Source: Streptomyces luomodiensis
GTDB lineage: Bacteria; Actinomycetota; Actinomycetes; Streptomycetales; Streptomycetaceae
DNA: 64,000 nucleotides
Direction: 5' to 3'
Assembly (NCBI RefSeq): GCF_031679605.1
Contig: NZ_CP117522.1
Location: 7,130,001 to 7,194,000 of the forward strand
Shown here: one piece after another, positions 1 to 64,000 of the stretch
Layout: the number at the start of each line of letters is the position of its first letter
Position numbering within the stretch: position 1 is the first letter of the stretch
Translations under genes and position numbers: made by a program
Notes under the pieces: model-generated
What the model was told of the DNA's origin: nothing
The model's database searches: none
The model's input: the letters and a program-made list of their open reading frames with translations, nothing else

Positions 1-1
1 G

Positions 2-892
2 CGAGGCTGGGGTCAGTCGCTGTCCCGGCAGATGGGTGGCGGTGGTTCCGGATCCGCGGGCGGCGGTATGGCCACCCGCGGTCCCGGTGAGACCAAGATC
101 GAGACGGACCGGCGCCGCATCCGCGAGAAGATGGCGAAGATGCGCCGTGAGATCGCCGAGATGAAGACCGGCCGCGACATCAAGCGGCAGGAGCGCCGGC
201 GCCACAAGGTCCCCTCGGTCGCCATCGCCGGATACACCAACGCGGGCAAGTCCTCACTGCTCAACCGGCTCACCGGCGCGGGCGTGCTGGTGGAGAACGC
301 GCTGTTCGCCACCCTGGACCCGACCGTGCGCCGGGCGGAGACTCCCAGCGGGCGGCTCTACACCCTGGCGGACACCGTCGGATTCGTCCGCCATCTGCCG
401 CACCACCTGGTGGAGGCGTTCCGCTCCACCATGGAGGAGGTCGGCGACGCCGATCTGATCCTCCATGTGGTGGACGGCTCGCATCCGGCACCGGAGGAGC
501 AGCTGGCCGCCGTGCGTGAGGTGATCCGCGATGTGGGCGCGGTCGACGTGCCCGAGATCGTCGTGATCAACAAGGCGGATCTGGCCGACCCCCTGGTGGT
601 GCAGCGGCTGCTGCGCATGGAGCGGCGCGCCATGGCGGTGTCGGCGCGCAGCGGGCTGGGCATCGACGAGCTGCTCGCGGTCATCGACGAGGAGCTGCCC
701 CGGCCCCAGGTCGAGATCGAAGTGCTGGTGCCGTACACCCACGGCAAGCTGGTCGCACGTACGCACGCCGACGGCGAGGTGATCTCCGAGGAGCACACCC
801 CGGAGGGCACCCTGCTCAAGGCGCGGGTCCACGAGGAGCTCGCCGCGGAGCTGCGGCGTTACGTACCGGCCGCGGCCGGCGGACAGCACTAG
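2..892 (+). CDS. hflX: GTPase HflX (3' part, start outside window)
   Basis: C-terminal 296 residues of the ribosome-associated GTPase HflX, which in other bacteria splits stalled or hibernating 70S ribosomes. The visible part opens with the glycine-rich stretch and the family motif GPGETKIETDRR, then a basic coiled-coil helix. The G domain follows: G1 GYTNAGKSS (near 230), G3 DTVGF (near 370), G4 NKAD (near 571) and the G5-type SARSG. The frame is open to the window edge and methionine 32 sits inside the conserved region, so the true start is upstream of base 1. It converges on the protease gene, with a strong hairpin between them. Identity is secure; only completeness is lacking. Confidence 0.96.
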   Translation, partial: RGWGQSLSRQMGGGGSGSAGGGMATRGPGETKIETDRRRIREKMAKMRREIAEMKTGRDIKRQERRRHKVPSVAIAGYTNAGKSSLLNRLTGAGVLVENALFATLDPTVRRAETPSGRLYTLADTVGFVRHLPHHLVEAFRSTMEEVGDADLILHVVDGSHPAPEEQLAAVREVIRDVGAVDVPEIVVINKADLADPLVVQRLLRMERRAMAVSARSGLGIDELLAVIDEELPRPQVEIEVLVPYTHGKLVARTHADGEVISEEHTPEGTLLKARVHEELAAELRRYVPAAAGGQH

Positions 893-906
893 CCACGACA
901 AGCACA

Positions 907-950
907 CGGCGAGGGCCCGCCCCCGGACATCCGGAGGCGGGCCCTCGCCG
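907..950. terminator. Bidirectional terminator between hflX and the S1 protease
   Basis: A 15-bp perfect stem (907-921 with 936-950, CGGCGAGGGCCCGCC) lies 15 bases after the hflX stop. The loop itself contains a short CCGGA/TCCGG pairing. It is placed between convergent genes, so it probably ends transcripts from both sides. Confidence 0.85.
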
Positions 951-1000
951 TATGACGCCTGACGGCTACCGGCTCTAGCCAGTCGCCGTCAGGCGGCCGG

Positions 1001-2173
1001 TCACTGGTTCGCGAACTTCTTGCTGACCGCGTTGTAGACGCCCTTCGCCTCGGGACCCAGGTGCGGGCCCGCCAGCCAGGTCGCGTCGGACGGGCCGATC
1101 GAGGTGTTGGACACCAGCGCCGGCTGGCCGTCCGAGCCCTCGGCCACCCAGCCACCGCCGGAGGAGCCCGCGGTCATGGTGCAGCCGATGCGGTACATCG
1201 TCGGCTGCTCGGCGTCCAGCGAGAGCCGGCCCGGCTTGTCGGCGCACTGGTTCATCTTCTGGCCGTCGAACGGCGCGGCGGCCGGGTAGCCGGTGGCCGT
1301 GATCTCGTCGATGGACTTCACCGCCGGGGCGTCGAAGTCGACCGGCAGCGCGCCGCCCACCGTCTCCTCGAGTGACTTGCCGCCGCTGACCTCCGGCTTC
1401 ACATGCATCACCGCGAAGTCGTACGGGGCGCCCTTGCCGCCCACGGCCGCACCGGTGTCGATCCACTGTGAGGAGGTCTGCGCCCAGTCGGCCCACCAGA
1501 CGCCCTTGGGGGCCAGCTCCTCCTTGGTGGCGTTCTCCAGCTCCGCCTGCGACTTGCCCGAGTCGTTGTAGGAGGGGACGAACATCAGGTTCTTGTACCA
1601 GCCGCCGCCCTTGCCCGCGTGGACGCAGTGGCCCGCCGTCCACACCAGGTTGGACTTGCCGGGGTGCGCCGGGTCCTTGACCACGGTCGCGGAGCAGACC
1701 ATCGAGCCCTCGGGGCCGTCGAAGAAGACCTTGCCCGCATAGGGGACGTTGGCGCTGTACGGGCTGGCGACCTCCTTGGCCTGGACCGGCTGCGGATCGG
1801 GATCGGTCACACCCTGGTCGTCCGCGATGTCGCTGTCGTCGACCGGCTTGTCGGGCTCCTGCGCCTCGCGCATCCGGTCCGGCTTCCACAGACCCTTGAT
1901 GATCGGGTTGATGAAGTCACCGGCCTCCCGCAGCCAGTCGTTCTTGTCCCAGTTGTTCCAGGCACCGTCCTTCCACTGGTCCAGATCGATGCCGAGGTTC
2001 TTCAGCTTGTCGTTGAGATTGTCGGGCAGCTTGATGTCGTCCGCGCCCTGCTGTGCCGACGACTCGGCCGGCTTGGCATCGGTGTTGTCGTCCGAGTCGC
2101 ACGCGGTGACGGTGAGCGCCAGCACCGAGGCTATGGCGGCTACGGCCAGCGCGGGTCGGCGTTTGGATGGCAT
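1001..2173 (-). CDS. Secreted trypsin-like (S1 family) serine protease, probable lipoprotein
   Basis: 390-residue exported chymotrypsin-fold peptidase. The N-terminus is a classic lipoprotein signal: basic MPSKRRP, a hydrophobic core, then LTVTAC with the lipidated cysteine at about residue 25. An acidic, polar spacer of roughly 110 residues precedes the catalytic domain. Triad candidates are His182 (WTAGHC), Asp252 (YDFAVMHV) and Ser338 (GSSGGGW). The ATG at 2173 was chosen over the longer open frame because AGGGGGAG stands just upstream on the minus strand and the signal peptide then starts properly. The substrate is not evident. The protein is probably anchored to the outer face of the membrane. 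Confidence 0.85.
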   Translation of the reverse strand: MPSKRRPALAVAAIASVLALTVTACDSDDNTDAKPAESSAQQGADDIKLPDNLNDKLKNLGIDLDQWKDGAWNNWDKNDWLREAGDFINPIIKGLWKPDRMREAQEPDKPVDDSDIADDQGVTDPDPQPVQAKEVASPYSANVPYAGKVFFDGPEGSMVCSATVVKDPAHPGKSNLVWTAGHCVHAGKGGGWYKNLMFVPSYNDSGKSQAELENATKEELAPKGVWWADWAQTSSQWIDTGAAVGGKGAPYDFAVMHVKPEVSGGKSLEETVGGALPVDFDAPAVKSIDEITATGYPAAAPFDGQKMNQCADKPGRLSLDAEQPTMYRIGCTMTAGSSGGGWVAEGSDGQPALVSNTSIGPSDATWLAGPHLGPEAKGVYNAVSKKFANQ

Positions 2174-2410
2174 GGGCGGAACTCCCCCTGAGGTTCTGAG
2201 CTGCTCTACGGCCTGTGTGGAATTGTCATGCACCGCCCCGGCAACCGGGGTGGCATCCCACTATGCCGGTGCCGCCTACGACGGCTGCGAGCGGGGCCTT
2301 GGTTCCCGGCCGCAAGGATCTTCGCTCAGCCCGTGATCCGGAGCCTGACGCGTCGTTGGTACGTACGGGGGACAGCCGGAGGGTGTTCAGCAGCAGGAGG
2401 ACCGAGACTC

Positions 2411-4069
2411 GTGGCCGTGACCCAGCTCCCGTCGTTGGCCCTGTCCGCCGTCCGCGACGGCGGTGGTGCCGCCCAGGGCATTCTGCGGCGCCAGGCGCTG
2501 CGTGAGTCGGCCGCCCGCACCTACGCCCGGACGCTGCCCATCGTTCCGGTGCGCGCTCGGGGGATGACGGTCGAAGGGGCCGACGGCCGCCGCTATCTCG
2601 ACTGTCTTTCCGGCGCCGGAGTACTGGCCCTGGGGCACAACCACCCGGTGGTGCTGGACGCCGTCCGGGCCGTTCTGGACGCGGAAGCGCCCCTGCAGGT
2701 CCTGGACCTGGCCACACCGGTCAAGGACGCCTTCATGGACGAGCTGTTCGCCACCCTGCCGCCCGCGCTCGCCGCCCGCGCGCGGGTCCAGTTCTGCGGA
2801 CCGGCGGGCACGGACGCGGTCGAGGCCGCGCTCAAGCTGGTGCGGACCGCCACCGGTCGCGACGGTCTGCTCGCCTTCTCCGGGGCGTACCACGGTATGA
2901 CGGCCGGTGCGCTGGCCGCCTCCGGCGGCGCCCCGGCGGCCGGTGTGACCCGGTTGCCCTTCCCGTATGACTACCGCTGCCCGTTCGGGGTCGGAGGAGA
3001 GCGCGGTGTCGAACTCTCCGCGCGCTGGACCGAGCGGCTGCTCGACGACCCGAAGGGCGGGCCGCCCCGCCCGGCCGGGATGATCCTCGAACCCGTGCAG
3101 GGCGAGGGCGGAGTGATTCCGGCACCGGACGCCTGGCTGCGCCGGATGCGGGAGATCACCGAGGCCCGCTCCATCCCGCTCATCGCGGACGAGGTCCAGA
3201 CCGGTGTCGGGCGCACCGGGGCCTTCTGGGCGGTCGACCACGCCAGTGTGGTGCCCGATGTGATGGTGCTCTCCAAGGCGATCGGCGGGGGCCTGCCATT
3301 GGCCGTCGTGGTCTACCGGGAGGACCTCGACGTCTGGCCGCCCGGAGCACACGCGGGCACCTTCCGGGGCAACCAGCTGGCGATGGCGGCGGGCGCGGCG
3401 ACCCTCGCCCAGGTCCGGGAGAACAACCTCGCCGAGCGGGCGGCGACCGTCGGCGGTCGGATGCTGGAGCGGCTGCACCGATTCGCCGCCGGACGCCCGC
3501 AGATCGGGGAGGTACGCGGCCGCGGCCTGATGATCGGCCTGGAACTGGTCGCCCCGGAGGCCGACCCCGCCACGGACACCGACCGCGAGGGGCCCTCGGT
3601 CGAGCAAGCCCACCCGGCGGGTGCCGAGGGCGGGCGCGCGGACGGACCCCAGCCGAACGGGGCTTCGCGGGATGGAGCTCTGCCGGACGGGACTTCTCGG
3701 GACGGAGCTTTCCTGGACGGGACTTCGCTGGACGGGGCCCTGCCGGATGGGATCCTGCGCGATGGAGACCCATCCGCCGCATACGCCGATATCGCGCATA
3801 CGGCGGCTCCGCCCGCTGCCCCCGCGCTCGCGGCGGCCGTCCAGCAGGAGTGCCTGCGGCGCGGGCTCATCGTCGAACTCGGCGGGCGCCACGGCGGGGT
3901 GATCCGCCTTCTCCCTCCATTGACCATCACCGACGAGCAGGCAGAGGCCGTCCTGGACCGGCTCGCCGACGCCCTGGACGCGGCGATCCGCACCGCTGGA
4001 ACCCGCTCCGGCGAGGTCCCGCCCACCGCTTCCCCGTTCGCCCAGCCGCTCACCGGAGACCACCGGTGA
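2411..4069 (+). CDS. Class III PLP aminotransferase (diaminobutyrate-type) of a siderophore operon
   Basis: 552-residue fold-type I aminotransferase resembling diaminobutyrate--2-oxoglutarate transaminases, which supply diamine building blocks. Visible motifs are FCGPAGTDAVEAALKL for phosphate binding, GAYHGMT, the PLP aspartate in LIADEVQTGVGRTG, and the Schiff-base lysine in VLSKAIGGGLPL. The GTG at 2411 follows AGGAGG by 10 bases and is preferred over upstream in-frame codons. An extra segment of about 80 residues splits the C-terminal domain between GLMIGLELVAPEA and VQQECLRRGLIVELGG. It contains seven consecutive GxxxD pentapeptides coded by 15-bp DNA repeats, which makes the protein longer than the usual 430-460 residues. 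The gene is followed by an IucA/IucC synthetase, so a role in siderophore precursor supply is inferred. Confidence 0.85.
   Translation: MAVTQLPSLALSAVRDGGGAAQGILRRQALRESAARTYARTLPIVPVRARGMTVEGADGRRYLDCLSGAGVLALGHNHPVVLDAVRAVLDAEAPLQVLDLATPVKDAFMDELFATLPPALAARARVQFCGPAGTDAVEAALKLVRTATGRDGLLAFSGAYHGMTAGALAASGGAPAAGVTRLPFPYDYRCPFGVGGERGVELSARWTERLLDDPKGGPPRPAGMILEPVQGEGGVIPAPDAWLRRMREITEARSIPLIADEVQTGVGRTGAFWAVDHASVVPDVMVLSKAIGGGLPLAVVVYREDLDVWPPGAHAGTFRGNQLAMAAGAATLAQVRENNLAERAATVGGRMLERLHRFAAGRPQIGEVRGRGLMIGLELVAPEADPATDTDREGPSVEQAHPAGAEGGRADGPQPNGASRDGALPDGTSRDGAFLDGTSLDGALPDGILRDGDPSAAYADIAHTAAPPAAPALAAAVQQECLRRGLIVELGGRHGGVIRLLPPLTITDEQAEAVLDRLADALDAAIRTAGTRSGEVPPTASPFAQPLTGDHR
3659..3763 (+). 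repeat. Seven tandem 15-bp repeats inside the aminotransferase gene
   Basis: Seven in-frame units of 15 bp of the type GGGACTTCGCTGGAC run without interruption and encode GASRD, GALPD, GTSRD, GAFLD, GTSLD, GALPD and GILRD. They sit in the middle of an insertion within the C-terminal domain. The units differ from each other at several bases, so the array is not a very recent expansion, but it keeps strict period and frame. Confidence 0.9.
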
Positions 4070-4195
4070 CGTGCCCCGCACCGTACGACCGCAGCACCAT
4101 CGCACCACCGAAGGAGGCAGGCGCCGGGCCCAGGACGTGAACGCCATGACGCCCGCGCCGCACCCACCATGCCGCACACCCCCGGGGGAGCCCCC

Positions 4196-6577
4196 TTGTC
4201 TCCCCAGCCGCAGCCCGTGCCCGGCGCCATGACCGACCCCGACGACTCCCCCCGCCCCGGCCCCCCTACGCCCCTCCCGCACGCGTCCCTCCCCCACCCG
4301 TCCCACGCGGCGCCACTCCTGGGCGGGGTGACAAGGCGGCCCGTCCCACCAGCGGCGGTGTCGACGGTCAGAGCACCGTCCCCCGCCGTGACGGCGGCAG
4401 GAGCCCAGACAGCGCCCTCAGCGTCGCCCCAGCTCCCAGCGGTGGCCTCCTCTCCACCGGCGCCCCCGTCCCCGGCGGCGTCACCATCCCCAGCGGTACC
4501 GCAGCCCCTACCGGTGTCCCCGTCCCCGGCGGCGCCGCCCGCCACGGCACCGCCTGCGGCGTTGCCGTCTGCCGCGACGTTGCCTGCCGCGGCGCCACCT
4601 GCCGCGGCGCCGCTCGTGAGTGCGGCGGGAGCACCCCGCCCACCGGCCCCGGAGCGCCCCTCCGACGAGTCGTCCCCGCCGCGGCTGTCTCCCCAGGGGG
4701 CGCCCTTCGCCACGACGGCCGTTCCCCGGCAGGACCGCACTGGTCATGACGCGCCCGATGACCGCGCCCCGCAGGCAGGCGTGGATCCGCTGGACGACCC
4801 CGACCCGCAGACCGCGGCCGACGCGGCGGCCGTCGAGAACCTGCTGCGCTGCTGGGTACGGGAGAGCGGCCTCGCACGCCCCGAGGAGGGCACCCTGCGC
4901 ATTCCCCTCGCCGCCAGCGGAACCGTCCTCCTCGTTCCGGTGCGCTACTGGTCGCCCACCGGCTGGCACCGCTTCGGCCCGCCGCTGCTGGAGCACGGCC
5001 CCCATGACGCACCCGCTGTCGGAGCGGTCACCCTCGCGGCCCTGCTCACCCGCGAGGCGACGTACAGCGCGCGGCGGGACGATCCCGACGCGGACGCCAC
5101 CGAACTCGTCGGCCGTGTCGCGGACTCCGTACGACGCATCGCCTCCTTCCTCGCCCACCGCCGGGCCACGCCGGCCGATCCCGGAGCGAGCACCCCGTTC
5201 CTCAGCGCGGAACAGTCCCTCTTGTTCGGCCACCCCTTGCATCCCACGCCCAAGAGCCGCGAGGGCCTCTCGGACGCCGAATCCACCATCTGCTCACCGG
5301 AAACGCGTGGCTCCTTCCCCCTTCACTGGATCGCGGTCGACCGTTCCGTACTGGCCTGCGAGTCGGCCTGGACGGAGCGCGGCCGTACCGTGCCCGCCGA
5401 GCGACTCGCCCTCTCCCTGGCGGGCAGCGGTCTCCAACTGCCCACCGGGACCGTGCCCGTACCACTTCACCCCTGGCAGGCTCGTGAGATCCGGCACCGG
5501 CCGGACGTCGCCGCGCTCTTCGACGCCGGCCTGTTGCACGACCTCGGGCCGTCCGGCGGGCACTGGCACCCCACCTCCTCGGTCCGCACCGTCTACCGGC
5601 CCGGCGCACCCGCCATGGTGAAACTCTCCCTCGGTCTGCGGATCACCAACTCCCGTCGTGAGAACCTCCGTAAGGAACTTCGCCGCGGTGTCGAGGTACA
5701 CCGGCTGCTCCGCAGCGGACTGGCCGAGCAGTGGCGGGCGGCCTTCCCCGGATTCCCGGGCTTCGACATCGTCCGGGACCCGGCCTGGCTCGCCGTCGAC
5801 GGACCGGACGGCGATCCCCTGACCGGCCTGGACGTCGTCATCCGGCACAACCCGTTCGGCCCCGGCGACGACGCCGTCTGCGTCGCCGGACTTGTCGCGC
5901 TACGCCCCTGGCCCGGCCAGCCGGTGATGCGTTCCCGACTCGCCCACCTCGTCGCCCGGCTCGCCGCTCGCACCGGCCGTTCCACGGCGGCGGTCGGCGC
6001 GGAGTGGTTCCTGCGCTATCTGCACACGGTCGTACGCCCCGTGCTCTGGCTGGACGGAGAAGCCGGCATCGCGCTCGAGGCGCACCAGCAGAACACCCTG
6101 GTGCTGCTGGACCCCGACGGCTGGCCGATCGGCGGCCGCTACCGGGACAACCAGGGCTACTACTTCCGCACGTCCCGGCACGCCGAACTCCAGCGCCGGC
6201 TGCCCGGTATCGGCGGCCGCAGCGACACCTTCGTCTCCGATGAGGTCGCCGATGAGCGGTTCGCCTACTACCTCGGCGTCAACAACGTCCTTGGACTGAT
6301 CGGTGTCTTCGGATCCCAGCGGCTCGTCGACGAGCGCGTCCTGGTGGCCGCGTTCCGCCGTTTTCTCACCGATGCCGCGTCCGGCCACGGCAGGACCCGC
6401 TCATCTCTCCCCGCCCGGCTCCTGGAGTCCCCCACCCTGCGGTGCAAGGCCAATCTGCTCACGCGGCTGCGCGGCCTGGACGAACTCGTGGGACCGGTGG
6501 ACACCCAGTCCGTCTATGTGACCATCGCCAACCCCCTCGCCATGTCTGACACCACTGCTGTCGCCCCCACGGCCTGA
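4196..6577 (+). CDS. IucA/IucC-family NRPS-independent siderophore synthetase
   Basis: NIS synthetase that condenses a carboxylate (citrate or succinyl type) with an amine or hydroxamate using ATP. Family signatures are GHPLHPTPKSREGL, the HPWQ motif (PLHPWQAREI), the ATP-site EAHQQNTLV and RDNQGYYFR. The conserved core begins near base 4815 (AADAAAVENLLRCW). It is preceded by an unusual extension of about 200 residues built almost only of Pro, Ala, Ser and Thr. TTG at 4196 is chosen because GGGGGAG lies 6 bases upstream; an ATG at 4169 lacks a ribosome site, and an internal ATG at 4229 is also possible. It sits between the aminotransferase and an IucB-type acetyltransferase, so the three probably form one operon. 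No iron box was seen upstream of the operon. Confidence 0.88.
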   Translation: MSPQPQPVPGAMTDPDDSPRPGPPTPLPHASLPHPSHAAPLLGGVTRRPVPPAAVSTVRAPSPAVTAAGAQTAPSASPQLPAVASSPPAPPSPAASPSPAVPQPLPVSPSPAAPPATAPPAALPSAATLPAAAPPAAAPLVSAAGAPRPPAPERPSDESSPPRLSPQGAPFATTAVPRQDRTGHDAPDDRAPQAGVDPLDDPDPQTAADAAAVENLLRCWVRESGLARPEEGTLRIPLAASGTVLLVPVRYWSPTGWHRFGPPLLEHGPHDAPAVGAVTLAALLTREATYSARRDDPDADATELVGRVADSVRRIASFLAHRRATPADPGASTPFLSAEQSLLFGHPLHPTPKSREGLSDAESTICSPETRGSFPLHWIAVDRSVLACESAWTERGRTVPAERLALSLAGSGLQLPTGTVPVPLHPWQAREIRHRPDVAALFDAGLLHDLGPSGGHWHPTSSVRTVYRPGAPAMVKLSLGLRITNSRRENLRKELRRGVEVHRLLRSGLAEQWRAAFPGFPGFDIVRDPAWLAVDGPDGDPLTGLDVVIRHNPFGPGDDAVCVAGLVALRPWPGQPVMRSRLAHLVARLAARTGRSTAAVGAEWFLRYLHTVVRPVLWLDGEAGIALEAHQQNTLVLLDPDGWPIGGRYRDNQGYYFRTSRHAELQRRLPGIGGRSDTFVSDEVADERFAYYLGVNNVLGLIGVFGSQRLVDERVLVAAFRRFLTDAASGHGRTRSSLPARLLESPTLRCKANLLTRLRGLDELVGPVDTQSVYVTIANPLAMSDTTAVAPTA

Positions 6578-6647
6578 CCCCGCGATCACGCCCCTCACCC
6601 TCACGTCTCTCAGGACGTGCCCAGACCCATGAGAGGAGAGCGTCGCC

Positions 6648-7346
6648 GTGCCGCACACCGACTCCACCACGAACTCCAGCACCGACGACACCATCGACCT
6701 GCGGCTGCGCCAGGAAGAGGATGCCGCACGACTCATCGACCTGGACTCCACCGGGCCGGGGGCCGAGGACCGGCCGGATCTGCTGGACCACATCGCCGAA
6801 TGGGGACCCGTCAGCACCTCGGCGGGTGCCTTCCAGCTCGTCCCGGTCCGCATCGGGCGCGATCTGCGGCTCATCGCTCGCTGGATGAACGACCCGTCCG
6901 TGGCCGCCTTCTGGGAGCTCGACGGTCCCGATGAGACCACCGCGAGCCACCTCGGCGGCCAGCTCCACGGCGACGGCCGCAGCGTGCCCTGCCTGGGCGT
7001 CCTGGACGGCGTCCCGATGAGCTATTGGGAGGTGTACCGCGCAGATCTGGACCCGCTCGCGCGGTACTACCCGGCCCGGCCGCACGACACGGGTCTCCAC
7101 TTGCTCATCGGCCGGGTCAGCGATCGTGGCCGTGGCCTGGGGACGACTCTGCTCCGCGCGGCAGCCGACCTCGTGCTCCGGCACCGTCCGTCCTGCACCC
7201 GCGTCGTGGCCGAACCGGATCTTCGCAACACCCCTTCCGTGGCGGCCTTCCTCGGCGCCGGCTTCCGCTTCTCGGCGGAGATCGAACTCCCTGGCAAACG
7301 CGCCGCGCTGATGCTGCGCGACCGCGCCCTGCGACATGTCCTGTGA
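6648..7346 (+). CDS. IucB-type GNAT acetyltransferase for siderophore biosynthesis
   Basis: 232-residue acyltransferase of the siderophore (IucB/MbtK-like, Acetyltransf_8) branch of the GNAT fold. In this family it acylates the hydroxylated amine of the building block. Visible features are RLIARWMNDPSVAAFWEL, the SYWEVYRADLDPLARYY core, the acetyl-CoA loop GRVSDRGRGLGTTLL and the terminal GFRFSAEIELPGKRAALM. The GTG start lies 7 bases after AGGAGAG. It ends the operon that begins at 2411. The set lacks an N-monooxygenase, so the hydroxylating step must come from elsewhere or the product is not a hydroxamate. Confidence 0.85.
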   Translation: MPHTDSTTNSSTDDTIDLRLRQEEDAARLIDLDSTGPGAEDRPDLLDHIAEWGPVSTSAGAFQLVPVRIGRDLRLIARWMNDPSVAAFWELDGPDETTASHLGGQLHGDGRSVPCLGVLDGVPMSYWEVYRADLDPLARYYPARPHDTGLHLLIGRVSDRGRGLGTTLLRAAADLVLRHRPSCTRVVAEPDLRNTPSVAAFLGAGFRFSAEIELPGKRAALMLRDRALRHVL

Positions 7347-7523
7347 ACCTCCGCGACCATCCGTGACCCCCGGTGATGAATCCGTTTCGATGCGAGACTC
7401 TGCTGTTGATACACCGCTCGGCCGTTCGCGGTTCCCACACGGCGGGGACCCGCCCGGACTCCGATCCCGCCGGAACCGTCCGTCACCGACCACTCCGAGG
7501 AGAGTGATGTCGGTGCCGCCCCG

Positions 7524-7529
7524 TAGGCT
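7524..7529 (+). promoter_or_regulatory. -10 element of a probable leaderless dinG promoter
   Basis: TAGGCT ends 9 bases before the dinG ATG and no purine-rich ribosome site lies between. The same layout recurs at many genes in this window. No convincing -35 is visible. Confidence 0.55.
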
Positions 7530-7538
7530 GGCAGCCCT

Positions 7539-9539
7539 ATGACTGAATCGTCCTCGCCTCCACTCGCCGATCTGCTGCACGCCGCCGTCACCGCCGTCGG
7601 CGGCACCGAGCGCCCTGGCCAGGCCGCCATGGCCCAAGCCGTGGCGGAGGCGATCGACGACGGCTCCCATCTGCTGGTTCAGGCCGGCACCGGCACCGGG
7701 AAGTCCCTCGGCTATCTGGTCCCTGCCCTCGCCCACGGCGAGCGCGTCGTCGTCGCCACGGCGACCCTCGCCCTGCAGCGGCAGCTCGTCGAGCGCGACC
7801 TGCCCCGCACCGTGGAGGCACTGCATCCGCTGCTGCGCCGCCGCCCCGAGTTCGCGATGCTCAAGGGCCGCTCCAACTATCTGTGCCTGCACCGGCTCCA
7901 CGAGGGCGTCCCGCAGGAGGACGCCGAGGAGTCCGGCCTGTTCGATCCCTTCGAGGCCGCCGCGCCCACCAGCAGGCTCGGCAAGGACCTGCTGCGGCTG
8001 CGCGATTGGTCGGACGAGACCGAGACGGGTGACCGGGACGATCTGACCCCCGGAGTCTCGGACCGCGCCTGGTCCCAGGTGTCGGTCACCTCCCGGGAAT
8101 GCCTCGGTGCGTCCAAGTGCGCCTATGGCGCGGAGTGCTTCGCCGAGGCCGCCCGTGAGCGGGCCAAGCTCGCCGAGGTCGTCGTCACCAACCACGCGCT
8201 GCTCGCCATCGATGCCATCGAAGGCGCCCCCGTGCTGCCCAGCCATGAGGTGCTGATCGTCGACGAGGCCCATGAGCTGGTCTCCCGGGTCACCGGCGTC
8301 GCCAGCGGAGAGCTCACCCCCGGCCAGGTCAACCGCGCCGTGCGGCGTGCCGCGAAGCTGGTCAACGAACAGGCGGCGGACGCCCTCCAGACCGCCTCGG
8401 AGGGTTTCGAGCGGCTGATGGAGCTCGCCCTGCCCGGACGCCTGGAGAAGATCCCCGAGGAGCTCGGCCATGTGCTGATGGCGCTGCGCGACGCGGCCCG
8501 CACGGTGATCTCGGCGCTCGGCGCCACGCGGGACGCCTCGGTCAAGGACGAGGACGCGGTCCGCAAGCAGGCGCTGGGGGCCGTGGAGAACATCCACCAG
8601 GTGGCCGAGCGGATCGTCGAGGGGTCCGAGTACGACGTGGTCTGGTACGAGCGGCACGACCGCTTCGGTGCCTCGCTGCGTGTCGCCCCGCTCTCCGTGT
8701 CCGGGCTGCTGCGCGAGAAGCTGTTCGAGGACCGGTCCGTCGTCCTCACCTCCGCCACGCTCAAGCTCGGCGGGGACTTCAACGGAGTGGCCGCCTCCCT
8801 CGGTCTCGCCCCCGAGAGTCCGCAGGACCCGGAGGGCGGCGAGGACGCAGCGCCCCGCTGGCAGGGCCTCGACGTCGGCTCGCCCTTCGACTACTCCAAG
8901 CAGGGGATTCTCTACGTCGCCAAGCACCTCGCCCAGCCAGGCCGCGAGGGCAGCCGCGCCGATATGCTCGATGAGCTCGCCGAGCTGGTGGAGGCCGCGG
9001 GTGGCCGGACGCTCGGGCTGTTCTCCTCGATGCGCGCCGCCCAGACGGCCGCGGAGGAACTGCGCGGGCGCCTTGACATGCCCATCCTCCTCCAGGGCGA
9101 GGAGACGCTGGGCGAGCTGATCCGTGCCTTCGCCGCCGACGCCAGGACCTGTCTGTTCGGCACGCTGTCCCTCTGGCAGGGCGTCGATGTGCCGGGGCCC
9201 AGCTGTCAGTTGGTGGTCATGGACCGAGTGCCCTTCCCCCGCCCCGACGACCCTCTGATGAGCGCTCGCCAGAAGGCGGTGGAGGAGGCCGGGGGCAATG
9301 GCTTCATGGCCGTCGCCGCGACCCATGCCGCCCTGCTCATGGCCCAGGGTGCGGGACGGCTCGTGCGGGCTTCGGGCGACCGCGGCATCGTCGCCGTCCT
9401 GGATCCGCGTGTCGAGCGGGCTCGGTACGGGTCGTTCCTGCGCAAGTCCATGCCGGACTTCTGGTATACGACCGACCGCAACCAGGTGCGCCGCTCGCTG
9501 GCCGCCATTGACGCGGCGGCCAAGGCTCAGGGGGCCTAG
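7539..9539 (+). CDS. dinG: DinG-type ATP-dependent DNA helicase (XPD-like, iron-sulfur)
   Basis: 666-residue superfamily 2 helicase of the DinG/YoaA group, which unwinds forked or structured DNA 5' to 3' during repair. Walker A is GTGTGKS (near 7690), Walker B VDEAHEL (near 8258), with motif VI in QGAGRLVRASGDRG near the end. Four cysteines that could ligate a 4Fe-4S cluster lie in YLCLH, ECLG, SKCAY and AECF between motifs I and II. The ATG starts 9 bases after TAGGCT (7524-7529), a probable -10 element, so the message is probably leaderless. It converges with lexA, fitting a DNA-damage block, but no LexA box was seen at its own promoter. Confidence 0.9.
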   Translation: MTESSSPPLADLLHAAVTAVGGTERPGQAAMAQAVAEAIDDGSHLLVQAGTGTGKSLGYLVPALAHGERVVVATATLALQRQLVERDLPRTVEALHPLLRRRPEFAMLKGRSNYLCLHRLHEGVPQEDAEESGLFDPFEAAAPTSRLGKDLLRLRDWSDETETGDRDDLTPGVSDRAWSQVSVTSRECLGASKCAYGAECFAEAARERAKLAEVVVTNHALLAIDAIEGAPVLPSHEVLIVDEAHELVSRVTGVASGELTPGQVNRAVRRAAKLVNEQAADALQTASEGFERLMELALPGRLEKIPEELGHVLMALRDAARTVISALGATRDASVKDEDAVRKQALGAVENIHQVAERIVEGSEYDVVWYERHDRFGASLRVAPLSVSGLLREKLFEDRSVVLTSATLKLGGDFNGVAASLGLAPESPQDPEGGEDAAPRWQGLDVGSPFDYSKQGILYVAKHLAQPGREGSRADMLDELAELVEAAGGRTLGLFSSMRAAQTAAEELRGRLDMPILLQGEETLGELIRAFAADARTCLFGTLSLWQGVDVPGPSCQLVVMDRVPFPRPDDPLMSARQKAVEEAGGNGFMAVAATHAALLMAQGAGRLVRASGDRGIVAVLDPRVERARYGSFLRKSMPDFWYTTDRNQVRRSLAAIDAAAKAQGA

Positions 9540-9621
9540 GGTCTGCCGTCAAAGAAAGCAGGGCGCCCCGTTTGCCGACGGGACCTGGCGAGGGGTGTCC
9601 CGCGTCGGCCCGCATACAGCA

Positions 9622-9655
9622 GGGCCCCGGAACCGGCGCAGTGGTTCCGGGGCCC
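9622..9655. terminator. Bidirectional terminator between dinG and lexA
   Basis: A 13-bp perfect stem GGGCCCCGGAACC (9622-9634 with 9643-9655) with an 8-base loop lies between two convergent genes. Confidence 0.85.
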
Positions 9656-9696
9656 GGTCGTGGGGCACGCTAGAGGCGCACCTCGATCCGGCGCGC

Positions 9697-10500
9697 TCAG
9701 ACGCGCCGCAGCACCGCGACGACCTTGCCCAGAATGGTGGCCTCGTCGCCGGGGATCGGCTGGTAGGCGGCGTTGTGCGGGAGCAGCCACACATGGCCGT
9801 CCTCACGCTTGAAGCGCTTCACCGTGGCCTCGCCGTCGAGCATCGCGGCGACGATGTCACCGTTCTCGGCGACGGGCTGGCGGCGCACCGTCACCCAGTC
9901 ACCGTCGCAGATGGCGGCTTCGATCATGGAGTCGCCGACCACCTTCAGCACAAAGAGCTCACCGTCGCCGACCAGCTGCCGGGGGAGCGGGAAGACATCC
10001 TCGACCGACTCCTCGGCGAGGATCGGGCCACCTGCCGCGATCCGGCCGACCAGCGGCACATAAGAGGCCGCGGGCTTGCCGGTGGTGTCCGCGGGCTGGG
10101 TGCTGGGCTGGTCGGAGCCGCGGACCTCGTAGGCCCGGGGCCGGTGGGGATCGCGCCGCAGAAAGCCCTTGCGCTCCAGAGCCATCAGCTGGTGGGCGAC
10201 GGACGAGGTGCTGGAGAGGCCCACCGCCTGGCCGATCTCCCGCATGGACGGAGGGTAACCGCGCCGCTGCACAGAGTCGCGAATGACCTCGATGACGCGC
10301 CGCTGCCGGTCGGTCAGCCCTGAGCTGTCCGCCCGGATGCCTGGAGGTCGCCCTGGTAGCGAGCGCGTGGGCTTTTGGCTCTCCGGGGTCGTGGTGTCGT
10401 CGTTCATCGGGTGGGTTTGGTTCATCGCGTGTGTCTGTTCGAGTCGGCTCTGGGAGCGCTCTTGGGTGGTAAAGGTTGCGCTCTCTGCGGTGGTGGTCAC
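9697..10500 (-). CDS. lexA: SOS repressor LexA
   Basis: 267-residue transcriptional repressor and self-cleaving protease (S24 family). The N-terminal winged helix includes [20 protein letters not shown]. The Ala-Gly cleavage site is in GRIAAGGPI, the nucleophilic serine is in VVGDSMIEA and the general-base lysine is in GEATVKRFK. RecA-activated autoproteolysis lifts repression of the SOS regulon. GTG at 10500 was chosen because GAGAGGGG lies upstream; it gives MTTTAES. A good LexA box lies 63 bases upstream, indicating autoregulation. It is divergent from nrdR-nrdJ. Confidence 0.95.
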
Positions 10501-10562
10501 GACGGCCCCTCTCGAGATGTTCTCCCTAGTTGGACAACGGTAGTTGCTTTCGAAAGGTTGCG

Positions 10563-10578
10563 CCAAACACACGTTCGA
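10563..10578. promoter_or_regulatory. LexA (SOS) box upstream of lexA
   Basis: CCAAACACACGTTCGA matches the actinobacterial SOS operator TCGAAC-N4-GTTCGA at 10 of 12 defined positions; the right half is perfect. Its position just upstream of lexA fits autorepression. Confidence 0.75.
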
Positions 10579-10761
10579 GTGAAATTTCGTAGATGAGCTG
10601 ACGTGATCACAGGGTTAGGTGTATAGGCCGTTTGATCCGGCCGCTGTCGGGTGGCCCCAGTCTTGCATCCCGACCCCCGCGAATTCGGGACCGGCGGGGT
10701 TCGCGTAGTCTCGTGCCTGCTCCCGAGCCGTGACACGCCATCCGGGTCGGTTGAGTGCCGG

Positions 10762-10810
10762 ACACCAGATCTAGTGGTTTGATGGATGCAAGCCACCCAC
10801 AGGTTGTGGT
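10762..10810. promoter_or_regulatory. Pair of NrdR boxes upstream of nrdRJ
   Basis: The first box is CACCAGATCTAGTG (10763-10776), with the CAC-N8-GTG form and an AGATCT core close to the NrdR consensus. The second (about 10794-10809) has a good right half, TTGTGG, and a poor left half. They are about 32 bp apart, the roughly three-helical-turn spacing known for NrdR box pairs. NrdR bound here would repress its own operon when (d)ATP is high. Confidence 0.7.
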
Positions 10811-10941
10811 CCCTGGTGATTCGAAGCCAAGGTTTTCGCCTATGCTTGTGGCCGTCTCGGCGGGCCTTCGCGGCTCGCTCGGGGCTTGTCAGCCATGCTC
10901 AGTCATGCGCCGTTCTTGAGGGTGAGGGAGGGATCGGAGCG

Positions 10942-11463
10942 ATGCACTGCCCCTTCTGCAGGCACCCCGACAGTCGTGTGGTCGACAGCCGTACTACGGA
11001 CGACGGCTGCTCGATTCGCCGGCGCCGCCAGTGCCCCGACTGCTCGCGTCGCTTCACGACCGTGGAGACCGCGTCACTGATGGTGATCAAGCGCAGTGGG
11101 GTCACCGAGCCCTTCAGTCGCGACAAGGTCATCTCCGGGGTGCGCAAGGCGTGCCAGGGCCGTCCGGTCACCGAGGACGCTCTCGCCAAGCTCGGTCAGC
11201 AGGTGGAGGAGGCGGTCCGGGCCACCGGCAGCGCCGAGCTGTCCACCCATGACGTCGGGCTCGCCATACTCGGCCCGCTCCAGAAGCTCGACCTCGTCGC
11301 TTATCTCCGCTTCGCCTCCGTCTACCGCGCCTTCGACTCCCTCGAGGACTTCGAGGCGGCCGTCGCGGAGCTGCGTGACCAGCAACGGCCTCCTGCGCAC
11401 GACCGCGGGTCCGGCGCCGAAGGGGCCGCGGAGGCCCCCGCGCCGGCCATTGCCGCCGACTGA
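10942..11463 (+). CDS. nrdR: Transcriptional repressor NrdR
   Basis: 173-residue zinc-ribbon/ATP-cone repressor of ribonucleotide reductase genes. The N-terminal zinc ribbon has MHCPFCRH and CPDCSRRF. The ATP-cone follows ([22 protein letters not shown]) and senses ATP/dATP. The C-terminal part after about residue 145 is a divergent Ala/Pro-rich tail. The ATG at 10942 follows GGGAGGGATCGGAG; the longer open frame upstream covers the regulatory region and is not coding. It is co-directional with nrdJ 114 bases downstream, the usual nrdRJ operon of Streptomyces. Confidence 0.96.
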
Positions 11464-11577
11464 CCGGCGGCCCACACACCTGCCCGGAGCGCTTGGCGTG
11501 TCCGGGTGAAAGACAGACACCGTGCCTCGGGAAGAAATGGGCACATCAGGGCGTTTTCGCCCGTACAGGGAGGCGGA

Positions 11578-14439
11578 ATGACAGAGACGACGAGCGGCCC
11601 GGCACGAGGCTCCCGCTCCAAGGGAAGCAAGGCGAACAAGGGCCTGCGCATCGAGCGCATTCACACCACCCCCGGCGTGCATCCGTACGACGAGGTGGTC
11701 TGGGAGCGCCGTGACGTCGTCATGACCAACTGGCGCGACGGTTCGGTCAACTTCGAGCAGCGCGGCGTGGAGTTCCCCGACTTCTGGTCGGTGAACGCGG
11801 TCAACATCGTCACGAGCAAGTATTTCCGCGGTGCTGTGGGCTCCCCGGACCGCGAGGCGAGCCTGAAGCAGCTCATCGACCGCGTGGTGCGGACCTACCG
11901 CAAGGCCGGTGAGGACAATGGCTACTTCGCCTCGCCCGCGGACGCCGAGATCTTCGATCACGAGCTCACCCATGCGCTGCTGCACCAGGTCTTCAGCTTC
12001 AATTCGCCTGTCTGGTTCAACGTCGGCACCAAGCAGCCGCAGCAGGTCAGCGCCTGCTTCATCCTCTCCGTGGACGATTCCATGGAGTCGATCCTGGACT
12101 GGTACAAGGAAGAGGGGATGATCTTCAAGGGCGGTTCCGGCGCCGGCCTGAACCTCTCCCGCATCCGCTCCTCCAAGGAGCTCCTCTCCTCGGGCGGCAA
12201 CGCCTCCGGCCCCGTCTCCTTCATGCGCGGCGCCGACGCCTCGGCCGGGACGATCAAGTCGGGCGGCGCCACCCGCCGGGCCGCCAAGATGGTCGTGCTC
12301 GACGTCGACCACCCGGACGTCGAGGCGTTCATCGAGACCAAGGTCAAGGAGGAGGAGAAGATCCGCGCCCTGCGCGACGCGGGCTTCGACATGGACCTGG
12401 GCGGCGATGACATCACGTCCGTCCAGTACCAGAACGCCAACAACTCCGTCCGCGTGAACGACACGTTCATGAAGGCGGTGGAGTCCGGCTCGAAGTTCGG
12501 ACTGCGCAGCCGGATGACCGGTGAGCCCATCGAGGAGGTCGATGCCAAGGCGCTGTTCCGCAAGATGGCCGAGGCGGCCTGGGCCTGCGCCGACCCCGGC
12601 ATCCAGTACGACGACACCATCAACCACTGGCACACCTCGCCGGAGACGGGCCGGATCACCGCCTCCAACCCGTGCAGCGAGTACATGCACCTGGACAACT
12701 CCTCGTGCAACCTCGCCTCGCTCAACCTGATGAAGTTCCTCCAGGACGACGACGCGGGCAACCAGCGCTTCGACGCCGAGCGCTTCGCCAAGGTCGTCGA
12801 GCTGGTCATCACCGCGATGGACATTTCCATCTGCTTCGCGGACTTCCCGACCGAGAAGATCGGTGAGACCACCCGAGCCTTCCGCCAGCTGGGCATCGGC
12901 TACGCCAACCTGGGCGCCCTGCTGATGGCCACCGGTCACGCCTACGACAGCGACGGCGGCCGGGCCCTGGCCGGAGCCATCACCTCCCTGATGACCGGCA
13001 CCTCGTACAAGCGCTCCGCGGAGCTCGCTGCCGTGGTCGGCCCGTACGACGGCTATGCCCGCAACGCGGACGCCCACAAGCGCGTCATGAAGCAGCACTC
13101 GGACGCCAACGCCGCCGCCAAGCGCATGGACGACCTGGACACCCCGGTCTGGGCCGCGGCCACCGAGGCGTGGCAGGACGTGCTGCGCCTCGGTGAGAAG
13201 AACGGCTTCCGCAACGCCCAGGCCTCGGTGCTCGCGCCGACCGGCACCATCGGCCTGATGATGGACTGCGACACCACGGGCGTCGAGCCGGACCTGGCCC
13301 TGGTCAAGTTCAAGAAGCTGGTCGGCGGCGGCTCCATGCAGATCGTGAACAACACGGTCCCCAAGGCGCTCAAGCGGCTCGGCTACCAGGAGGAGCAGGT
13401 CGAGGCGATCGTCGCCCACATCGCCGACCACGGCAATGTGATCGACGCGCCGGGGCTGAAGCCCGAGCACTACGAGGTCTTCGACTGCGCGATGGGCGAG
13501 CGCTCCATCTCGCCGATGGGCCATGTGCGGATGATGGCGGCCGCCCAGCCGTTCCTGTCCGGTGCCATCTCCAAGACGGTCAACATGCCGGAGTCGGCCA
13601 CCATCGAGGAGATCGAGGAGATCTACTTCGAGGGCTGGAAGCTCGGCCTCAAGGCGCTGGCGATCTACCGCGACAACTGCAAGGTCGGCCAGCCGCTCTC
13701 CGCCAAGAAGAAGGAGGAGAAGGAGCAGGCCGAGCCCGAGGTCGAGAAGGTCGTCGAGTACCGCCCGGTCCGCAAGCGCCTCCCCAAGGGCCGTCCCGGC
13801 ATCACCACCTCCTTCACGGTGGGCGGCGCCGAGGGCTACATGACCGCCAACTCCTACCCGGACGACGGTCTCGGCGAGGTCTTCCTGAAGATGTCCAAGC
13901 AGGGCTCGACCCTGGCGGGCATGATGGACGCCTTCTCGATCGCCGTGTCGGTCGGTCTCCAGTACGGCGTGCCCCTGGAGACCTACGTCTCGAAGTTCAC
14001 CAACATGCGCTTCGAGCCGGCCGGTATGACGGACGACCCGGACGTGCGGATGGCGCAGTCGATCGTCGACTACATCTTCCGCCGGCTGGCGCTGGACTTC
14101 CTGCCCTTCGAGACCCGCTCGGCGCTCGGCATCCACTCTGCCGAGGAGCGTCAGCGCCACCTGGAGACGGGGTCCTACGAGCCCGCCGAGGACGAGGTGG
14201 ATGTCGAGGGCCTGGCCCAGTCGGCACCGCGCCATGTGGACGCCCCGAAGAACAGCACCTCCCAGCCGCGGACCACGCCTGGGGCGCAGCGGGAGGCCCA
14301 CAGCTCGACCGAACTGGTCGAGATTCAGTTGGGGTTGAACGCGGACGCGCCGCTCTGCTTCTCCTGCGGCACCAAGATGCGCCGCGCGGGCAGCTGCTAC
14401 CTGTGCGAGGGCTGCGGTTCGACGAGCGGCTGCAGCTGA
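11578..14439 (+). CDS. nrdJ: Adenosylcobalamin-dependent (class II) ribonucleotide reductase
   Basis: 953-residue class II reductase that makes all four dNDPs or dNTPs using a B12-generated thiyl radical and needs no oxygen. Recognisable parts are the N-terminal PGVHPYDEVVWERRD, substrate-site QQVSACFILSVDDSMESI, the radical-site loop NPCSEYMHLDNSSCNLASLNL, APTGTIGLMMDCDTTGVEPDLAL, the C-terminal TSCPD-like region (FTVGGAEGYMTANSYPDDGLGE) and the redox cysteine tail CFSCGTKMRRAGSCYLCEGC. The ATG at 11578 lies just after GGGAGGCGG. No cobalamin riboswitch was found upstream; the gene should follow the NrdR boxes ahead of nrdR. Confidence 0.97.
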   Translation: MTETTSGPARGSRSKGSKANKGLRIERIHTTPGVHPYDEVVWERRDVVMTNWRDGSVNFEQRGVEFPDFWSVNAVNIVTSKYFRGAVGSPDREASLKQLIDRVVRTYRKAGEDNGYFASPADAEIFDHELTHALLHQVFSFNSPVWFNVGTKQPQQVSACFILSVDDSMESILDWYKEEGMIFKGGSGAGLNLSRIRSSKELLSSGGNASGPVSFMRGADASAGTIKSGGATRRAAKMVVLDVDHPDVEAFIETKVKEEEKIRALRDAGFDMDLGGDDITSVQYQNANNSVRVNDTFMKAVESGSKFGLRSRMTGEPIEEVDAKALFRKMAEAAWACADPGIQYDDTINHWHTSPETGRITASNPCSEYMHLDNSSCNLASLNLMKFLQDDDAGNQRFDAERFAKVVELVITAMDISICFADFPTEKIGETTRAFRQLGIGYANLGALLMATGHAYDSDGGRALAGAITSLMTGTSYKRSAELAAVVGPYDGYARNADAHKRVMKQHSDANAAAKRMDDLDTPVWAAATEAWQDVLRLGEKNGFRNAQASVLAPTGTIGLMMDCDTTGVEPDLALVKFKKLVGGGSMQIVNNTVPKALKRLGYQEEQVEAIVAHIADHGNVIDAPGLKPEHYEVFDCAMGERSISPMGHVRMMAAAQPFLSGAISKTVNMPESATIEEIEEIYFEGWKLGLKALAIYRDNCKVGQPLSAKKKEEKEQAEPEVEKVVEYRPVRKRLPKGRPGITTSFTVGGAEGYMTANSYPDDGLGEVFLKMSKQGSTLAGMMDAFSIAVSVGLQYGVPLETYVSKFTNMRFEPAGMTDDPDVRMAQSIVDYIFRRLALDFLPFETRSALGIHSAEERQRHLETGSYEPAEDEVDVEGLAQSAPRHVDAPKNSTSQPRTTPGAQREAHSSTELVEIQLGLNADAPLCFSCGTKMRRAGSCYLCEGCGSTSGCS

Positions 14440-14480
14440 TCGCGGGCCCTTGCGGATGACATCGATGCGATGACATCCGA

Positions 14481-14514
14481 GGCGGGGCGTGGGCCTTCGG
14501 GTCCGCGCCCCGCC
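14481..14514 (+). terminator. nrdJ terminator
   Basis: Stem GGCGGGGCG (14481-14489) pairs with CGCCCCGCC (14506-14514), about 40 bases past the nrdJ stop. Confidence 0.65.
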
Positions 14515-14612
14515 GTCGTCTCGTGGCGTCGTATGGCGCGCAGCCGGACCGGGGGTGGTGACGGACTCCCCGGTATGTGATGGGGGCCACCGTGCCGCCG
14601 TAGGATGGCTCG

Positions 14613-15218
14613 GTGCTGGTCAAGTGGATTCGCTGCACCGTGGTGGACCGCCCGGGTTTCGAGCGGGGGCAGCGGAAGTGGGCGGGGTTGCCCGGCGAAC
14701 CGGGATTCCGGGGGCAGGGCGGTGGCTGGAGCCGAGGGCGTCCGAATGTGGCGCATGTCTTCGCGTTCTGGGAGAGCCGGGCGTTCTACGACTCCTTCAT
14801 GGCGCGGTCGCACGACCGGCTCGCGGCCGCGCAGTCGGGCACCTATCGGGACATGCAAGTCCGGCTGTTCGAGCACCGGTTCGATGTGAAGGTCGGCTTC
14901 GAACCGCGGTTCTCCGACGCGGACGTGGTGCGGGTCGCGCACTGCCGTGTGCGCCCCGACCGGGTCGATCACTTCACGCTGGTGCAGGAGAAGGTGTGGA
15001 ACCCGGCGATGGCCGGGTCTCCCGGGATGCTGCGCGGAGTGTTCGGCGAGGCGCCGGGGAACGAGTTCCTGGTGCTGTCGATGTGGGACTCGGCGGCCGA
15101 GCACGGGAAGTACCGCGAGGAGCGGGTCGAGCGGCTCGGCCTGCGCGCGCAGATCGAAGCGGACGTGGCGGCGATCGCCGGCGATGTCGTACGGGTCGAG
15201 TCCGCCTGGACGGTGTGA
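14613..15218 (+). CDS. YdbC-like protein with DUF4937 domain
   Basis: 201-residue cytosolic protein of the DUF4937/YdbC type, a ferredoxin-like dimeric alpha-beta barrel related to antibiotic-biosynthesis monooxygenases. It seems to contain two copies of the fold: residues 1-95 (MLVKWIRCTV ... HVFAFWESRAFYDSFM) and 105-200 (VRVAHCRVRPDRVDHF ... EFLVLSMWDSAAEHGKY). No catalytic residue can be assigned. The GTG at 14613 lies 6 bases after TAGGAT (14601-14606), so the transcript is probably leaderless. It converges with the tetR-like gene. Confidence 0.7.
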   Translation: MLVKWIRCTVVDRPGFERGQRKWAGLPGEPGFRGQGGGWSRGRPNVAHVFAFWESRAFYDSFMARSHDRLAAAQSGTYRDMQVRLFEHRFDVKVGFEPRFSDADVVRVAHCRVRPDRVDHFTLVQEKVWNPAMAGSPGMLRGVFGEAPGNEFLVLSMWDSAAEHGKYREERVERLGLRAQIEADVAAIAGDVVRVESAWTV

Positions 15219-15259
15219 GCGCGGAACCGAGCCCGCTGCCGCTCGGCGGGCAGTCCTGA

Positions 15260-15886
15260 TCACCGGCGGGCAGGGAGATACACCCCGGCCCGGACGGCGA
15301 CGGCGACGGCTGCCGCCGTCTGGTCGGCGAGCGGCGTGTCGATGGGCTCACGGGTGATGAGCGCCCGGAAGAACAGGGGCGCGGACACGGCTCGTACGAC
15401 CGCCGCGGCGTCGGTGCCGGACGGGGCCTCATCGCGGTCGACCGCCCGCCGCACCACGGATTCGCAGCGGGCGAAACGCTCGGCGTAGAAGGCGCGCAGT
15501 GCCTCCGCCGCGCGCTCGGACTGGAACGCGGCCGCGATGAAGGCGGTCGGCGCGGCAGCGGTCGACGCGCTGCCGAAGGTCTCGGTCACCTCGCGGGCGA
15601 GGGCGCGCAGATCGCCCTCCAGGCTTCCGGTGTCGGGCGGCGTCCAGGCGTCCTCGCCCGCGAGGTCGAGCGCGTCCGCCACGAGCCCCTCGACACTGCC
15701 CCAGCGCCGGTAGACGGTCGTCTTGTGGACGCCGGAGCGCTCGGCGACGTACTCCACGGTCAGACCGGGATAGCCGTGCTCGGCGAGGCCGGTGAGCACG
15801 GCGTCGCGCACCGCTGAGCGGGTGCGCGCGGTGCGCCCGCCGGGGCGGACGGTGCCCGGTGTCGGGGCGGCGCTCTCTGCCGACAA
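15260..15886 (-). CDS. TetR-family transcriptional regulator, divergent from an ABC-F gene
   Basis: 208-residue repressor with an N-terminal TetR helix-turn-helix (AVRDAVLTGLAEHGYPGLTVEYVAERSGVHKTTVYRRWGS) and a C-terminal ligand domain of the TetR_C type (ending DTPLADQTAAAVAVAVRAGVYL). TTG at 15886 has GGAG 6 bases upstream; a TTG two codons earlier abuts the same GGAG and is less likely. It is transcribed away from the ABC-F gene across a 20-bp palindrome, the usual arrangement for a local repressor of a drug-response gene. The ligand cannot be predicted. Confidence 0.85.
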   Translation of the reverse strand: MSAESAAPTPGTVRPGGRTARTRSAVRDAVLTGLAEHGYPGLTVEYVAERSGVHKTTVYRRWGSVEGLVADALDLAGEDAWTPPDTGSLEGDLRALAREVTETFGSASTAAAPTAFIAAAFQSERAAEALRAFYAERFARCESVVRRAVDRDEAPSGTDAAAVVRAVSAPLFFRALITREPIDTPLADQTAAAVAVAVRAGVYLPARR

Positions 15887-15933
15887 GTGCAACTCCAGTC
15901 GCGTTAGTGGTTTCCTCGTGTCATAGTGAGGGT

Positions 15934-15953
15934 AACGCTACTTCAGTAGCGTT
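15934..15953. promoter_or_regulatory. Palindromic operator between the TetR and ABC-F genes
   Basis: AACGCTACTTCAGTAGCGTT is a perfect 8-bp inverted repeat with a 4-base spacer. A partial second half-site (CAGTCGCGTTAG, starting at 15896) lies on the tetR side. The position suggests the TetR protein controls both genes from here. Confidence 0.75.
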
Positions 15954-16008
15954 TGTAGTGGCGCGGTCCGGAGGACCGGCCGTGCTCGTGTGCTTGGAGG
16001 TGCGCCCT

Positions 16009-17655
16009 TTGCCCACACAGATCTCGCTCCGCGGTGTCACGCTGTCCCGAGGCGACCGGCTGCTGCTCGACGAGGTGTCCTTCGCGGTGCGACCCGGTGA
16101 GCGGGTCGGTGTCGTGGGGGAGAACGGGGCCGGCAAGTCCACCCTGCTGCGGCTGCTGGCCGGGAGCGAATCACCGGACGACGGCGCCGTGGTGACGGTG
16201 GCCGACGGCGGCATGGGGCATCTCGGCCAGACGCCCGCGCTGCCCCCGGACCACACGGTGCGCGACGCGGTGGACGCCGCCCTCGCCGAGGTGCGCGCCA
16301 TGGAGCGCGGGCTGCGCCGGCTCGAGGTGGAACTCGGCGGCGGTGCCCCCGACGCACTCGCCGCGTACGGCGATCTGCTCACCGCGTTCGAGGCCCGCGG
16401 CGGCTATGAGGCGGATGCCCGGGTGGAGAAGGCCCTGCACGGTCTGGGGCTGGGCGGTATCGGGTACGAGCGGCGGCTGGGCAGTCTGTCGGGCGGTGAG
16501 CAGGCCCGGCTCGGACTCGCTTGCCTGATCGCCGCCGCTCCCGAAGTGATGCTGCTGGACGAACCGACGAACCACCTCGACGGCGCCGCGCTCAGCTGGC
16601 TGGAGGAGGCGCTGCGGGAGCATCCGGGCACCGTCCTCGCGGTCTCCCACGACCGGGTCTTCCTGGAGCGAGTGGCGACCGCGATCGTCGAGGTGGACGC
16701 CGATCGGCACACCCTGGTGCGGTATGGCGGGGGGTATGGCGGATTCGTCGCCGAGCAGGCCGCCGCACGCCGCCGCTGGGAGCAGGCGTACCACGAATGG
16801 TGCGCGGAGACGGCCGCCCTGGCGGAGGCCGCCACGGCCACCGCACGGAGGGTCGCCCCGGGCCGCGGCATGAAGGACGGCAACAAGATGGCTTACGACC
16901 GGGACAGGGGGCGGGTGCAGTCCTCGGTGTCCAGCAGGGTGCGGAACGCCCAGGAGAGGCTGCGCAGGCTCCAGGAGGGCCCGGTGCCGCGCCCACCGGA
17001 ACCGCTGCGGTTCTCGGCGCTTCCCCCGGCGGGCACGGCGGACGGTGTCCTCATCGATCTCCAGGATGTTCGCGTGGGGGAGCGGCTGGCGGTGGACCGG
17101 CTCACCGTGGCAGCCGGGGAGAGACTGCTCGTCCACGGGGTCAACGGCGCGGGGAAGTCCACGCTGCTGCGGGTCATGGCGGGGCTGGAGAAGCCGGAGG
17201 CGGGCCGGGCGGTCCGCCGGGGCGGGGTCGGCTATCTCGCCCAGGAGATACCGGTTGCCCGGCCTCGGGAGCGGCTGCTGTCGGCCTTCGGCCGCGGGCT
17301 GCCGGGGGCACCGCAGGAGCAGGCCGACCTTCTGCTGTCGTACGGGCTGTTCCGCCCGGATGATCTCCATGTTCCGGTGGGATCGCTCTCCGCTGGCCAG
17401 CGCCGTCGGCTGGCGCTCGCCCGGCTGCTGGCCCGCCCCGCCGATGTGCTGCTGCTGGACGAGCCGACCAACCATCTCGCCCTCGGCCTGGTGGAGCAGG
17501 TGGAAGAGGCGCTGGCCCAGTGGACCGGGGCGCTGGTGGTGGTCTCGCACGACCGGCTGCTGTGCAGCCGCTTCACCGGGCGCCGGTGCGAGATGTGCGG
17601 CGGCCGGCTGATGGCCGGGGAGGGGAGTGAGGCGCTGGCCAGGCCCTCGATCTAG
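16009..17655 (+). CDS. ABC-F family ATPase (possible ribosomal-protection protein)
   Basis: 548-residue soluble protein with two ABC cassettes and no membrane segment. Walker A motifs are GENGAGKST and GVNGAGKST, signatures LSGGEQARLGLA and LSAGQRRRLALA, Walker B VMLLDEPTNHLD and VLLLDEPTNHLA. The interdomain linker carries the basic helix typical of ABC-F proteins (GRGMKDGNKMAYDRDRGRVQSSVSSRVRNAQERLRRL is the region, residues about 285-320). Start is TTG at 16009, 8 bases after TTGGAGG. Control by a divergent TetR suggests an inducible antibiotic-response role rather than housekeeping EttA; that is inference. Confidence 0.85.
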   Translation: MPTQISLRGVTLSRGDRLLLDEVSFAVRPGERVGVVGENGAGKSTLLRLLAGSESPDDGAVVTVADGGMGHLGQTPALPPDHTVRDAVDAALAEVRAMERGLRRLEVELGGGAPDALAAYGDLLTAFEARGGYEADARVEKALHGLGLGGIGYERRLGSLSGGEQARLGLACLIAAAPEVMLLDEPTNHLDGAALSWLEEALREHPGTVLAVSHDRVFLERVATAIVEVDADRHTLVRYGGGYGGFVAEQAAARRRWEQAYHEWCAETAALAEAATATARRVAPGRGMKDGNKMAYDRDRGRVQSSVSSRVRNAQERLRRLQEGPVPRPPEPLRFSALPPAGTADGVLIDLQDVRVGERLAVDRLTVAAGERLLVHGVNGAGKSTLLRVMAGLEKPEAGRAVRRGGVGYLAQEIPVARPRERLLSAFGRGLPGAPQEQADLLLSYGLFRPDDLHVPVGSLSAGQRRRLALARLLARPADVLLLDEPTNHLALGLVEQVEEALAQWTGALVVVSHDRLLCSRFTGRRCEMCGGRLMAGEGSEALARPSI

Positions 17656-17664
17656 GGTGGCGGC

Positions 17665-18324
17665 ATGGCACGACCCCGGCGCATCGTCCTCATACGGCAC
17701 GGAGAATCGGAGGGGAACGTCGATGACTCGGTGTACGAAAGGGTGCCCGACCATGCTCTGAGGCTGACCGAGACCGGCCGTGGGCAGGCGCGGGAGGCGG
17801 GTGAGCGGCTGCGCGCCACCTTCGGCGACGAGCGCGTATCGGTCTATGTATCGCCGTACCGCCGCACCCACCAGACCCTGAGGCTGCTCGATCTCGACCC
17901 CTCCCGCACCCGGGTCAGGGAGGAGCCGCGGCTGCGGGAGCAGGACTGGGGAAACTGGCAGGACCGCGAGGACGTGCGGAAACAGAAGGCTTACCGAGAT
18001 GCCTACGGACACTTCTTCTACCGCTTCGCACAGGGTGAGTCCGGCGCCGACGTCTACGACCGGGTGGACGCCTTCCTGGAGAGCCTGTGGCGCAGCTTCC
18101 AGGACCCGGCGCACCCGCCGAACGTCCTGCTGGTGACCCATGGGCTGACCATGCGGCTGTTCTGCATGCGGTGGCTGCACTGGAGCGTGGCCGAATTCGA
18201 GTCGCTCTCGAACCCCGGCAACGGCGAGACGCGGACCCTGCTGCTCGGCTCCGACGGGCGCTACCACCTGGACCGGCCGTTCGAGCGCTGGTGTACCCCC
18301 GAACCCTACGGCCTCACCGGTTAG
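17665..18324 (+). CDS. Histidine phosphatase family (phosphoglycerate-mutase-like) protein
   Basis: 219-residue histidine phosphatase. The catalytic RHG is in IVLIRHGESEGN (residues 7-18), supporting arginine and glutamate in SPYRRTHQTL and EQDWGNWQ, and the second catalytic histidine in LLVTHGLTMRLF. The substrate is unknown; many relatives are small-molecule phosphatases. The ATG lies 6 bases after TAGGGT (17653-17658), whose first three bases are the TAG stop of the preceding ABC-F gene. The gene may therefore have its own leaderless promoter inside the end of its neighbour. Confidence 0.85.
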   Translation: MARPRRIVLIRHGESEGNVDDSVYERVPDHALRLTETGRGQAREAGERLRATFGDERVSVYVSPYRRTHQTLRLLDLDPSRTRVREEPRLREQDWGNWQDREDVRKQKAYRDAYGHFFYRFAQGESGADVYDRVDAFLESLWRSFQDPAHPPNVLLVTHGLTMRLFCMRWLHWSVAEFESLSNPGNGETRTLLLGSDGRYHLDRPFERWCTPEPYGLTG

Positions 18325-18335
18325 AGTGCGCAGCG

Positions 18336-19229
18336 ATGACCGCTGACCGATTCCACCGGGCTCTGCGAAGCCTGCGCGGGCTGGCCGTGGGTGACGCCCT
18401 CGGCTCCCAGTTCTTCGTCCCCGCCAACTATCCGTTCCTGAAGCGCCGTGAGCTGCCGCCAGCCCCCTGGCAGTGGACCGATGACACCGAGATGGCCTGT
18501 TCGGTCCTGGCCCACCTGGTGGTCCACGGCCGGATCGACCAGGACCATCTCGTCCGATCCTTCGCCGACCACCATGACTTCGACCGGGGCTACGGCCCCG
18601 CCGTGAACCGGATGCTCCGCCTGATCAGGGAGGGCGGCGACTGGCGTGACCTGGCCGCCGGGCTGTTCCAGGGGCAGGGGTCGTGGGGCAACGGCGCCGC
18701 GATGCGGATCGCCCCGCTGGGCGCCTGGTACGCGGGTGACGCGGAGCAGGCCACGCACCAGGCGGAGATCTCGGCCTACACCACGCATCAGCACCGTGAA
18801 GCGGTGGCGGGAGCCATGGCGGTGGCCGCGGCCGCGGCGCTGGTGGCCGATCCGGCGGGCCGCGGCGGCCCGGAGGAGCTGTTGGACCGGGTGGTCGAGC
18901 TGGTGCCGCGCAGCGCCGTCCAGGCGGGGCTGCGCCGCGCCCGCGACATGCTCGACTACGCGGACGCCGGCACCGTCGCCGCGGTGCTCGGCTGCGGCCG
19001 CCGCACCAGTGCTCATGACACCGTGCCGTTCGCCCTGTGGGCCGCCGCCCGCCACCTCGGTTCCTTCGAGGAGACGTTCTGGCAGACGGCCTCGGCCGGC
19101 GGAGACGTGGACACCACCTGCGCCATTGCCGGGGGAGTGGTCGCGGCCGAGGCCGCCGGTGCGCCGCCCGACACCTGGCAGGACCGCACCGAGGCGCTGC
19201 CGGAGTGGGTGCCGCTGTCGGCCGACTGA
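18336..19229 (+). CDS. ADP-ribosylglycohydrolase family protein
   Basis: 297-residue DraG/ARH-like protein, a fold that removes ADP-ribose from protein or nucleic acid using two Mg ions. Metal-binding signatures are GDALGSQF, WTDDTEMA (residues about 48-55), the central GSWGNGAAMRIAPLG, and the C-terminal AGGDVDTTCAIAGG. All key aspartates are present, so it should be active. The ATG at 18336 is 8 bases past TAGAGT (18322-18327), again built on the stop codon of the upstream gene. It may be co-expressed with the phosphatase; the substrate is not known. Confidence 0.85.
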   Translation: MTADRFHRALRSLRGLAVGDALGSQFFVPANYPFLKRRELPPAPWQWTDDTEMACSVLAHLVVHGRIDQDHLVRSFADHHDFDRGYGPAVNRMLRLIREGGDWRDLAAGLFQGQGSWGNGAAMRIAPLGAWYAGDAEQATHQAEISAYTTHQHREAVAGAMAVAAAAALVADPAGRGGPEELLDRVVELVPRSAVQAGLRRARDMLDYADAGTVAAVLGCGRRTSAHDTVPFALWAAARHLGSFEETFWQTASAGGDVDTTCAIAGGVVAAEAAGAPPDTWQDRTEALPEWVPLSAD

Positions 19230-19319
19230 CCGTTTCCAGGGGCGTGATGTGGCGGGTCGCCCGGTTTGCCCCGCTCGTCGAACCCGCTGCCCAGCACGCG
19301 GTGTTGAGCGGAAACGGTC
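19228..19319. repeat. Widely spaced 10-bp inverted repeat upstream of rnhB
   Basis: GACCGTTTCC (19228-19237, overlapping the stop of the ADP-ribosylglycohydrolase gene) is perfectly complementary to GGAAACGGTC (19310-19319). The arms are 72 bp apart. A role in looping or as two protein sites is possible but unproven. Confidence 0.5.
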
Positions 19320-19419
19320 ACCTGACCCATCAGGGAGGGGGCCACCGGAGGTGGCCGGGGCCACTGCCGAGGATCCGGCTACCGCGCGCAGGTAAGAGCG
19401 GCGTAATGTTGTCCTCGCC

Positions 19420-20121
19420 ATGGCTTATGAACCGCCCACTCACAGTGTCGAGCGCTCGCTCCGCGCCACGACAGGAGCCAAGATCGTCGTCGGTATCGAC
19501 GAGGTCGGGCGCGGGGCATGGGCCGGTCCGGTGACGGTCTGCGCGGCGGTCACCGGTCTGCGCCGTCCGCCGACCGGACTCACCGACTCCAAGCTGCTGA
19601 GTCCCAAGAAGCGCACGGCCCTGGCCCAGGAGTTGGACTCGTGGGTCACCGCGCACGCCCTGGGTCACTCCTCGCCCGAGGAGATCGACGACCTGGGGAT
19701 GACGGCCGCCCTCCGGCTCGCCGCCACGCGGGCGCTGGACGCGCTGCCGGTCCGGCCGGACGCGGTGATCCTGGACGGGAAGTACGACTACCTCGGCGCT
19801 CCCTGGACGGTTCGTACGGTCATCAAGGGCGATCAGTCCTGCGTGTCCGTCGCCGCCGCCTCGGTGATCGCCAAGGTGCGCCGGGATGCGATGATGGCCG
19901 AACTGGGAGTCCAGCACGTGGACTTCCGCTTCGAGGACAACGCCGGATATCCGTCCCCCGCGCACCGCGCCGCCCTGCGGGACCTGGGGCCCACGCCCCA
20001 CCACCGGCTGTCCTGGGCCTATCTGGACGGGTTGCCCCGGTGGCGACACCTGAAGCGGGTCCGCAGCACACCCGAACCGGTCGGGCTGGAGGGCGAAGGC
20101 CAACTCGGCTTCGACTTCTGA
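19420..20121 (+). CDS. rnhB: Ribonuclease HII
   Basis: 233-residue type 2 RNase H that nicks at single ribonucleotides and RNA primers in DNA. Motif I is [15 protein letters not shown], with further acidic residues in [11 protein letters not shown] and [20 protein letters not shown], and PSPAHRAAL follows. The C-terminus ends EGQLGFDF. The ATG at 19420 follows TAATGT (19404-19409) by 10 bases with no ribosome site, so a leaderless promoter is likely. It is co-directional with a small gene of unknown function. Confidence 0.95.
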
Positions 20122-20189
20122 GCAGACCAAGCGGTCCAAACCGCCACCCGCCGATGCGACTCGCACCGACGTTTGATAGACATCAGCCC

Positions 20190-20849
20190 ATGCCTCTCAT
20201 CCCCGAGGAGCCTCAGATTCACGAGAGTGTCCCGGGTCCCCGCGCGACACCGGCCGCAGGCCGCACCGCGCCGACCCCTCGTCCTGTCCCTGGTCCCGGC
20301 CCCCGGCCCGCACCGCGGCGGCCTGGAAGCCCCGGTCCCAACCGTGGCTCCGCCGGAACCTCGTCGGCTCAGTCGCAGCGCACCACGAGTGATGCGACGA
20401 AGCCCGTGCCGACCGCCCCGGCGGCTTCGGCTGCCAAGAACGCATCCGCCGCCGCGAAGTCCACTCCCCAGATCCAGCTGATCCCCGCCTCGGCGGACGG
20501 CGCGCTGGACGCGGCGGACGAGGCGGTCGACCTGCTGCTGGATTCCGGCCGGGCACCCGGTGACATCCTGGTGCTGACCACCGGGGAGCAGCATCCGTGG
20601 GCGGCGCATGAGTTGTCCTTCGGCGAGGCGTCCTACTGGGCGCAGCACGACGCCGGTGATGACGTCTTCTACGCCACCGCGGGGGCCGACCGTGTCAAGG
20701 GCCGCCCGGTCGTGGTCGTCGCCGTCAACGGCGGTGCGAATGACACCGTGGCCCGCGTGCTGCCCGAGGCGATGAACCGCGCCGGAGCGCTGCTGATCGT
20801 CTGCGGCGACCCGAAGCGGATCAACACCGTCATCGGTTCGGGAGCCTGA
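20190..20849 (+). CDS. Conserved protein of unknown function downstream of rnhB
   Basis: 219 residues. The N-terminal half (to about residue 95) is a low-complexity Pro/Ala/Arg/Ser linker. The C-terminal half (PQIQLIPASADGALDAADEAV ... DILVLTTGEQHPWAAHELSFGEASYWAQ ... RPVVVVAVNGGANDTVARVLPEAMNRAGALLIVCGD) resembles the last domain of UvrD/helicase C-like proteins without any Walker motif. I cannot assign a function. The ATG follows TAGACA (20177-20182) by 7 bases. It is probably an adaptor or degenerate helicase-type domain linked to the rnhB locus. Confidence 0.6.
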   Translation: MPLIPEEPQIHESVPGPRATPAAGRTAPTPRPVPGPGPRPAPRRPGSPGPNRGSAGTSSAQSQRTTSDATKPVPTAPAASAAKNASAAAKSTPQIQLIPASADGALDAADEAVDLLLDSGRAPGDILVLTTGEQHPWAAHELSFGEASYWAQHDAGDDVFYATAGADRVKGRPVVVVAVNGGANDTVARVLPEAMNRAGALLIVCGDPKRINTVIGSGA

Positions 20850-20954
20850 CGCCACCCGTCCCCGAACGCCCGGAGCCCGGCGGTTTCTGTCCCTCGCGGC
20901 GGAGCTGTCCGGCGTCCGGACGGCCGGTGGTCGTGCGCGTTGTCCGGCGACCGG

Positions 20955-21575
20955 TCAGACGGCGGCGGAGTGGCTCAGCGCCTGCCGCGCCCCGGAACGG
21001 GACCGCGGCAGCGCCTTCGCGTCGTCGTCGCCCTTGACGGCCACGCCCAGCGCGGTGCGCAGCGAAGCGGAGTGCGGCCGACGGCCGCCCCGCCCCTCGC
21101 CGAAGACCTGCCATCCGTCGCGGGTCAAGGTGATGTACGCGCCGCAGCGCAGGCCGTGCAGGGTGCAGGCGTCACGCAGCCCCCACATCCAAGCGCCGTC
21201 CTCCTCCGTCCACCGGCTCTCGCCCTCGCGGCAGTAGAGCAGCACGGCGGTGCGGATCGGTGTGCGGCGCCGCAGATCGTGCGGGATCACCCGGCGCAGC
21301 TGGGCCAGCAGGGCGTTCCGGAATTCCCAGCCGTCCGCGGCGGCAGCGCCGTGGCGGACGAACGAGGCGCTCGCCGTGAGCCGTTCGTCCGGATCGAGGA
21401 CGGCGACGACGGCGGTCGACGGCGACGGCAGATGGCGACTGTGCAGCCCGGTGACCACCTCGCGCGGATTGCGCAGCAGTGGAATCCCCGCTGCCGCCCA
21501 TTCGGCGGGCTGGAGTATCCGGCCGAGCCGGGAAGCGGGATCGGCGGCCGGTGACGGAGCGAAGCCGAAGGTCAC
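20955..21575 (-). CDS. Conserved actinobacterial protein of unknown function
   Basis: 206 residues starting MTFGFAPSPAADPASRLGRIL. The core LRNPREVVTGLHSRHLPSPSTAVVAVLDPDERLTASASFV and RTAVLLYCREGESRWTEEDGAWMWGLRDACTLHGLRCGAYITLTRDGW looks like a compact alpha/beta domain similar to RadC-/nuclease-like folds, but I cannot name it. The GTG at 21575 follows GGGAGGA closely; a longer frame to 21656 is open. It lies between the rnhB-linked gene and recQ on the recQ strand. Confidence 0.55.
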   Translation of the reverse strand: MTFGFAPSPAADPASRLGRILQPAEWAAAGIPLLRNPREVVTGLHSRHLPSPSTAVVAVLDPDERLTASASFVRHGAAAADGWEFRNALLAQLRRVIPHDLRRRTPIRTAVLLYCREGESRWTEEDGAWMWGLRDACTLHGLRCGAYITLTRDGWQVFGEGRGGRRPHSASLRTALGVAVKGDDDAKALPRSRSGARQALSHSAAV

Positions 21576-21801
21576 GGTCCTCCCTTCGTCTGCGCCCACG
21601 ATCCGTGCGAAGGTCGGGCACGGGCGCAGGCCACGACACAGCCCCGTCGGGACCACGGGCGGGCCGGGGGCGGGGAGCTGTTGTCAATTCTCGCGGTCGC
21701 GCCCGCATGCGGCAATGAGCAATTGGCGCCACTGGTCGATTTGCCGGGATGTGCGGTCAATATTCCCGACCGGTTCGCGCTCGCCGCGGTCCCGGCCGCC
21801 C

Positions 21802-23967
21802 TCACCCCTGCACGGCGAGGACCAGCGGAAACACTCCGGCTGCTCCGGCCCGGCGAAGCAGCCGGGAGGCAACGGCCAGGGTCCAGCCGGTGTCCGCCAT
21901 GTCGTCCACCAGCAGCACCGGCCCACCCGCCTCGGCAAGATCCGCCGCCAGCGGGGGTGGCACGGTCAGCGCGCCGTGCAGCGCACGCAGCCGCTGAGCG
22001 CTGTTGGTGCGCGGCACCCGGGTGTCACTCTCGCCGGCGTGGTACGCGACGCTGCCGAGCAGGGGCAACCGGCCGATGGTGGCGATCCGTTCGCCGAGCG
22101 TCCGGATCAACTGCGGGCGGGTGCGTGAGGCGATCGTGACCACGCCCACCGGGCGGGCCGGGGCGTCCGGCGCGCCCGAGGCCCAGCCGCCGGGACCCTT
22201 GGCCCAGTCGGCGAGCACCGTCACCACCGCACCGGCCACATCGTCGGGCACCGGGGCGTCCGGGGTCTGCGGGGCCAGCAGCGGCCGTAGCCGGTTTCCC
22301 CAGCCGATGTCGGAGAGGCGGCCCAGGGCCCGGCCCGGGGCGGCCTGCTCATCCGCCGCGATGCGGCCCTTGAGGTCCACACCGACCGCCGGCAGGCCGG
22401 TCGGCCACATGCGGCGCGGCTCCACCTCGACACCGGGCCGCCCCAGCTCACCGCGCGCCGCGTCCAGCGAGGCCGCGGACACCTCGGCGGTGAACCGCGC
22501 CCCCGCGCAGTTGTCACACCGGCCACAGGGCGCCGCCTTCTCGTCGTCCAGCTGCCGCCGCAGGAACTCCATCCGGCAGTCGGCCGTCGCGGCGTACTCC
22601 CGCATGGCCTGCTGCTCGGCCTCCCGCTGGCGCGCCACCCACGCATACCGCTCCGCGTCGTACGCCCAGGGCTGACCGGTCGCGATCCAGCCGCCGCGCA
22701 CACGCCGCACCGCGCCGTCCACGTCGAGCACCTTGAGCATGGTCTCCAGACGCGACCGCCGCAGCTCGACCTGGGGCTCGAGCGCGGGCAGGGACACCGG
22801 CCGGTCCGACCTCGCCAGCACCTCGAGCGTGCGGCGCACCTGCTCCTCGGGCGGGAAGGCGAGCGAGGCGAAGTACCGCCAGATCGCCTCGTCCTCACGG
22901 CCGGGCAGCAGCAGCACCTCGGCGTGCTCCACACCGCGTCCGGCACGCCCGACCTGCTGGTAGTAGGCGATGGGGGAGGACGGTGAACCGAGGTGCACCA
23001 CGAAGCCGAGGTCCGGCTTGTCGAAGCCCATGCCCAGCGCGGAGGTGGCGATCAGCGCCTTGACCCGGTTGGCCAGCAGATCCTCCTCGGCCTGCTGACG
23101 ATCCGCGTTCTCCGTCTTGCCGGTGTAGGAGGCGACCGTATGGCCGCGCTGCCGCAGAAACGCGGTCACTTCCTCGGCCGCGGCGACGGTGAGGGTGTAG
23201 ACGATCCCGGAGCCCGGCAGCTCATCGAGGTGGTCGGCGAGCCAGGCGAGCCGATGCGCGGCGTCCGGCAGCGGCAGCACGCCCAGCCGCAGGCTTTCCC
23301 GGTCCAGCGGGCCGCGCAGCACCAGCGCCCGTGTGGACCCTTCGCCCGTGCCCAACTGCTCGGCCACATCCGCGGTGACGCGTGCGTTCGCGGTCGCGGT
23401 CGTGGCGAGCACGGGCACGCCCCGGGGCAGATCGGCGAGCATGGTGCGGAGCCTGCGGTAGTCGGGCCGGAAGTCATGCCCCCAGTCGGAGATGCAGTGT
23501 GCCTCGTCGACGACCAGCAGACCGGTGGCGGCGGCGAGCTGTGGCAGCACCTGGTCGCGGAAATCCGGGTTGTTGAGCCGCTCCGGACTCACCAGCAGCA
23601 CATCCACCTCGCCCGCGGCCACCTCCGCCTGGATGGTGTCCCACTCCTCGGTGTTGGCGGAGTTGATGGTGCGGGCGTGGATACCCGCGCGCGCGGCGGC
23701 CTCGACCTGGTTGCGCATCAGCGCGAGCAGCGGGGAGACGATCACGGTCGGACCGCTGCCGCGCTCGCGCAGCAGCGCGGTGGCGACGAAATACACCGCC
23801 GACTTTCCCCAGCCGGTGCGCTGCACGACCAGCGCCCGGCGGCGCTCGGCGACCAGCGCCTCGATCGCCCGCCATTGGTCCTCCCGGAGCCGGGCGGAAC
23901 CGGTGGTGTCCCCGACGAGGCGGGCCAGGACGCGGTCGGCTGAGGTGCGCAGGTCTTCGTCGCTCAT
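21802..23967 (-). CDS. recQ: RecQ-family DNA helicase fused to a phosphoribosyltransferase-like domain
   Basis: 721 residues. The helicase part has the Q-motif [12 protein letters not shown], Walker [17 protein letters not shown] box [25 protein letters not shown] motif III, motif [13 protein letters not shown], then a RecQ zinc region ([26 protein letters not shown]). After a winged-helix-like part, residues from about 600 form a second domain with [25 protein letters not shown] and the PRPP-loop-like [14 protein letters not shown]. coli RecQ instead ends in an HRDC domain, which is absent here. The ATG at 23967 has GGGGG upstream; a TTG four codons earlier is possible. It is divergent from the DUF4192 gene across a DnaA-box dyad. 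Confidence 0.88.
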
Positions 23968-24016
23968 GCCCCCATGCAACCCGATCCCCCCGACATCGTG
24001 CCAACGACGCCGACAC

Positions 24017-24040
24017 CCTGTGGATAAGGTTATCCACAGG
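24017..24040. promoter_or_regulatory. Inverted pair of perfect DnaA-box sequences
   Basis: Arms CCTGTGGATAA (24017-24027) and TTATCCACAGG (24030-24040) are perfect inverted repeats around GG. Each contains the consensus DnaA box TTATCCACA (24030-24038 on plus, 24019-24027 on minus). The 2-base spacer is too short for an RNA hairpin loop, which favours a DNA-binding dyad. It lies between divergent recQ and the DUF4192 gene, overlapping their promoters. Confidence 0.7.
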
Positions 24041-24077
24041 GGTGGCGGGGCCGACGGGGCTGAGGGACCGTCGGGAC

Positions 24078-25583
24078 ATGACTCGACACAACGAAGCGGC
24101 CGGCCTGTCCGGCGCAGAGCAGGTCACCCTCCGCAGCCCGGCCGAGCTCGCGGACGCCCTGCCCTATGTCCTGGGCTTCCAGCCGGACGACAGCATCGTG
24201 ATGATCGCGTTGCACGGCCCCCGCGGCCGGTTCGGCGGCAGGCTGAGGCTCGGCATTCCCCGTATTCCCGAGGAGTGGCCCGAGGTCTGCGACCAGCTTG
24301 CCGAGTGCCTGATCAGCGGCAGCGAGCGGCGTGCCGGGCGGCCGGACGGGCTCATCCTGTTCCTGTGCCAGGAGCCGGCGGAGGGCGAGTCCGGGCAGGA
24401 GGCGATGGAGCGGCTGCGGCCCCTCGCCCAGTGCCTGCGCACCGCGTGCGGCAGGCTGGAGGTGCCGGTGTTCGAGGCGCTGTGCATCTCCGACGGCCGG
24501 TTCTGGTCCTACGTCTGTCCCGACCGGCGCTGCTGCCCGCCGGAAGGCGTACCGCTCGCCCTGCCCGGCACCTCGGTCATGGCCGCGGCGGCGACGTTCG
24601 CGGGGGTCCAGGTGCGTGGCTCGCTGCGCGAGATGGAAGCCAGGCTCGCTCCGCTCGACGCACCCCGGGCCGAGGAACAGGAGCGGGCGCTGGACGCGGC
24701 CGGGGCCGAGCTCGTGCCGAGGATTCTGGACGGTGGTGGCTGCGCGGCGGTGTGCGCCGAGACCCTCGGTCTGCTGGGCCGGATGCTGGACCGGTTCCGG
24801 GCCGCGCCGCCGGTCGCCGACACCCGTTCGGCCGATCTCCGCGATGACGGGCTGCTCGACGACCAGGAGGCGGCCACGGCGATCATCGCGCTGCAGGACC
24901 GGCGGACACGGGACCGGGCAGCCGGATGGATGGAGGGAGTGGAAGCCGACGCGGCGCTGCGGCTGTGGCGCGCGCTGGCCCGTCGCTGCGTCGGCTCCTA
25001 CGGGGAGCATGCGGCGGCGCCGCTCACTCTGGCGGGCTGGGCCGCCTGGTCGACGGGTGACGAGCTCACGGCACGGGTGGCGCTCGGCCGTGCTCTGCGG
25101 GTCGACCCCGACTATCTCTTCGCCAGGCTGCTGCACCAGGCGTGCAACGAGGGGGTCAGCCTGGAGCTGTTGCGCCAATGCGTGCGCAGGGAGGGCGCGG
25201 ATCGCGCCGTGCATGCGGCGGTGCACGAGGAGCTGGAGCGGCTCGGCGGCCTGGAGGCCGCCGAGCCGGTGGAAGTCCGCGAAGCGGCCGGAACAGCCGG
25301 CCCGGCCGATTCGGCTGAGCCGGCCGGGCCCGCCTCTGATGTCGAGCCCGCCGCTCACGCCAGGTCCTGCGACCCAGGGGCGGCGGAGCAGCCGGCGGAG
25401 GGGAAAGGCGGGGGAGGCCAGGAGGAGCGGCGACCGGAGCGAGGGCGGCCGAGCGGCACAGCGAGCCCGGGTGGCGAAGGCGGCCCTGCGCAGGCGAGCG
25501 CCCCGGGTGGCAGGCGCCGTCCGGAAGGGCGGCCGCGTACCCGTCGCAGGAGTGGTGGACGGGGAGCGCGCAGCCGCGGCTGA
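24078..25583 (+). CDS. DUF4192 domain protein
   Basis: 501-residue actinobacterial protein. The N-terminal 350 residues match the DUF4192 pattern: [30 protein letters not shown] at the start, then [32 protein letters not shown], and the C-terminal [40 protein letters not shown], which resembles a tetratricopeptide-like helical pair. The last 100 residues are Ala/Gly/Arg-rich and disordered. Function is unknown; no signal peptide or membrane helix. The ATG at 24078 follows TGAGGGACC loosely. Confidence 0.75.
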
Positions 25584-25895
25584 CCCGGACCGGCCGAGCG
25601 TGTCCTCGGGCACCAGCGGTGGGCGGCCACAGGGCGGGTCGATGCGGAGGCCCCGAGGTGGATGGTGGGCGGTCGGCGGGTGGGGCGGATGCTCTGGAGC
25701 GGTGGACGGTGGACAGTGGCCGGCCGCGTGGTGGTGGTGGTGGTGAGCGGTGGGCCGGGACGTGGGGTGGCTCGGGGGACTCGGAAGGAGGTGCGGGAAA
25801 CGTGCGGGCGAATGCTTGAGAGAGCGATTTCTCGAACATCAGTGATCATGCTCAAGCGCCTGATTATCGTCAGGCAGACGACTATGATTCGCGTC
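25584..25895. other. Gene-free stretch before the NUDIX regulator
   Basis: The first 230 bases are G-rich on the plus strand, with GGT/GGTGG runs and no conserved open frame. The last 80 bases become AT-richer and hold the promoter/operator region of the NUDIX gene: an interrupted inverted repeat GCTTGAG (25814-25820) with CTCAAGC (25851-25857), and the tighter palindrome annotated separately. Confidence 0.6.
25858..25875. promoter_or_regulatory. Candidate operator of the NUDIX regulator
   Basis: GCCTGA-TTATCG-TCAGGC is a perfect 6-bp inverted repeat ending 7 bases before the probable -10 TATGAT (25883-25888) of a leaderless promoter. Autoregulation by the encoded NrtR-like protein is inferred. 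Confidence 0.55.
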
Positions 25896-26657
25896 ATGCC
25901 CTACGACCCGTCGGCTTTTCCGGCTTTCGCCGTCTCCGTTGATCTGGTCGTGCTCACCGTGCGGCGGCATGCGCTGTGTGCGCTGGCGGTCCGCCGCGGG
26001 GAGCCACCCTTCAAAGGGCGGTGGGCGCTGCCCGGTGGTTTCGTTCGGCCCGATGAGGACCTCTCCGCCGCCGCTGCCAGGGAGCTGATCGAGGAGACCG
26101 GGCTGCTCGCACATGACCCCACGCTCCCGGCTCCTCCGAACGCCGCCCATCTCGAGCAGCTCGCCACGTACGGCGACCCGAAGCGGGACCCCAGGATGCG
26201 TGTGGTCAGCGTGGCGCACCTCGCGCTCGCCCCTGACCTGCCCGCGCCCCGGGCCGGAGGCGACGCGCACAGTGTGCGCTGGGCCCCGGTCGAAACGTTG
26301 CTCGACCAGGACGGGGCCTTCGGTCGCGACAGCGATCTGGCCGCCCCGCTCGCCTTCGACCACGCCCGCATCCTCGCGGACGGGGTCGAGCGCGCCCGGT
26401 CCAAGATCGAGTACTCCTCGCTGGCCACCGCCTTCTGTCCTCAGGAGTTCACGGTCGGCGAGCTGCGCAGGGTGTACGAGGCGGTGTGGGGTGTGGCCCT
26501 GGATCCCCGTAACTTCCACCGCAAGGTCACCGGCACCCCGGGATTCCTGGTGCCCACGGGCGGTACGACGACTCGTCAGGGCGGCCGTCCCGCACAGCTG
26601 TTCCGGGCCGGAGGGGCGACGCTGCTCAACCCGCCCATGCTCCGTCCCGAGGTGTGA
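25896..26657 (+). CDS. NUDIX hydrolase / NrtR-like transcriptional regulator
   Basis: 253 residues with an N-terminal NUDIX fold and a C-terminal winged helix, the architecture of NrtR regulators that bind ADP-ribose and control NAD or sugar metabolism. The NUDIX box is GGFVRPDEDLSAAAARELIEETGL (residues about 48-71) with the catalytic RELIEE intact, so hydrolase activity may be retained. The C-terminal EYSSLATAFCPQEFTVGELRRVYEAVWG and NFHRKVTGTPGFLVPTG are typical NrtR winged-helix motifs. The ATG lies 7 bases after TATGAT. The last eight codons and stop are duplicated in tandem just downstream. Confidence 0.85.
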   Translation: MPYDPSAFPAFAVSVDLVVLTVRRHALCALAVRRGEPPFKGRWALPGGFVRPDEDLSAAAARELIEETGLLAHDPTLPAPPNAAHLEQLATYGDPKRDPRMRVVSVAHLALAPDLPAPRAGGDAHSVRWAPVETLLDQDGAFGRDSDLAAPLAFDHARILADGVERARSKIEYSSLATAFCPQEFTVGELRRVYEAVWGVALDPRNFHRKVTGTPGFLVPTGGTTTRQGGRPAQLFRAGGATLLNPPMLRPEV

Positions 26658-26681
26658 CCCATGCTCCATCCCGAGGTGTGA
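26634..26681 (+). repeat. Tandem 24-bp duplication across the NUDIX gene stop
   Basis: Two 24-bp units (26634-26657 and 26658-26681), starting CCCATGCTCC and ending GAGGTGTGA, differ at a single base. The first encodes the last seven residues plus stop of the NUDIX protein; the second is its untranslated copy. Confidence 0.9.
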
Positions 26682-26811
26682 CGAGCCATGACACGACGGT
26701 TCCATAGGAGGGGTATCTACCGAAGAAATAGGACATAGCGGGTTAACGTGCTCCGGTACGCCACCAGTCCCCACGTGCCATCGAGCGGTTCCATGCCCCG
26801 CGGGAGAAGCC

Positions 26812-28962
26812 ATGATCCAGGCCACCGGACTGACCAGCACCCCCCGCCGCAACCAACCGCCCGTCGTCGACGACCTCACCTTCGAGGCCCCGGCGGGCCG
26901 GGTCACCGCACTGCTCGGCGGCCCTGGCGCGGGCAAGACCACCGCGCTGCGGCTTCTGTTGCAGCTCGACCGGGGCCATGGCTCCGCCTTCTTCCGGGGC
27001 CGTCCCCTGCATCGCATCCGGCGCCCGGCTCATGAGATCGGCGTTCTCCTCGAGGACGTCCCCGGCCACCCGGGCCGCACCGTGCGGGGGCATCTGAGGA
27101 TGCTCGGCGCCGCGGCCGGGGTTCCCGCCACGCGCGCCGATGTCGTGCTGGACGTGGTCGGCCTCACCGATCTGGCGGACGAGCGTCTCGGTGATCTGTC
27201 GACCGGGGCGGAGCGCCGCCTCGGTATCGCCGTCGCTCTGCTCGGAGACCCGCACACCCTGATCCTCGATGAGCCCGCACGGGGCCTCTCGGCCCGGGAG
27301 ACCACCTGGCTCTACGGGCTGTTGCGTCAATTCGCCGCCCAGGGCGGCGCCGTCCTCGTCACCGCCGAGGACGCCGAGGGCGTCGTCCGCCTCGCGGACC
27401 AGGTGCTCACCCTGGAGTCGGGCCGGCTGGTGGCCGATCAGCCGGTGGACGAGTTCGCCCGCACCCGGCTGCGCCCCCGAGTCGTGGTCCACTCGCCGCT
27501 CGTCGGCCGGCTCGCCGCCATCCTGGAGGAGGAGGTCCACGCCGCCCGGCAGCTGGCCGAGGCCCGGGCGGCGGAGGAGGCGTCCCGGATGGCGGCCGAG
27601 CTCGAGAAGGCCGAGGCGGCCAAGGCCGATACCGCCCAGTCCGACGTCGCCGACGCGGGCGGCCTCGTCAAGCGCGAGGGCGCCGAGGTGGGGGTCAAGG
27701 TCAAGAAGAGGATCTGGCGCAGGACCAGGAAGGCCAGGTCCGCCGCCCGGGGCGTCGCGGCCGGAACCGGAGAGAAGAAGGCCGCCGCGGAAGCCGCTGG
27801 GGTAGCCAAGGAAGACCAGGCTGCCACGGAAGACACGGTGACCAAGGCGGGCGAGGCCGCTCCGGTGTCTCCCTCCGTCCCCGCCCCTGCCGGTGCCGAA
27901 GGAGCCGGAGTAGCCGGAGCGGTCGGAGCGCGGGCCCAGGCCGAGGCCGAGGAGGACAAGGCGGTCGCCGCGCTCGCCGACCCGTTCTCCGTGGTGCGGG
28001 ACGACGAGACCCACATCTCCGTCTACGGTCTGTCCCCCGCCTCCGTCGGGGAGACCGCCTACCGCCACGGCATCGTGGTCCACCGGCTGGTCGAGGAGTC
28101 CGCCGACCTGGGGCCCGGGACCTCCGCGGGCGCCCGCGCCCGCGACCCCGAGGCACCCCCGGCCCGCCTGCTCCCCAGGCTCCGATTCCCCGGTCCCGCC
28201 TGGCCGATGCGCTACGAGGTGCGCCGCGCCATCGGCGTACGGACCGGCTGGCTGATCGGTGTCGCCTCCATCGTCGCCTCCTTCATCGCCTCCGTCCTGC
28301 TCGCCCGCGCGGGTGGTGTCGGGGAGCTGCACCGGCTCACCGGCTGGCCCGCAGACCTCCCGCTGCCTCCGGTGGCCATCGCGGCCGGCCTCGTGGGGGC
28401 CCTCGCCTTCGGCGACGAGTTCCGCTATCCGGCGCTGGCCGCGACCCGGGACGCGGTGCCCCGCCGGCTCGGTCTGCTGGCCGCCAAGCTCGTGGTGTGC
28501 GCGGCCGGTGCGATCCTGCTGTCGCTCGGCGTCATCGTGCTCGACAGCGCGGCGCTCCTGACGCTCGTCGGCGGCAGCGCCGTACCGCTGCCGGGGGACT
28601 GGCCCGAGCTGATGGCCAGCGTCTTCGGGCTCGCCATCGGCTCGTCGTGGGCCGGGCTGCTCGCCGCCGGAGTCTTCCGGTCCACCGCGCTGGGGCTGGC
28701 CACTCTGCTCGCCGTGCCGATCCTCGCGGTGCCCGTCGTCCAGCATGCGGCGCAGGACCCGTCGCTGCGTTCGCTGGTCATGCTGTCGCACCGGCTGCGC
28801 GCGGCGACGCTGGACCGGCCGCCTTCCATGATCGACCGAGGGCTTGCGGTCGCGCTGCGGCTCGCGTCCCAGCCGGTCGGACAGGCCCTGATGCTGTCGG
28901 TCGCCGTCCTGCTGTGCGCCTATGCCCTCACCGGCCTGCGCGGCAGGAGCACCCGCCAGTAG
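26812..28962 (+). CDS. ABC transporter: ATPase fused to a membrane domain
   Basis: 716 residues combining an N-terminal ABC ATPase and a C-terminal permease. The ATPase has Walker A LLGGPGAGKTTAL, signature DLSTGAERRLGIA (a degenerate LSGGQ), and Walker B THLILDEPARGLS-like (HTLILDEPARGLS). From about residue 240 to 460 there is a charged Ala/Glu/Lys linker that may be coiled coil. About five membrane helices follow, for example TGWLIGVASIVASFIASVLLARAGG and SVFGLAIGSSWAGLLAAGVF. The fold resembles ABC-2-type exporters. The substrate is unknown. The ATG follows GGGAGAAG. It lies just upstream of whiH, a common Streptomyces neighbour. Confidence 0.8.
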   Translation: MIQATGLTSTPRRNQPPVVDDLTFEAPAGRVTALLGGPGAGKTTALRLLLQLDRGHGSAFFRGRPLHRIRRPAHEIGVLLEDVPGHPGRTVRGHLRMLGAAAGVPATRADVVLDVVGLTDLADERLGDLSTGAERRLGIAVALLGDPHTLILDEPARGLSARETTWLYGLLRQFAAQGGAVLVTAEDAEGVVRLADQVLTLESGRLVADQPVDEFARTRLRPRVVVHSPLVGRLAAILEEEVHAARQLAEARAAEEASRMAAELEKAEAAKADTAQSDVADAGGLVKREGAEVGVKVKKRIWRRTRKARSAARGVAAGTGEKKAAAEAAGVAKEDQAATEDTVTKAGEAAPVSPSVPAPAGAEGAGVAGAVGARAQAEAEEDKAVAALADPFSVVRDDETHISVYGLSPASVGETAYRHGIVVHRLVEESADLGPGTSAGARARDPEAPPARLLPRLRFPGPAWPMRYEVRRAIGVRTGWLIGVASIVASFIASVLLARAGGVGELHRLTGWPADLPLPPVAIAAGLVGALAFGDEFRYPALAATRDAVPRRLGLLAAKLVVCAAGAILLSLGVIVLDSAALLTLVGGSAVPLPGDWPELMASVFGLAIGSSWAGLLAAGVFRSTALGLATLLAVPILAVPVVQHAAQDPSLRSLVMLSHRLRAATLDRPPSMIDRGLAVALRLASQPVGQALMLSVAVLLCAYALTGLRGRSTRQ

Positions 28963-29115
28963 CACCCGCCGACAGCACCCAACGGCAGCGCCCATGGACC
29001 GGGCCGGGCGCCGGCCCCAGCGGAGCCAGTGGATCACGCTCGAGGCGGTTTCGCACGCTCTCGCGCGAACTGCTCGCAACTCCCCGAAGAATGCATCTTT
29101 CTGTCCGATTGAGCG

Positions 29116-29140
29116 TCAATTATGAGGTAATGGGCGATCA
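29116..29140 (+). promoter_or_regulatory. Weak candidate sigma-WhiG promoter of whiH
   Basis: GGCGATCA (29133-29140) matches the WhiG -10 consensus GCCGATAA at 6 of 8 bases. TCAA (29116-29119) resembles the -35 TAAA, but the spacer is 13 rather than about 15, so support is limited. Confidence 0.3.
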
Positions 29141-29203
29141 CCCTTTCGTGTGCTTTTCACCAAAGACCTCAAGGGCTTCCGAGGCGTCGCCGACAAAGGA
29201 TGC

Positions 29204-30100
29204 GTGAGTACCCTTGCGCACACCACGATGACCGCGGCTCGCCCCGCCGACTCCGGCCTGGCCGGTTCGGGCGAGCTTGATCGCTACTCCTACGCCGAAG
29301 CCCCCGGCGCCGACCGCGGCAGCGCCCCCTCCTGGGACGGTGCTGAGGCGGAGATCGGCCGGGTGGGCCGGCGTGCGGCCGGCAACCGGGGCCGCGGGCT
29401 GCACGGCCAACTCGTTCAGCAGCTGGGCCAGATGATCGTCTCCGGCGACCTGGGTGCGGACCGCCCGCTCGTCCCCGAGGAGATCGGCCAGCGCTTCGAG
29501 GTCTCCCGCACCGTCGTTCGGGAATCGCTGCGCGTTCTCGAGGCCAAGGGCCTGGTCAGCGCCCGCCCCAATGTGGGCACCCGGGTCCGCCCGGTCAGTG
29601 ACTGGAATCTGCTCGACCCGGACATCATCGAGTGGCGCGCCTTCGGCCCGCAGCGCGACGATCAGCGCCGCGAGCTGTGTGAGCTGCGCTGGACCATCGA
29701 GCCGCTGGCCGCCCGTCTCGCCGCCGGGCACGGGCGGGAGGAGCTGCAGCAGCGACTCGCGGACATGGTCGAGATCATGAGCCATGCGCTGACCCAGGGC
29801 GACACCCTCACCTTCTCCCGTGCCGACGCCGAGTTCCACGCGCTGCTGCTCCAGGTCGGGGGCAATCGGATGCTGGAGCACCTGGCGGGCATCGTCGCCG
29901 CCGCGCTCCACGTCTCCGGCGCCCCGGTCTCCGGCTGCGACCGCCTCAGCGAGGCGGGAGTCGCCCACCATCGCCGGATCGTCGAGGCGATCGGAGAGGG
30001 CGACGCCGCGGCGGCCGAGGCGGCGATGCGCCAGCTGCTGACCGTCCACCCGGATCTCGATCATGCCGAGGTCGGGGTGCCCGCGCCGCGCGAGCACTGA
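29204..30100 (+). CDS. whiH: WhiH-type GntR/FadR sporulation regulator
   Basis: 298-residue regulator needed in Streptomyces for septation of aerial hyphae. An N-terminal extension of about 60 residues precedes the GntR winged helix (GLHGQLVQQLGQMIVSGDLGADRPLVPEEIGQRFEVSRTVVRESLRVLEAKGLVSARPNVGTRV), then the all-helical FadR/FCD ligand domain (DDQRRELCELRWTIEPLAARLAAGH ... DAEFHALLLQVGGNRMLEHL). The acidic/His residues of the FCD metal site appear present. The GTG at 29204 follows AAAGGA, giving MSTLAHTTMTAARP. Identification rests on the sequence type plus its place directly ahead of hrdB. WhiH is expected to depend on the sporulation sigma factor WhiG; a weak WhiG-like promoter is upstream. 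Confidence 0.88.
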   Translation: MSTLAHTTMTAARPADSGLAGSGELDRYSYAEAPGADRGSAPSWDGAEAEIGRVGRRAAGNRGRGLHGQLVQQLGQMIVSGDLGADRPLVPEEIGQRFEVSRTVVRESLRVLEAKGLVSARPNVGTRVRPVSDWNLLDPDIIEWRAFGPQRDDQRRELCELRWTIEPLAARLAAGHGREELQQRLADMVEIMSHALTQGDTLTFSRADAEFHALLLQVGGNRMLEHLAGIVAAALHVSGAPVSGCDRLSEAGVAHHRRIVEAIGEGDAAAAEAAMRQLLTVHPDLDHAEVGVPAPREH

Positions 30101-30302
30101 TCCGCGGCGCGTCCGGTGCCCGGACCGCCGGGCGTCCGGAGCGTGCGGCGTGCGGCGTACGGCAAAGCGGCGGGCCAGTGGGCGGCGAAGGTCGGCCCCA
30201 TGGATGCCGTACGGCGTACGAGAGGGCGTCGCCGGATCCCGCGCCGCGGGTTCGGCGGCGCGGCGCGATCGATGGGTCGCCACCGCGCGGCTCTCGTCGG
30301 TT

Positions 30303-30434
30303 CACGACTCGGTCCATGACTCGATGCGCGACTCGGCCCACGACTCGGTCCATGACCCGGTCCACGGCTCGGTTCACCGCGCGATGCAGGGCTCGATGCG
30401 GGACTCGATGGACGACTCGATGCGCGACTCGGAG
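30303..30434. repeat. Eleven tandem 12-bp repeats upstream of hrdB
   Basis: Eleven consecutive 12-bp units of the type CACGACTCGGTC / CGCGACTCGATG run in perfect phase with a conserved GACTCG core. Variation is at positions 1-3 and 9-12 of the unit. The array ends about 70 bp before the candidate hrdB -35. Confidence 0.92.
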
Positions 30435-30500
30435 TTTTCTGTCCCGTTGGATGGGCAATTAGACCGTTATGGGGTGTGACTCGGGCCACGAGTATTGGGC

Positions 30501-30527
30501 GTAACGCTCTTTGGGGCAGCGCGATGA
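30501..30527 (+). promoter_or_regulatory. Candidate hrdB promoter of ECF type
   Basis: GTAAC (30501-30505) is followed after 16 bases by CGATGA (30522-30527), an ECF-sigma-like arrangement that would suit the known ECF control of hrdB (ShbA) in Streptomyces. A second possible site, GGGAAT (30550-30555) 18 bases ahead of GCTG, resembles a SigR-type promoter (GGGAAT-N18-GTT). Neither was tested. Confidence 0.45.
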
Positions 30528-30688
30528 TTAAAGAGGTGGCAGCCGCGGAGGGAATACGGATGTCGCTCGCAACGCTGTACTCCTCCGCACTCCGCCCGCG
30601 CCGTCGGTTCATCCCTGCCGGCGGTCGTCGGCTCCGGTCCCCAGCGGACTGAGCCGGAAGCCGTTTCCAACGTTCCGAGAGGTTGTTC

Positions 30689-32248
<1,560 letters not shown>

Positions 32249-32295
32249 TACGCCACCGGCGACCGGCGGGTGACCGCCGCGTATCGGAAGCGGCA

Positions 32296-32339
32296 CAGCG
32301 CGAAGGCCGGGCCCTTGAGGGGGCCCGGCCTTCGCGCTG
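32296..32339 (+). terminator. hrdB terminator
   Basis: A 19-bp perfect stem (32296-32314 with 32321-32339, starting CAGCGCGAAGG) and a 6-base loop TTGAGG lie about 45 bases after the hrdB stop. It has no U-tract, as is common in Streptomyces. Confidence 0.9.
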
Positions 32340-32456
32340 CGCCGGCGCTCCGCTCCCCATGTGGCCCGTCTCCCCACTTGGCTCACCCGGGATGCGGTTC
32401 TCGCCGGACGGGGTAACGCTGTGTGTGCGACATGCTCCGTACGGTCAGGAGGCTGC

Positions 32457-33287
32457 ATGCGTACCTCGCCCCGCTCGCTCCTCGTCGTCCTGGCGGTACC
32501 GCTGGTCGTCGCGCTCGCGATGGTGCTCACCGCGCCCGCTCCGGCGTCGGCCGACCGTGTCGTGATCGGCGGGCATCCGGCCCGTACGGTCGAGGCGCCC
32601 TGGACGGCGGCCGTGGCCAGCCGGGCGCTCTTCGGGGGGAAGCGGTCGGGCCAGTTCTGCGGCGGAGCGGTGGTGGCCCCCACGACGGTCGTCACGGCGG
32701 CCCACTGTCTGAGCCGTGGGGTGCTCGGCATGGACTGGCGCGAGGTGCGGGATCTCCGGGTGATCGTCGGCCGCAATGATCTACGGAAGGCCGACGGGCG
32801 GGAGTACCCGCTGGCCAGAATCTGGGTGAATCCGGCCTACGAGAGCGACAACAGGGCCGGGGACATCGCGGTGCTCACCCTGGGGGTCGCGCTGCCGGCG
32901 GCCTACACCATCCCCATGGCGGGCAAGGGCGACCCGGCGTACCGGCCGGGCGGACGGGCCGCGATCTACGGCTGGGGCGATACGGGGGGCGATGGCAGCT
33001 ATGCGGCGACGCTGCGCACCGCCGCGGTGCGCGTGCTGGCCGACACCGTCTGTGAGACCGCCTATCCGGGCAACGCCGAGGGGGACTACGATGCGCGGTC
33101 CATGGTCTGCGCAGGGCTGCCGGACGGCGGGCGGGACGCCTGCCAGGGGGACAGCGGAGGCCCGCTGGTCGTCCAGGGGCGGCTGGTGGGTCTGGTGTCC
33201 TGGGGGAGTGGCTGCGCGGTGGCGGGACGGCCCGGTGTCTATACGAGGATCTCGGCGGTGGCCGGTCTGGTGGCCGCCCATGGCTGA
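32457..33287 (+). CDS. Secreted trypsin-like serine protease
   Basis: 276 residues. A Sec-type signal peptide ([32 protein letters not shown]) ends with an AxA site near residue 32. The mature domain begins RVVIGG, like an activated trypsin. Triad: His in VVTAAHCL, Asp in [10 protein letters not shown], Ser in [12 protein letters not shown]. Asp six residues before the catalytic Ser (DACQGDS) indicates trypsin-like Arg/Lys preference. Cysteines of the three usual disulfides are present. The ATG follows CAGGAGGC. Expected to be extracellular. Confidence 0.92.
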
Positions 33288-33473
33288 CGCGGAGCGTCGG
33301 GGCAGTGGTGGATGGAGCCCCGGACGGAGGAGGAGCCCGGAGCGGGACCCGGAGGGCCCGGGGGCCTTGCTGAGGGCCCACGATACGAGCATGGGCGGCC
33401 GCCCCACTGCGGGGGCAGACCGCCCGGGATCCGGCCCTGGGCCGGCGTCGCTCGTCGTCGTGGGTATGAGGCG

Positions 33474-33704
33474 TCAGCGTTCGTCGTCGGACGCGGACGC
33501 CGTAGTGGCGGTGAGCCGCTCGGTCTCGTCCTGTATTTCCGCGGCGATCTTCTTGAGTTCCGGCTCGAACTTGCGCCCGTGGTGGGCACAGAAGAGCAGT
33601 TCGCCGCCGCTGATCAGCACGACGCGCAGGTATGCCTGGGCGCCGCAGCGGTCGCAGCGGTCAGCGGCCGTCAGCGGGCTCGCGGGGGTCAGAACAGTAG
33701 TCAC
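33474..33704 (-). CDS. Small DUF7455-type zinc-binding protein
   Basis: 76 residues, MTTVLTPASPLTAADRCDRCGAQ at the start. The CDRCGAQAYLRV and LLFCAHHGRKFEPEL segments contribute CxxC and CxxH(H) ligands for one zinc. The remainder is a short charged helix. The family is widespread in actinomycetes and of unknown role. The GTG at 33704 follows GAAGAGG on the minus strand. It is divergent from parE. Confidence 0.8.
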   Translation of the reverse strand: MTTVLTPASPLTAADRCDRCGAQAYLRVVLISGGELLFCAHHGRKFEPELKKIAAEIQDETERLTATTASASDDER

Positions 33705-34146
33705 GTCGCCTCTTCTCTAGCTCGACGAGCTGTCGTACCAGGGTCAACATCCAACCAGCCTGAAATCGTTCCCGCTCGTGGCTTTTTCTCAAAAATTGCT
33801 TCTGAGTAGGCCGGATGGTGACGTTTGGCGGCGAATGAGCCGTATTGCCTAGCTTTGCTGTTTCGCGTCGATTGTCTGATTTGCCCTCCCGGCCGGGTTG
33901 CCGGTTGTGAATGAGGACGTGCCCGGAGCCTAAATGGTTCATGCCTGAAAGGGAACGTGATTCGTGCGGCACCCCCTGTGAGGTATCGAACGTACGAGCG
34001 AGACGGTGGCCGGTGCGACTAGCATGGACGTTTCAACGGGTGGCGGCACAAAGGCTCTATCAAGCCTCGGTACGCTCTGACGGGCGACCATGCCACCATC
34101 GTGCCCACAGCCGGGCCAACCAGAAATTCAGCGAGGAGCGAACCGC
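33705..34146. other. Intergenic region between the DUF7455 gene and parE
   Basis: The 442-bp stretch is AT-richer than its surroundings around 33770-33900 and should contain both promoters. A possible parE -10 (TAGCAT, 34020-34025) is visible. No RNA gene or strong dyad was recognised. Confidence 0.5.
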
Positions 34147-36270
34147 GTGACCGCCGACACGTCCGTGCCGTCCACTGCGCTGCTGACCGGAGCAGACCGG
34201 GGCGGCTCCAACTACACCGCGCGGCACCTTCTCGTCCTCGAGGGGCTCGAGGCAGTGCGCAAGCGCCCTGGCATGTACATCGGCTCGACCGACAGCCGTG
34301 GCCTTATGCACTGCCTCTGGGAGATCATCGACAACTCCGTGGACGAGGCCCTCGGTGGCTTCTGCGACCGCATCGAGGTACTCCTCCACGACGACGGCTC
34401 CGTGGAGGTGCGGGACAACGGCCGGGGCATCCCGGTGGACGTCGAGCCCAAGACGGGGCTGTCCGGCGTCGAGGTCGTGATGACGAAGCTGCACGCCGGC
34501 GGAAAGTTCGGCGGCGGCTCGTACGCGGCCTCCGGCGGTCTGCACGGCGTCGGTGCCTCCGTGGTGAACGCGCTGTCCGCCCGTCTCGACGTGGAGGTGG
34601 ACCGCGACGGCAAGACCCATGCGATCAGCTTCCGCCGCGGCGTTCCCGGGATCTTCACCGAGTCCGGGCCGGACGCTCCGTTCGACCCGTCCAGCGGCCT
34701 CCTCAAGGGCAAGAGGGTCCCCAAGACCCGCACCGGCACCCGCATCCGCTACTGGGCGGACCGCCAGATCTTCCTCAAGGACGCCAAGCTCTCCCTGGAG
34801 ACGCTGTACGCCCGCGCGCGGCAGACCGCGTTCCTGGTGCCGGGGCTGACCCTGGTCGTCCGGGACGAGCGGGCCCTGGAGGGGCGGGAGGGGCCGGTCG
34901 AGGAGACCTTCCGCTACGACGGGGGGATCAGCGAGTTCTGCGAGTACCTCGCCCAGGACAAGGCCGTCTGCGACGTGCTGCGGCTGTCCGGGCAGGGCAC
35001 CTTCAAGGAGACCGTCCCGGTCCTCGACGAGCGCGGCCACATGACGCCGACCGAGGTCACCCGCGACCTGGGCGTCGACATCGCGCTGCGGTGGGGCACC
35101 GGCTACGACGCGACCCTGAAGTCGTTCGTCAACATCATCGCGACTCCCAAGGGCGGCACCCATGTCGCCGGTTTCGAGCGCGCGGTCACCAGGACGGTCA
35201 ACGAGGCGCTGCGCACCACCAAGCTGCTGCGTGTCGCCGAGGACGACGTCGTCAAGGACGACGCCATGGAGGGCCTGACGGCGGTGGTGACCGTCCGGCT
35301 GGCGGAGCCGCAGTTCGAGGGCCAGACCAAGGAGGTGCTGGGCACCTCGGCGGCCTCCCGGATCGTGGCCAATGTGGTCTCCAAGGAGCTCAAGGCGTTC
35401 CTGACCTCCACCAAGCGGGACGCCAAGCAGCAGGCTCGCGCCGTTCTGGAGAAGGTCGTGGCCGCGGCCCGTACGCGCATCGCGGCCCGCCAGCACAAGG
35501 AGGCGCAGCGCCGTAAGACCGCGCTGGAGTCCTCCTCGCTGCCCGCGAAGCTGGCCGACTGCCGCAGCGACGACGTGGGCCGCAGCGAGCTGTTCATCGT
35601 CGAGGGGGACTCGGCGCTGGGCACGGCCAAGCTCGCCCGGAACTCCGAGTTCCAGGCGCTGCTGCCGATCCGCGGCAAGATCCTGAACGTGCAGAAGTCG
35701 TCGGTCTCCGACATGCTCAAGAACGCCGAGTGCGGCGCGATCATCCAGGTGATAGGGGCCGGATCGGGCCGGACCTTCGACATCGACCAGGCGCGCTACG
35801 GCAAGGTGATCTTCCTCGCCGACGCCGATGTCGACGGTGCGCACATCCGCTGTCTGCTGCTCACCCTCTTCCAGCGCTATATGCGGCCGATGGTCGAGCA
35901 GGGGCGGGTCTTCTCGGCGGTGCCACCGCTGCACCGGGTCGAGCTGGTGAACCCCAAGCGGGGGCAGGACAAGTACCTCTACACCTACTCCGACCAGGAG
36001 CTCCAGGAGACGCTGCTGGACCTCCAGCGCCGGGAGATCCGCTACAAGGACGGCATCCAGCGCTACAAGGGTCTCGGTGAGATGGACGCCGACCAGCTCG
36101 CGGAGACCACGATGGACCCGCGCCACCGCACCCTGCGGCGCATCAACATCAGCGACCTGGAGGCCGCCGAGCGCGCTTTCGACCTGCTCATGGGCAATGA
36201 GGTCGCGCCCCGTAAGGAGTTTATCTCCAACTCGGCGGCGACCCTGGACCGGTCGCGCATCGACGTCTGA
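34147..36270 (+). CDS. parE: DNA topoisomerase IV subunit B (ParE)
   Basis: 707-residue GHKL-ATPase subunit of the type IIA enzyme that decatenates chromosomes, partner of the ParC encoded at 43309. ATPase motifs are EIIDNSVDEALGG, VEVRDNGRGIPVD and GGLHGVGASVVNALS; QTKEVLGT lies in the transducer region. The Toprim part has LFIVEGDSALGTAKLARN and the DADVDGAHIRCLLL metal site. GTG at 34147 follows GAGGAGCG. The length and the lack of a GyrB insert fit the second gyrB-like gene of Streptomyces (ParE). parE and parC are separated by about 7 kb of transport and regulatory genes. Confidence 0.95.
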   Translation: MTADTSVPSTALLTGADRGGSNYTARHLLVLEGLEAVRKRPGMYIGSTDSRGLMHCLWEIIDNSVDEALGGFCDRIEVLLHDDGSVEVRDNGRGIPVDVEPKTGLSGVEVVMTKLHAGGKFGGGSYAASGGLHGVGASVVNALSARLDVEVDRDGKTHAISFRRGVPGIFTESGPDAPFDPSSGLLKGKRVPKTRTGTRIRYWADRQIFLKDAKLSLETLYARARQTAFLVPGLTLVVRDERALEGREGPVEETFRYDGGISEFCEYLAQDKAVCDVLRLSGQGTFKETVPVLDERGHMTPTEVTRDLGVDIALRWGTGYDATLKSFVNIIATPKGGTHVAGFERAVTRTVNEALRTTKLLRVAEDDVVKDDAMEGLTAVVTVRLAEPQFEGQTKEVLGTSAASRIVANVVSKELKAFLTSTKRDAKQQARAVLEKVVAAARTRIAARQHKEAQRRKTALESSSLPAKLADCRSDDVGRSELFIVEGDSALGTAKLARNSEFQALLPIRGKILNVQKSSVSDMLKNAECGAIIQVIGAGSGRTFDIDQARYGKVIFLADADVDGAHIRCLLLTLFQRYMRPMVEQGRVFSAVPPLHRVELVNPKRGQDKYLYTYSDQELQETLLDLQRREIRYKDGIQRYKGLGEMDADQLAETTMDPRHRTLRRINISDLEAAERAFDLLMGNEVAPRKEFISNSAATLDRSRIDV

Positions 36271-36294
36271 CGCGCGGCGGCCGGCCCGGCCGGT

Positions 36295-36337
36295 CCGGCG
36301 GGGGTCCCTCAACCCGGGGTGGGGAGACCCCCGCCGG
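36295..36337 (+). terminator. parE terminator-like hairpin
   Basis: A 12-bp stem CCGGCGGGGGTC (36295-36306) pairs with GACCCCCGCCGG (36326-36337), 25 bases after the parE stop. Confidence 0.65.
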
Positions 36338-36496
36338 CGTTTCCCCGCCGGCTCGCTCCTGACATGCCGGTTCCGGGCCGTTCATCACCTGACTCACCTG
36401 ATGGGGTGAACGTCCGGTAGTGAAGAGTTCTGGATCTTTCTGATCTGCCCATCCTTGGGCACGCGGCGAAGGCGGCAGTGAACGAGGAGTGTTCGG

Positions 36497-36985
36497 GTGG
36501 ACATGCACAACGCGCGCGACACGGGAGCCGCGCGGCTGGACGATCCGTGGTACGACACGCTCGCGTCCGGCTGGGCCGAGCCGGACGACACGGACAGCGG
36601 ACCCCGGCGCACGCGTCCGCCCGCCGCCGGAGAGACCGGTCCGGCCGAAGACGTTCATACGGCCGCGGAGGTCTATACGAAGGTGCACGGCAGCGCAGCC
36701 TTCCAGGAGGTGCGCCGACGCCACCGCCGGTTCGTGTTCCCGGCGGTCGCCGCGTTCCTCATCTGGTACCTCGCGTATGTCGTCGCGGCGACCACCGCCC
36801 CCGGCCTGATGGCCCGCCCCGTCGTGGGCACCCTCAACGTCGCGATGCTCGCCGGGCTCGCGCAGTTCGCCACCACCTTCCTCCTGGCCTGGGCCTACGC
36901 CCGGCACGCACGGCTGCGCCGGGACCGGGCCGCGCTCGAACTCCGCTGGGTGACGCAGGAGATGATGCGGGGGCACCGGCGGTGA
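36497..36985 (+). CDS. DUF485 small membrane protein, partner of the solute symporter
   Basis: 162 residues. A hydrophilic N-terminus of about 75 residues precedes two membrane helices (FVFPAVAAFLIWYLAYVVAATTA and LNVAMLAGLAQFATTFLLAWAYA), the DUF485/YjcH layout. In many bacteria such a protein is encoded just before acetate/pyruvate symporters (ActP/MctC type). The GTG at 36497 follows GAGGAG by 7 bases. Its stop overlaps the next start in GTGA, indicating translational coupling. Confidence 0.85.
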   Translation: MDMHNARDTGAARLDDPWYDTLASGWAEPDDTDSGPRRTRPPAAGETGPAEDVHTAAEVYTKVHGSAAFQEVRRRHRRFVFPAVAAFLIWYLAYVVAATTAPGLMARPVVGTLNVAMLAGLAQFATTFLLAWAYARHARLRRDRAALELRWVTQEMMRGHRR

Positions 36986-38580
36986 CCGGGAATCACCAGA
37001 GCCTGGCGCTGCTGCTCTTCGGCGCCTTCGTGGCGGCCACCTTGGGGATCACCACCTGGGCGGGGCGCAGACGGTACGGCTCCCCGGAGGAGTTCTACGC
37101 GGGCGGGCGGCTGTTCTCCCCGGTGGAGAACGGCTTCGCCATCGCGGGTGACTACCTGTCCGCCGCCTCCTTCCTCGGGATCTCCGGACTCGTCGCGCTC
37201 TTCGGCTATGACGGGGTGCTGTACTGCGTGGGCTTCTTCGTGGCCTGGCTGGTGGTGCTGCTGGTCGCCGAACTGGTCCGCAACTGCGGCCGGTTCACCC
37301 TGGCCGATGTGGTGGCCGCCCGGACGCGGGAACGCCCGGTCCGGATCGCCGCGGGCGTCTCCTCGATCACGGTCTGCGTGCTCTACCTCGTCGCCCAGAT
37401 GGTCGGCGCGGGCAGTCTGATCGCCCTGCTGATCGGGGAGACGGGCGGCCGCGCCCGCGCCTGGACGGTGATCGGCGTGGGCACCCTGATGGTGATCTTC
37501 GTGGCGCTGGGCGGGATGCGTGCCACGACCTGGATCCAGATCGTGAAGGCCGTCCTGCTGATGGCCGGGGCGATCGCGCTGACCGCCCTGGTCCTGATCC
37601 GCTTCCACGGCGATCTCGACGCGCTGCTCGGCACCGCGGCGCGGAACAGCGGACACGGCGCGGACTTCCTCGCCCCCGGGCTCCATTACGGCGGTGACTG
37701 GACCGCCCGGCTGGACTTCGTCAGCCTCGGCCTGGCCCTGGTGCTGGGCACCGCCGGGCTGCCGCACATCCTTACGCGCTTGTCCACCGTGCCCACCGCC
37801 CGTGCCGCCCGCCGGTCGGTGATCTGGTCCATCGGGCTGATCGGCGGCTTCTCCCTGATGACGATCGTGCTCGGCTTCGGCGCGGCCGCCGTGCTGGGCA
37901 CCGATGCCGTACGGACCTCCGACGCGGCCGGGAACACGGCCGTTCCGCTGCTCGCGCTCGACCTCGGCGGGGGCGCCGGATCGACCGGGGGCACGGTGCT
38001 GTTCGCGGTCGTCGCCGCCGTCGCCTTCGCCACTATCCTCGCCGTCGTCGCCGGGATCACCCTCGCCTCCTCCGCCTCGGCCGCCCATGACCTCTACGGC
38101 GCGCTGAGCCGGCGGACGGACCGCACACCGCGCGGGGAGGTGGCGGTGGCGCGGATCGCCGCGGTGGGCATCGGGGCGGCCGCGATCGGGCTCGGGCTGC
38201 TCGCCGAGGACCTCAATGTCGCGTTCCTGGTGGGGCTCGCGTTCGCCGCCGCGGCCTCGGCGAACCTTCCGGTGCTGCTGTACTCGCTGTTCTGGCGGCG
38301 GTTCACCGCGCGCGGCGCGGTGTGGGCGGTGTACGGGGGACTGCTCCCGGCGGTGGTGCTGGTGGTGCTGTCCCCGGTGGTCTCCGGCAGCCCGGACGCG
38401 ATCTGCTCCGGGGTGGACTTCCACCTCTTCCCGCTGCGGAACCCGGGCCTGGTCTCGGTGCCGCTCGGCTTCATCGCCGGCTGGCTCGGGACGGTCACCT
38501 CACTCGCGCCCGCCCCCGGGCATGCCGCCAAGCACGCCGAGACGGAGGTGCGGGCCCTCACCGGGGCGGGCGCGGCCTGA
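36982..38580 (+). CDS. Sodium:solute symporter family (acetate/monocarboxylate type) permease
   Basis: 532-residue SSS-family carrier with about 13 membrane helices. Typical signatures are EEFYAGGRLFSPVENGFAIAGDYLSAASFLGISG near the N-terminus and GTAGLPHILTRLSTVPTARAARRS in the middle. Similar proteins with a DUF485 partner take up acetate, propionate or pyruvate with a cation. It is translationally coupled to the DUF485 gene. The CitA/CitB-like two-component genes read toward it from the other strand and may control it. The exact substrate is inferred. Confidence 0.85.
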   Translation: MTGNHQSLALLLFGAFVAATLGITTWAGRRRYGSPEEFYAGGRLFSPVENGFAIAGDYLSAASFLGISGLVALFGYDGVLYCVGFFVAWLVVLLVAELVRNCGRFTLADVVAARTRERPVRIAAGVSSITVCVLYLVAQMVGAGSLIALLIGETGGRARAWTVIGVGTLMVIFVALGGMRATTWIQIVKAVLLMAGAIALTALVLIRFHGDLDALLGTAARNSGHGADFLAPGLHYGGDWTARLDFVSLGLALVLGTAGLPHILTRLSTVPTARAARRSVIWSIGLIGGFSLMTIVLGFGAAAVLGTDAVRTSDAAGNTAVPLLALDLGGGAGSTGGTVLFAVVAAVAFATILAVVAGITLASSASAAHDLYGALSRRTDRTPRGEVAVARIAAVGIGAAAIGLGLLAEDLNVAFLVGLAFAAAASANLPVLLYSLFWRRFTARGAVWAVYGGLLPAVVLVVLSPVVSGSPDAICSGVDFHLFPLRNPGLVSVPLGFIAGWLGTVTSLAPAPGHAAKHAETEVRALTGAGAA

Positions 38581-38606
38581 CGGGCGGACCGGGGGCAGGG
38601 CGGGGT

Positions 38607-39308
38607 TCAGACCCAGGCATAGCGGTGCTCGGGGCGGCCGGTCTCGCCGTATTTGAGGCTGAGCCGCACCCTGCCGGTGCGCTCCAGCAGCTTGAGATAG
38701 CGCTGTGCGGTCTGCCTGCTGAGCGAGGAGCGCTCGGCCACCTCCTGTGCCGACAGCGGGCCCTCGGCGCCCCGCAGCACCTCCCGTACGAGGTCGGCGG
38801 TGAGCGCCGAGTGGCCCTTGGGCAGCTCGGTGGGGCCGGCCGAGGCGCCGCCCAGGGCGCCGAAGATCCGGTCCACCTGGTCCTGCCCCGCCTCCCCGCC
38901 GTCCTCGAGCGCACGGCGCAGCGCCGCGTAACCCTCCAACTTGGCGCGCAGCCCCGCGAAGGTGAACGGTTTGACCAGGTATTGCAGCGCGCCGTGGCGC
39001 ATCGCCGCCTGGACGGTCGCGATATCGCGGGCCGCGGTCACCATGATCACGTCGGTGTGGTGGCCGAGCTGCCGCAGCCGCCGCACCAGCGCCAGCCCCG
39101 TCTCGTCCGGCAGATAGTGGTCGAGCAGCACCAGGTCGACGGGGGTGCCCGCCAGGAAGGCCAGCGCCTCGGCGGCGGTGTGCGCCTGCCCCGCGACGCG
39201 GAAACCGGTCACCTTCCCGACGTACGCCGCGTTGACCCGGGCCACCCGGACGTCGTCGTCCACGACCAGCACCTCCAGGGGCCCGTCCGGTCCGGTTCGA
39301 TGGGTCAT
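38607..39308 (-). CDS. CitB/DcuR-type response regulator
   Basis: 233 residues. The receiver domain has the acidic pair VLVVDDDVRVARVN, phospho-acceptor Asp in VDLVLLDHYLPDETG and the Lys in YLVKPFTFAGL. The C-terminal HTH (LSAQEVAERSSLSRQTAQRYLKLLERTGRVRLSLKYG) is the winged helix found in regulators of C4-dicarboxylate/citrate uptake. ATG at 39308 follows AGGAGAG and overlaps the end of the kinase gene. Its likely target is the adjacent DUF485/symporter pair. Confidence 0.88.
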   Translation of the reverse strand: MTHRTGPDGPLEVLVVDDDVRVARVNAAYVGKVTGFRVAGQAHTAAEALAFLAGTPVDLVLLDHYLPDETGLALVRRLRQLGHHTDVIMVTAARDIATVQAAMRHGALQYLVKPFTFAGLRAKLEGYAALRRALEDGGEAGQDQVDRIFGALGGASAGPTELPKGHSALTADLVREVLRGAEGPLSAQEVAERSSLSRQTAQRYLKLLERTGRVRLSLKYGETGRPEHRYAWV

Positions 39309-40975
39309 CGTGACTCTCCTGTCGCGGTCGGCGGCGTCCCGGCCGGCTGTTCGGCCAGCGCCTCGGGGAGGACGACGGTGAACTCCGCGCCCCCGCCCTC
39401 GCGGTCGGACACGCGTACGCTGCCACCCTGGCGTTCGGCGAGGCGGCGGACCAGCGCGAGCCCGATGCCGCGTTTCCCGTGCGCGGGCGGCTGCTTGGTC
39501 GACCAGCCCTCGGTGAAGACCACATCGCGCCGGTCGGCGGGGATTCCGGGGCCGGTGTCGGAGACCCGCAGCAGCACCGTGCGGTCGTCCGCGCCCAGCG
39601 CCACCTCGACCCGCGGCTCCGGCGAACCGGCCGCCGCGTCCACGGCGTTGTCGATGAGATTGCCGACGATCGTCACCAGACCCGGTGGATCCACCAGCCG
39701 GTTGGGCAGCAGGCTGTCCTCGGCGACGCACAGCGACACCCCGCGCTCGGTGGCCACCGTGGCCTTGCCGACCAGCAGGGAGGCCAGCAGCGGATCCCGC
39801 ACCCGCTCGGTGACCTGTTCGGCGGTGGCCCGGTGCACCCCGATCGCCTCGGTGATGAACTCCATCGCCTCGTCGTGCAGCTCGAGTTCGAGCAGGCCCA
39901 GGAGGGTGTGCATCCGGTTGGCGTGCTCATGGTCCTGCGCCCGCAGGGCGTCGATCAGCCCGCGGGTGCCGTCCAGTTCGCGGCCCAGCCGCTCCAGCTC
40001 GGTGCGGTCACGCAGGGTGGCCACCGCACCGCCGTCGTCCGTCGGCATCCGGTTGGCCACCAGCACCCGGCCGCCGCTGACGGTCAGCAGATCGGCGCCG
40101 GTGACCCGGCCGGCCAGCACATCGGTGGTGCGGCCCGGGGGCAGCACCGCCTCCAGCGGCTGCCCGGTGTCCTCGGCGCGCAGATCCAGCAGCCGCTGCG
40201 CCTCGTCGTTGAGCAGCCGGATACGGCCGTGGGCGTCGAGGGCGACGACGCCTTCCCGGATGCCGTGCAGCATCGCCTCGCGCTCGGCGAGCAGTGCGGA
40301 GATATCCGAGAAGGCCAGGTCATGGGTGCGTCGCTGGAGCCGGCGGGCGACCAGGAAGGCCGCCAGGGCGCCGACGGCGAGCGCGCCGCCCGCGTAGGCG
40401 AGCATCTCGGGGACGGCGGCGACGAGCCGGGCGCGCACGCTCTCGTAGGAGATGCCCACCGAGACGGCGCCCACGATGCGGCCGTTCCCGGTGCGCAGCG
40501 GGACCTTGCCGCGGGCCGACCGGCCGAGGGTGCCCTCGTCGATCTCCATGATCTCCCGGCCGCCGAGGGCGGCGGTGGGGTCGGTCGAGACGTGCTTCCC
40601 GATCTCGTCGGGGGAGGTGTGCGACCAGCGCACCCCGCGCCGGTCCATGATCACGACGTATTCGGCGCCGGTCGCGAGGCGGATGCGCTCCGCCTCGGTC
40701 TGCACCGGTCCGTCGGGGCTGGGCCGGGTGTGCTGGAGCGCCTCGGCCAGCCGGGGCTCGGCGGCCGTGGTCTGGGCGATGGCCAGGGCGCGGCGCATGG
40801 CCTGGTCGTCGAGGTGGTCGCTGAGCGGCGCGAGGAAGAGGCCGGTCGCGAGCACGGTGACCCCCGTGGCGATGGCCAGCTGCATCAGCAGGACCTGGGA
40901 GAAGACGCGTCGGGGCCAGCCGATGCGCCACCTGGTGGCCGTGGCTGCCGGCCCCGGCGGTATCGCGGCGCTCAT
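39305..40975 (-). CDS. CitA/DcuS-type sensor histidine kinase
   Basis: 556 residues. The first membrane helix (about residues 25-50) and the second (about 190-212) enclose a periplasmic-type PASc3/Cache sensor (AEYVVIMDRRGVRWSHTSPDEIGKHV ... GAVSVGISYESVRARL), as in citrate and C4-dicarboxylate sensors. A cytoplasmic PAS follows (EGVVALDAHGRIRLLNDEAQRLL). The phospho-accepting His is in ALRAQDHEHANRMHTLLGLLEL; HATPase boxes are GNLIDNAVDAA, DTGPGIP and GKRGIGLALVRRL. It overlaps the response regulator gene by 4 bases, so the two are one operon. It should sense a small carboxylate outside the cell. Confidence 0.9.
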   Translation of the reverse strand: MSAAIPPGPAATATRWRIGWPRRVFSQVLLMQLAIATGVTVLATGLFLAPLSDHLDDQAMRRALAIAQTTAAEPRLAEALQHTRPSPDGPVQTEAERIRLATGAEYVVIMDRRGVRWSHTSPDEIGKHVSTDPTAALGGREIMEIDEGTLGRSARGKVPLRTGNGRIVGAVSVGISYESVRARLVAAVPEMLAYAGGALAVGALAAFLVARRLQRRTHDLAFSDISALLAEREAMLHGIREGVVALDAHGRIRLLNDEAQRLLDLRAEDTGQPLEAVLPPGRTTDVLAGRVTGADLLTVSGGRVLVANRMPTDDGGAVATLRDRTELERLGRELDGTRGLIDALRAQDHEHANRMHTLLGLLELELHDEAMEFITEAIGVHRATAEQVTERVRDPLLASLLVGKATVATERGVSLCVAEDSLLPNRLVDPPGLVTIVGNLIDNAVDAAAGSPEPRVEVALGADDRTVLLRVSDTGPGIPADRRDVVFTEGWSTKQPPAHGKRGIGLALVRRLAERQGGSVRVSDREGGGAEFTVVLPEALAEQPAGTPPTATGESR

Positions 40976-41059
40976 GGCAACGAAGGGTAACCAAGGGCAG
41001 CCCGCGGGAGCCCCGGCAGGATCCCGGAGCGCGGGGCCGGGGAAGGGTGGTCCGGGCCT

Positions 41060-41099
41060 GGGGGAGGTTGGGCTGGGGTCCTGTGGGTGTGGGGCCGGG
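41060..41099 (+). other. G-quadruplex-type run upstream of the sensor kinase
   Basis: At least five runs of three or more G separated by loops of 2-6 bases occur between 41060 and 41099, in a 228-bp gap upstream of the kinase gene. The G-rich strand is the plus strand, the template for the kinase mRNA. Confidence 0.6.
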
Positions 41100-41203
41100 A
41101 ACGGCGGTCTGGGTGCCGCACGCGGGCCCGGGGGCGGCGGTTCGGGGCGCTACGGGCAGAGGCCGGGGAACGCGGGCCGGGTACTCCGGGGCAGGGCGCG
41201 GGC

Positions 41204-42181
41204 TCAGGAGTGGCCGGCGGCCATCGCCCGTACGCCGGAGGCGGGCCGCCGCCGGGCGGCCCGGATCCCGATGACCTCCATCCGGGCCGGGGAGCCCAGC
41301 GGGAAGCCGCAGCTCTGCGGCCGCGGCGGCGTCTCGGCGACCTGTGCGACGCTCACCCGCCAGGCCCGGCCGTCGCGGTGCGCGACGGTCACGGTCCAGA
41401 CCGGGGCCCCGCCCTCGGCCCTCGCGACGGTCAGCGCGTCGGCCCCGTCCTCACCGGTCATCTCCCGGACGGCCAGCTCCGCCGCCTGACCGGGGCGCTC
41501 CCAGGTGGAGCGGCCACGGCAGTCGTCGGTGACGACCTTGCCGTGCCGCAGCGCCTCGATGACGTCCTTGACGCCCTGCGCGGTGGCGCGGCCGTAGGTG
41601 TAGCCGTGCGGCAGCACGACGAGGGTGGGGGAGAAGCGATGGCCGCCGATATGGGTGATCTCCCAGGTGCCGTGAACCCCGGAGGCGGCCAGCTCACCGG
41701 CGAGCGGGCGGCCGAGGAGGGCGCAACAGCGGTCGCGCTTGCCGTTGGTGCACACCAGCACCAGCGGGTCGCCGGTGTACTCCTCCCAGGCCGTGGGGTC
41801 GTGGGGGCGCAGGGTCAGCCCGGCGGGGTCGCCCGCGCCCAGCGCGGCGAAGTCCAGGCCGAGCAGCCGTGCGGGGTCGTCCAGGGCAGTGGTACGGATC
41901 CAGGAGCGGCCGGGCCCGGTGTGCGCCACGAACACCCGGTGCCGGGCGCCGGTGTGCAGATCGGCGTGGCGGCCGGGGCGGCGGATCAGCGCGACCCGCA
42001 CGCCGGTGGTCTCGGCGGCGCGCTCCAGGGCGCGTCCGACGGCCGCGTCCAGACGGCTGGCGGTGAGGGCCTCGGCGCCCCAGGGGCCGGGTTGTTCCAC
42101 CAGCAGCCAGGTGGAGGCGGTGGCCGCCGTCCCGGCGAGCGGCTCGGACAGGTCGCGGGAGGCGGTCGTGCACGTGCTCAC
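41204..42181 (-). CDS. Sucrase/ferredoxin-like family protein under an iron box
   Basis: 325 residues of the Suc_Fer-like family, a thioredoxin-fold [2Fe-2S] ferredoxin. Candidate cluster cysteines are in LVLVCTNGKRDRCCALLG, and the family HxxGHRFxP element is present (EITHIGGHRFSPTLVVLPHGYTYGR). No signal peptide. The GTG at 42181 gives MSTCTTASRDLSEPLAGTA; the longer open frame runs through the operator and is rejected. A perfect 15-bp iron box overlaps the -10 (TAGGCT, 42189-42194) of a leaderless promoter, so iron-dependent repression by a DtxR/DmdR protein is expected. A role as a redox partner in iron or siderophore metabolism is inferred. Confidence 0.85.
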   Translation of the reverse strand: MSTCTTASRDLSEPLAGTAATASTWLLVEQPGPWGAEALTASRLDAAVGRALERAAETTGVRVALIRRPGRHADLHTGARHRVFVAHTGPGRSWIRTTALDDPARLLGLDFAALGAGDPAGLTLRPHDPTAWEEYTGDPLVLVCTNGKRDRCCALLGRPLAGELAASGVHGTWEITHIGGHRFSPTLVVLPHGYTYGRATAQGVKDVIEALRHGKVVTDDCRGRSTWERPGQAAELAVREMTGEDGADALTVARAEGGAPVWTVTVAHRDGRAWRVSVAQVAETPPRPQSCGFPLGSPARMEVIGIRAARRRPASGVRAMAAGHS

Positions 42182-42183
42182 GA

Positions 42184-42198
42184 AGGTTAGCCTAACCT
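42184..42198. promoter_or_regulatory. DtxR/DmdR-type iron box
   Basis: AGGTTAGCCTAACCT is a perfect 7-bp inverted repeat around one base. It matches the centre of the 19-bp actinobacterial iron box (TTAGGTTAGGCTAACCTAA). It ends 2 bases upstream of the GTG of the ferredoxin-like gene and covers the probable -10. Confidence 0.85.
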
Positions 42199-42389
42199 CT
42201 CTTGATCGAGAACGCCCGCCGGAGCCGTGAGGGGGAGAGGCAACTGGCCGTATCCGCCCGCATTCGCCCGCATGCGCCTGTATCACGTCCGTATCCGGCC
42301 CGTATCCGGCTGGGTATCCGTCGCGTACCGCCGTTCCATGGGATGGGAGCGGGCGGGACAATGACGCCCCGGGGGCGGAGGGGGCGGAT

Positions 42390-42794
42390 ATGGGCGGCTT
42401 ATGGGCGCGGTGGCGCAGACGCCGGGACAGACGCGCGGCGCGTTCGCTGGATCCCGCGCTGACGGCGAAAGTGAGGGCGGCCTACGACGAGGGGCGGCCG
42501 ATTCCCGAACCGCTCGCCCGTCAGGCGGCCGAGGCCGGTGATCCGCGGGGGATGACCGTCTACGGCATCGTGCTGGGCAAGCGGGGCGCGTACGCCGAGG
42601 CGGTCCACTGGCTGGGCAAGGCCGCCGCGACGGGTGACATCCAGGCCATGGTGGTGCTCGGCACCCTCCACCTGGACCTCGGTGATGTGGGCGAGGCGGA
42701 GCGGCACTTCCGCCGGGCGGCGGACCGCGGACACGCCGGCGCGCGCCTCGCCCTCCAGCAGATGCGCGCCCGACGCAACGGCAGCGGCCACTGA
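42390..42794 (+). CDS. Small Sel1/TPR-like repeat protein
   Basis: 134 residues. After a basic N-terminus (MGGLWARWRRRRDRRAARS) there are two or three helical repeats of the Sel1/tetratricopeptide type: DPRGMTVYGIVLGKRGAYAEAVHWLGKAAATGD, IQAMVVLGTLHLDLGDVGEAERHFRRAADRGH and AGARLALQQM. Such folds bind proteins; no partner is evident. The ATG at 42390 is preceded by a GGAGGGGG-type site. Confidence 0.75.
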   Translation: MGGLWARWRRRRDRRAARSLDPALTAKVRAAYDEGRPIPEPLARQAAEAGDPRGMTVYGIVLGKRGAYAEAVHWLGKAAATGDIQAMVVLGTLHLDLGDVGEAERHFRRAADRGHAGARLALQQMRARRNGSGH

Positions 42795-42866
42795 GGGCGG
42801 TTTCCGCGGCCCTTACGCCGTCCGGGGGACGAGGCGGGCCGGGGCGGCGGATGGCGGTTCGGGGGC

Positions 42867-43240
42867 GAGGTCGAGGGCGTGGACGGCGCCGGGCGGGGGC
42901 GCGGGTGTGGATGGCGCGGTCCGGGGCGAACCCCGGACCCGGACACGAATGGCGCGGTGGGGGAGCGAGGTCGAGGGCGCGTACGCCGCCGGGCGGGGGC
43001 GTGGGTGTGGACGGCGTGGTCCGGGGGCGAACCCCGGACCCGGACACGAACGGCGGGTGGGGGAGCGAGGCCGAGGGCGCGGACGCGGCAGGGTCGAGGG
43101 CGTGGACGGCGCCGGGCGGGGGCGCGGGTGTGGACGGCGTGGTCCGGAGCGAACCCCGGACCCGGACATGAACGGCGCAGTGGGGGACCGAGGTCGAGGG
43201 CGCGGACGCGGCAGGGCCGAGGGCGCGGACGGCGCGGGGC
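42867..43240. repeat. Tandem long repeats (100-bp period) upstream of the parC terminator
   Basis: Units begin GAGGTCGAGGGCG at 42867, 42967, 43067 (GAGGCCGAGGGCG) and 43190. The first two are 100 bp; the third is 123 bp because of a 23-bp internal duplication. Each contains GGGCGGGGGCG-GGGTGTGGA and GAACCCCGGACCCGGACA blocks. The last copy is truncated near 43240. Confidence 0.85.
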
Positions 43241-43250
43241 CGGGAACGGC

Positions 43251-43285
43251 CAGGGGCGCGGCACTCTCGCGGTGCCGCGCCCCTG
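43251..43285 (-). terminator. parC terminator
   Basis: A 14-bp perfect stem CAGGGGCGCGGCAC (43251-43264) pairs with 43272-43285; the loop is 7 bases. It lies 24 bases after the parC stop. Confidence 0.8.
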
Positions 43286-43308
43286 CGCGCTCGTCGTGCT
43301 CGTCCGGG

Positions 43309-45762
43309 CTACACCGGCCCGGCCACCACCGCCACCGGCTTGGTGAGCGGCACACCCGAGCCGTCCCGGCGCGGGTCGATCTCCGGCAGCGTGGCCGGGG
43401 TTCCGCTCGCCGTCGCCGCGCGGGCCGGTGCCGCGCCCGCCCAGGCCAGGACCAGGCGGTCCTCGCCCTTCAGGAACCGCTGGCAGCGCACCCCGCCCGT
43501 GGCCCGGCCCTTGCGCGGGTACTGGTCGAAGGGGGTGAGCTTGGCCGACTGCTGCACCGAGTCATCGAGCGTGCCGCTGGCCCCCGCGACCGTGAAGACC
43601 ACCGCGTCGCCCGCCGGGTCGACGGCCGTGAACGAGATCACCTTGGCGCCGGAGCCGAGCTTGATGCCCGCCATACCACCCGCGGCGCGGCCCTGGGGCC
43701 GCACCTGGCTCGCCGCGTAGCGCAGCAGCTGGGCGTCGTCGCTGATGAAGACCAGGTCCTCCTCGCCGGTGCGCAGCTCCACCGCGCCCACGATCCGGTC
43801 GCCCTCCTTGAGGCTGATGACCTCCAACTCGTCCTTGTTGGCGGGGTAGTCGGGGACCACGCGCTTGACGACGCCCTGCTCCGTGCCGATCGCGAGCCCT
43901 GGTGAGGACTCGTCCAGGGTGGTGAGGCAGATCAGCTCCTCGCCGTCCTCCAGCGAGAGGAATTCGGCGATGGGCGCCCCGCCCGCCAGATTGGGGGACG
44001 CGGCCGACTCCGGGAGGATCGGGAGGTCGATCACCGAGAGCCGCAGCAGCCGCCCGTCCGAGGTCACCGCCCCCACGGAACCCCGGGCCGTGGCCGGGAC
44101 CGCCGAGACGATCACATCGTGCTTGGCGCGCTTGGCCTTCGTCTCGCCGGGGAACGGCTCGCCGTTGGCGGTGCGGGCCAGCAGCCCGGTGGAGGACAGC
44201 AGCACCCGGCAGGGGTCGTCCGCGACCTCCAGCGGCACCGCGGTCACCGGTGCGTTGGAGGACTCCAGCAGCACCGTGCGGCGCGGGGTGCCGAACTTCT
44301 TGGCCACCGCGGCCAGCTCGCCGGAGACCAGCTTGCGCAGCTCGGCGTCGGAGTCGAGGATCCGGGTCAGCTCCTCGATCTCGGCGTTGAGCCTGTCGCG
44401 CTCCGACTCCAGCTCCAGCCGGTCGAACTTGGTCAGCCGGCGCAGCGGAGTGTCCAGGATGTACTGCGTCTGGATGTCGGAGAGGCCGAAGCGCTCGATG
44501 AGCGACCGCTTGGCCTCCGCCGCGTTCTCGCTCTGCCGGATGATGCGGATGACCTCGTCGATGTCGAGGAGGGCCACCAGCAGACCCTCGACCAGGTGCA
44601 GCCGGTCGCGCCGCTTGGTGCGGCGGAACTCGCTACGCCGCCGGACCACGTCGAAGCGGTGGTCGAGGTAGACCTCCAGCAGCTCCTTCAGCCCCAGCGT
44701 GAGCGGCTGGCCGTCCACCAGCGCCACGTTGTTGATGCCGAAGGACTCCTCCATCGGTGTGAGCTTGTAGAGCTGCTCCAGCACGGCCTCGGGGTTGAAG
44801 CCGTTCTTGATCTCGATCACCAGCCGCAGCCCGTGCTCACGGTCGGTGAGGTCCTTGACGTCCGCGATGCCCTGGAGCTTCTTCGCGCCGACCAGGTCCT
44901 TGATCTTGGAGATGACCTTCTCGGGGCCCACGGCGAAGGGCAGTTCGGTGACGACCAGACCCTTGCGGCGGGCCGTCACGTCCTCCACGGCCACGGTGGC
45001 GCGGATCTTGAACGTGCCGCGCCCCGTCTCGTAGGCGTCCCGGATGCCGCTCAGGCCCACGATCCGGCCGCCGGTCGGCAGGTCCGGCCCCGGTACGTAC
45101 CGCATCAGGGTGTCGAGATCCGCGCCCGGGTGCTTGATCAGATGGCGGGCGGCGGCGATGACCTCGCCCAGGTTGTGCGGCGGCATATTGGTCGCCATGC
45201 CGACCGCGATTCCGGACGTGCCGTTGACCAGCAGGTTCGGATAGGCGGCGGGGAGGGTGACGGGCTCCTGCTCACTGCCGTCGTAGTTCGGTGCGAAGTC
45301 GACCGTGTCCTCGTCGATCGACTCGGTCATCAGCGAGGTCGCCGACGCCATCCGGCACTCGGTGTACCGCATCGCCGCCGGCGGGTCGTCGTTGCCCAGC
45401 GAGCCGAAGTTCCCGTGGCCGTCGACCATCGGCAGGCGCATGGAGAACGGCTGCGCCATGCGCACCAGCGCGTCGTAGATCGACGCGTCGCCGTGCGGGT
45501 GGAGCTTTCCCATCACCTCACCGACGACACGGGCGCACTTCACGAACCCGCGCTCGGGGCGCAGCCCCATCTCGTTCATCTGGTAGAGGATGCGGCGGTG
45601 CACGGGCTTGAGCCCGTCACGGGCGTCGGGCAGCGCGCGCGAGTAGATGACCGAGTAGGCGTACTCGAGGTAGGAGCCCTGCATCTCGTCGACGACGTCG
45701 ATGTCGAGGATGCGCTCCTCGAAGTCGTCCGGCGGCGGGGTTTTGGTGCGGCGGCGGGCCAT
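43309..45762 (-). CDS. parC: DNA topoisomerase IV subunit A (ParC)
   Basis: 817-residue DNA-breaking subunit of topoisomerase IV, partner of ParE. The N-terminal cleavage core has [61 protein letters not shown], and the active tyrosine in [12 protein letters not shown]. The C-terminal DNA-wrapping domain (from about residue 500) has beta-pinwheel blades such as [29 protein letters not shown]. The ATG at 45762 follows AAGGAG at 11 bases; the frame continues upstream but without a better start. It lacks the canonical GyrA box QRRGGKG, supporting ParC rather than GyrA. Confidence 0.93.
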
Positions 45763-46079
45763 CGCGCTTGCGGCTCCTTCAACTGCCGATGAGGGATCTG
45801 ACGCCGACCATTGTGGCCCGGCCCGCCGACAAGTGTGGAACGGCCCGGGGTGGCCGGGGCCGGGACGGGCCCGCGGACCGTGCCCGGCACCCTGGTGTGA
45901 CGGCCCTTCGCGGAGGGGCCGGTCCGGCGTCCGAGGGATCGCGGAAACGGTTCGCGGAAACGGTTCGGGGGGATGGGAACGGACCGGAACTTCGCCAGAT
46001 GTCCGTGCGCTTGCATACAGTGACAGAAGCGCTGCGCAAGCGGCTGGCACGCGCTCATCACGCGATGGAAGGGACGTAC
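45763..46079. other. parC-M16 peptidase divergent intergenic region
   Basis: The 317-bp region holds two perfect tandem copies of CGCGGAAACGGTT (45940-45952 and 45953-45965). It must contain promoters for both divergent genes. No RNA gene was recognised. Confidence 0.55.
45940..45965. repeat. Two tandem 13-bp repeats upstream of the M16 peptidase gene
   Basis: CGCGGAAACGGTT occurs twice head to tail with no mismatch. The core GGAAACGG also occurs in the inverted repeat before rnhB. It could be a protein-binding site. Confidence 0.6.
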
Positions 46080-47456
46080 ATGCCCATGGGTCACACGGCC
46101 ACGCAGCAGGCCGGTTCCGGCGGCCTGAAAGCGACCGAGCACCGGCTGGCCAATGGCCTGCGCGTGGTGCTCTCCGAGGACCATCTGACCCCGGTCGCCG
46201 CGGTCTGTCTGTGGTACGACGTCGGCTCACGTCATGAGGTCAAGGGGCGCACGGGTCTGGCCCACCTCTTCGAGCACCTGATGTTCCAGGGCTCGGCGCA
46301 GGTCACCGGGAACGGCCACTTCGAGCTGGTGCAGGGGGCCGGCGGCTCGCTCAACGGCACGACCAGCTTCGAGCGCACCAACTACTTCGAGACCATGCCC
46401 GCCCACCAGGTCGAGCTCGCCCTGTGGCTGGAGGCCGACCGGATGGGGTCCCTCCTGACCGCGCTGGACGAGGAGAGCCTGGAGAACCAGCGCGACGTCG
46501 TCAAGAACGAGCGCCGCCAGCGGTACGACAACGTCCCGTACGGCACCGCCTTCGAGAAGCTCGTGGCCATGGCGTACCCCGAGGGCCACCCGTACCACCA
46601 CACCCCGATCGGCTCGATGGCCGACCTGGACGCGGCCTCCCTGGAGGACGCGCGGGAGTTCTTCCGCACCTACTACGCGCCGAACAACGCCGTGCTGTCG
46701 GTCGTCGGCGACATCGACCCCGAGCAGACGCTCGCCTGGATCGAGAAGTACTTCGGCTCCATCCCCTCCCACGACGCCAAGCGGCCGCCCCGCGACGGCA
46801 CGCTCCCGGACGTGATCGGCGGGCAGTTGCGCGAGGTCGTGGAGGAGGAGGTCCCGGCCCGCGCCCTGATGGCCGCCTACCGGCTGCCCCACGACGGCAC
46901 CCGTGAGGCCGACGCCGCCGACCTGGCGCTGACCGTCCTCGGCGGCGGGGAGTCCTCCCGGCTCCACAACCGCCTGGTGCGCCGCGACCGCACCGCCGTG
47001 GCCGCCGGATTCGGCCTGCTGCGGCTGTCGGGCGCCCCCTCGCTCGGCTGGCTGGACGTGAAGACCTCCGGCGGTGTCGAGGTGCCCGCCATCGAGGCCG
47101 CCGTCGACGAGGAGCTGGCCCGCTTCGCCGAGGAGGGGCCGACCCCGCAGGAGATGGAGCGCGCACAGGCGCAGATCGAGCGCGAGTGGCTCGACCGGCT
47201 GGCCACGGTCGGCGGCCGCGCCGACGAGCTCTGCCGGTACGCGGTGCTCTTCGGCGACCCGCAGCTGGCGCTGACCGCCGTGGAGCGGGTGCTCGCCATC
47301 ACCCCCGAGGAGGTGCGGGCCGTGGCCGCCGCGCGGCTGCGCCCCGACAACCGCGCCGTGCTGGTCTACGAGCCCGTCCAGGGCGCCGAGGACGCAGCCG
47401 ACACCGACGCCGACGAAGCCGCCGAGACCGACGCAGAAGGGGAGGCGGCCCAGTGA
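46080..47456 (+). CDS. M16 family zinc metallopeptidase (catalytic partner)
   Basis: 458-residue pitrilysin/processing-peptidase-like protein. The inverted zinc motif is HLFEHLMFQGS (HxxEH), with the distal glutamate in the ENQRDVVKNERRQRYDNVPYG helix. Both halves of the M16 fold are present (second half from about 230, DVIGGQLREVVEEEVPARALMAAYRLP). No signal peptide, so it is probably cytosolic. The ATG at 46080 follows GGAAGGG. Its stop overlaps the start of the next M16 gene, so the pair are likely expressed together as a heterodimer. The C-terminal 20 residues are acidic and Ala-rich. Confidence 0.88.
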   Translation: MPMGHTATQQAGSGGLKATEHRLANGLRVVLSEDHLTPVAAVCLWYDVGSRHEVKGRTGLAHLFEHLMFQGSAQVTGNGHFELVQGAGGSLNGTTSFERTNYFETMPAHQVELALWLEADRMGSLLTALDEESLENQRDVVKNERRQRYDNVPYGTAFEKLVAMAYPEGHPYHHTPIGSMADLDAASLEDAREFFRTYYAPNNAVLSVVGDIDPEQTLAWIEKYFGSIPSHDAKRPPRDGTLPDVIGGQLREVVEEEVPARALMAAYRLPHDGTREADAADLALTVLGGGESSRLHNRLVRRDRTAVAAGFGLLRLSGAPSLGWLDVKTSGGVEVPAIEAAVDEELARFAEEGPTPQEMERAQAQIEREWLDRLATVGGRADELCRYAVLFGDPQLALTAVERVLAITPEEVRAVAAARLRPDNRAVLVYEPVQGAEDAADTDADEAAETDAEGEAAQ

Positions 47457-48859
47457 GCGACGCCGTCACCGCGACCATGACCTTCCACCCGCAGCCGAAG
47501 GGCGGCGCCCCCAAGCCGTGGGCGTTCCCGGCGCCCGAGCGCGGTGAGCTGGCCAACGGCCTCACCGTGCTGCGCTGCCACCGCCCCGGCCAGCAGGTCG
47601 TCGCCGTCGAGATCAATCTGGACGCGCCGCTGGACGCCGAGCCGGCCGGGCTCGACGGCGTCGCCACGATCATGGCGCGCGCCCTGTCGGAGGGCACCGA
47701 CAAGCACGACGCCGAGGAGTTCGCCGCCGAGCTCGAGCGCTGTGGCGCCACGCTGGACGCGCACGCCGACCACCCCGGCGTCCGCGTCTCCCTGGAGGTT
47801 CCGGCCTCCCGGCTGCCCAAGGCGCTCGGTCTGCTGGCCGACGCGCTGCGCGCCCCCGCCTTCCCGGACGGCGAGGTCGAGCGGCTGGTGCGCAACCGGC
47901 TGGACGAGATCCCCCATGAGCTGGCCAATCCGGCCCGCCGCGCCTCGATGGCCCTCTCCGCCGACCTCTTCCCGGCCGCGTCGCGGATGTCCCGGCCGCG
48001 GCAAGGCACCCAGGAGACCATCGAGGGCATCGACGCCGCGGCCGTGCGGGCCTTCTACGAGGCGCATGTCCGGCCCTCCACCTCCACCGCCGTCATCGTG
48101 GGCGACCTCGGCGGCGTCGACCTCGACCGGGCGCTCGCCGACACCCTCGGCGCCTGGACGGGCGGGGCGGCCGTGCCGCGCACGGTGCCTCCGATCGTCG
48201 CGGACGACACCGGCCGCGTGGTGATCGTCGACCGGCCGGGCGCGGTCCAGACCCAGCTGCTCATCGGGCGCGTGGGCGCCGACCGCCACGACCGCGTCTG
48301 GCCCGCGCAGGTGCTGGGCACCTACTGCCTGGGCGGCACCCTCACCTCCCGCCTCGACCGTGTGCTGCGCGAGGAGAAGGGCTACACCTACGGGGTGCGC
48401 GCCTTCGGCCAGGTGCTGCGCTCCGCGCCCCCCGCGCCCTCCGGCGGTTCCTCGGGCGCCGCGATGCTGGCGATCAGCGGCTCGGTGGCCACCGAGGTCA
48501 CCGGCCCCGCGCTGGAGGACCTCTGGAAGGTGCTGCGCACGCTGAAGGAGGAAGGGCTGACGGACGAGGAGCGCGATGTCGCGGTGCAGAACCTGGTGGG
48601 CGTCGCGCCGCTGAAGTACGAGACGGCGGCGGCCGTCGCGGGCACCCTCGCCGACCAGGTCGAACAGCACCTTCCGGACGACTTCCAGGCGCAGCTCTAC
48701 GCCCGCCTCGCGGAGACCGGCACGGTGGAGGCCACGGCGGCGGTGGTGAGCGCCTTCCCGGCGGACCGGCTGGTCACGGTGCTGGTCGGCGACGCCTCGG
48801 CGATCGAGGAGCCGGTCAGGGCGCTGGGCATCGGCGAGGTGCGCGTCATCTCCGGCTGA
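47453..48859 (+). CDS. M16-family peptidase-like protein lacking the zinc motif (non-catalytic partner)
   Basis: 468 residues of the same fold, translationally coupled (GTGA overlap) to the preceding gene. At the place of HxxEH it has GVATIMARALSEGTDKHDAEEF, so the zinc ligands are missing and the subunit is predicted inactive. The domain order is kept: RHRVNGLTVL-type strand (ELANGLTVLRCHRPGQQVVAV), SRLDRVLREEKGYTYGVRAFGQ and a C-terminal lobe. This matches heterodimeric M16 enzymes in which one subunit binds and the other cuts. The substrate is unknown. Confidence 0.85.
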   Translation: MSDAVTATMTFHPQPKGGAPKPWAFPAPERGELANGLTVLRCHRPGQQVVAVEINLDAPLDAEPAGLDGVATIMARALSEGTDKHDAEEFAAELERCGATLDAHADHPGVRVSLEVPASRLPKALGLLADALRAPAFPDGEVERLVRNRLDEIPHELANPARRASMALSADLFPAASRMSRPRQGTQETIEGIDAAAVRAFYEAHVRPSTSTAVIVGDLGGVDLDRALADTLGAWTGGAAVPRTVPPIVADDTGRVVIVDRPGAVQTQLLIGRVGADRHDRVWPAQVLGTYCLGGTLTSRLDRVLREEKGYTYGVRAFGQVLRSAPPAPSGGSSGAAMLAISGSVATEVTGPALEDLWKVLRTLKEEGLTDEERDVAVQNLVGVAPLKYETAAAVAGTLADQVEQHLPDDFQAQLYARLAETGTVEATAAVVSAFPADRLVTVLVGDASAIEEPVRALGIGEVRVISG

Positions 48860-48951
48860 GCCGGCCTGACGCTTCGTCGGCTGACGGCCCGACGACTGAC
48901 GGACCGTCCGGCCGGCGATGCGGCCGATGAGCCGGTCCGCGATCCGGTGCG

Positions 48952-48990
48952 GGAAGGACCCCGGCCCCAAGGGGGTGCCGGGGTCCTTCC
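48952..48990 (+). terminator. Terminator of the M16 operon
   Basis: A 14-bp perfect stem GGAAGGACCCCGGC (48952-48965) pairs with 48977-48990; the loop is 11 bases. Confidence 0.85.
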
Positions 48991-49139
48991 TTCATGCCCG
49001 ATTTAATGCCCGATTTGTGGGAGTGACTACGTGTTTGGTTTGTGGGGAGAGCAACAAAAAACCGGAACCGTTTGGTGATCGAAAGCGGGCCCGTTTAGCG
49101 TCAATCCGGCTGTTCGCCAGCGACCCGCCGCATCCGCGG

Positions 49140-49293
49140 CACGGACAGTCATCGCCGAGTCCCCGTACGGCGCGAGCCAGGGGAGCCGGGGACCCAACAC
49201 GTCCCCTGGGGTGAATCGGGCGCCTTCCCCGGTGGGGGAGGGGCTCGTAGGAGACCTTCCTGCTCCGAACCCGTCAGCTAACCCGGTAGGCGA
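49140..49293 (+). ncRNA. c-di-AMP riboswitch (ydaO-yuaA type)
   Basis: The leader of the M23 peptidase gene has the conserved blocks of the actinobacterial ydaO motif. These are CGCCGAGTCCCCG near 49153, GAGCCGGGGACCC near 49184, GGGGTGAATCGGGCGCC near 49209, GTAGGAGACCTTCC near 49247 and the highly typical TCCGAACCCGTCAGCTAACC (49264-49283) followed by GGTAGGCG. In actinomycetes this RNA turns off cell-wall hydrolase genes when c-di-AMP binds. Outer boundaries are approximate; identification is by recall of the motif, not a covariance search. Confidence 0.85.
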
Positions 49294-49320
49294 GAAGGAA
49301 GGAAAGGAGTGCGCCAGACC

Positions 49321-50115
49321 ATGGCGTTCACCCGTACCGCCACCGGGAAGCACCGTCGTCCCCGCAAACCCGGCCTGCGCACCGGCGCGAACATCGCGGG
49401 CATCACCACGGTCGCTTCGGGAGTCGTCGCCGGGATAGCCGGACAGGCGTTCGCGGCCGACGAGGGCCCCTCCTCCCACGAGACCGGTCTGACCCAGGCG
49501 ATCGTGATCGGCGACGGGATCGCGGACCACATCGAGGCCCAGGCGCAGTCCCAGGAGACCGCCGCCGAGCAGGCCGCCGCCAAGGCCAAGGCGGAGGCCG
49601 TCGCCCGGCAGGAGGCCGCCAGGAAGGCGGAGGCGGCGGCGAAGAAGGCCAAGGCGGAGCGCGATGCCAAGCTGCGCGCGGCGCGCGAGGCCGAGCGCAA
49701 GCGCCTCAACACCTTCGTGGCGCCGATCAGCGGCTCCTACGTCTCCACGGCCTACCAGGCGTCCAGCGGTCTGTGGTCCTCCGGCACCCACACCGGTATC
49801 GACTTCCACGCCTCCACCGGCACCTCGGTGCACGCCGTGGGCTCCGGCGAGGTCGTCGAGGCGGGCTGGGGCGGTGCCTACGGCAACAACATCGTCATCA
49901 AGATGAACGACGGCACCTACACCCAGTACGGTCATCTGTCGTCGATCGGCGTCTCGGTGGGCCAGAAGGTGACCCCGGGCCAGCAGATCGGCCTGTCGGG
50001 CGCCACCGGCAACGTCACCGGACCGCATCTGCACTTCGAGGCCCGCACCAGCGCGGAGTACGGGTCGGACATCGACCCCCTGGCGTACCTGCGCTCGCAC
50101 GGCGTCAACGTCTGA
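49321..50115 (+). CDS. Secreted M23 family peptidase (LytM-type cell-wall hydrolase)
   Basis: 264 residues. The signal region is MAFTRTATGKHRRPRKPGLRTGANIAGITTVASGVVAGIAGQAFAA, ending in an AxA site. A coiled-coil Ala/Lys/Glu segment (residues about 75-135) precedes the LytM domain. Zinc ligands are in HTGIDFHAS, GHLSSIG and HLHFEART. It should cut peptidoglycan cross-bridges. The ATG at 49321 follows AAAGGAG by about 11 bases; GTG four codons upstream is also possible. A c-di-AMP riboswitch lies in its leader, linking wall remodelling to turgor/potassium signalling. Confidence 0.9.
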   Translation: MAFTRTATGKHRRPRKPGLRTGANIAGITTVASGVVAGIAGQAFAADEGPSSHETGLTQAIVIGDGIADHIEAQAQSQETAAEQAAAKAKAEAVARQEAARKAEAAAKKAKAERDAKLRAAREAERKRLNTFVAPISGSYVSTAYQASSGLWSSGTHTGIDFHASTGTSVHAVGSGEVVEAGWGGAYGNNIVIKMNDGTYTQYGHLSSIGVSVGQKVTPGQQIGLSGATGNVTGPHLHFEARTSAEYGSDIDPLAYLRSHGVNV

Positions 50116-50148
50116 CCGCCTGCTCCCGGAACACCGCGAGCATTCCGT

Positions 50149-50177
50149 GAAGGCCCCGTCCGCCGGACGGGGCCTTC
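50149..50177 (+). terminator. Terminator of the M23 peptidase gene
   Basis: A 14-bp stem GAAGGCCCCGTCCG (50149-50162) pairs almost directly with 50164-50177, a tight hairpin with a short loop after end fraying. Confidence 0.75.
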
Positions 50178-50377
50178 GGCGTGCGCACCGCCGCCCGCCG
50201 CCCCAAGCCGTCGCCGCCCCAGCCACCGTCACCCCAAGCCGCCGCTGACCAAAAAATATCCATGAAATGCTCCCCGCCATCGGAAATGGCGTCCGCTTGG
50301 AATAGAGTATTCAACGCGTGTTCAATGGGTGCGTTTCGCGGGCGTTTAGGCGGAGGTTCGGCAATGTGGGACCGGAA

Positions 50378-51133
50378 ATGAACGGGGATACGACCGCGGT
50401 CCAGGGCGGTCGCCGGATTTCGGCGCACGCACTGTGTACGGCGATTCGCGACGACATCGTCTCCGGTGCGTACCAGCCCGGCAGCCGGCTCACCGAGGAA
50501 CTCCTCGCCCGGCGCTACGGGGTCTCGCGGGTGCCCGTCCGGGAGGCGCTGCGCACCCTGGAGTCCGAGGGTTTCGTGACCACCCGGCGGCATGCGGGGG
50601 CCTGTGTCGCCCAGCCCTCCGAACGTGAGGCGGCCGATCTGCTGGACATCCGCGCGCTGCTGGAGCCGCTGGGCGCCGCGCGGGCCGCACAGCGCCGCAC
50701 CGAGGCGCATCTGAAGGTGCTGCGCGGGCTGGTCAGGCTCGGCCGGGAGCGGGCCCAGCGCGGTCAGCTCGGTGAACTGCGGCCGCTGGCCGACTGGTTC
50801 CACGAGACGCTCGCCCAGGCGTCCGGCAGTCCGAGCCTGGCCGGGATGCTCGTCCAGCTGCGCCGCAAGACCGCGTGGGTGTTCGCGGCCGTTCCGGCGC
50901 CGCAGCCCGCGCCGGCCGAGGGCGCCCGGCGCCCCGACCCGGCCGCGCGGGCCGTGGAGTCGTGGGCGGAGCACGGCGCGCTGGTGGACGCGGTCGCGCG
51001 CGGCGACGCCGACCGGGCGCGGACGCTCGCCACCGTGCACACCGAGCGCTCGCTGTCGGAATACCGGCTGCACCGCCCCATTCCGGTGAGGACTTCGAAA
51101 CATTCCGTCAACACGGCGAGCGGCCAGAATTAA
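50378..51133 (+). CDS. GntR-family transcriptional regulator
   Basis: 251 residues. GntR winged helix near the N-terminus: LCTAIRDDIVSGAYQPGSRLTEELLARRYGVSRVPVREALRTLESEGFVTTRRHAGACV. A FadR/FCD-like C-terminal domain follows (DLLDIRALLEPLGAARAAQRRTEAHLKVL ... HGALVDAVARGDADRARTLATVHTERSL). Start ATG 50378 (MNGDTTAVQGG) is preceded by GGACCGGAA, a weak site. It converges on ptsH with a shared terminator. No operator or target can be named. Confidence 0.82.
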   Translation: MNGDTTAVQGGRRISAHALCTAIRDDIVSGAYQPGSRLTEELLARRYGVSRVPVREALRTLESEGFVTTRRHAGACVAQPSEREAADLLDIRALLEPLGAARAAQRRTEAHLKVLRGLVRLGRERAQRGQLGELRPLADWFHETLAQASGSPSLAGMLVQLRRKTAWVFAAVPAPQPAPAEGARRPDPAARAVESWAEHGALVDAVARGDADRARTLATVHTERSLSEYRLHRPIPVRTSKHSVNTASGQN

Positions 51134-51210
51134 CAGTGGTCGGAAATTATTGGCGCTGATTCACGGCTCGGTTCTCCGTCGCCGAGTCCGGGCGGAAACA
51201 GAAAAACAAC

Positions 51211-51245
51211 GGGGCCGCGGTGACCGGAATGGTCACTGCGGCCCC
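51211..51245. terminator. Bidirectional terminator between the GntR gene and ptsH
   Basis: Left arm GGGGCCGCGGTGACC (51211-51225) pairs with GGTCACTGCGGCCCC (51231-51245), with one G-T wobble; the loop is GGAAT. An A-rich run on the left gives a U-rich tail for the ptsH transcript. Confidence 0.8.
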
Positions 51246-51287
51246 GCCGCGCCGTTTCCCCGAATCGCTCGGGATTCACACGGGAAT

Positions 51288-51569
51288 TCAGACGGTCTCC
51301 GGAAGCTCCTCGAGGCCCTCCGCCACCAGCTTCGCCAGGCGGTCGAGCGCCACCTCGGCGTCGTCGGCGTCGGAGGCGAGGACGACCTCCTCGCCGCCCT
51401 GGGCGCCCAGGCCGAGCACGGCCAGCATGGAGGCGGCGTTGACCGGGGTGCCGTCCGCCTTGGCGATCGTGATGGGGACGCCGGCGGCGGTGGCCGCCCG
51501 GACGAAGATCGACGCAGGGCGGGCGTGCAGGCCCTCGGCCCAGCCGATGGTGACGCGGCGCTCAGCCAT
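51288..51569 (-). CDS. ptsH: Phosphocarrier protein HPr
   Basis: 93-residue phosphotransferase-system carrier. The phospho-His is in GWAEGLHARPASIFVRAA (His about 15), and the conserved NAASMLAVLGLGA segment carries the regulatory-serine position. HPr passes phosphate from enzyme I to sugar EIIA; in Streptomyces it serves N-acetylglucosamine and fructose uptake. The ATG at 51569 follows GAAGGGC. A DasR-type dre site lies 24 bases upstream, matching the known DasR control of ptsH. Confidence 0.95.
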   Translation of the reverse strand: MAERRVTIGWAEGLHARPASIFVRAATAAGVPITIAKADGTPVNAASMLAVLGLGAQGGEEVVLASDADDAEVALDRLAKLVAEGLEELPETV

Positions 51570-51592
51570 GGTGTTGCCCTTCAGGTGGGTGC

Positions 51593-51608
51593 GGTTGTCT
51601 AGACCAAA
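51593..51608. promoter_or_regulatory. DasR responsive element (dre) upstream of ptsH
   Basis: On the ptsH strand the 16 bases read TTTGGTCTAGACAACC. The core TGGTCTAGAC is identical to the dre consensus ACTGGTCTAGACCACT, with mismatches only at the edges. It lies just ahead of ptsH. Confidence 0.8.
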
Positions 51609-51627
51609 GCATACGGTGTCCGTATGC
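51609..51627. promoter_or_regulatory. Second dyad in the ptsH-acetyltransferase divergent region
   Basis: GCATACGG-TGT-CCGTATGC is a perfect 8-bp inverted repeat directly adjoining the dre site. The bound protein is unknown. Confidence 0.5.
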
Positions 51628-51753
51628 ATCCGGGGGATGCCCGAGTGAGTCCGGTCGTGCCCGGACCGGCCCGATACGGACCTTCCCCCGACACCTGGCC
51701 GCGACGCAAGGGTGTCCACCATGCGGACCGCGCGCGGCCCGTACCCTGGCCCC

Positions 51754-54600
51754 ATGCGGAATCCGCCGGATCAGCACGCCTACCCGACCCACTGGGAAGC
51801 CGACGTGGTGCTCCGGGACGGTGGTACGGCACAGATCCGCCCCATCACCCCCGATGACGCCCAGCGGCTGATCAGCTTCTACGAGCGGGTCTCGGACGAG
51901 TCGAAGTACTACCGCTTCTTCGCGCCCTACCCCCGCCTCTCCGACCGCGACGTCCACCGCTTCACCCACCACGACTACGTCGACCGGGTGGGCCTCGCGG
52001 CGATCGTCGGGGACGAGTTCATCGCCACCGTCCGCTTCGACCGCATCGACAGCCGGGGAATGCCGGCCCACTCGGCCCCCGCCACCGCCCCGGACGGCGG
52101 CCTCACGGCCCCTTCCGGACCCGCCCTCGCCGACGAGGCCGAGGTCGCCTTCCTGGTCCAGGACGCCCACCAGGGCCGCGGGGTGGCCTCCGCGCTCCTC
52201 GAACACATCGCCGCCGTCGCGCGCGAGCGGGCCATCCGCCGGTTCGCCGCCGAGGTGCTGCCCGCCAACACCAAGATGATCAAGGTGTTCACGGACGCGG
52301 GCTACACCCAGAAGCGCAGCTTCGAGGACGGGGTCGTCCGCCTCGAGTTCGACCTCGAACCCACCGACCGCTCCCTGGCCGTCATGCGCGCCCGCGAGCA
52401 GCGTGCCGAGGCCCGCTCCGTCCAGCGGCTGCTCGCGCCCGGTTCCGTCGCCGTCATCGGCACCAGCCGCAGCTCCGGTGGCGTCGGCCGCACCGTGCTG
52501 CGCAACCTCCTCGACGGCGGCTTCACGGGGCGCGTGCACGCCGTCAACCAGGCCTTCCCCGACGATCTGACCCGCCTGGAGCCGGAGGGCGTCCCGGCCC
52601 ACCGCTCGCTGCGCGCCATTGCGGACCCCGTCGACCTGGCCGTCGTCGCCGTCCCCGCCGAGCGGGTGCCCGACGTGGTGGCCGAATGCGGCGACCACGG
52701 TGTCCAGGGCCTCGTCGTGCTCTCCGCCGGATACGCGGAGAGCGGGCGCGAGGGCCGCGACCGCCAGCGCGACCTCGTCCGCCAGGCGCGGACCTACGGC
52801 ATGCGCGTCATCGGCCCGAACGCCTTCGGCGTCATCAACACCGCCGAGGGCGTCCGGCTGAACGCCTCCCTGTCCCCACAGCTGCCCAACCCCGGCCGGC
52901 TGGGCCTGTTCACCCAGTCCGGGGCGATCGGCATCGCGCTGCTGTCCGGGCTGCACCGGCGCGGCGCCGGGCTGGCGAGCCTCGCCGGGATCGCGGGGAT
53001 ATCGACCTTCGTGTCCGCGGGGAACCGCGCCGACGTCTCGGGCAACGACCTCCTCCAGTACTGGTACGACGATCCGCGGACGGACGTCGTCCTGATGTAC
53101 CTGGAATCCATCGGCAACCCCCGCAAGTTCACCCGGCTCGCCAGGCGCACCGCCGCCGTCAAACCGGTGGTCGTCGTCAAGGGCGCCCGCCACAGCGGCA
53201 GCGCCCCCACCGGCCATGCCGTGCCCACCACCCGGATCCCCGACGCCACCGTCTCCGACCTGCTGCGGCAGGCGGGCGTCATCCGGGTCGAGACCGTCAC
53301 CGAGCTCGCCGACGCCGGGGTGCTGCTCGCCTCCCAGCCGCTGCCCGCCGGTCCGCGCGTCGCCATCCTCGGCAACTCCGAGTCGCTCGGCCTGCTCACC
53401 TACGACGCCTGCCTCACCGAGGGACTCAGCCCGCTGCCGCCCCGCGACCTCACCACGGCCGCCGCCCCGGACGACTTCCGGCGCGCCCTGACCGAGGCCC
53501 TCGCCGACGACGCCTGTGACGCCGTCGTCGTCACCGCCATCCCCTGGGTCGGTGACGCCCGCGCGGACGCCCTCGCCGCCGCCGTACGGGAGGCGGCCCA
53601 GGTGTCCGGGCCCACCCCGGCCAAGCCGGTGGCGGTGGTCCACCTGGAGATCCAGGAGCTCGCGGCGGCCCTGGCCGGCACCGGCGGCGAGCCCGCGCCG
53701 GGCACCCGGCGGATCCCCGCCTACCCCGCCGCCGAGCGGGCCGTGCGCGCGCTCGCCGAGGCCGTGCGGTACGCGCGCTGGCGGCAGGAGGCCGCCGAGC
53801 CCGGACGGGTCCCGGAGTACGACGACATCGACGAGGCGGGCGCCGCCGCCGACATCCAGGTGCTGCTCACCCCGGCCGACGACACCGGCGGGACCGGCGA
53901 CGACACGGACCCGGGCGTCGAGCTGTCGCCCGGCGACACCCAGCGCCTCCTGGCCCGCTACGGCGTCAGCGTGCTGCCCGCCCTCCCCGCGCCCGACCCC
54001 GACACCGCCGTACGGGCCGCCGGGCGGCTCGGCTTCCCGGTCGCCCTCAAGCCCACCGCCGCGCATCTGCGCCACCGCACCGACCTGGGCGGGGTACGGC
54101 TGGAACTGGGCAGCGAGGCGGAACTGCGCCGGGCCTACGCCGAGTTGACCGACTACCTGGGCCGGCCCGAGGAGCTGGGGCTGGTCGTGCAGCGGATGGC
54201 GCCGCGCGGCGTGGACACCGTCGTACGGGCCGCCATCGACCCCGCCGCCGGGGCCGTGCTCTCCTTCGGACTCGCCGGCGCACCCTCCGAACTGCTCGGC
54301 GACACCGCCCACAGCCTCGTCCCCGTCACCGGCCGGGACGCCGCCGAGCTGATCCGGTCCATCCGGACCGCGCCACTCCTGTTCGGCTGGCGCGGCTCCA
54401 AGCCGGTGGACACCGCCGCCCTGGAGGAGCTGCTGCTGAGGGTGTCCCGCCTGGTGGACGACCATCCGGAAGTGGTCGCCGTGGACCTCGAGCCCGTCGT
54501 CATCGCCCAGCAGGGCCTCTCCGTGCTCGGCGCCTCGGCGCGGCTCGCCCCGCCACCGCCGCGCACCGACCTCGGCCCCCGCCACATGCCCGCCTACTGA
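51754..54600 (+). CDS. Pat-like GNAT acetyltransferase fused to an NDP-forming acyl-CoA ligase domain
   Basis: 948 residues. The N-terminal GNAT domain (residues about 20-200) has HWEADVVLRDGGTAQIRPITPDDAQRLISFYERVSDESKYYRFF and the acetyl-CoA loop VQDAHQGRGVASALLEH. Next come a CoA-binding Rossmann domain (SVAVIGTSRSSGGVGRTVLRNLLDGGFTGRVHAVN), succinyl-CoA-synthetase-like modules (GLFTQSGAIGIALLSGLHRRGAG ... NSESLGLLTYDA), and an ATP-grasp end (LARYGVSVLPALPAPD ... LVVQRMAPRGVDTVVRAAIDP). The order differs from enteric Pat, where GNAT is last. Such actinobacterial proteins acetylate acyl-CoA synthetases. The ATG at 51754 follows TACCCT by 6 bases, so it is probably leaderless. Confidence 0.88.
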   Translation: MRNPPDQHAYPTHWEADVVLRDGGTAQIRPITPDDAQRLISFYERVSDESKYYRFFAPYPRLSDRDVHRFTHHDYVDRVGLAAIVGDEFIATVRFDRIDSRGMPAHSAPATAPDGGLTAPSGPALADEAEVAFLVQDAHQGRGVASALLEHIAAVARERAIRRFAAEVLPANTKMIKVFTDAGYTQKRSFEDGVVRLEFDLEPTDRSLAVMRAREQRAEARSVQRLLAPGSVAVIGTSRSSGGVGRTVLRNLLDGGFTGRVHAVNQAFPDDLTRLEPEGVPAHRSLRAIADPVDLAVVAVPAERVPDVVAECGDHGVQGLVVLSAGYAESGREGRDRQRDLVRQARTYGMRVIGPNAFGVINTAEGVRLNASLSPQLPNPGRLGLFTQSGAIGIALLSGLHRRGAGLASLAGIAGISTFVSAGNRADVSGNDLLQYWYDDPRTDVVLMYLESIGNPRKFTRLARRTAAVKPVVVVKGARHSGSAPTGHAVPTTRIPDATVSDLLRQAGVIRVETVTELADAGVLLASQPLPAGPRVAILGNSESLGLLTYDACLTEGLSPLPPRDLTTAAAPDDFRRALTEALADDACDAVVVTAIPWVGDARADALAAAVREAAQVSGPTPAKPVAVVHLEIQELAAALAGTGGEPAPGTRRIPAYPAAERAVRALAEAVRYARWRQEAAEPGRVPEYDDIDEAGAAADIQVLLTPADDTGGTGDDTDPGVELSPGDTQRLLARYGVSVLPALPAPDPDTAVRAAGRLGFPVALKPTAAHLRHRTDLGGVRLELGSEAELRRAYAELTDYLGRPEELGLVVQRMAPRGVDTVVRAAIDPAAGAVLSFGLAGAPSELLGDTAHSLVPVTGRDAAELIRSIRTAPLLFGWRGSKPVDTAALEELLLRVSRLVDDHPEVVAVDLEPVVIAQQGLSVLGASARLAPPPPRTDLGPRHMPAY

Positions 54601-54683
54601 CCTCCCCGGCCCCGGCGGCCCGGCCGTCCGGCCCTTCGCGGCCATGGGCGCCAGTGTCGGTGCGGCCCCGTAGGATGGTGCAC

Positions 54684-55280
54684 ATGGCGAAGACCGGTAC
54701 GACGACCCAGGGGCTGCGCGCGGCGATCGAGCGCAGCGGCTATTACCCGGCACTCGTGGCCGAAGCGGTGGAAGCCGCCGTGGGCGGTGAGCCCATCGTG
54801 TCGTACCTGGTCCATCAGGAGACCACCTTCGACGCCAACGAGGTCCGCCGCCATGTCACGGTCCTCGTCCTCACCGGCAACCGCTTCATCGTCAGCCATA
54901 CCGACGAGCAGGCCGCGGACGGCACCTCCCCGTCGCCGTACGCCACCACCTCCACCGAGTCCGTGAAGCTCCAGCGGATCTCCTCGGTGGTGCTCAGCCG
55001 GGTCGTCGCCAACCCCGAGTCGTACACCCCGGGCACGCTGCCCCGCGAGGTCGTGCTGACCATCGGCTGGGGCGCCGTCAGCCGCCTCGACCTGGAGCCC
55101 GCCGCCTGCGGCGACCCCAACTGCGAGGCCGACCACGGCTACACCGGCTCCTCCACCGCCGACGACCTCAGCCTGCGCGTCAGCGAGGCGGGCGACGGTC
55201 CCGACAGCGTCCGTCAGACCCTCGCCTTCGCCCAGGCGCTCTCCGAGGCCACCGCGGCCACCCCGGACACCGGCCGCTGA
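54684..55280 (+). CDS. DUF5998 family protein
   Basis: 198 residues, MAKTGTTTQGLRAAIERSGYYPALVAEAVEAAVGGEPIVSYLVHQETTFDANEVRRHVTVLVLTGNRFIVSHTDE at the N-terminus, a PH-like or regulatory beta fold conserved in actinomycetes. There is a CGDPNCEADHGY segment near residue 150 that could bind a metal. Function unknown. The ATG lies 7 bases after TAGGAT (54671-54676). It overlaps the next gene by one base (TGATG), so the two are co-translated. Confidence 0.78.
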   Translation: MAKTGTTTQGLRAAIERSGYYPALVAEAVEAAVGGEPIVSYLVHQETTFDANEVRRHVTVLVLTGNRFIVSHTDEQAADGTSPSPYATTSTESVKLQRISSVVLSRVVANPESYTPGTLPREVVLTIGWGAVSRLDLEPAACGDPNCEADHGYTGSSTADDLSLRVSEAGDGPDSVRQTLAFAQALSEATAATPDTGR

Positions 55281-56521
55281 TGTCCGGCTCCGCCACCGGC
55301 CCGCTGCCCTCCGCCGACTCCCTCTGGCCCGAGCCCACCCCGCTCGACCCCCGGTCCGCCCCGGTGCCGAAGTACGGCACCGGCTCGCTCGCCGATCTGC
55401 TGCCCGCCGTCGCCGCGGGTCAGGAGGTCCCCGGGCTCTCCTCCGGTCTGGCGCTCGCACCCGCCGACCGGGTCTGCGTCTTCCTGGTCGACGGCCTCGG
55501 CTGGGAGCTGCTGCGCGCCCACCCCGCCGAGGCGCCCTTCCTGACCTCGCTGCTGTCCGGCTCCAAGGGCGGCTCCGGGGAGCCGCTCACCGCGGGCTTC
55601 CCGTCCACCACCGCGACCTCGCTCGCCTCGGTGGGCACCGGACTGCCCCCCGGCGCCCACGGCCTGGCCGGCTACACGGTGCTGGACCCCGGCACCGGCC
55701 AGCTGATGAACCAGCTGCGCTGGCAGCCCTGGACGGATCCGTACGCCTGGCAGCCGTATCCCACCGTCTTCCAGCTCGCGGACGCCGCGGGCGTGCACAC
55801 CTGCCAGGTCTCCGCGCCGACCTTCGCCGAGACCCCGCTCACCAAGGTCGCGCTGAGCGGCGGCACCTTCCACGGGCGGCTCTCCGGCGAGGAGCGGATG
55901 GACCTCGCGGCCGAGCAGCTCGGCGCCGCGGGCCGCTCGCTGGTCTACACGTACTACAGCGAAGTGGACGGCAAGGGGCATCGCTTCGGTGTGGACTCGC
56001 CCGAGTGGCGTGAGCAGCTCCGCTATGTCGACGGGCTCGCCCAGCGGCTCGCCGAGCGCCTCCCGCCCCGCTCGGCGCTCTATGTCACCGCCGACCACGG
56101 CATGATCGACATCCCCTTCGACCCGGAGTCGCGCATCGACTTCGACGAGGACTGGGAGCTGCGCGCGGGCGTCTCGCTGCTGGGCGGCGAGGGCCGCGCC
56201 CGGCATGTGTACGCCGTTCCCGGCGCCGCCGGCGATGTGCTGGCCGTCTGGCGTGAGGTGCTGGGCGAGCGGATGTGGGTGGCCAGTCGCGACGAGGCCA
56301 TCGAGGCGGGCTGGTTCGGCGGGCCCGGCGGTGCCGACACCGGCGGCAGGGGTGTCGACCACCGGGTGTACCAGCGGATCGGCGATGTGGTGGCCGCCGC
56401 GCGCGAGGACGTCGCGATCGTCGCCTCGCACACCGAGCCGAAGGAGTCCGCCATGGTCGGGCTGCACGGTTCGATGACCCCCCTGGAGCAGCTGGTGCCG
56501 CTCCTCGAAGTACGCTCCTGA
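55280..56521 (+). CDS. Nucleotide pyrophosphatase/phosphodiesterase-like alkaline phosphatase superfamily protein
   Basis: 413 residues. Metal and nucleophile motifs of the type I phosphodiesterase family are present: CVFLVDGLGWELL (first metal Asp), FPSTTATSLASVGTG (nucleophile Thr/Ser), YYSEVDGKGHRFG and YVTADHGMIDIP. No clear signal peptide, so it is probably cytosolic or peripherally bound. The start ATG shares a base with the previous stop (TGATG), so it is coupled with DUF5998. Substrate is unknown; phosphodiesters or nucleotides are likely. Confidence 0.85.
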   Translation: MSGSATGPLPSADSLWPEPTPLDPRSAPVPKYGTGSLADLLPAVAAGQEVPGLSSGLALAPADRVCVFLVDGLGWELLRAHPAEAPFLTSLLSGSKGGSGEPLTAGFPSTTATSLASVGTGLPPGAHGLAGYTVLDPGTGQLMNQLRWQPWTDPYAWQPYPTVFQLADAAGVHTCQVSAPTFAETPLTKVALSGGTFHGRLSGEERMDLAAEQLGAAGRSLVYTYYSEVDGKGHRFGVDSPEWREQLRYVDGLAQRLAERLPPRSALYVTADHGMIDIPFDPESRIDFDEDWELRAGVSLLGGEGRARHVYAVPGAAGDVLAVWREVLGERMWVASRDEAIEAGWFGGPGGADTGGRGVDHRVYQRIGDVVAAAREDVAIVASHTEPKESAMVGLHGSMTPLEQLVPLLEVRS

Positions 56522-56567
56522 AGCCCTCACCCCCTCTCCCCGCCCGTACGAAAGGCCCTGCCTCCCC

Positions 56568-57236
56568 ATGCCCGAGCTGGTGTTCTTTTCCGGAACGATG
56601 GACTGCGGGAAGAGCACCCTCGCTCTGCAGATCCAGCACAACCGCTCGGCGCGGGGGCTCCAGGGGATGATCTACACCCGGGACGACCGGGCCGGCGAGG
56701 GCAAGCTCTCCTCGCGGCTCGGACTGGCCACCGAGGCGGTGGAGGTCGCCGACCACCTCGACTTCTACGCCCATGTGGTCCAGGCGATGACCGCCGGGGG
56801 CCGGGTCGACTACGTCATCGCGGACGAAGCCCAGTTCCTGACCCCGCCGCAGATAGACCAGCTCGCCCGGGTGGTCGACGACCTGGATGTGGACGTCTTC
56901 GCCTTCGGCATCACCACCGACTTCCGCAGCAAGCTCTTCCCCGGCTCCCAGCGCCTGGTGGAGCTCGCCGACCGGGTGGAGGTGCTTCAGGTCGAGGCGT
57001 TGTGCTGGTGCGGTGCCAGGGCGACGCACAACGCCCGTACCGTCGGCGGCCAGATGGTCGTGGAGGGCGCCCAGGTCGTCGTGGGTGACGTCAACCGGCC
57101 GGAGAGCGAGGTCGGTTACGAGGTGCTGTGCCGGCGTCACCACCGGCGCCGGATGACGGCCGCCGGAGCCCGCGCCGCCGCCCTGTCACCGGATGTGCTC
57201 CCGCTCGACCAGCCCTCCGGCCCGTCAGCGCGCTAG
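56568..57236 (+). CDS. tdk: Thymidine kinase
   Basis: 222-residue type II thymidine kinase for thymidine salvage. P-loop FFSGTMDCGKSTLAL, Walker B/lid VIADEAQFLTPPQ, the thymidine-binding lasso, and a zinc site in WCGARAT with CRRHH near the end. The ATG at 56568 follows CGAAAGG. The TAG stop (57234-57236) is built from a TA target and the first base of the IS5 element, so the insertion left the reading frame and length unchanged. Confidence 0.93.
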   Translation: MPELVFFSGTMDCGKSTLALQIQHNRSARGLQGMIYTRDDRAGEGKLSSRLGLATEAVEVADHLDFYAHVVQAMTAGGRVDYVIADEAQFLTPPQIDQLARVVDDLDVDVFAFGITTDFRSKLFPGSQRLVELADRVEVLQVEALCWCGARATHNARTVGGQMVVEGAQVVVGDVNRPESEVGYEVLCRRHHRRRMTAAGARAAALSPDVLPLDQPSGPSAR

Positions 57237-58151
57237 GGTCCGTCTTCAAACGGATCTTGCCCAGAGCAGGAACGATGCGAGGGTGACCGCCGCTTCGTAG
57301 GAAGTGGCGGTCTTCTCGTATCTGGTGGCGATCCCGCGGAAGCCCTTGAGCCGGTTGAAGCAGCGCTCGATCATGTTGCGCCGCCGGTAGGTCTCCCGGT
57401 CGAACCCTGGCGGTCGGCCGCCGTGGCCTCCGCGTCTCAGCCGGTGCCGTCGCTGGTCGGTCTTCTCGGGGATGGTGTGCGCGATGCCGCGTCTTCGCAG
57501 GTAGGCACGGAAGCCGCGGGAGCTGTAAGCCTTGTCTGCGATGACCTGGCCGGGCCTGCACCGAGGCCGGCCCAGGCCGGTGCGGGGAACACGGATCCGT
57601 TCCAGCAGAGGGCGTGCGCAGACACTGTCGTGGCGTTGGCCGGGCGTCACCAGGATCGCGAGCGGGCGGCCCTTGCCGTCACAGGCGAGGTGAATCTTGG
57701 TTGTCAGCCCGCCTCGGGATCGGCCGAGGGCGTGATCGTCCGGTTCGTCCTGCCGATGCCGCCCCCTTTTCGGCCGGTGGCGGCGGCGTGCTGGTGGGCG
57801 CGGACGATGGTGGAGTCGATCTGGACGAGCCAGTCGATGTCGCCGGCCGCGTCGGCGTGGGCTTGGATCTGCTGCAGGGCCCGTGTGAAGACTCCGTCGA
57901 GGGCGTAGCGGCGGAAGCGGGTGTACACGGTCTTCCACGGCCCGTAGCGTTCCGGCAAGTCACGCCAGGAGATCCCGGTGCGGATCTTGTAGACCATCCC
58001 GTTGACGACCTGCCGGTCCTCCACGCGAGGACGCCCCGTCGCAGCCCGGGGTATCAGCGGAGCGAGTAACTCCCACTCCTGATCAGTGAGTTCATGACGA
58101 CGTACCACGACACCATGATCTACTACCCGGATGATCTTTGAAGACGGACCC
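57236..58151 (-). mobile_element. IS5-family (IS427-like) insertion sequence, 916 bp
   Basis: Perfect 15-bp terminal inverted repeats GGGTCCGTCTTCAAA (57236-57250) and its complement (58137-58151) enclose a two-frame DDE transposase. A 2-bp TA duplication flanks the element (57234-57235 and 58152-58153). The size, TA target, frameshifted transposase and GGG/CCC ends fit the IS427 group of IS5. It inserted exactly in the tdk stop codon region. Confidence 0.93.
57246..58108 (-). CDS. IS5-family transposase made by -1 frameshift (orfA/orfB)
   Basis: orfA runs from GTG 58108 to 57704 (MVRRHELTDQEWELLAPLIPR, HTH-like) and carries the first catalytic Asp (WLVQIDSTIVRAHQH). orfB covers the rest to 57246, with the second Asp in VIADKAYSSRGF and the Glu in RNMIERCFNRLKGFRGIATRYEK. 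Both frames overlap between 57704 and 57938. An A4G5 run (57762-57770, minus strand) where orfB is in -1 is a likely slip site; the full DDE set forms only in the fusion. No inactivating stop was seen, so the element may still be active. Confidence 0.85.
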
Positions 58152-58153
58152 TA

Positions 58154-58338
58154 GGTCCGTCGTCCATGGGGGCGCCCTGCTCCCGACGGCTGGCACGGCC
58201 GCTCACCGCGTTGTCGCATCACCCGGGTACGTCCCGTGCGAGGGCGACGCTCGCATCGCGGTCGACCGCACCGGCCTCCCCGGCTACCGCTGGGAGGCGC
58301 CCCCGCTCGCGGCCGGGCGCCCCCTGTGACGACGGACC
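58154..58338. mobile_element. MITE-like element of about 185 bp next to the IS
   Basis: Terminal inverted repeats: left GGTCCGTCGTC (58154-58164) with GGGGGCGCCC (58168-58177), right GGGCGCCCCC (58315-58324) with GACGACGGACC (58328-58338). Arms total about 24 bp with a few mismatches, and the left end has one G fewer than the right. The outer GG(G)TCCGTC is the same as the IS5 end, and TA lies on both sides. No transposase, so it is probably a non-autonomous relative mobilised by an IS5-like enzyme. Confidence 0.65.
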
Positions 58339-59115
58339 CTAGCCCCGGTCTGCCGATACGACGGTGAAGGCGGCCCCTTCCGGGTCCCGCACCGTGGCCC
58401 GGTGTCCGGTCGCTCCCCGCGACGGCGGCCGGACCACCTGACCGCCCAACGCGGTGACCCGGCGCACCGTCTCCGCCACGTCGGCCACCGCGAAGTGCGT
58501 CATCCAGTACGGGCCCCGGCCGCGCGGCAGGGCGTCGCCGACGCTCTGGATCGCGCAGACCGGCCGGTCGCCCAGGCGCAGGGTGCGGCAGCCCGGCTCC
58601 TCGGAGGCCGCCGGTTCCGCCCGGTAGCCGAAGACCATCTGGTAGAACTTCAGAACCCCGGTGCCCTCGCGGGTCAGCAGCTCGTGCCAGACCGGCGTCC
58701 CCGGCGCCCCGGGCTCCGCCGCCGCCGTGTACGTGCCCTCCTGCCATACGCCGAACACCGCGCCCTCGGGGTCGGCGGCGATCAGCATCCGGCCGGCCTC
58801 GTCGGCGTCCAGCGGGCCCACCGCCACGGTGCCGCCGCAGGCGCGGATCATCTCGGCGGTCTCATCGGCGTCGTCGGACGCCAGATAGGTCGACCAGGCC
58901 ACCGGCAAGTGGCGTTCCGGAGGCAGCTCGCTCAACCCGGCGACCGGCCGGCCGCCCTGGACCGCGCGGACATACGCGCCGAGTTGCTGTGGGCCCGGTG
59001 TGAACTCCCAGCCGAACAAGGCGTGGTAGAAGTCCTGTGTCGCGGCAAGGCTGTGCACCATCAGACTCGTCCAGCAGGGCGTGCCCGGTGTGCGCCGAGT
59101 CGCTGCCTCGGTCAT
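58339..59115 (-). CDS. VOC (glyoxalase/bleomycin-resistance) family protein with two domains
   Basis: 258 residues, two tandem vicinal-oxygen-chelate modules: PCWTSLMVHSLAATQDFYHALFGWEFT ... MLIAADPEGAVFGVWQ (1-125) and PVWHELLTREGTGVLKFYQMVFGYRAE ... TVRDPEGAAFTVV (135-255). This is the YdeD/SnoaL-independent two-domain type common in Streptomyces; metal and substrate are unknown. ATG at 59115 follows GAGGAGAG. Its TAG stop lies on the right-hand CTAG of the MITE-like element and was probably shared, as CTAG, with the tdk stop before the insertions. Confidence 0.85.
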   Translation of the reverse strand: MTEAATRRTPGTPCWTSLMVHSLAATQDFYHALFGWEFTPGPQQLGAYVRAVQGGRPVAGLSELPPERHLPVAWSTYLASDDADETAEMIRACGGTVAVGPLDADEAGRMLIAADPEGAVFGVWQEGTYTAAAEPGAPGTPVWHELLTREGTGVLKFYQMVFGYRAEPAASEEPGCRTLRLGDRPVCAIQSVGDALPRGRGPYWMTHFAVADVAETVRRVTALGGQVVRPPSRGATGHRATVRDPEGAAFTVVSADRG

Positions 59116-59404
59116 ACGTCATTCTCTCCTCGGACCATCGAGTGGTGGCCGTGCGGCCCCGCGCCGGTCGGCGACACGGGGCGGTTGTGCGGAGGTGCTG
59201 ATGCGGGGGGTCCGACAGATATTTGCACCACCTGTCGCCGATGGCGCCCTGGCGGAGCCGCAATTCATCGCGCCCCGCAACAGAATGCCCGACTTACTGC
59301 CGCATGTCCGTTTCGGCTTCATTGCGCTCTGGTGGCGCCCAGCTGTCCGCAGGGTGACCAGGTGGTCCAATCGACGCAGAGATATCTACGCAAGGGTGGT
59401 TCCT

Positions 59405-60241
59405 ATGCATGCCATCATCACCGCATTCGATCTCATGGGTGAGCTGGCGGAGGATCAGCCTCCGCTCCTGCTCGATGTGCGCTGGCAGCTGGGCGGCCCT
59501 CCCGGCCGCCCCGCATACGAGGCGGGACATCTGCCCGATGCCGTCTACGTCGATCTCGACACCGAGCTCGCGGGCCCGCCCGGAAAGGCCGGCCGCCATC
59601 CCCTGCCCGATCTTTCCGCGTTCGCGGCCGCGATGCGTCGCGCCGGAGTGCGCCGGGACCGGCGCGTGGTGGTGTACGACGGCGGGCAGGGGTGGGCCGC
59701 GGCGCGTGCGTGGTGGCTGCTGCGCTGGGCGGGGCATCCCTCCGTAAGGGTGCTCGACGGAGGTCTGCCCGCCTGGACGGCGGCCGACGGCGTCCTGACC
59801 ACCGACGCGCCCGACGCGACCGAGGGCGACTTCGTCCCGGAGCCCGGGGCCCTGCCGCTACTGGAGGCGGACGACGCGGCGGCGCTCGCGCGGCGCGGGG
59901 TGCTGCTGGACGCGCGTGCGGCCGAGCGCTACCGGGGGGAGGTCGAGCCCATCGACCCCGTCGGCGGCCATGTCCCGGGCGCGATCTCCGCCCCCACGGT
60001 GGAGAACGTCACCGCCGACGGCCACTTCCTGCCCGCCGGCCAACTGGCCGAGCGGTTCGCGGCCCTGGGCGCCACCGAGGACGCCGAGGTCGGGGTGTAC
60101 TGCGGCTCCGGGGTCTCGGCCGCGCACCAGGTCCTGGCGCTGGCGGTGGCGGGCATTCCGGCGGCCCTGTACGTCGGCTCCTGGAGCGAATGGTCCGCGG
60201 ACGGCGCCCGCCCGGTGGCCACGGGACCCGAGCGGGGCTGA
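59405..60241 (+). CDS. Thiosulfate/3-mercaptopyruvate-type sulfurtransferase
   Basis: 278 residues with two rhodanese domains. The first (LLLDVRWQLGGPPGRPAYEAGHLPDAVYVDLDTELA) lacks a catalytic cysteine; the second has the active loop VGVYCGSGVSAAHQVLAL with Cys about 233. Related enzymes move sulfane sulfur from thiosulfate or 3-mercaptopyruvate to cyanide or thiols. ATG at 59405 (MHAIITAFDL) follows AGGGTGG. It is cytosolic. Converges on sepH with a shared terminator. Confidence 0.9.
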   Translation: MHAIITAFDLMGELAEDQPPLLLDVRWQLGGPPGRPAYEAGHLPDAVYVDLDTELAGPPGKAGRHPLPDLSAFAAAMRRAGVRRDRRVVVYDGGQGWAAARAWWLLRWAGHPSVRVLDGGLPAWTAADGVLTTDAPDATEGDFVPEPGALPLLEADDAAALARRGVLLDARAAERYRGEVEPIDPVGGHVPGAISAPTVENVTADGHFLPAGQLAERFAALGATEDAEVGVYCGSGVSAAHQVLALAVAGIPAALYVGSWSEWSADGARPVATGPERG

Positions 60242-60251
60242 CCACGCCGAA

Positions 60252-60285
60252 GGGCCCCGCCACCGGTGATGCGGTGGCGGGGCCC
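60252..60285. terminator. Bidirectional terminator between the sulfurtransferase gene and sepH
   Basis: A 14-bp perfect stem GGGCCCCGCCACCG (60252-60265) pairs with 60272-60285; the loop is GTGATG. Confidence 0.87.
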
Positions 60286-60332
60286 GAACCGGCCGTCGTG
60301 GACCGCGGTGCGGTCCACGGCTTCTTCCGCCG

Positions 60333-61376
60333 CTACTCCTGCTTCTTGCGGCGGGTGCCGAAGACGATCTCGTCCCAGCTCGGCACCGCGGCCCGGCGTC
60401 CCGGACGGACGCCGTCCGCTTCCGCCTGGCGGTCCGTCGTACCGGTCAGCCGGTCGCGGTGGCCGGCCACCGAACGCGGCATCAGCACATCCGCGTACGC
60501 CGAACCCGCGCTCGCCGCGGGGGCGGGCGGCTCGACGGCCTCCGGCTCCTCGGCGGGCTCGTCCGGCGGAGGGGCCGACGCGTCGGGCACGACCATGTCG
60601 CCCCGGAAGTTCGGCACCGCCTCCAGCAGGCTGGTGAGCGAGTCCCGCTCACCGAAACCGTCGTCCAGCGCGGCGGACGCGGACGTGGGCGCCGAGTCGT
60701 CGTCCAGGCGCTCGGACGACGACCGGTCGCGGTCGCGGTCCCGGTCCCGGTCGCGCGGCAGTCGGGCGATCCGCGGCACGAACGGGAAGCTCGGCTCGGG
60801 CGTGTCGTCGGCCTCGCCGATCAGCGCCCGTGCCTCGTCGTCCACCGCCTGGACCAGCCGCCGGGGCGGGTCGTAGGTCCAGCTCGCCGAATGCGGCTCA
60901 CCGGCGACCCGGTAGACCAGCAGCACCTCCCAGGTGCCGTCGTCCCGCCGCCAGGAGTCCCACTGCGCGGTGTCCTTCTCCGCGCCGCGCAGCAGCAGCC
61001 GCTCCGCGACGGCCTCGCCGAGCTGCGGTCCGGTGTTCTCGCCGGGACGGCGCACGGGAGTCTTGCGGGCGCGCTCGGCCATGAAGGCGCGCTCCGCGAG
61101 CACCGGGCCCTCGAAGCGCCGCACGCGGTCGACGGGGATGCCCGCCATCTGCGCGACCTCTTCGGCGGTGGCGCCGGCACGTATCCGGGCCTGGATGTCA
61201 CGGGGCCGCAGATGGCTCTCGACCTCGATCTCGATCTGGCCGAGCCGAGCGCGGTCATTGCGCACCGCGGCGCGCAGTCGCTCGTCGATGGGAAGTGTGT
61301 ACTCCGTGCTGTCCGCAGCCTTGAGCACCAGCCGTGTGCCGTCGTTGCTGACGGCCACGACACGCAGTTCGGGCAT
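60333..61376 (-). CDS. sepH: Septation protein SepH
   Basis: 347-residue actinobacterial division protein (DUF3071) that binds FtsZ and promotes filament assembly at sporulation septa. The conserved N-terminal part MPELRVVAVSNDGTRLVLKAADSTEYTLPIDERLRAAV is followed by an HTH motif (RIRAGATAEEVAQMAGIPVDRVRRFEGPVLAERAFMAERARKTPVRR) and DGTWEVLLVYRVAGEPHSASWTYDPPRRLVQAVDDEARALIGE. From about residue 190 the tail is charged, Arg/Asp- and Pro-rich, disordered, with a short RDRDRDRDRDR run. ATG at 61376 follows GGGAGGT. Probably cytosolic at the septum. Confidence 0.92.
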   Translation of the reverse strand: MPELRVVAVSNDGTRLVLKAADSTEYTLPIDERLRAAVRNDRARLGQIEIEVESHLRPRDIQARIRAGATAEEVAQMAGIPVDRVRRFEGPVLAERAFMAERARKTPVRRPGENTGPQLGEAVAERLLLRGAEKDTAQWDSWRRDDGTWEVLLVYRVAGEPHSASWTYDPPRRLVQAVDDEARALIGEADDTPEPSFPFVPRIARLPRDRDRDRDRDRSSSERLDDDSAPTSASAALDDGFGERDSLTSLLEAVPNFRGDMVVPDASAPPPDEPAEEPEAVEPPAPAASAGSAYADVLMPRSVAGHRDRLTGTTDRQAEADGVRPGRRAAVPSWDEIVFGTRRKKQE

Positions 61377-61765
61377 GGGGACCTCCCGGGTGGTGCCTGC
61401 CGACGTCACGGTTGCGTCGCTGCTCTCCCGCTAGACGAGTGTGGCCTGCCCGGGTGCAGCCTGCCACAACTTTGCCGAGTTGCCCGGGCCGGTTGGTTGC
61501 CGCCCTCTGACCCCTCCCGATGGGTCCGGGCGGCCGGACGGGAAAGCGGGGCCAGGAGTCGTCACAGTACTCCATTCGGGCCGCTCAGGTGGAGCGGCGC
61601 GCCAGCCGAGTTCATGGCCGGAGGGGGCTTCGGAGCCTGAATCCTTCGAAGTGAGGCGTGATTTGGGTGGCAAGTTTCACAGAAACGTCAGAATCGGAAC
61701 GATCTGCTTCGCTTAGCGGTCACTTCTCCCTGCAGGGTGGAACGAATGTCCAAGCGAGGCGGGAG
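61377..61765. other. sepH upstream region
   Basis: The 389-bp divergent region between sepH and the membrane-protein gene should hold both promoters. It has no recognised gene. An ECF-like GGAACG at about 61696-61702 is visible but without a clear partner. Confidence 0.45.
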
Positions 61766-62635
61766 ATGCAAGGCAAGGCCGACGTCGACGGACAACACAA
61801 GAGACAACACAAGAGCAGACGGATGGAGCTGAGCGTGGCCCAGGTGGCCGGCAGTGCCCTGGCGGCCGTCGCCGCCGCGGTGCTCGCCTCCAAGCTCGGC
61901 GTCTACGGGACGATCCTCGGTGCCGGTGTGGTGAGCGTGGTGGCGACCGCGGGCGGCACCGTCTTCCAGCATCTGTTCCGCCGTACCGGTGAGCAGATCA
62001 AGGAGGTGCGGGTCCAGGTCCAGACGCGGCCGCCGGGGCGCCGGCGGTCCGCCGAGCCGGGAGCGCCCCCGCAAGCGGCGCCCACCGGTGAGTACGGCGC
62101 GCCGACCACGCACGGCACCCGGCTGCGCGGCCGGCGGCGGCACGCCCTCGGGGCGCTCGCCGCCTTCGTCGTCGCCATGGGCGTCATCACGGGGATCGAG
62201 ATGTTCTCCGGAGGCCCGGTGTCCAACGTCTGGGGGGAGGAGCGGAGCGGAACCACCGTCGGCGACAGCGTGACCGGCTCCTCGGGCGCGAAGTCCACCC
62301 CCGCGCCCTCGCGTCGGGACCCGGCCACCCCGTCCCAGAGCCCCGGCTCGTCCCAAGGCGGCGATCCGGCGCCGTCCGCGAGCACCTCCCGCGGGGGCGG
62401 CGCGGCCGACGCGTCGACCACGCCCACGCCCGGTCCGTCCGGATCATCCGGCTCCGGAAAGGACTCCGGCGAGGGCTCCGGCTCGGGGAGCGGCACCGGT
62501 GGCGCGAGCGCGCCGGGCACCTCCGCGCCCGCCGCCCCCGGCCCGTCCCGGACCCCGTCCGGCGGTGCCACGGACAGCGGAACGGAAGATTCCGAGGACG
62601 CCACGCCCACGGCCGGTGCCACCGCCGGGCGGTGA
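61766..62635 (+). CDS. Membrane protein with long Ser/Pro/Gly-rich extracellular tail
   Basis: 289 residues. Two hydrophobic helices: VAQVAGSALAAVAAAVLASKLGVYGTILGAGVVSVVATAGGTVF (a hairpin-like pair) and ALGALAAFVVAMGVITGIEMF. The last 110 residues are Ser, Pro, Thr, Gly and Ala-rich and disordered, probably outside the cell. ATG 61766 (MQGKADVDG) has GCGGGAG upstream; ATG 61823 could also be used. No function can be assigned. It converges on the oxidase gene with almost no gap. Confidence 0.65.
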   Translation: MQGKADVDGQHKRQHKSRRMELSVAQVAGSALAAVAAAVLASKLGVYGTILGAGVVSVVATAGGTVFQHLFRRTGEQIKEVRVQVQTRPPGRRRSAEPGAPPQAAPTGEYGAPTTHGTRLRGRRRHALGALAAFVVAMGVITGIEMFSGGPVSNVWGEERSGTTVGDSVTGSSGAKSTPAPSRRDPATPSQSPGSSQGGDPAPSASTSRGGGAADASTTPTPGPSGSSGSGKDSGEGSGSGSGTGGASAPGTSAPAAPGPSRTPSGGATDSGTEDSEDATPTAGATAGR

Positions 62636-62639
62636 CGGG

Positions 62640-63956
62640 TCAGTCGCCGAGCACCCGCCGCAGATAGTCGTTGGTGAACAGCCGGTCCGGGTCCAGCCGG
62701 TCGCGCAGGGCCGTGAACTCGCCGAACCGTGGATAGACCCCGGCCAGATAGGCGGCGTCGCGGCTGTGCAGTTTGCCCCAGTGCGGACGGCCGCCGTGCG
62801 CGATCATGATCTGCTCGGCCACCGTGAAGTACGCCCGGTGCGGGGTGCCCCGGTACAGATGGACGGCGATGTAGGCGGTCTCGCGTCCGGAGGCGGTGGA
62901 CAGCGGGATGTCGTCGGCGGGCGCGGTGCGCACCTCCACCGGGAAGCTGACCCGCACACCGGACCGCTCGACGGCCGCCTTGAGCTCGCGCAGCACCGTG
63001 ACCGCGGCCTCGCGCGGCACCGCGTACTCCATCTCCAGGAACCGCACCCGGCGCGGAGAGGTGAAGACTTTGTAAGGGATGTCCGTGTAGGTCCGGGCGG
63101 ACAGGGCGCGGCTGGAGATCTTGGCGATTCCAGGGATGGTGGCGGGGACCGCCCGGCCCACCGAACAGGCCACCTGGAAGATGCCGTTGGAGAGCAGTTC
63201 GTCATCGACCCAGCCGCTGAGCCGGCCCACCGGGGCGGCGGGGCCGGTGCTGCGGTTGTTCCGCTTGGTGTTGCAGTTTCCGGTGTGCGGGAACCAATAG
63301 AACTCGAAGTGCTCATTCTCGGCCACGAGTTGATCGAAATCGGCCATCACGCGGTCGAAGGGCATCGGTTCCTCACGCGCGGTGAGCAGGAACTCCGGTT
63401 CCACACCGAAGGTGATCTCGCTGACCACACCGAGCGCACCGAGCCCGATCCGGGCGGCCGCGAAGATCTCCGGGTGCTCCGCCGCGGAGCAGCGCAGCAC
63501 CGAACCGTCCGCCGTCACCAGCTCCAGGCCCTTGATCTGGGCGGCGATCGAGGCGCTGGCCCGGCCGGTGCCATGGGTGCCCGTGGCGGTCGCCCCGGCC
63601 ACCGTCTGCTCCATGATGTCGCCCATATTGACCAGCGACAGCCCATGGGCCGACAGCGTCTCGTTGAGCTGCCGCAGCGGTGTGCCGGCCGCGACGGTCA
63701 CGGTCCCCGCCTCGCGGTCCAGCCCGCGCACGCCCGCCATGCGGTCCGGGCGTATCAGCAGCCCGTCGGTGGCGGCCACGGTGGTGAAGGAGTGCCCGGT
63801 GCCCACCGCCTTCACCTTCAGCCCCTCCGCCGCGGCCCGGCGGATCAGCTCGGCCAGCTCCTGGGTGGACGACGGGGCCACGCTCCGCACCGGGCGGGCG
63901 GTCACATTCCCCGCCCAGTTACGCCACACGCCGCTCCGCACGGTCTTTACGGTCAT
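62640..63956 (-). CDS. D-arabinono-1,4-lactone oxidase-like FAD-linked oxidoreductase
   Basis: 438-residue protein of the aldonolactone oxidase branch of FAD-linked oxidases. FAD-binding PP-type region: NWAGNVTARPVRSVAPSSTQELAELIRRAAAEGLKVKAVGTGHSFTTVAATDGLLI, then GDIMEQTVAGATATGTHGTG. The C-terminal ALO domain is recognised by FEFYWFPHTGNCNTKRNNRS and the terminal RPHWGKLHSRDAAYLAGVYPRFGEFTALRDRLDPDRLFTNDYLRRVLG. It oxidises a sugar lactone or alditol with O2. Start ATG 63956 (MTVKTVRSGVWRNW). The histidine used for covalent FAD in some family members is not evident. Confidence 0.9.
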   Translation of the reverse strand: MTVKTVRSGVWRNWAGNVTARPVRSVAPSSTQELAELIRRAAAEGLKVKAVGTGHSFTTVAATDGLLIRPDRMAGVRGLDREAGTVTVAAGTPLRQLNETLSAHGLSLVNMGDIMEQTVAGATATGTHGTGRASASIAAQIKGLELVTADGSVLRCSAAEHPEIFAAARIGLGALGVVSEITFGVEPEFLLTAREEPMPFDRVMADFDQLVAENEHFEFYWFPHTGNCNTKRNNRSTGPAAPVGRLSGWVDDELLSNGIFQVACSVGRAVPATIPGIAKISSRALSARTYTDIPYKVFTSPRRVRFLEMEYAVPREAAVTVLRELKAAVERSGVRVSFPVEVRTAPADDIPLSTASGRETAYIAVHLYRGTPHRAYFTVAEQIMIAHGGRPHWGKLHSRDAAYLAGVYPRFGEFTALRDRLDPDRLFTNDYLRRVLGD

Positions 63957-64000
63957 CCGTACCCGACCCCTCCCGCTGTGGCGCCGGCCGGAGCCGGCGG

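Follow-up and report, generated by a model that had tools for sequence, protein, structure and literature searches.

The insertion sequence IS5 of Escherichia coli is described as having the target consensus YTAR, which mostly takes the form CTAG, a tetranucleotide that is under-represented in bacterial genomes (PMC5493358). Avoidance of CTAG has also been described for a haloarchaeon (PMC3119063), CTAG direct repeats are given for a mycobacterial IS5 element (PMC9241763), and IS5 copies flanked by CTAA or CTAG are named in PMC11677980. One IS427-group element, ISPha1, is listed with a 4-bp duplication and one ORF (PMC3281130).

In the Streptomyces luomodiensis genome under study (G000; a single contig of 10.04 Mb), two elements with CTAG at their junctions stand side by side between the convergent genes tdk and VOC. 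They lie in the window, by which we mean the whole stretch of 64,000 nucleotides that was analysed (7,130,001-7,194,000). The tdk-VOC locus is, in itself, an ordinary and well-resolved pair of insertions. A search with the MITE-like element of the window (MITE-A) led to a second, related family (MITE-B), and for this one MITE family an enrichment at the stop codons of genes is strongly supported.

Results

Layout of the tdk-VOC junction

The gene for thymidine kinase, tdk, and a gene for a glyoxalase-like VOC protein run toward each other, with an IS5-family insertion sequence and MITE-A between them (Table 1). The closest named matches of tdk are those of S. violaceusniger and S. endocoffeicus (95%), and nearly all of its best matches are from Streptomyces. 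The initial annotation had placed a CTAG at each of the three element junctions, had read the left one as the stop of tdk and the right one as the stop of VOC, and had proposed that removal of both elements would leave a single CTAG with overlapping stops. All of this is borne out: the three CTAGs are present, both genes still end in TAG, and the empty site reconstructed in silico reads GCG-CTAG-CCCC. A gene-truncation artefact was considered as the source of these stops and rejected, since an in-frame stop at the target is possible only from a pre-existing TAG.

Table 1. Features of the tdk-VOC junction (coordinates in the window)
Feature	Coordinates	Strand	Supporting evidence
tdk, thymidine kinase, 222 aa	56568..57236	+	PF00265; NF003297 above cut-off; TAG stop inside left CTAG
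TA duplication, left copy, within CTAG 57233-57236	57234..57235	.	IS-less allele in G384
IS5-family (IS427-like) insertion sequence, 916 bp including outer G and C	57236..58151	-	Inverted repeats; further genomic copies; NF033580
Transposase ORF 2, 230 aa, DDE domain, overlaps ORF 1	57246..57938	-	PF01609; NF033580; three-frame translation
Transposase ORF 1, 134 aa, DUF4096	57704..58108	-	PF13340; NF033580
TA duplication between IS and MITE, within CTAG 58151-58154	58152..58153	.	
MITE-like element (MITE-A), 186 bp, long foldback	58154..58339	+	27-nt inverted repeats; second full copy; alone at junction in G384
TA duplication, right copy, within CTAG 58339-58342	58340..58341	.	
VOC (glyoxalase-like) gene, 258 aa	58339..59115	-	PF18029; PF00903; TAG stop inside right CTAG

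The terminal inverted repeats of the IS are identical at 18/18 positions, the CTAG included; with the TA duplication counted, its ends read GGG...CCC. Both of its ORFs exceed the cut-off of 110 bits for the IS5 family transposase model NF033580 (127 and 171.8 bits), and their overlap contains a AAAAGGGGG run, a possible frameshift site of the transposase. G000 carries four full-length copies, the one in the window and three others at 99%, together with two long partial copies (97-98%) and more distant ones. The three other full-length copies are flanked by CTA...TAG (twice) and CTA...TAA (once), which shows the duplication to be TA only and assigns the outer G and C to the IS itself. Duplication of the entire 4-bp CTAG was rejected on the evidence of L024, L268, L269 and L286, where a left-hand CTAG is paired with a right-hand CTAA.

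Among 392 Streptomyces genomes, G000 included, 33 have matches to the IS (E <= 1e-220); in the genus searches with the IS and with MITE-B, scoring covered the two best copies of each genome, part of which were fetched. GG/CC ends with TA on both sides were found in 25/32 IS loci, and most of the remaining seven are truncated. When the flanks of the IS copies were compared with one another for recurrent stacks, no common flanks were found at the threshold used.

MITE-A is too short to encode a transposase. The arms of its terminal inverted repeats agree at 85%, and its predicted fold has a z-score of -5.0. A second full copy in G000 (L002, 8947573-8947759, 87%) is flanked by CA on the left and TA on the right, and partial copies are present at three further loci (L003-L005). 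Eight other genomes contain matches, two of which (L188, L189) carry other ends. At gathering score, no Rfam match was found in the interval 56400-59400 of the window, and a search of five loci at relaxed score returned no more than two weak hits, neither of which lay in the element. Two frames overlap MITE-A, one of 63 aa at 58138-58329 (+) and one of 198 aa at 58151-58747 (-), the latter entering VOC.

Order of the two insertions

G384 is the sole genome of the same species among the matches listed from the search of 392 genus genomes. Its junction has the order tdk-CTAG-MITE-CTAG-VOC and is free of the IS. The IS is therefore the younger insertion and sits in the left CTAG of MITE-A. In one respect the sequence departs from a perfectly clean insertion event: the left end of MITE-A reads CTA-GG in the window and CTA-GGG in G384, so that one G is missing beside the IS, and the ends of the element are GG...CCC in the window versus GGG...CCC in G384.

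The two strains are close at this locus, with 6/669 differing bases in tdk and 12/1,500 on the VOC side, but MITE-A itself differs at 12/184 aligned bases and in 5 gap columns. A divergence of 6.5% between the MITE copies, set against only about 0.8-0.9% in the flanks, is what two separate insertions at one CTAG, one in each strain, might leave behind. We nevertheless think such a coincidence very improbable: the window and G384 copies have common variants that are absent from seven other aligned MITE-A copies, they lie in the same orientation, and in a one-way search the G384 copy is the best non-self match of the window copy. Both full MITE-A copies of G000 are also present in G384, and no empty allele was found for them; likewise, no MITE-less allele of the junction was found in the same species among the matches listed from the 392 genus genomes.

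The junction in other species

The initial annotation had expected uninserted relatives to show overlapping stops. This expectation failed in the nearest ones. We parsed 117 tdk-VOC junctions (some genomes twice, window and G384 included; another 23 loci lacked a VOC match). By tdk, the ten nearest records from other species are G055, G096, G408, G150, G396, G165, G381, L042, L044 and L045, among which the last three are named and may duplicate the species of an unnamed one. In 10/10 of them, tdk ends in TGA, followed by 48-109 bp before the VOC stop. The latter is CTA in four records (L195, L197, L198, L200), where it aligns to the CTA of the window with one gap column, and TGA in the other six. 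The junction alignment further places a spacer block, GCCCTCCGGCC, to the left of MITE-A in the window and shows eight additional residues (QPSGPSAR) at the C-terminus of the window tdk past the end point of the ten records. Measured from the last common tdk codon to the VOC stop, the joined spacer of the window has 23 bases versus at least 51 in the ten records; at least 28 bases, including the TGA of tdk, are thus missing in this lineage.

Since the relatives have TGA-ended tdk genes and spacers, and since VOC ends in CTA in four of them, the CTAG was probably the stop of VOC originally, and its use by tdk is derived in this species. MITE-A, in turn, most likely entered at the stop of VOC. 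The description of the locus as a clear case of insertion at a convergent-stop palindrome is too strongly worded as regards MITE-A; for the IS, G384 provides the empty site.

The loss of at least 28 bp, including the TGA of tdk, could have come first, so that the CTAG already served both genes when the MITE hit the shared stop. We lean slightly toward this order. In both strains the two stops overlap exactly once the site is joined, and shared CTAG stops do exist: they account for two of the 142 baseline CTAGs described below, and at this same junction one CTAG serves both stops in the distant S. lasiicapitis (L049), the sole such case elsewhere among the 117 junctions. MITE-B copies, moreover, are found on called shared stops (L351, L355, L368 and the linked sites L317/L326). 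No uninserted allele has been seen, however, and the ten nearest other-species records are without such an arrangement. In S. himastatinicus (L043) and G180 (L202), the tdk and VOC stops overlap in CTAA.

Alternatively, the MITE entered the CTAG of VOC while tdk still ended at its own upstream TGA, and a later deletion brought tdk to its present end, in which case the CTAG was never shared. The VOC stop CTA near the aligned position in 4/10 of the nearest records and the tdk TGA in 10/10 speak for this course of events, as does the position of GCCCTCCGGCC on the left side of the MITE, which is expected if entry took place at the stop of VOC. Nothing seen supports this order as such, and it needs the same deletion as a CTAG shared from the outset; we judge it credible but somewhat doubtful. 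Under the slightly favored order, with the deletion first, MITE-A would have landed on a stop already common to tdk and VOC.

CTAG baseline and regeneration of stop codons

The baseline was drawn from 784 kb of G000, made up of the window, whose three CTAGs are counted, and 36 further 20-kb stretches; genes were called by a simple codon-usage caller instead of being taken from the annotation. CTAG occurs 142 times versus 2,044 times expected from base composition, an approximately 14-fold depletion. By class, 83 CTAGs are intergenic, 36 lie on one stop, 21 within coding sequences and two on a shared convergent stop. From these counts, the chance that a CTAG-targeting element meets a stop is about 27%, and that it meets a shared convergent one about 1.4%. 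The position of the insertions at CTAG is not itself due to chance, given that CTAG is found only about once per 5.5 kb in G000, that the three other full-length IS copies all have TA on both sides, and that the IS is absent from the tdk-VOC site of the same-species strain G384.

The proposal that elements with GG/CC ends and a TA duplication rebuild the CTAG stops describes the mechanism correctly, and for the IS the empty site exists in G384. We compared 18 occupied sites of G000 (15 MITE-B, 3 IS) with that strain. Ten of them have an empty allele with just one TA in G384 (9 CTAG, 1 CTAC), among them 8/15 MITE-B copies and the IS sites L022 and L023. As to the remaining 8/18 sites, L226 and L224 have diverged, L010 and L016 are occupied in both strains, L012 holds another related element, L013 differs, and L006 and L024 are without a partner. 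Eight empty sites are at stops (7 MITE-B, 1 IS): the same stop is present in G384 in 8/8 cases and was retained by the occupied allele in 7/8. The exception is L008, in which the right TA reads TG, the stop is lost and the gene is extended by six residues. Across the 52 MITE-B stop sites introduced below, genes that read the right junction kept their stop in 22/23 cases; for the left junction, retention follows by construction.

MITE-B lies preferentially at stop codons

MITE-B is 175 bp long, has the ends GGGCGTGTTTCGAAAG...CTTTCGAAACACGCCC, is present in 105/392 genus genomes (E <= 1e-30) and reaches 15 full copies in G000. Among 103 loci examined, eight had no recognisable ends, which left 95 copies; five repeat sites were removed, and L292 and L293 were left out as repeats of copies already included. 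TA stands on both sides in 73/95 copies and the target is CTAG in 72/95. Grouping of the 95 copies, with the first of each cluster kept, gave 80 unique sites, of which 49 are at one stop and 3 at a shared convergent stop; another 22 are intergenic, and 6 lie within coding sequences.

MITE-B is thus at a stop in 52/80 unique sites versus 38/142 baseline CTAGs (p 4e-8), a comparison that sets copies from other genomes against the G000 baseline; against the 42 other CTAGs of the same loci, 9 of which are at stops, p is 8e-6, and for the G000 copies alone the count is 10/15 (p 0.003). The bias persists under two stricter gene-calling settings (52/80 versus 35/142; 49/80 versus 33/142). It is a bias toward stops as such. 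An excess at CTAG convergent-stop junctions, which the initial annotation had proposed to look for, did not reach significance when all 112 element sites (80 MITE-B, 25 IS, 7 MITE-A) were compared with the baseline (4/112 versus 2/142, p 0.41). At the three shared-stop MITE-B sites, a radical SAM molybdenum cofactor gene faces an 84-aa frame without Pfam match (L351), a cobalamin adenosyltransferase gene faces a 206-aa frame without Pfam match (L355), and FBP_C faces a WYL regulator (L368), the only one of the three with known families on both sides. With the strictest gene calling, one of these three sites remains, versus two in the baseline.

The IS behaves differently: 7/25 of its sites, the IS of the window not being among them, are at stops versus 38/142 CTAGs (p 1.0), and MITE-B and the IS differ from each other in this respect (p 0.002). 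Since the IS shows no such enrichment, the difference between the two elements cannot be put down to harmlessness alone. The behavior of the IS is one point in favor of the idea that the stop bias of MITE-B reflects a function, for instance that of hairpins at 3' ends that terminate transcription between convergent genes, and not only the harmlessness of the position. The location of 11/15 G000 copies between convergent genes, compared with 20/142 CTAGs (p 3e-6), would suit such a role, as would the end-to-end fold with covarying pairs described below. We still consider a function of this kind unlikely: 37/80 unique sites lie between co-directional genes, MITE-B shows no orientation bias relative to the gene (25 same, 17 opposite, p 0.28), and the Rfam searches mentioned above gave neither a match at gathering score nor, at relaxed score, a hit inside the element.

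Fold and common core of the MITEs

In an alignment of 28 diverse copies out of the 95, MITE-B folds end to end with 96.9% of the pair cells standard, and 24/52 pairs are changed on both sides, in 109 cells. Shuffled controls gave a mean of 29.5 and reached 109 in 0/500 cases, and slid controls gave 9-21; the alignment under test also served to predict the structure, which these controls favor for that reason. The compensating changes may reflect selection for keeping the fold, or else mutation templated by the hairpin. MITE-A and MITE-B have a core of about 100 bp in common with a third type (L188, L189), whose ends are again different, so that at least three sets of ends are associated with this core.

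Discussion

The data lend themselves to an overall model, in our judgement very likely correct, in which the CTAG stop of VOC was hit by MITE-A and then by the IS, the stops were rebuilt, and selection accounts for the placement bias. At the outset, the 3' end of VOC would have carried a TAG stop inside a CTAG. As the present sequence suggests, the non-autonomous, CTAG/TA-targeting MITE-A would have inserted there, TA would have been duplicated, and the terminal G and C would have rebuilt CTAG on both sides. The IS427-like element later entered the left CTAG of the MITE and CTAG was rebuilt again, a step that the G384 allele shows, bar the one missing G. Owing to the initial G, the final C and the duplicated TA of such elements, a target stop of the form TAG or TAA is re-created as TAG on each outer side and neither protein changes, as the IS step at this locus shows. 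The loss by tdk of its own TGA may have preceded the MITE, with a truly shared CTAG as the result, or may have followed it; that tdk ends in the left CTAG copy is due to the shorter spacer of this lineage, which is without tdk's own TGA. As CTAG is rare in genes and often part of a TAG stop, a CTAG-targeting element should land mostly on noncoding DNA or on stops, and selection against other sites probably enriches the copies at stop codons, an enrichment that pertains to MITE-B and for which selection is the presumed cause.

A broader proposal, for and against which we see equal grounds, is that of a genus-wide guild of CTAG elements. TAG stops would be its safe harbour, given G...C ends and a TA duplication that rebuild the stop and the near-absence of CTAG from coding sequences; refilled sites would stack, the MITE core would have moved among at least three sets of ends, and the fold of MITE-B would be kept by compensation.

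The locus offers a concrete and countable route by which the target sequence and the end letters of a transposon make an insertion harmless to the flanking genes. In this Streptomyces genome, the rare CTAG marks gene ends as landing sites, and stacks of CTAG elements can accumulate at 3' ends, with a possible effect on transcriptional read-through between neighboring genes. Their position on stops, strongly supported for MITE-B, is a general pattern worth following, and any annotated Streptomyces genome would serve to test the prediction. In the literature searched, which took in few subscription journals, no report was found that describes placement at stop codons or these Streptomyces MITEs.

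Palindromic repeats outside genes are well represented by REP and other palindromic repeats at 3' ends. Unlike REP, the Streptomyces elements are flanked by TA duplications, have empty alleles (MITE-B) and are about 175-190 bp in length. They resemble the bacterial MITEs of IS5-like origin, which are likewise short, with inverted repeats similar to those of a co-resident IS and, as in MITE-B, a duplicated target and many copies; they differ from these in the position of MITE-B on stops at 52/80 sites and in the combination of one core with at least three sets of ends. Among insertion sequences, E. coli IS5 shares with the window elements CTAG as its commonest target (PMC5493358) but duplicates 4 bp, whereas elements of the window type duplicate TA alone. 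A further likeness is with the IS427 group: PMC3281130 gives most of its members a 2-bp duplication and two ORFs that overlap, and the IS of the window has both features. At 916 bp, this IS exceeds the IS427-group elements tabulated there, which measure 832-865 bp, and its placement in the group is putative.

Shared core, foldback and possible traces of the MITE-like elements

A core of about 100 bp is common to MITEs that carry at least three distinct sets of terminal inverted repeats, among them MITE-A, the MITE-like element between the convergent tdk and VOC genes, and, judged by sequence comparison, it looks as though it had been transferred among different transposon ends. Nested inside MITE-A copies, at a position that varies from copy to copy, lies a palindrome of about 30 bp of the CCCCCAGCTACCGCTGGGAGGTGCCCCC type, which is also present at other places in the genome.

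In the related MITE-B family, the foldback spans the whole length of the element, and alignment A2 revealed strong compensating changes between species, whereby G-U intermediates are scarce in its outer helices; either selection or hairpin-templated mutation could have produced these changes.

Where the two TA copies flanking MITE-B were unequal, the altered copy was mostly a right TG (7 of 95 copies) or a left CA (5 of 95), a strand-symmetric change. At the tdk-VOC junctions of S. alboflavus (L048) and S. justiciae (L056), the paired TAG stops are 4-5 bp apart, and the stop regions read CTAGGGACCTAG and CTAGGGAGCCTAG; by their sequence, these might be footprints left by a departed element.

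A different stop codon in the window probably carries a shrunken remnant of the same kind of element as MITE-A. Besides the stack at tdk-VOC, the S. luomodiensis genome holds a second one, in which the IS427-like IS is followed by another IS5-like element (66% identity) and then by a MITE-B copy, the inner junctions reading CTAG.

Positions of the elements and their parts
Feature	Position	Loci	Details
Candidate remnant	window 9536-9588		CTAG at TAG stop, then ~47 bp whose ends, GGGTCTGCCGTCAAAG...CCGACGGGACC, resemble those of MITE-A in decayed form
Second stack	genome ~9,179,781-9,181,738	L022, L028, L013	IS, IS5-like element and MITE-B copy, mutually adjoining
MITEs sharing the core	window 58154-58339 (MITE-A)	L007, L188, L189	
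Nested palindrome	window ~58270-58305	L017, L019, L020, L186, L192
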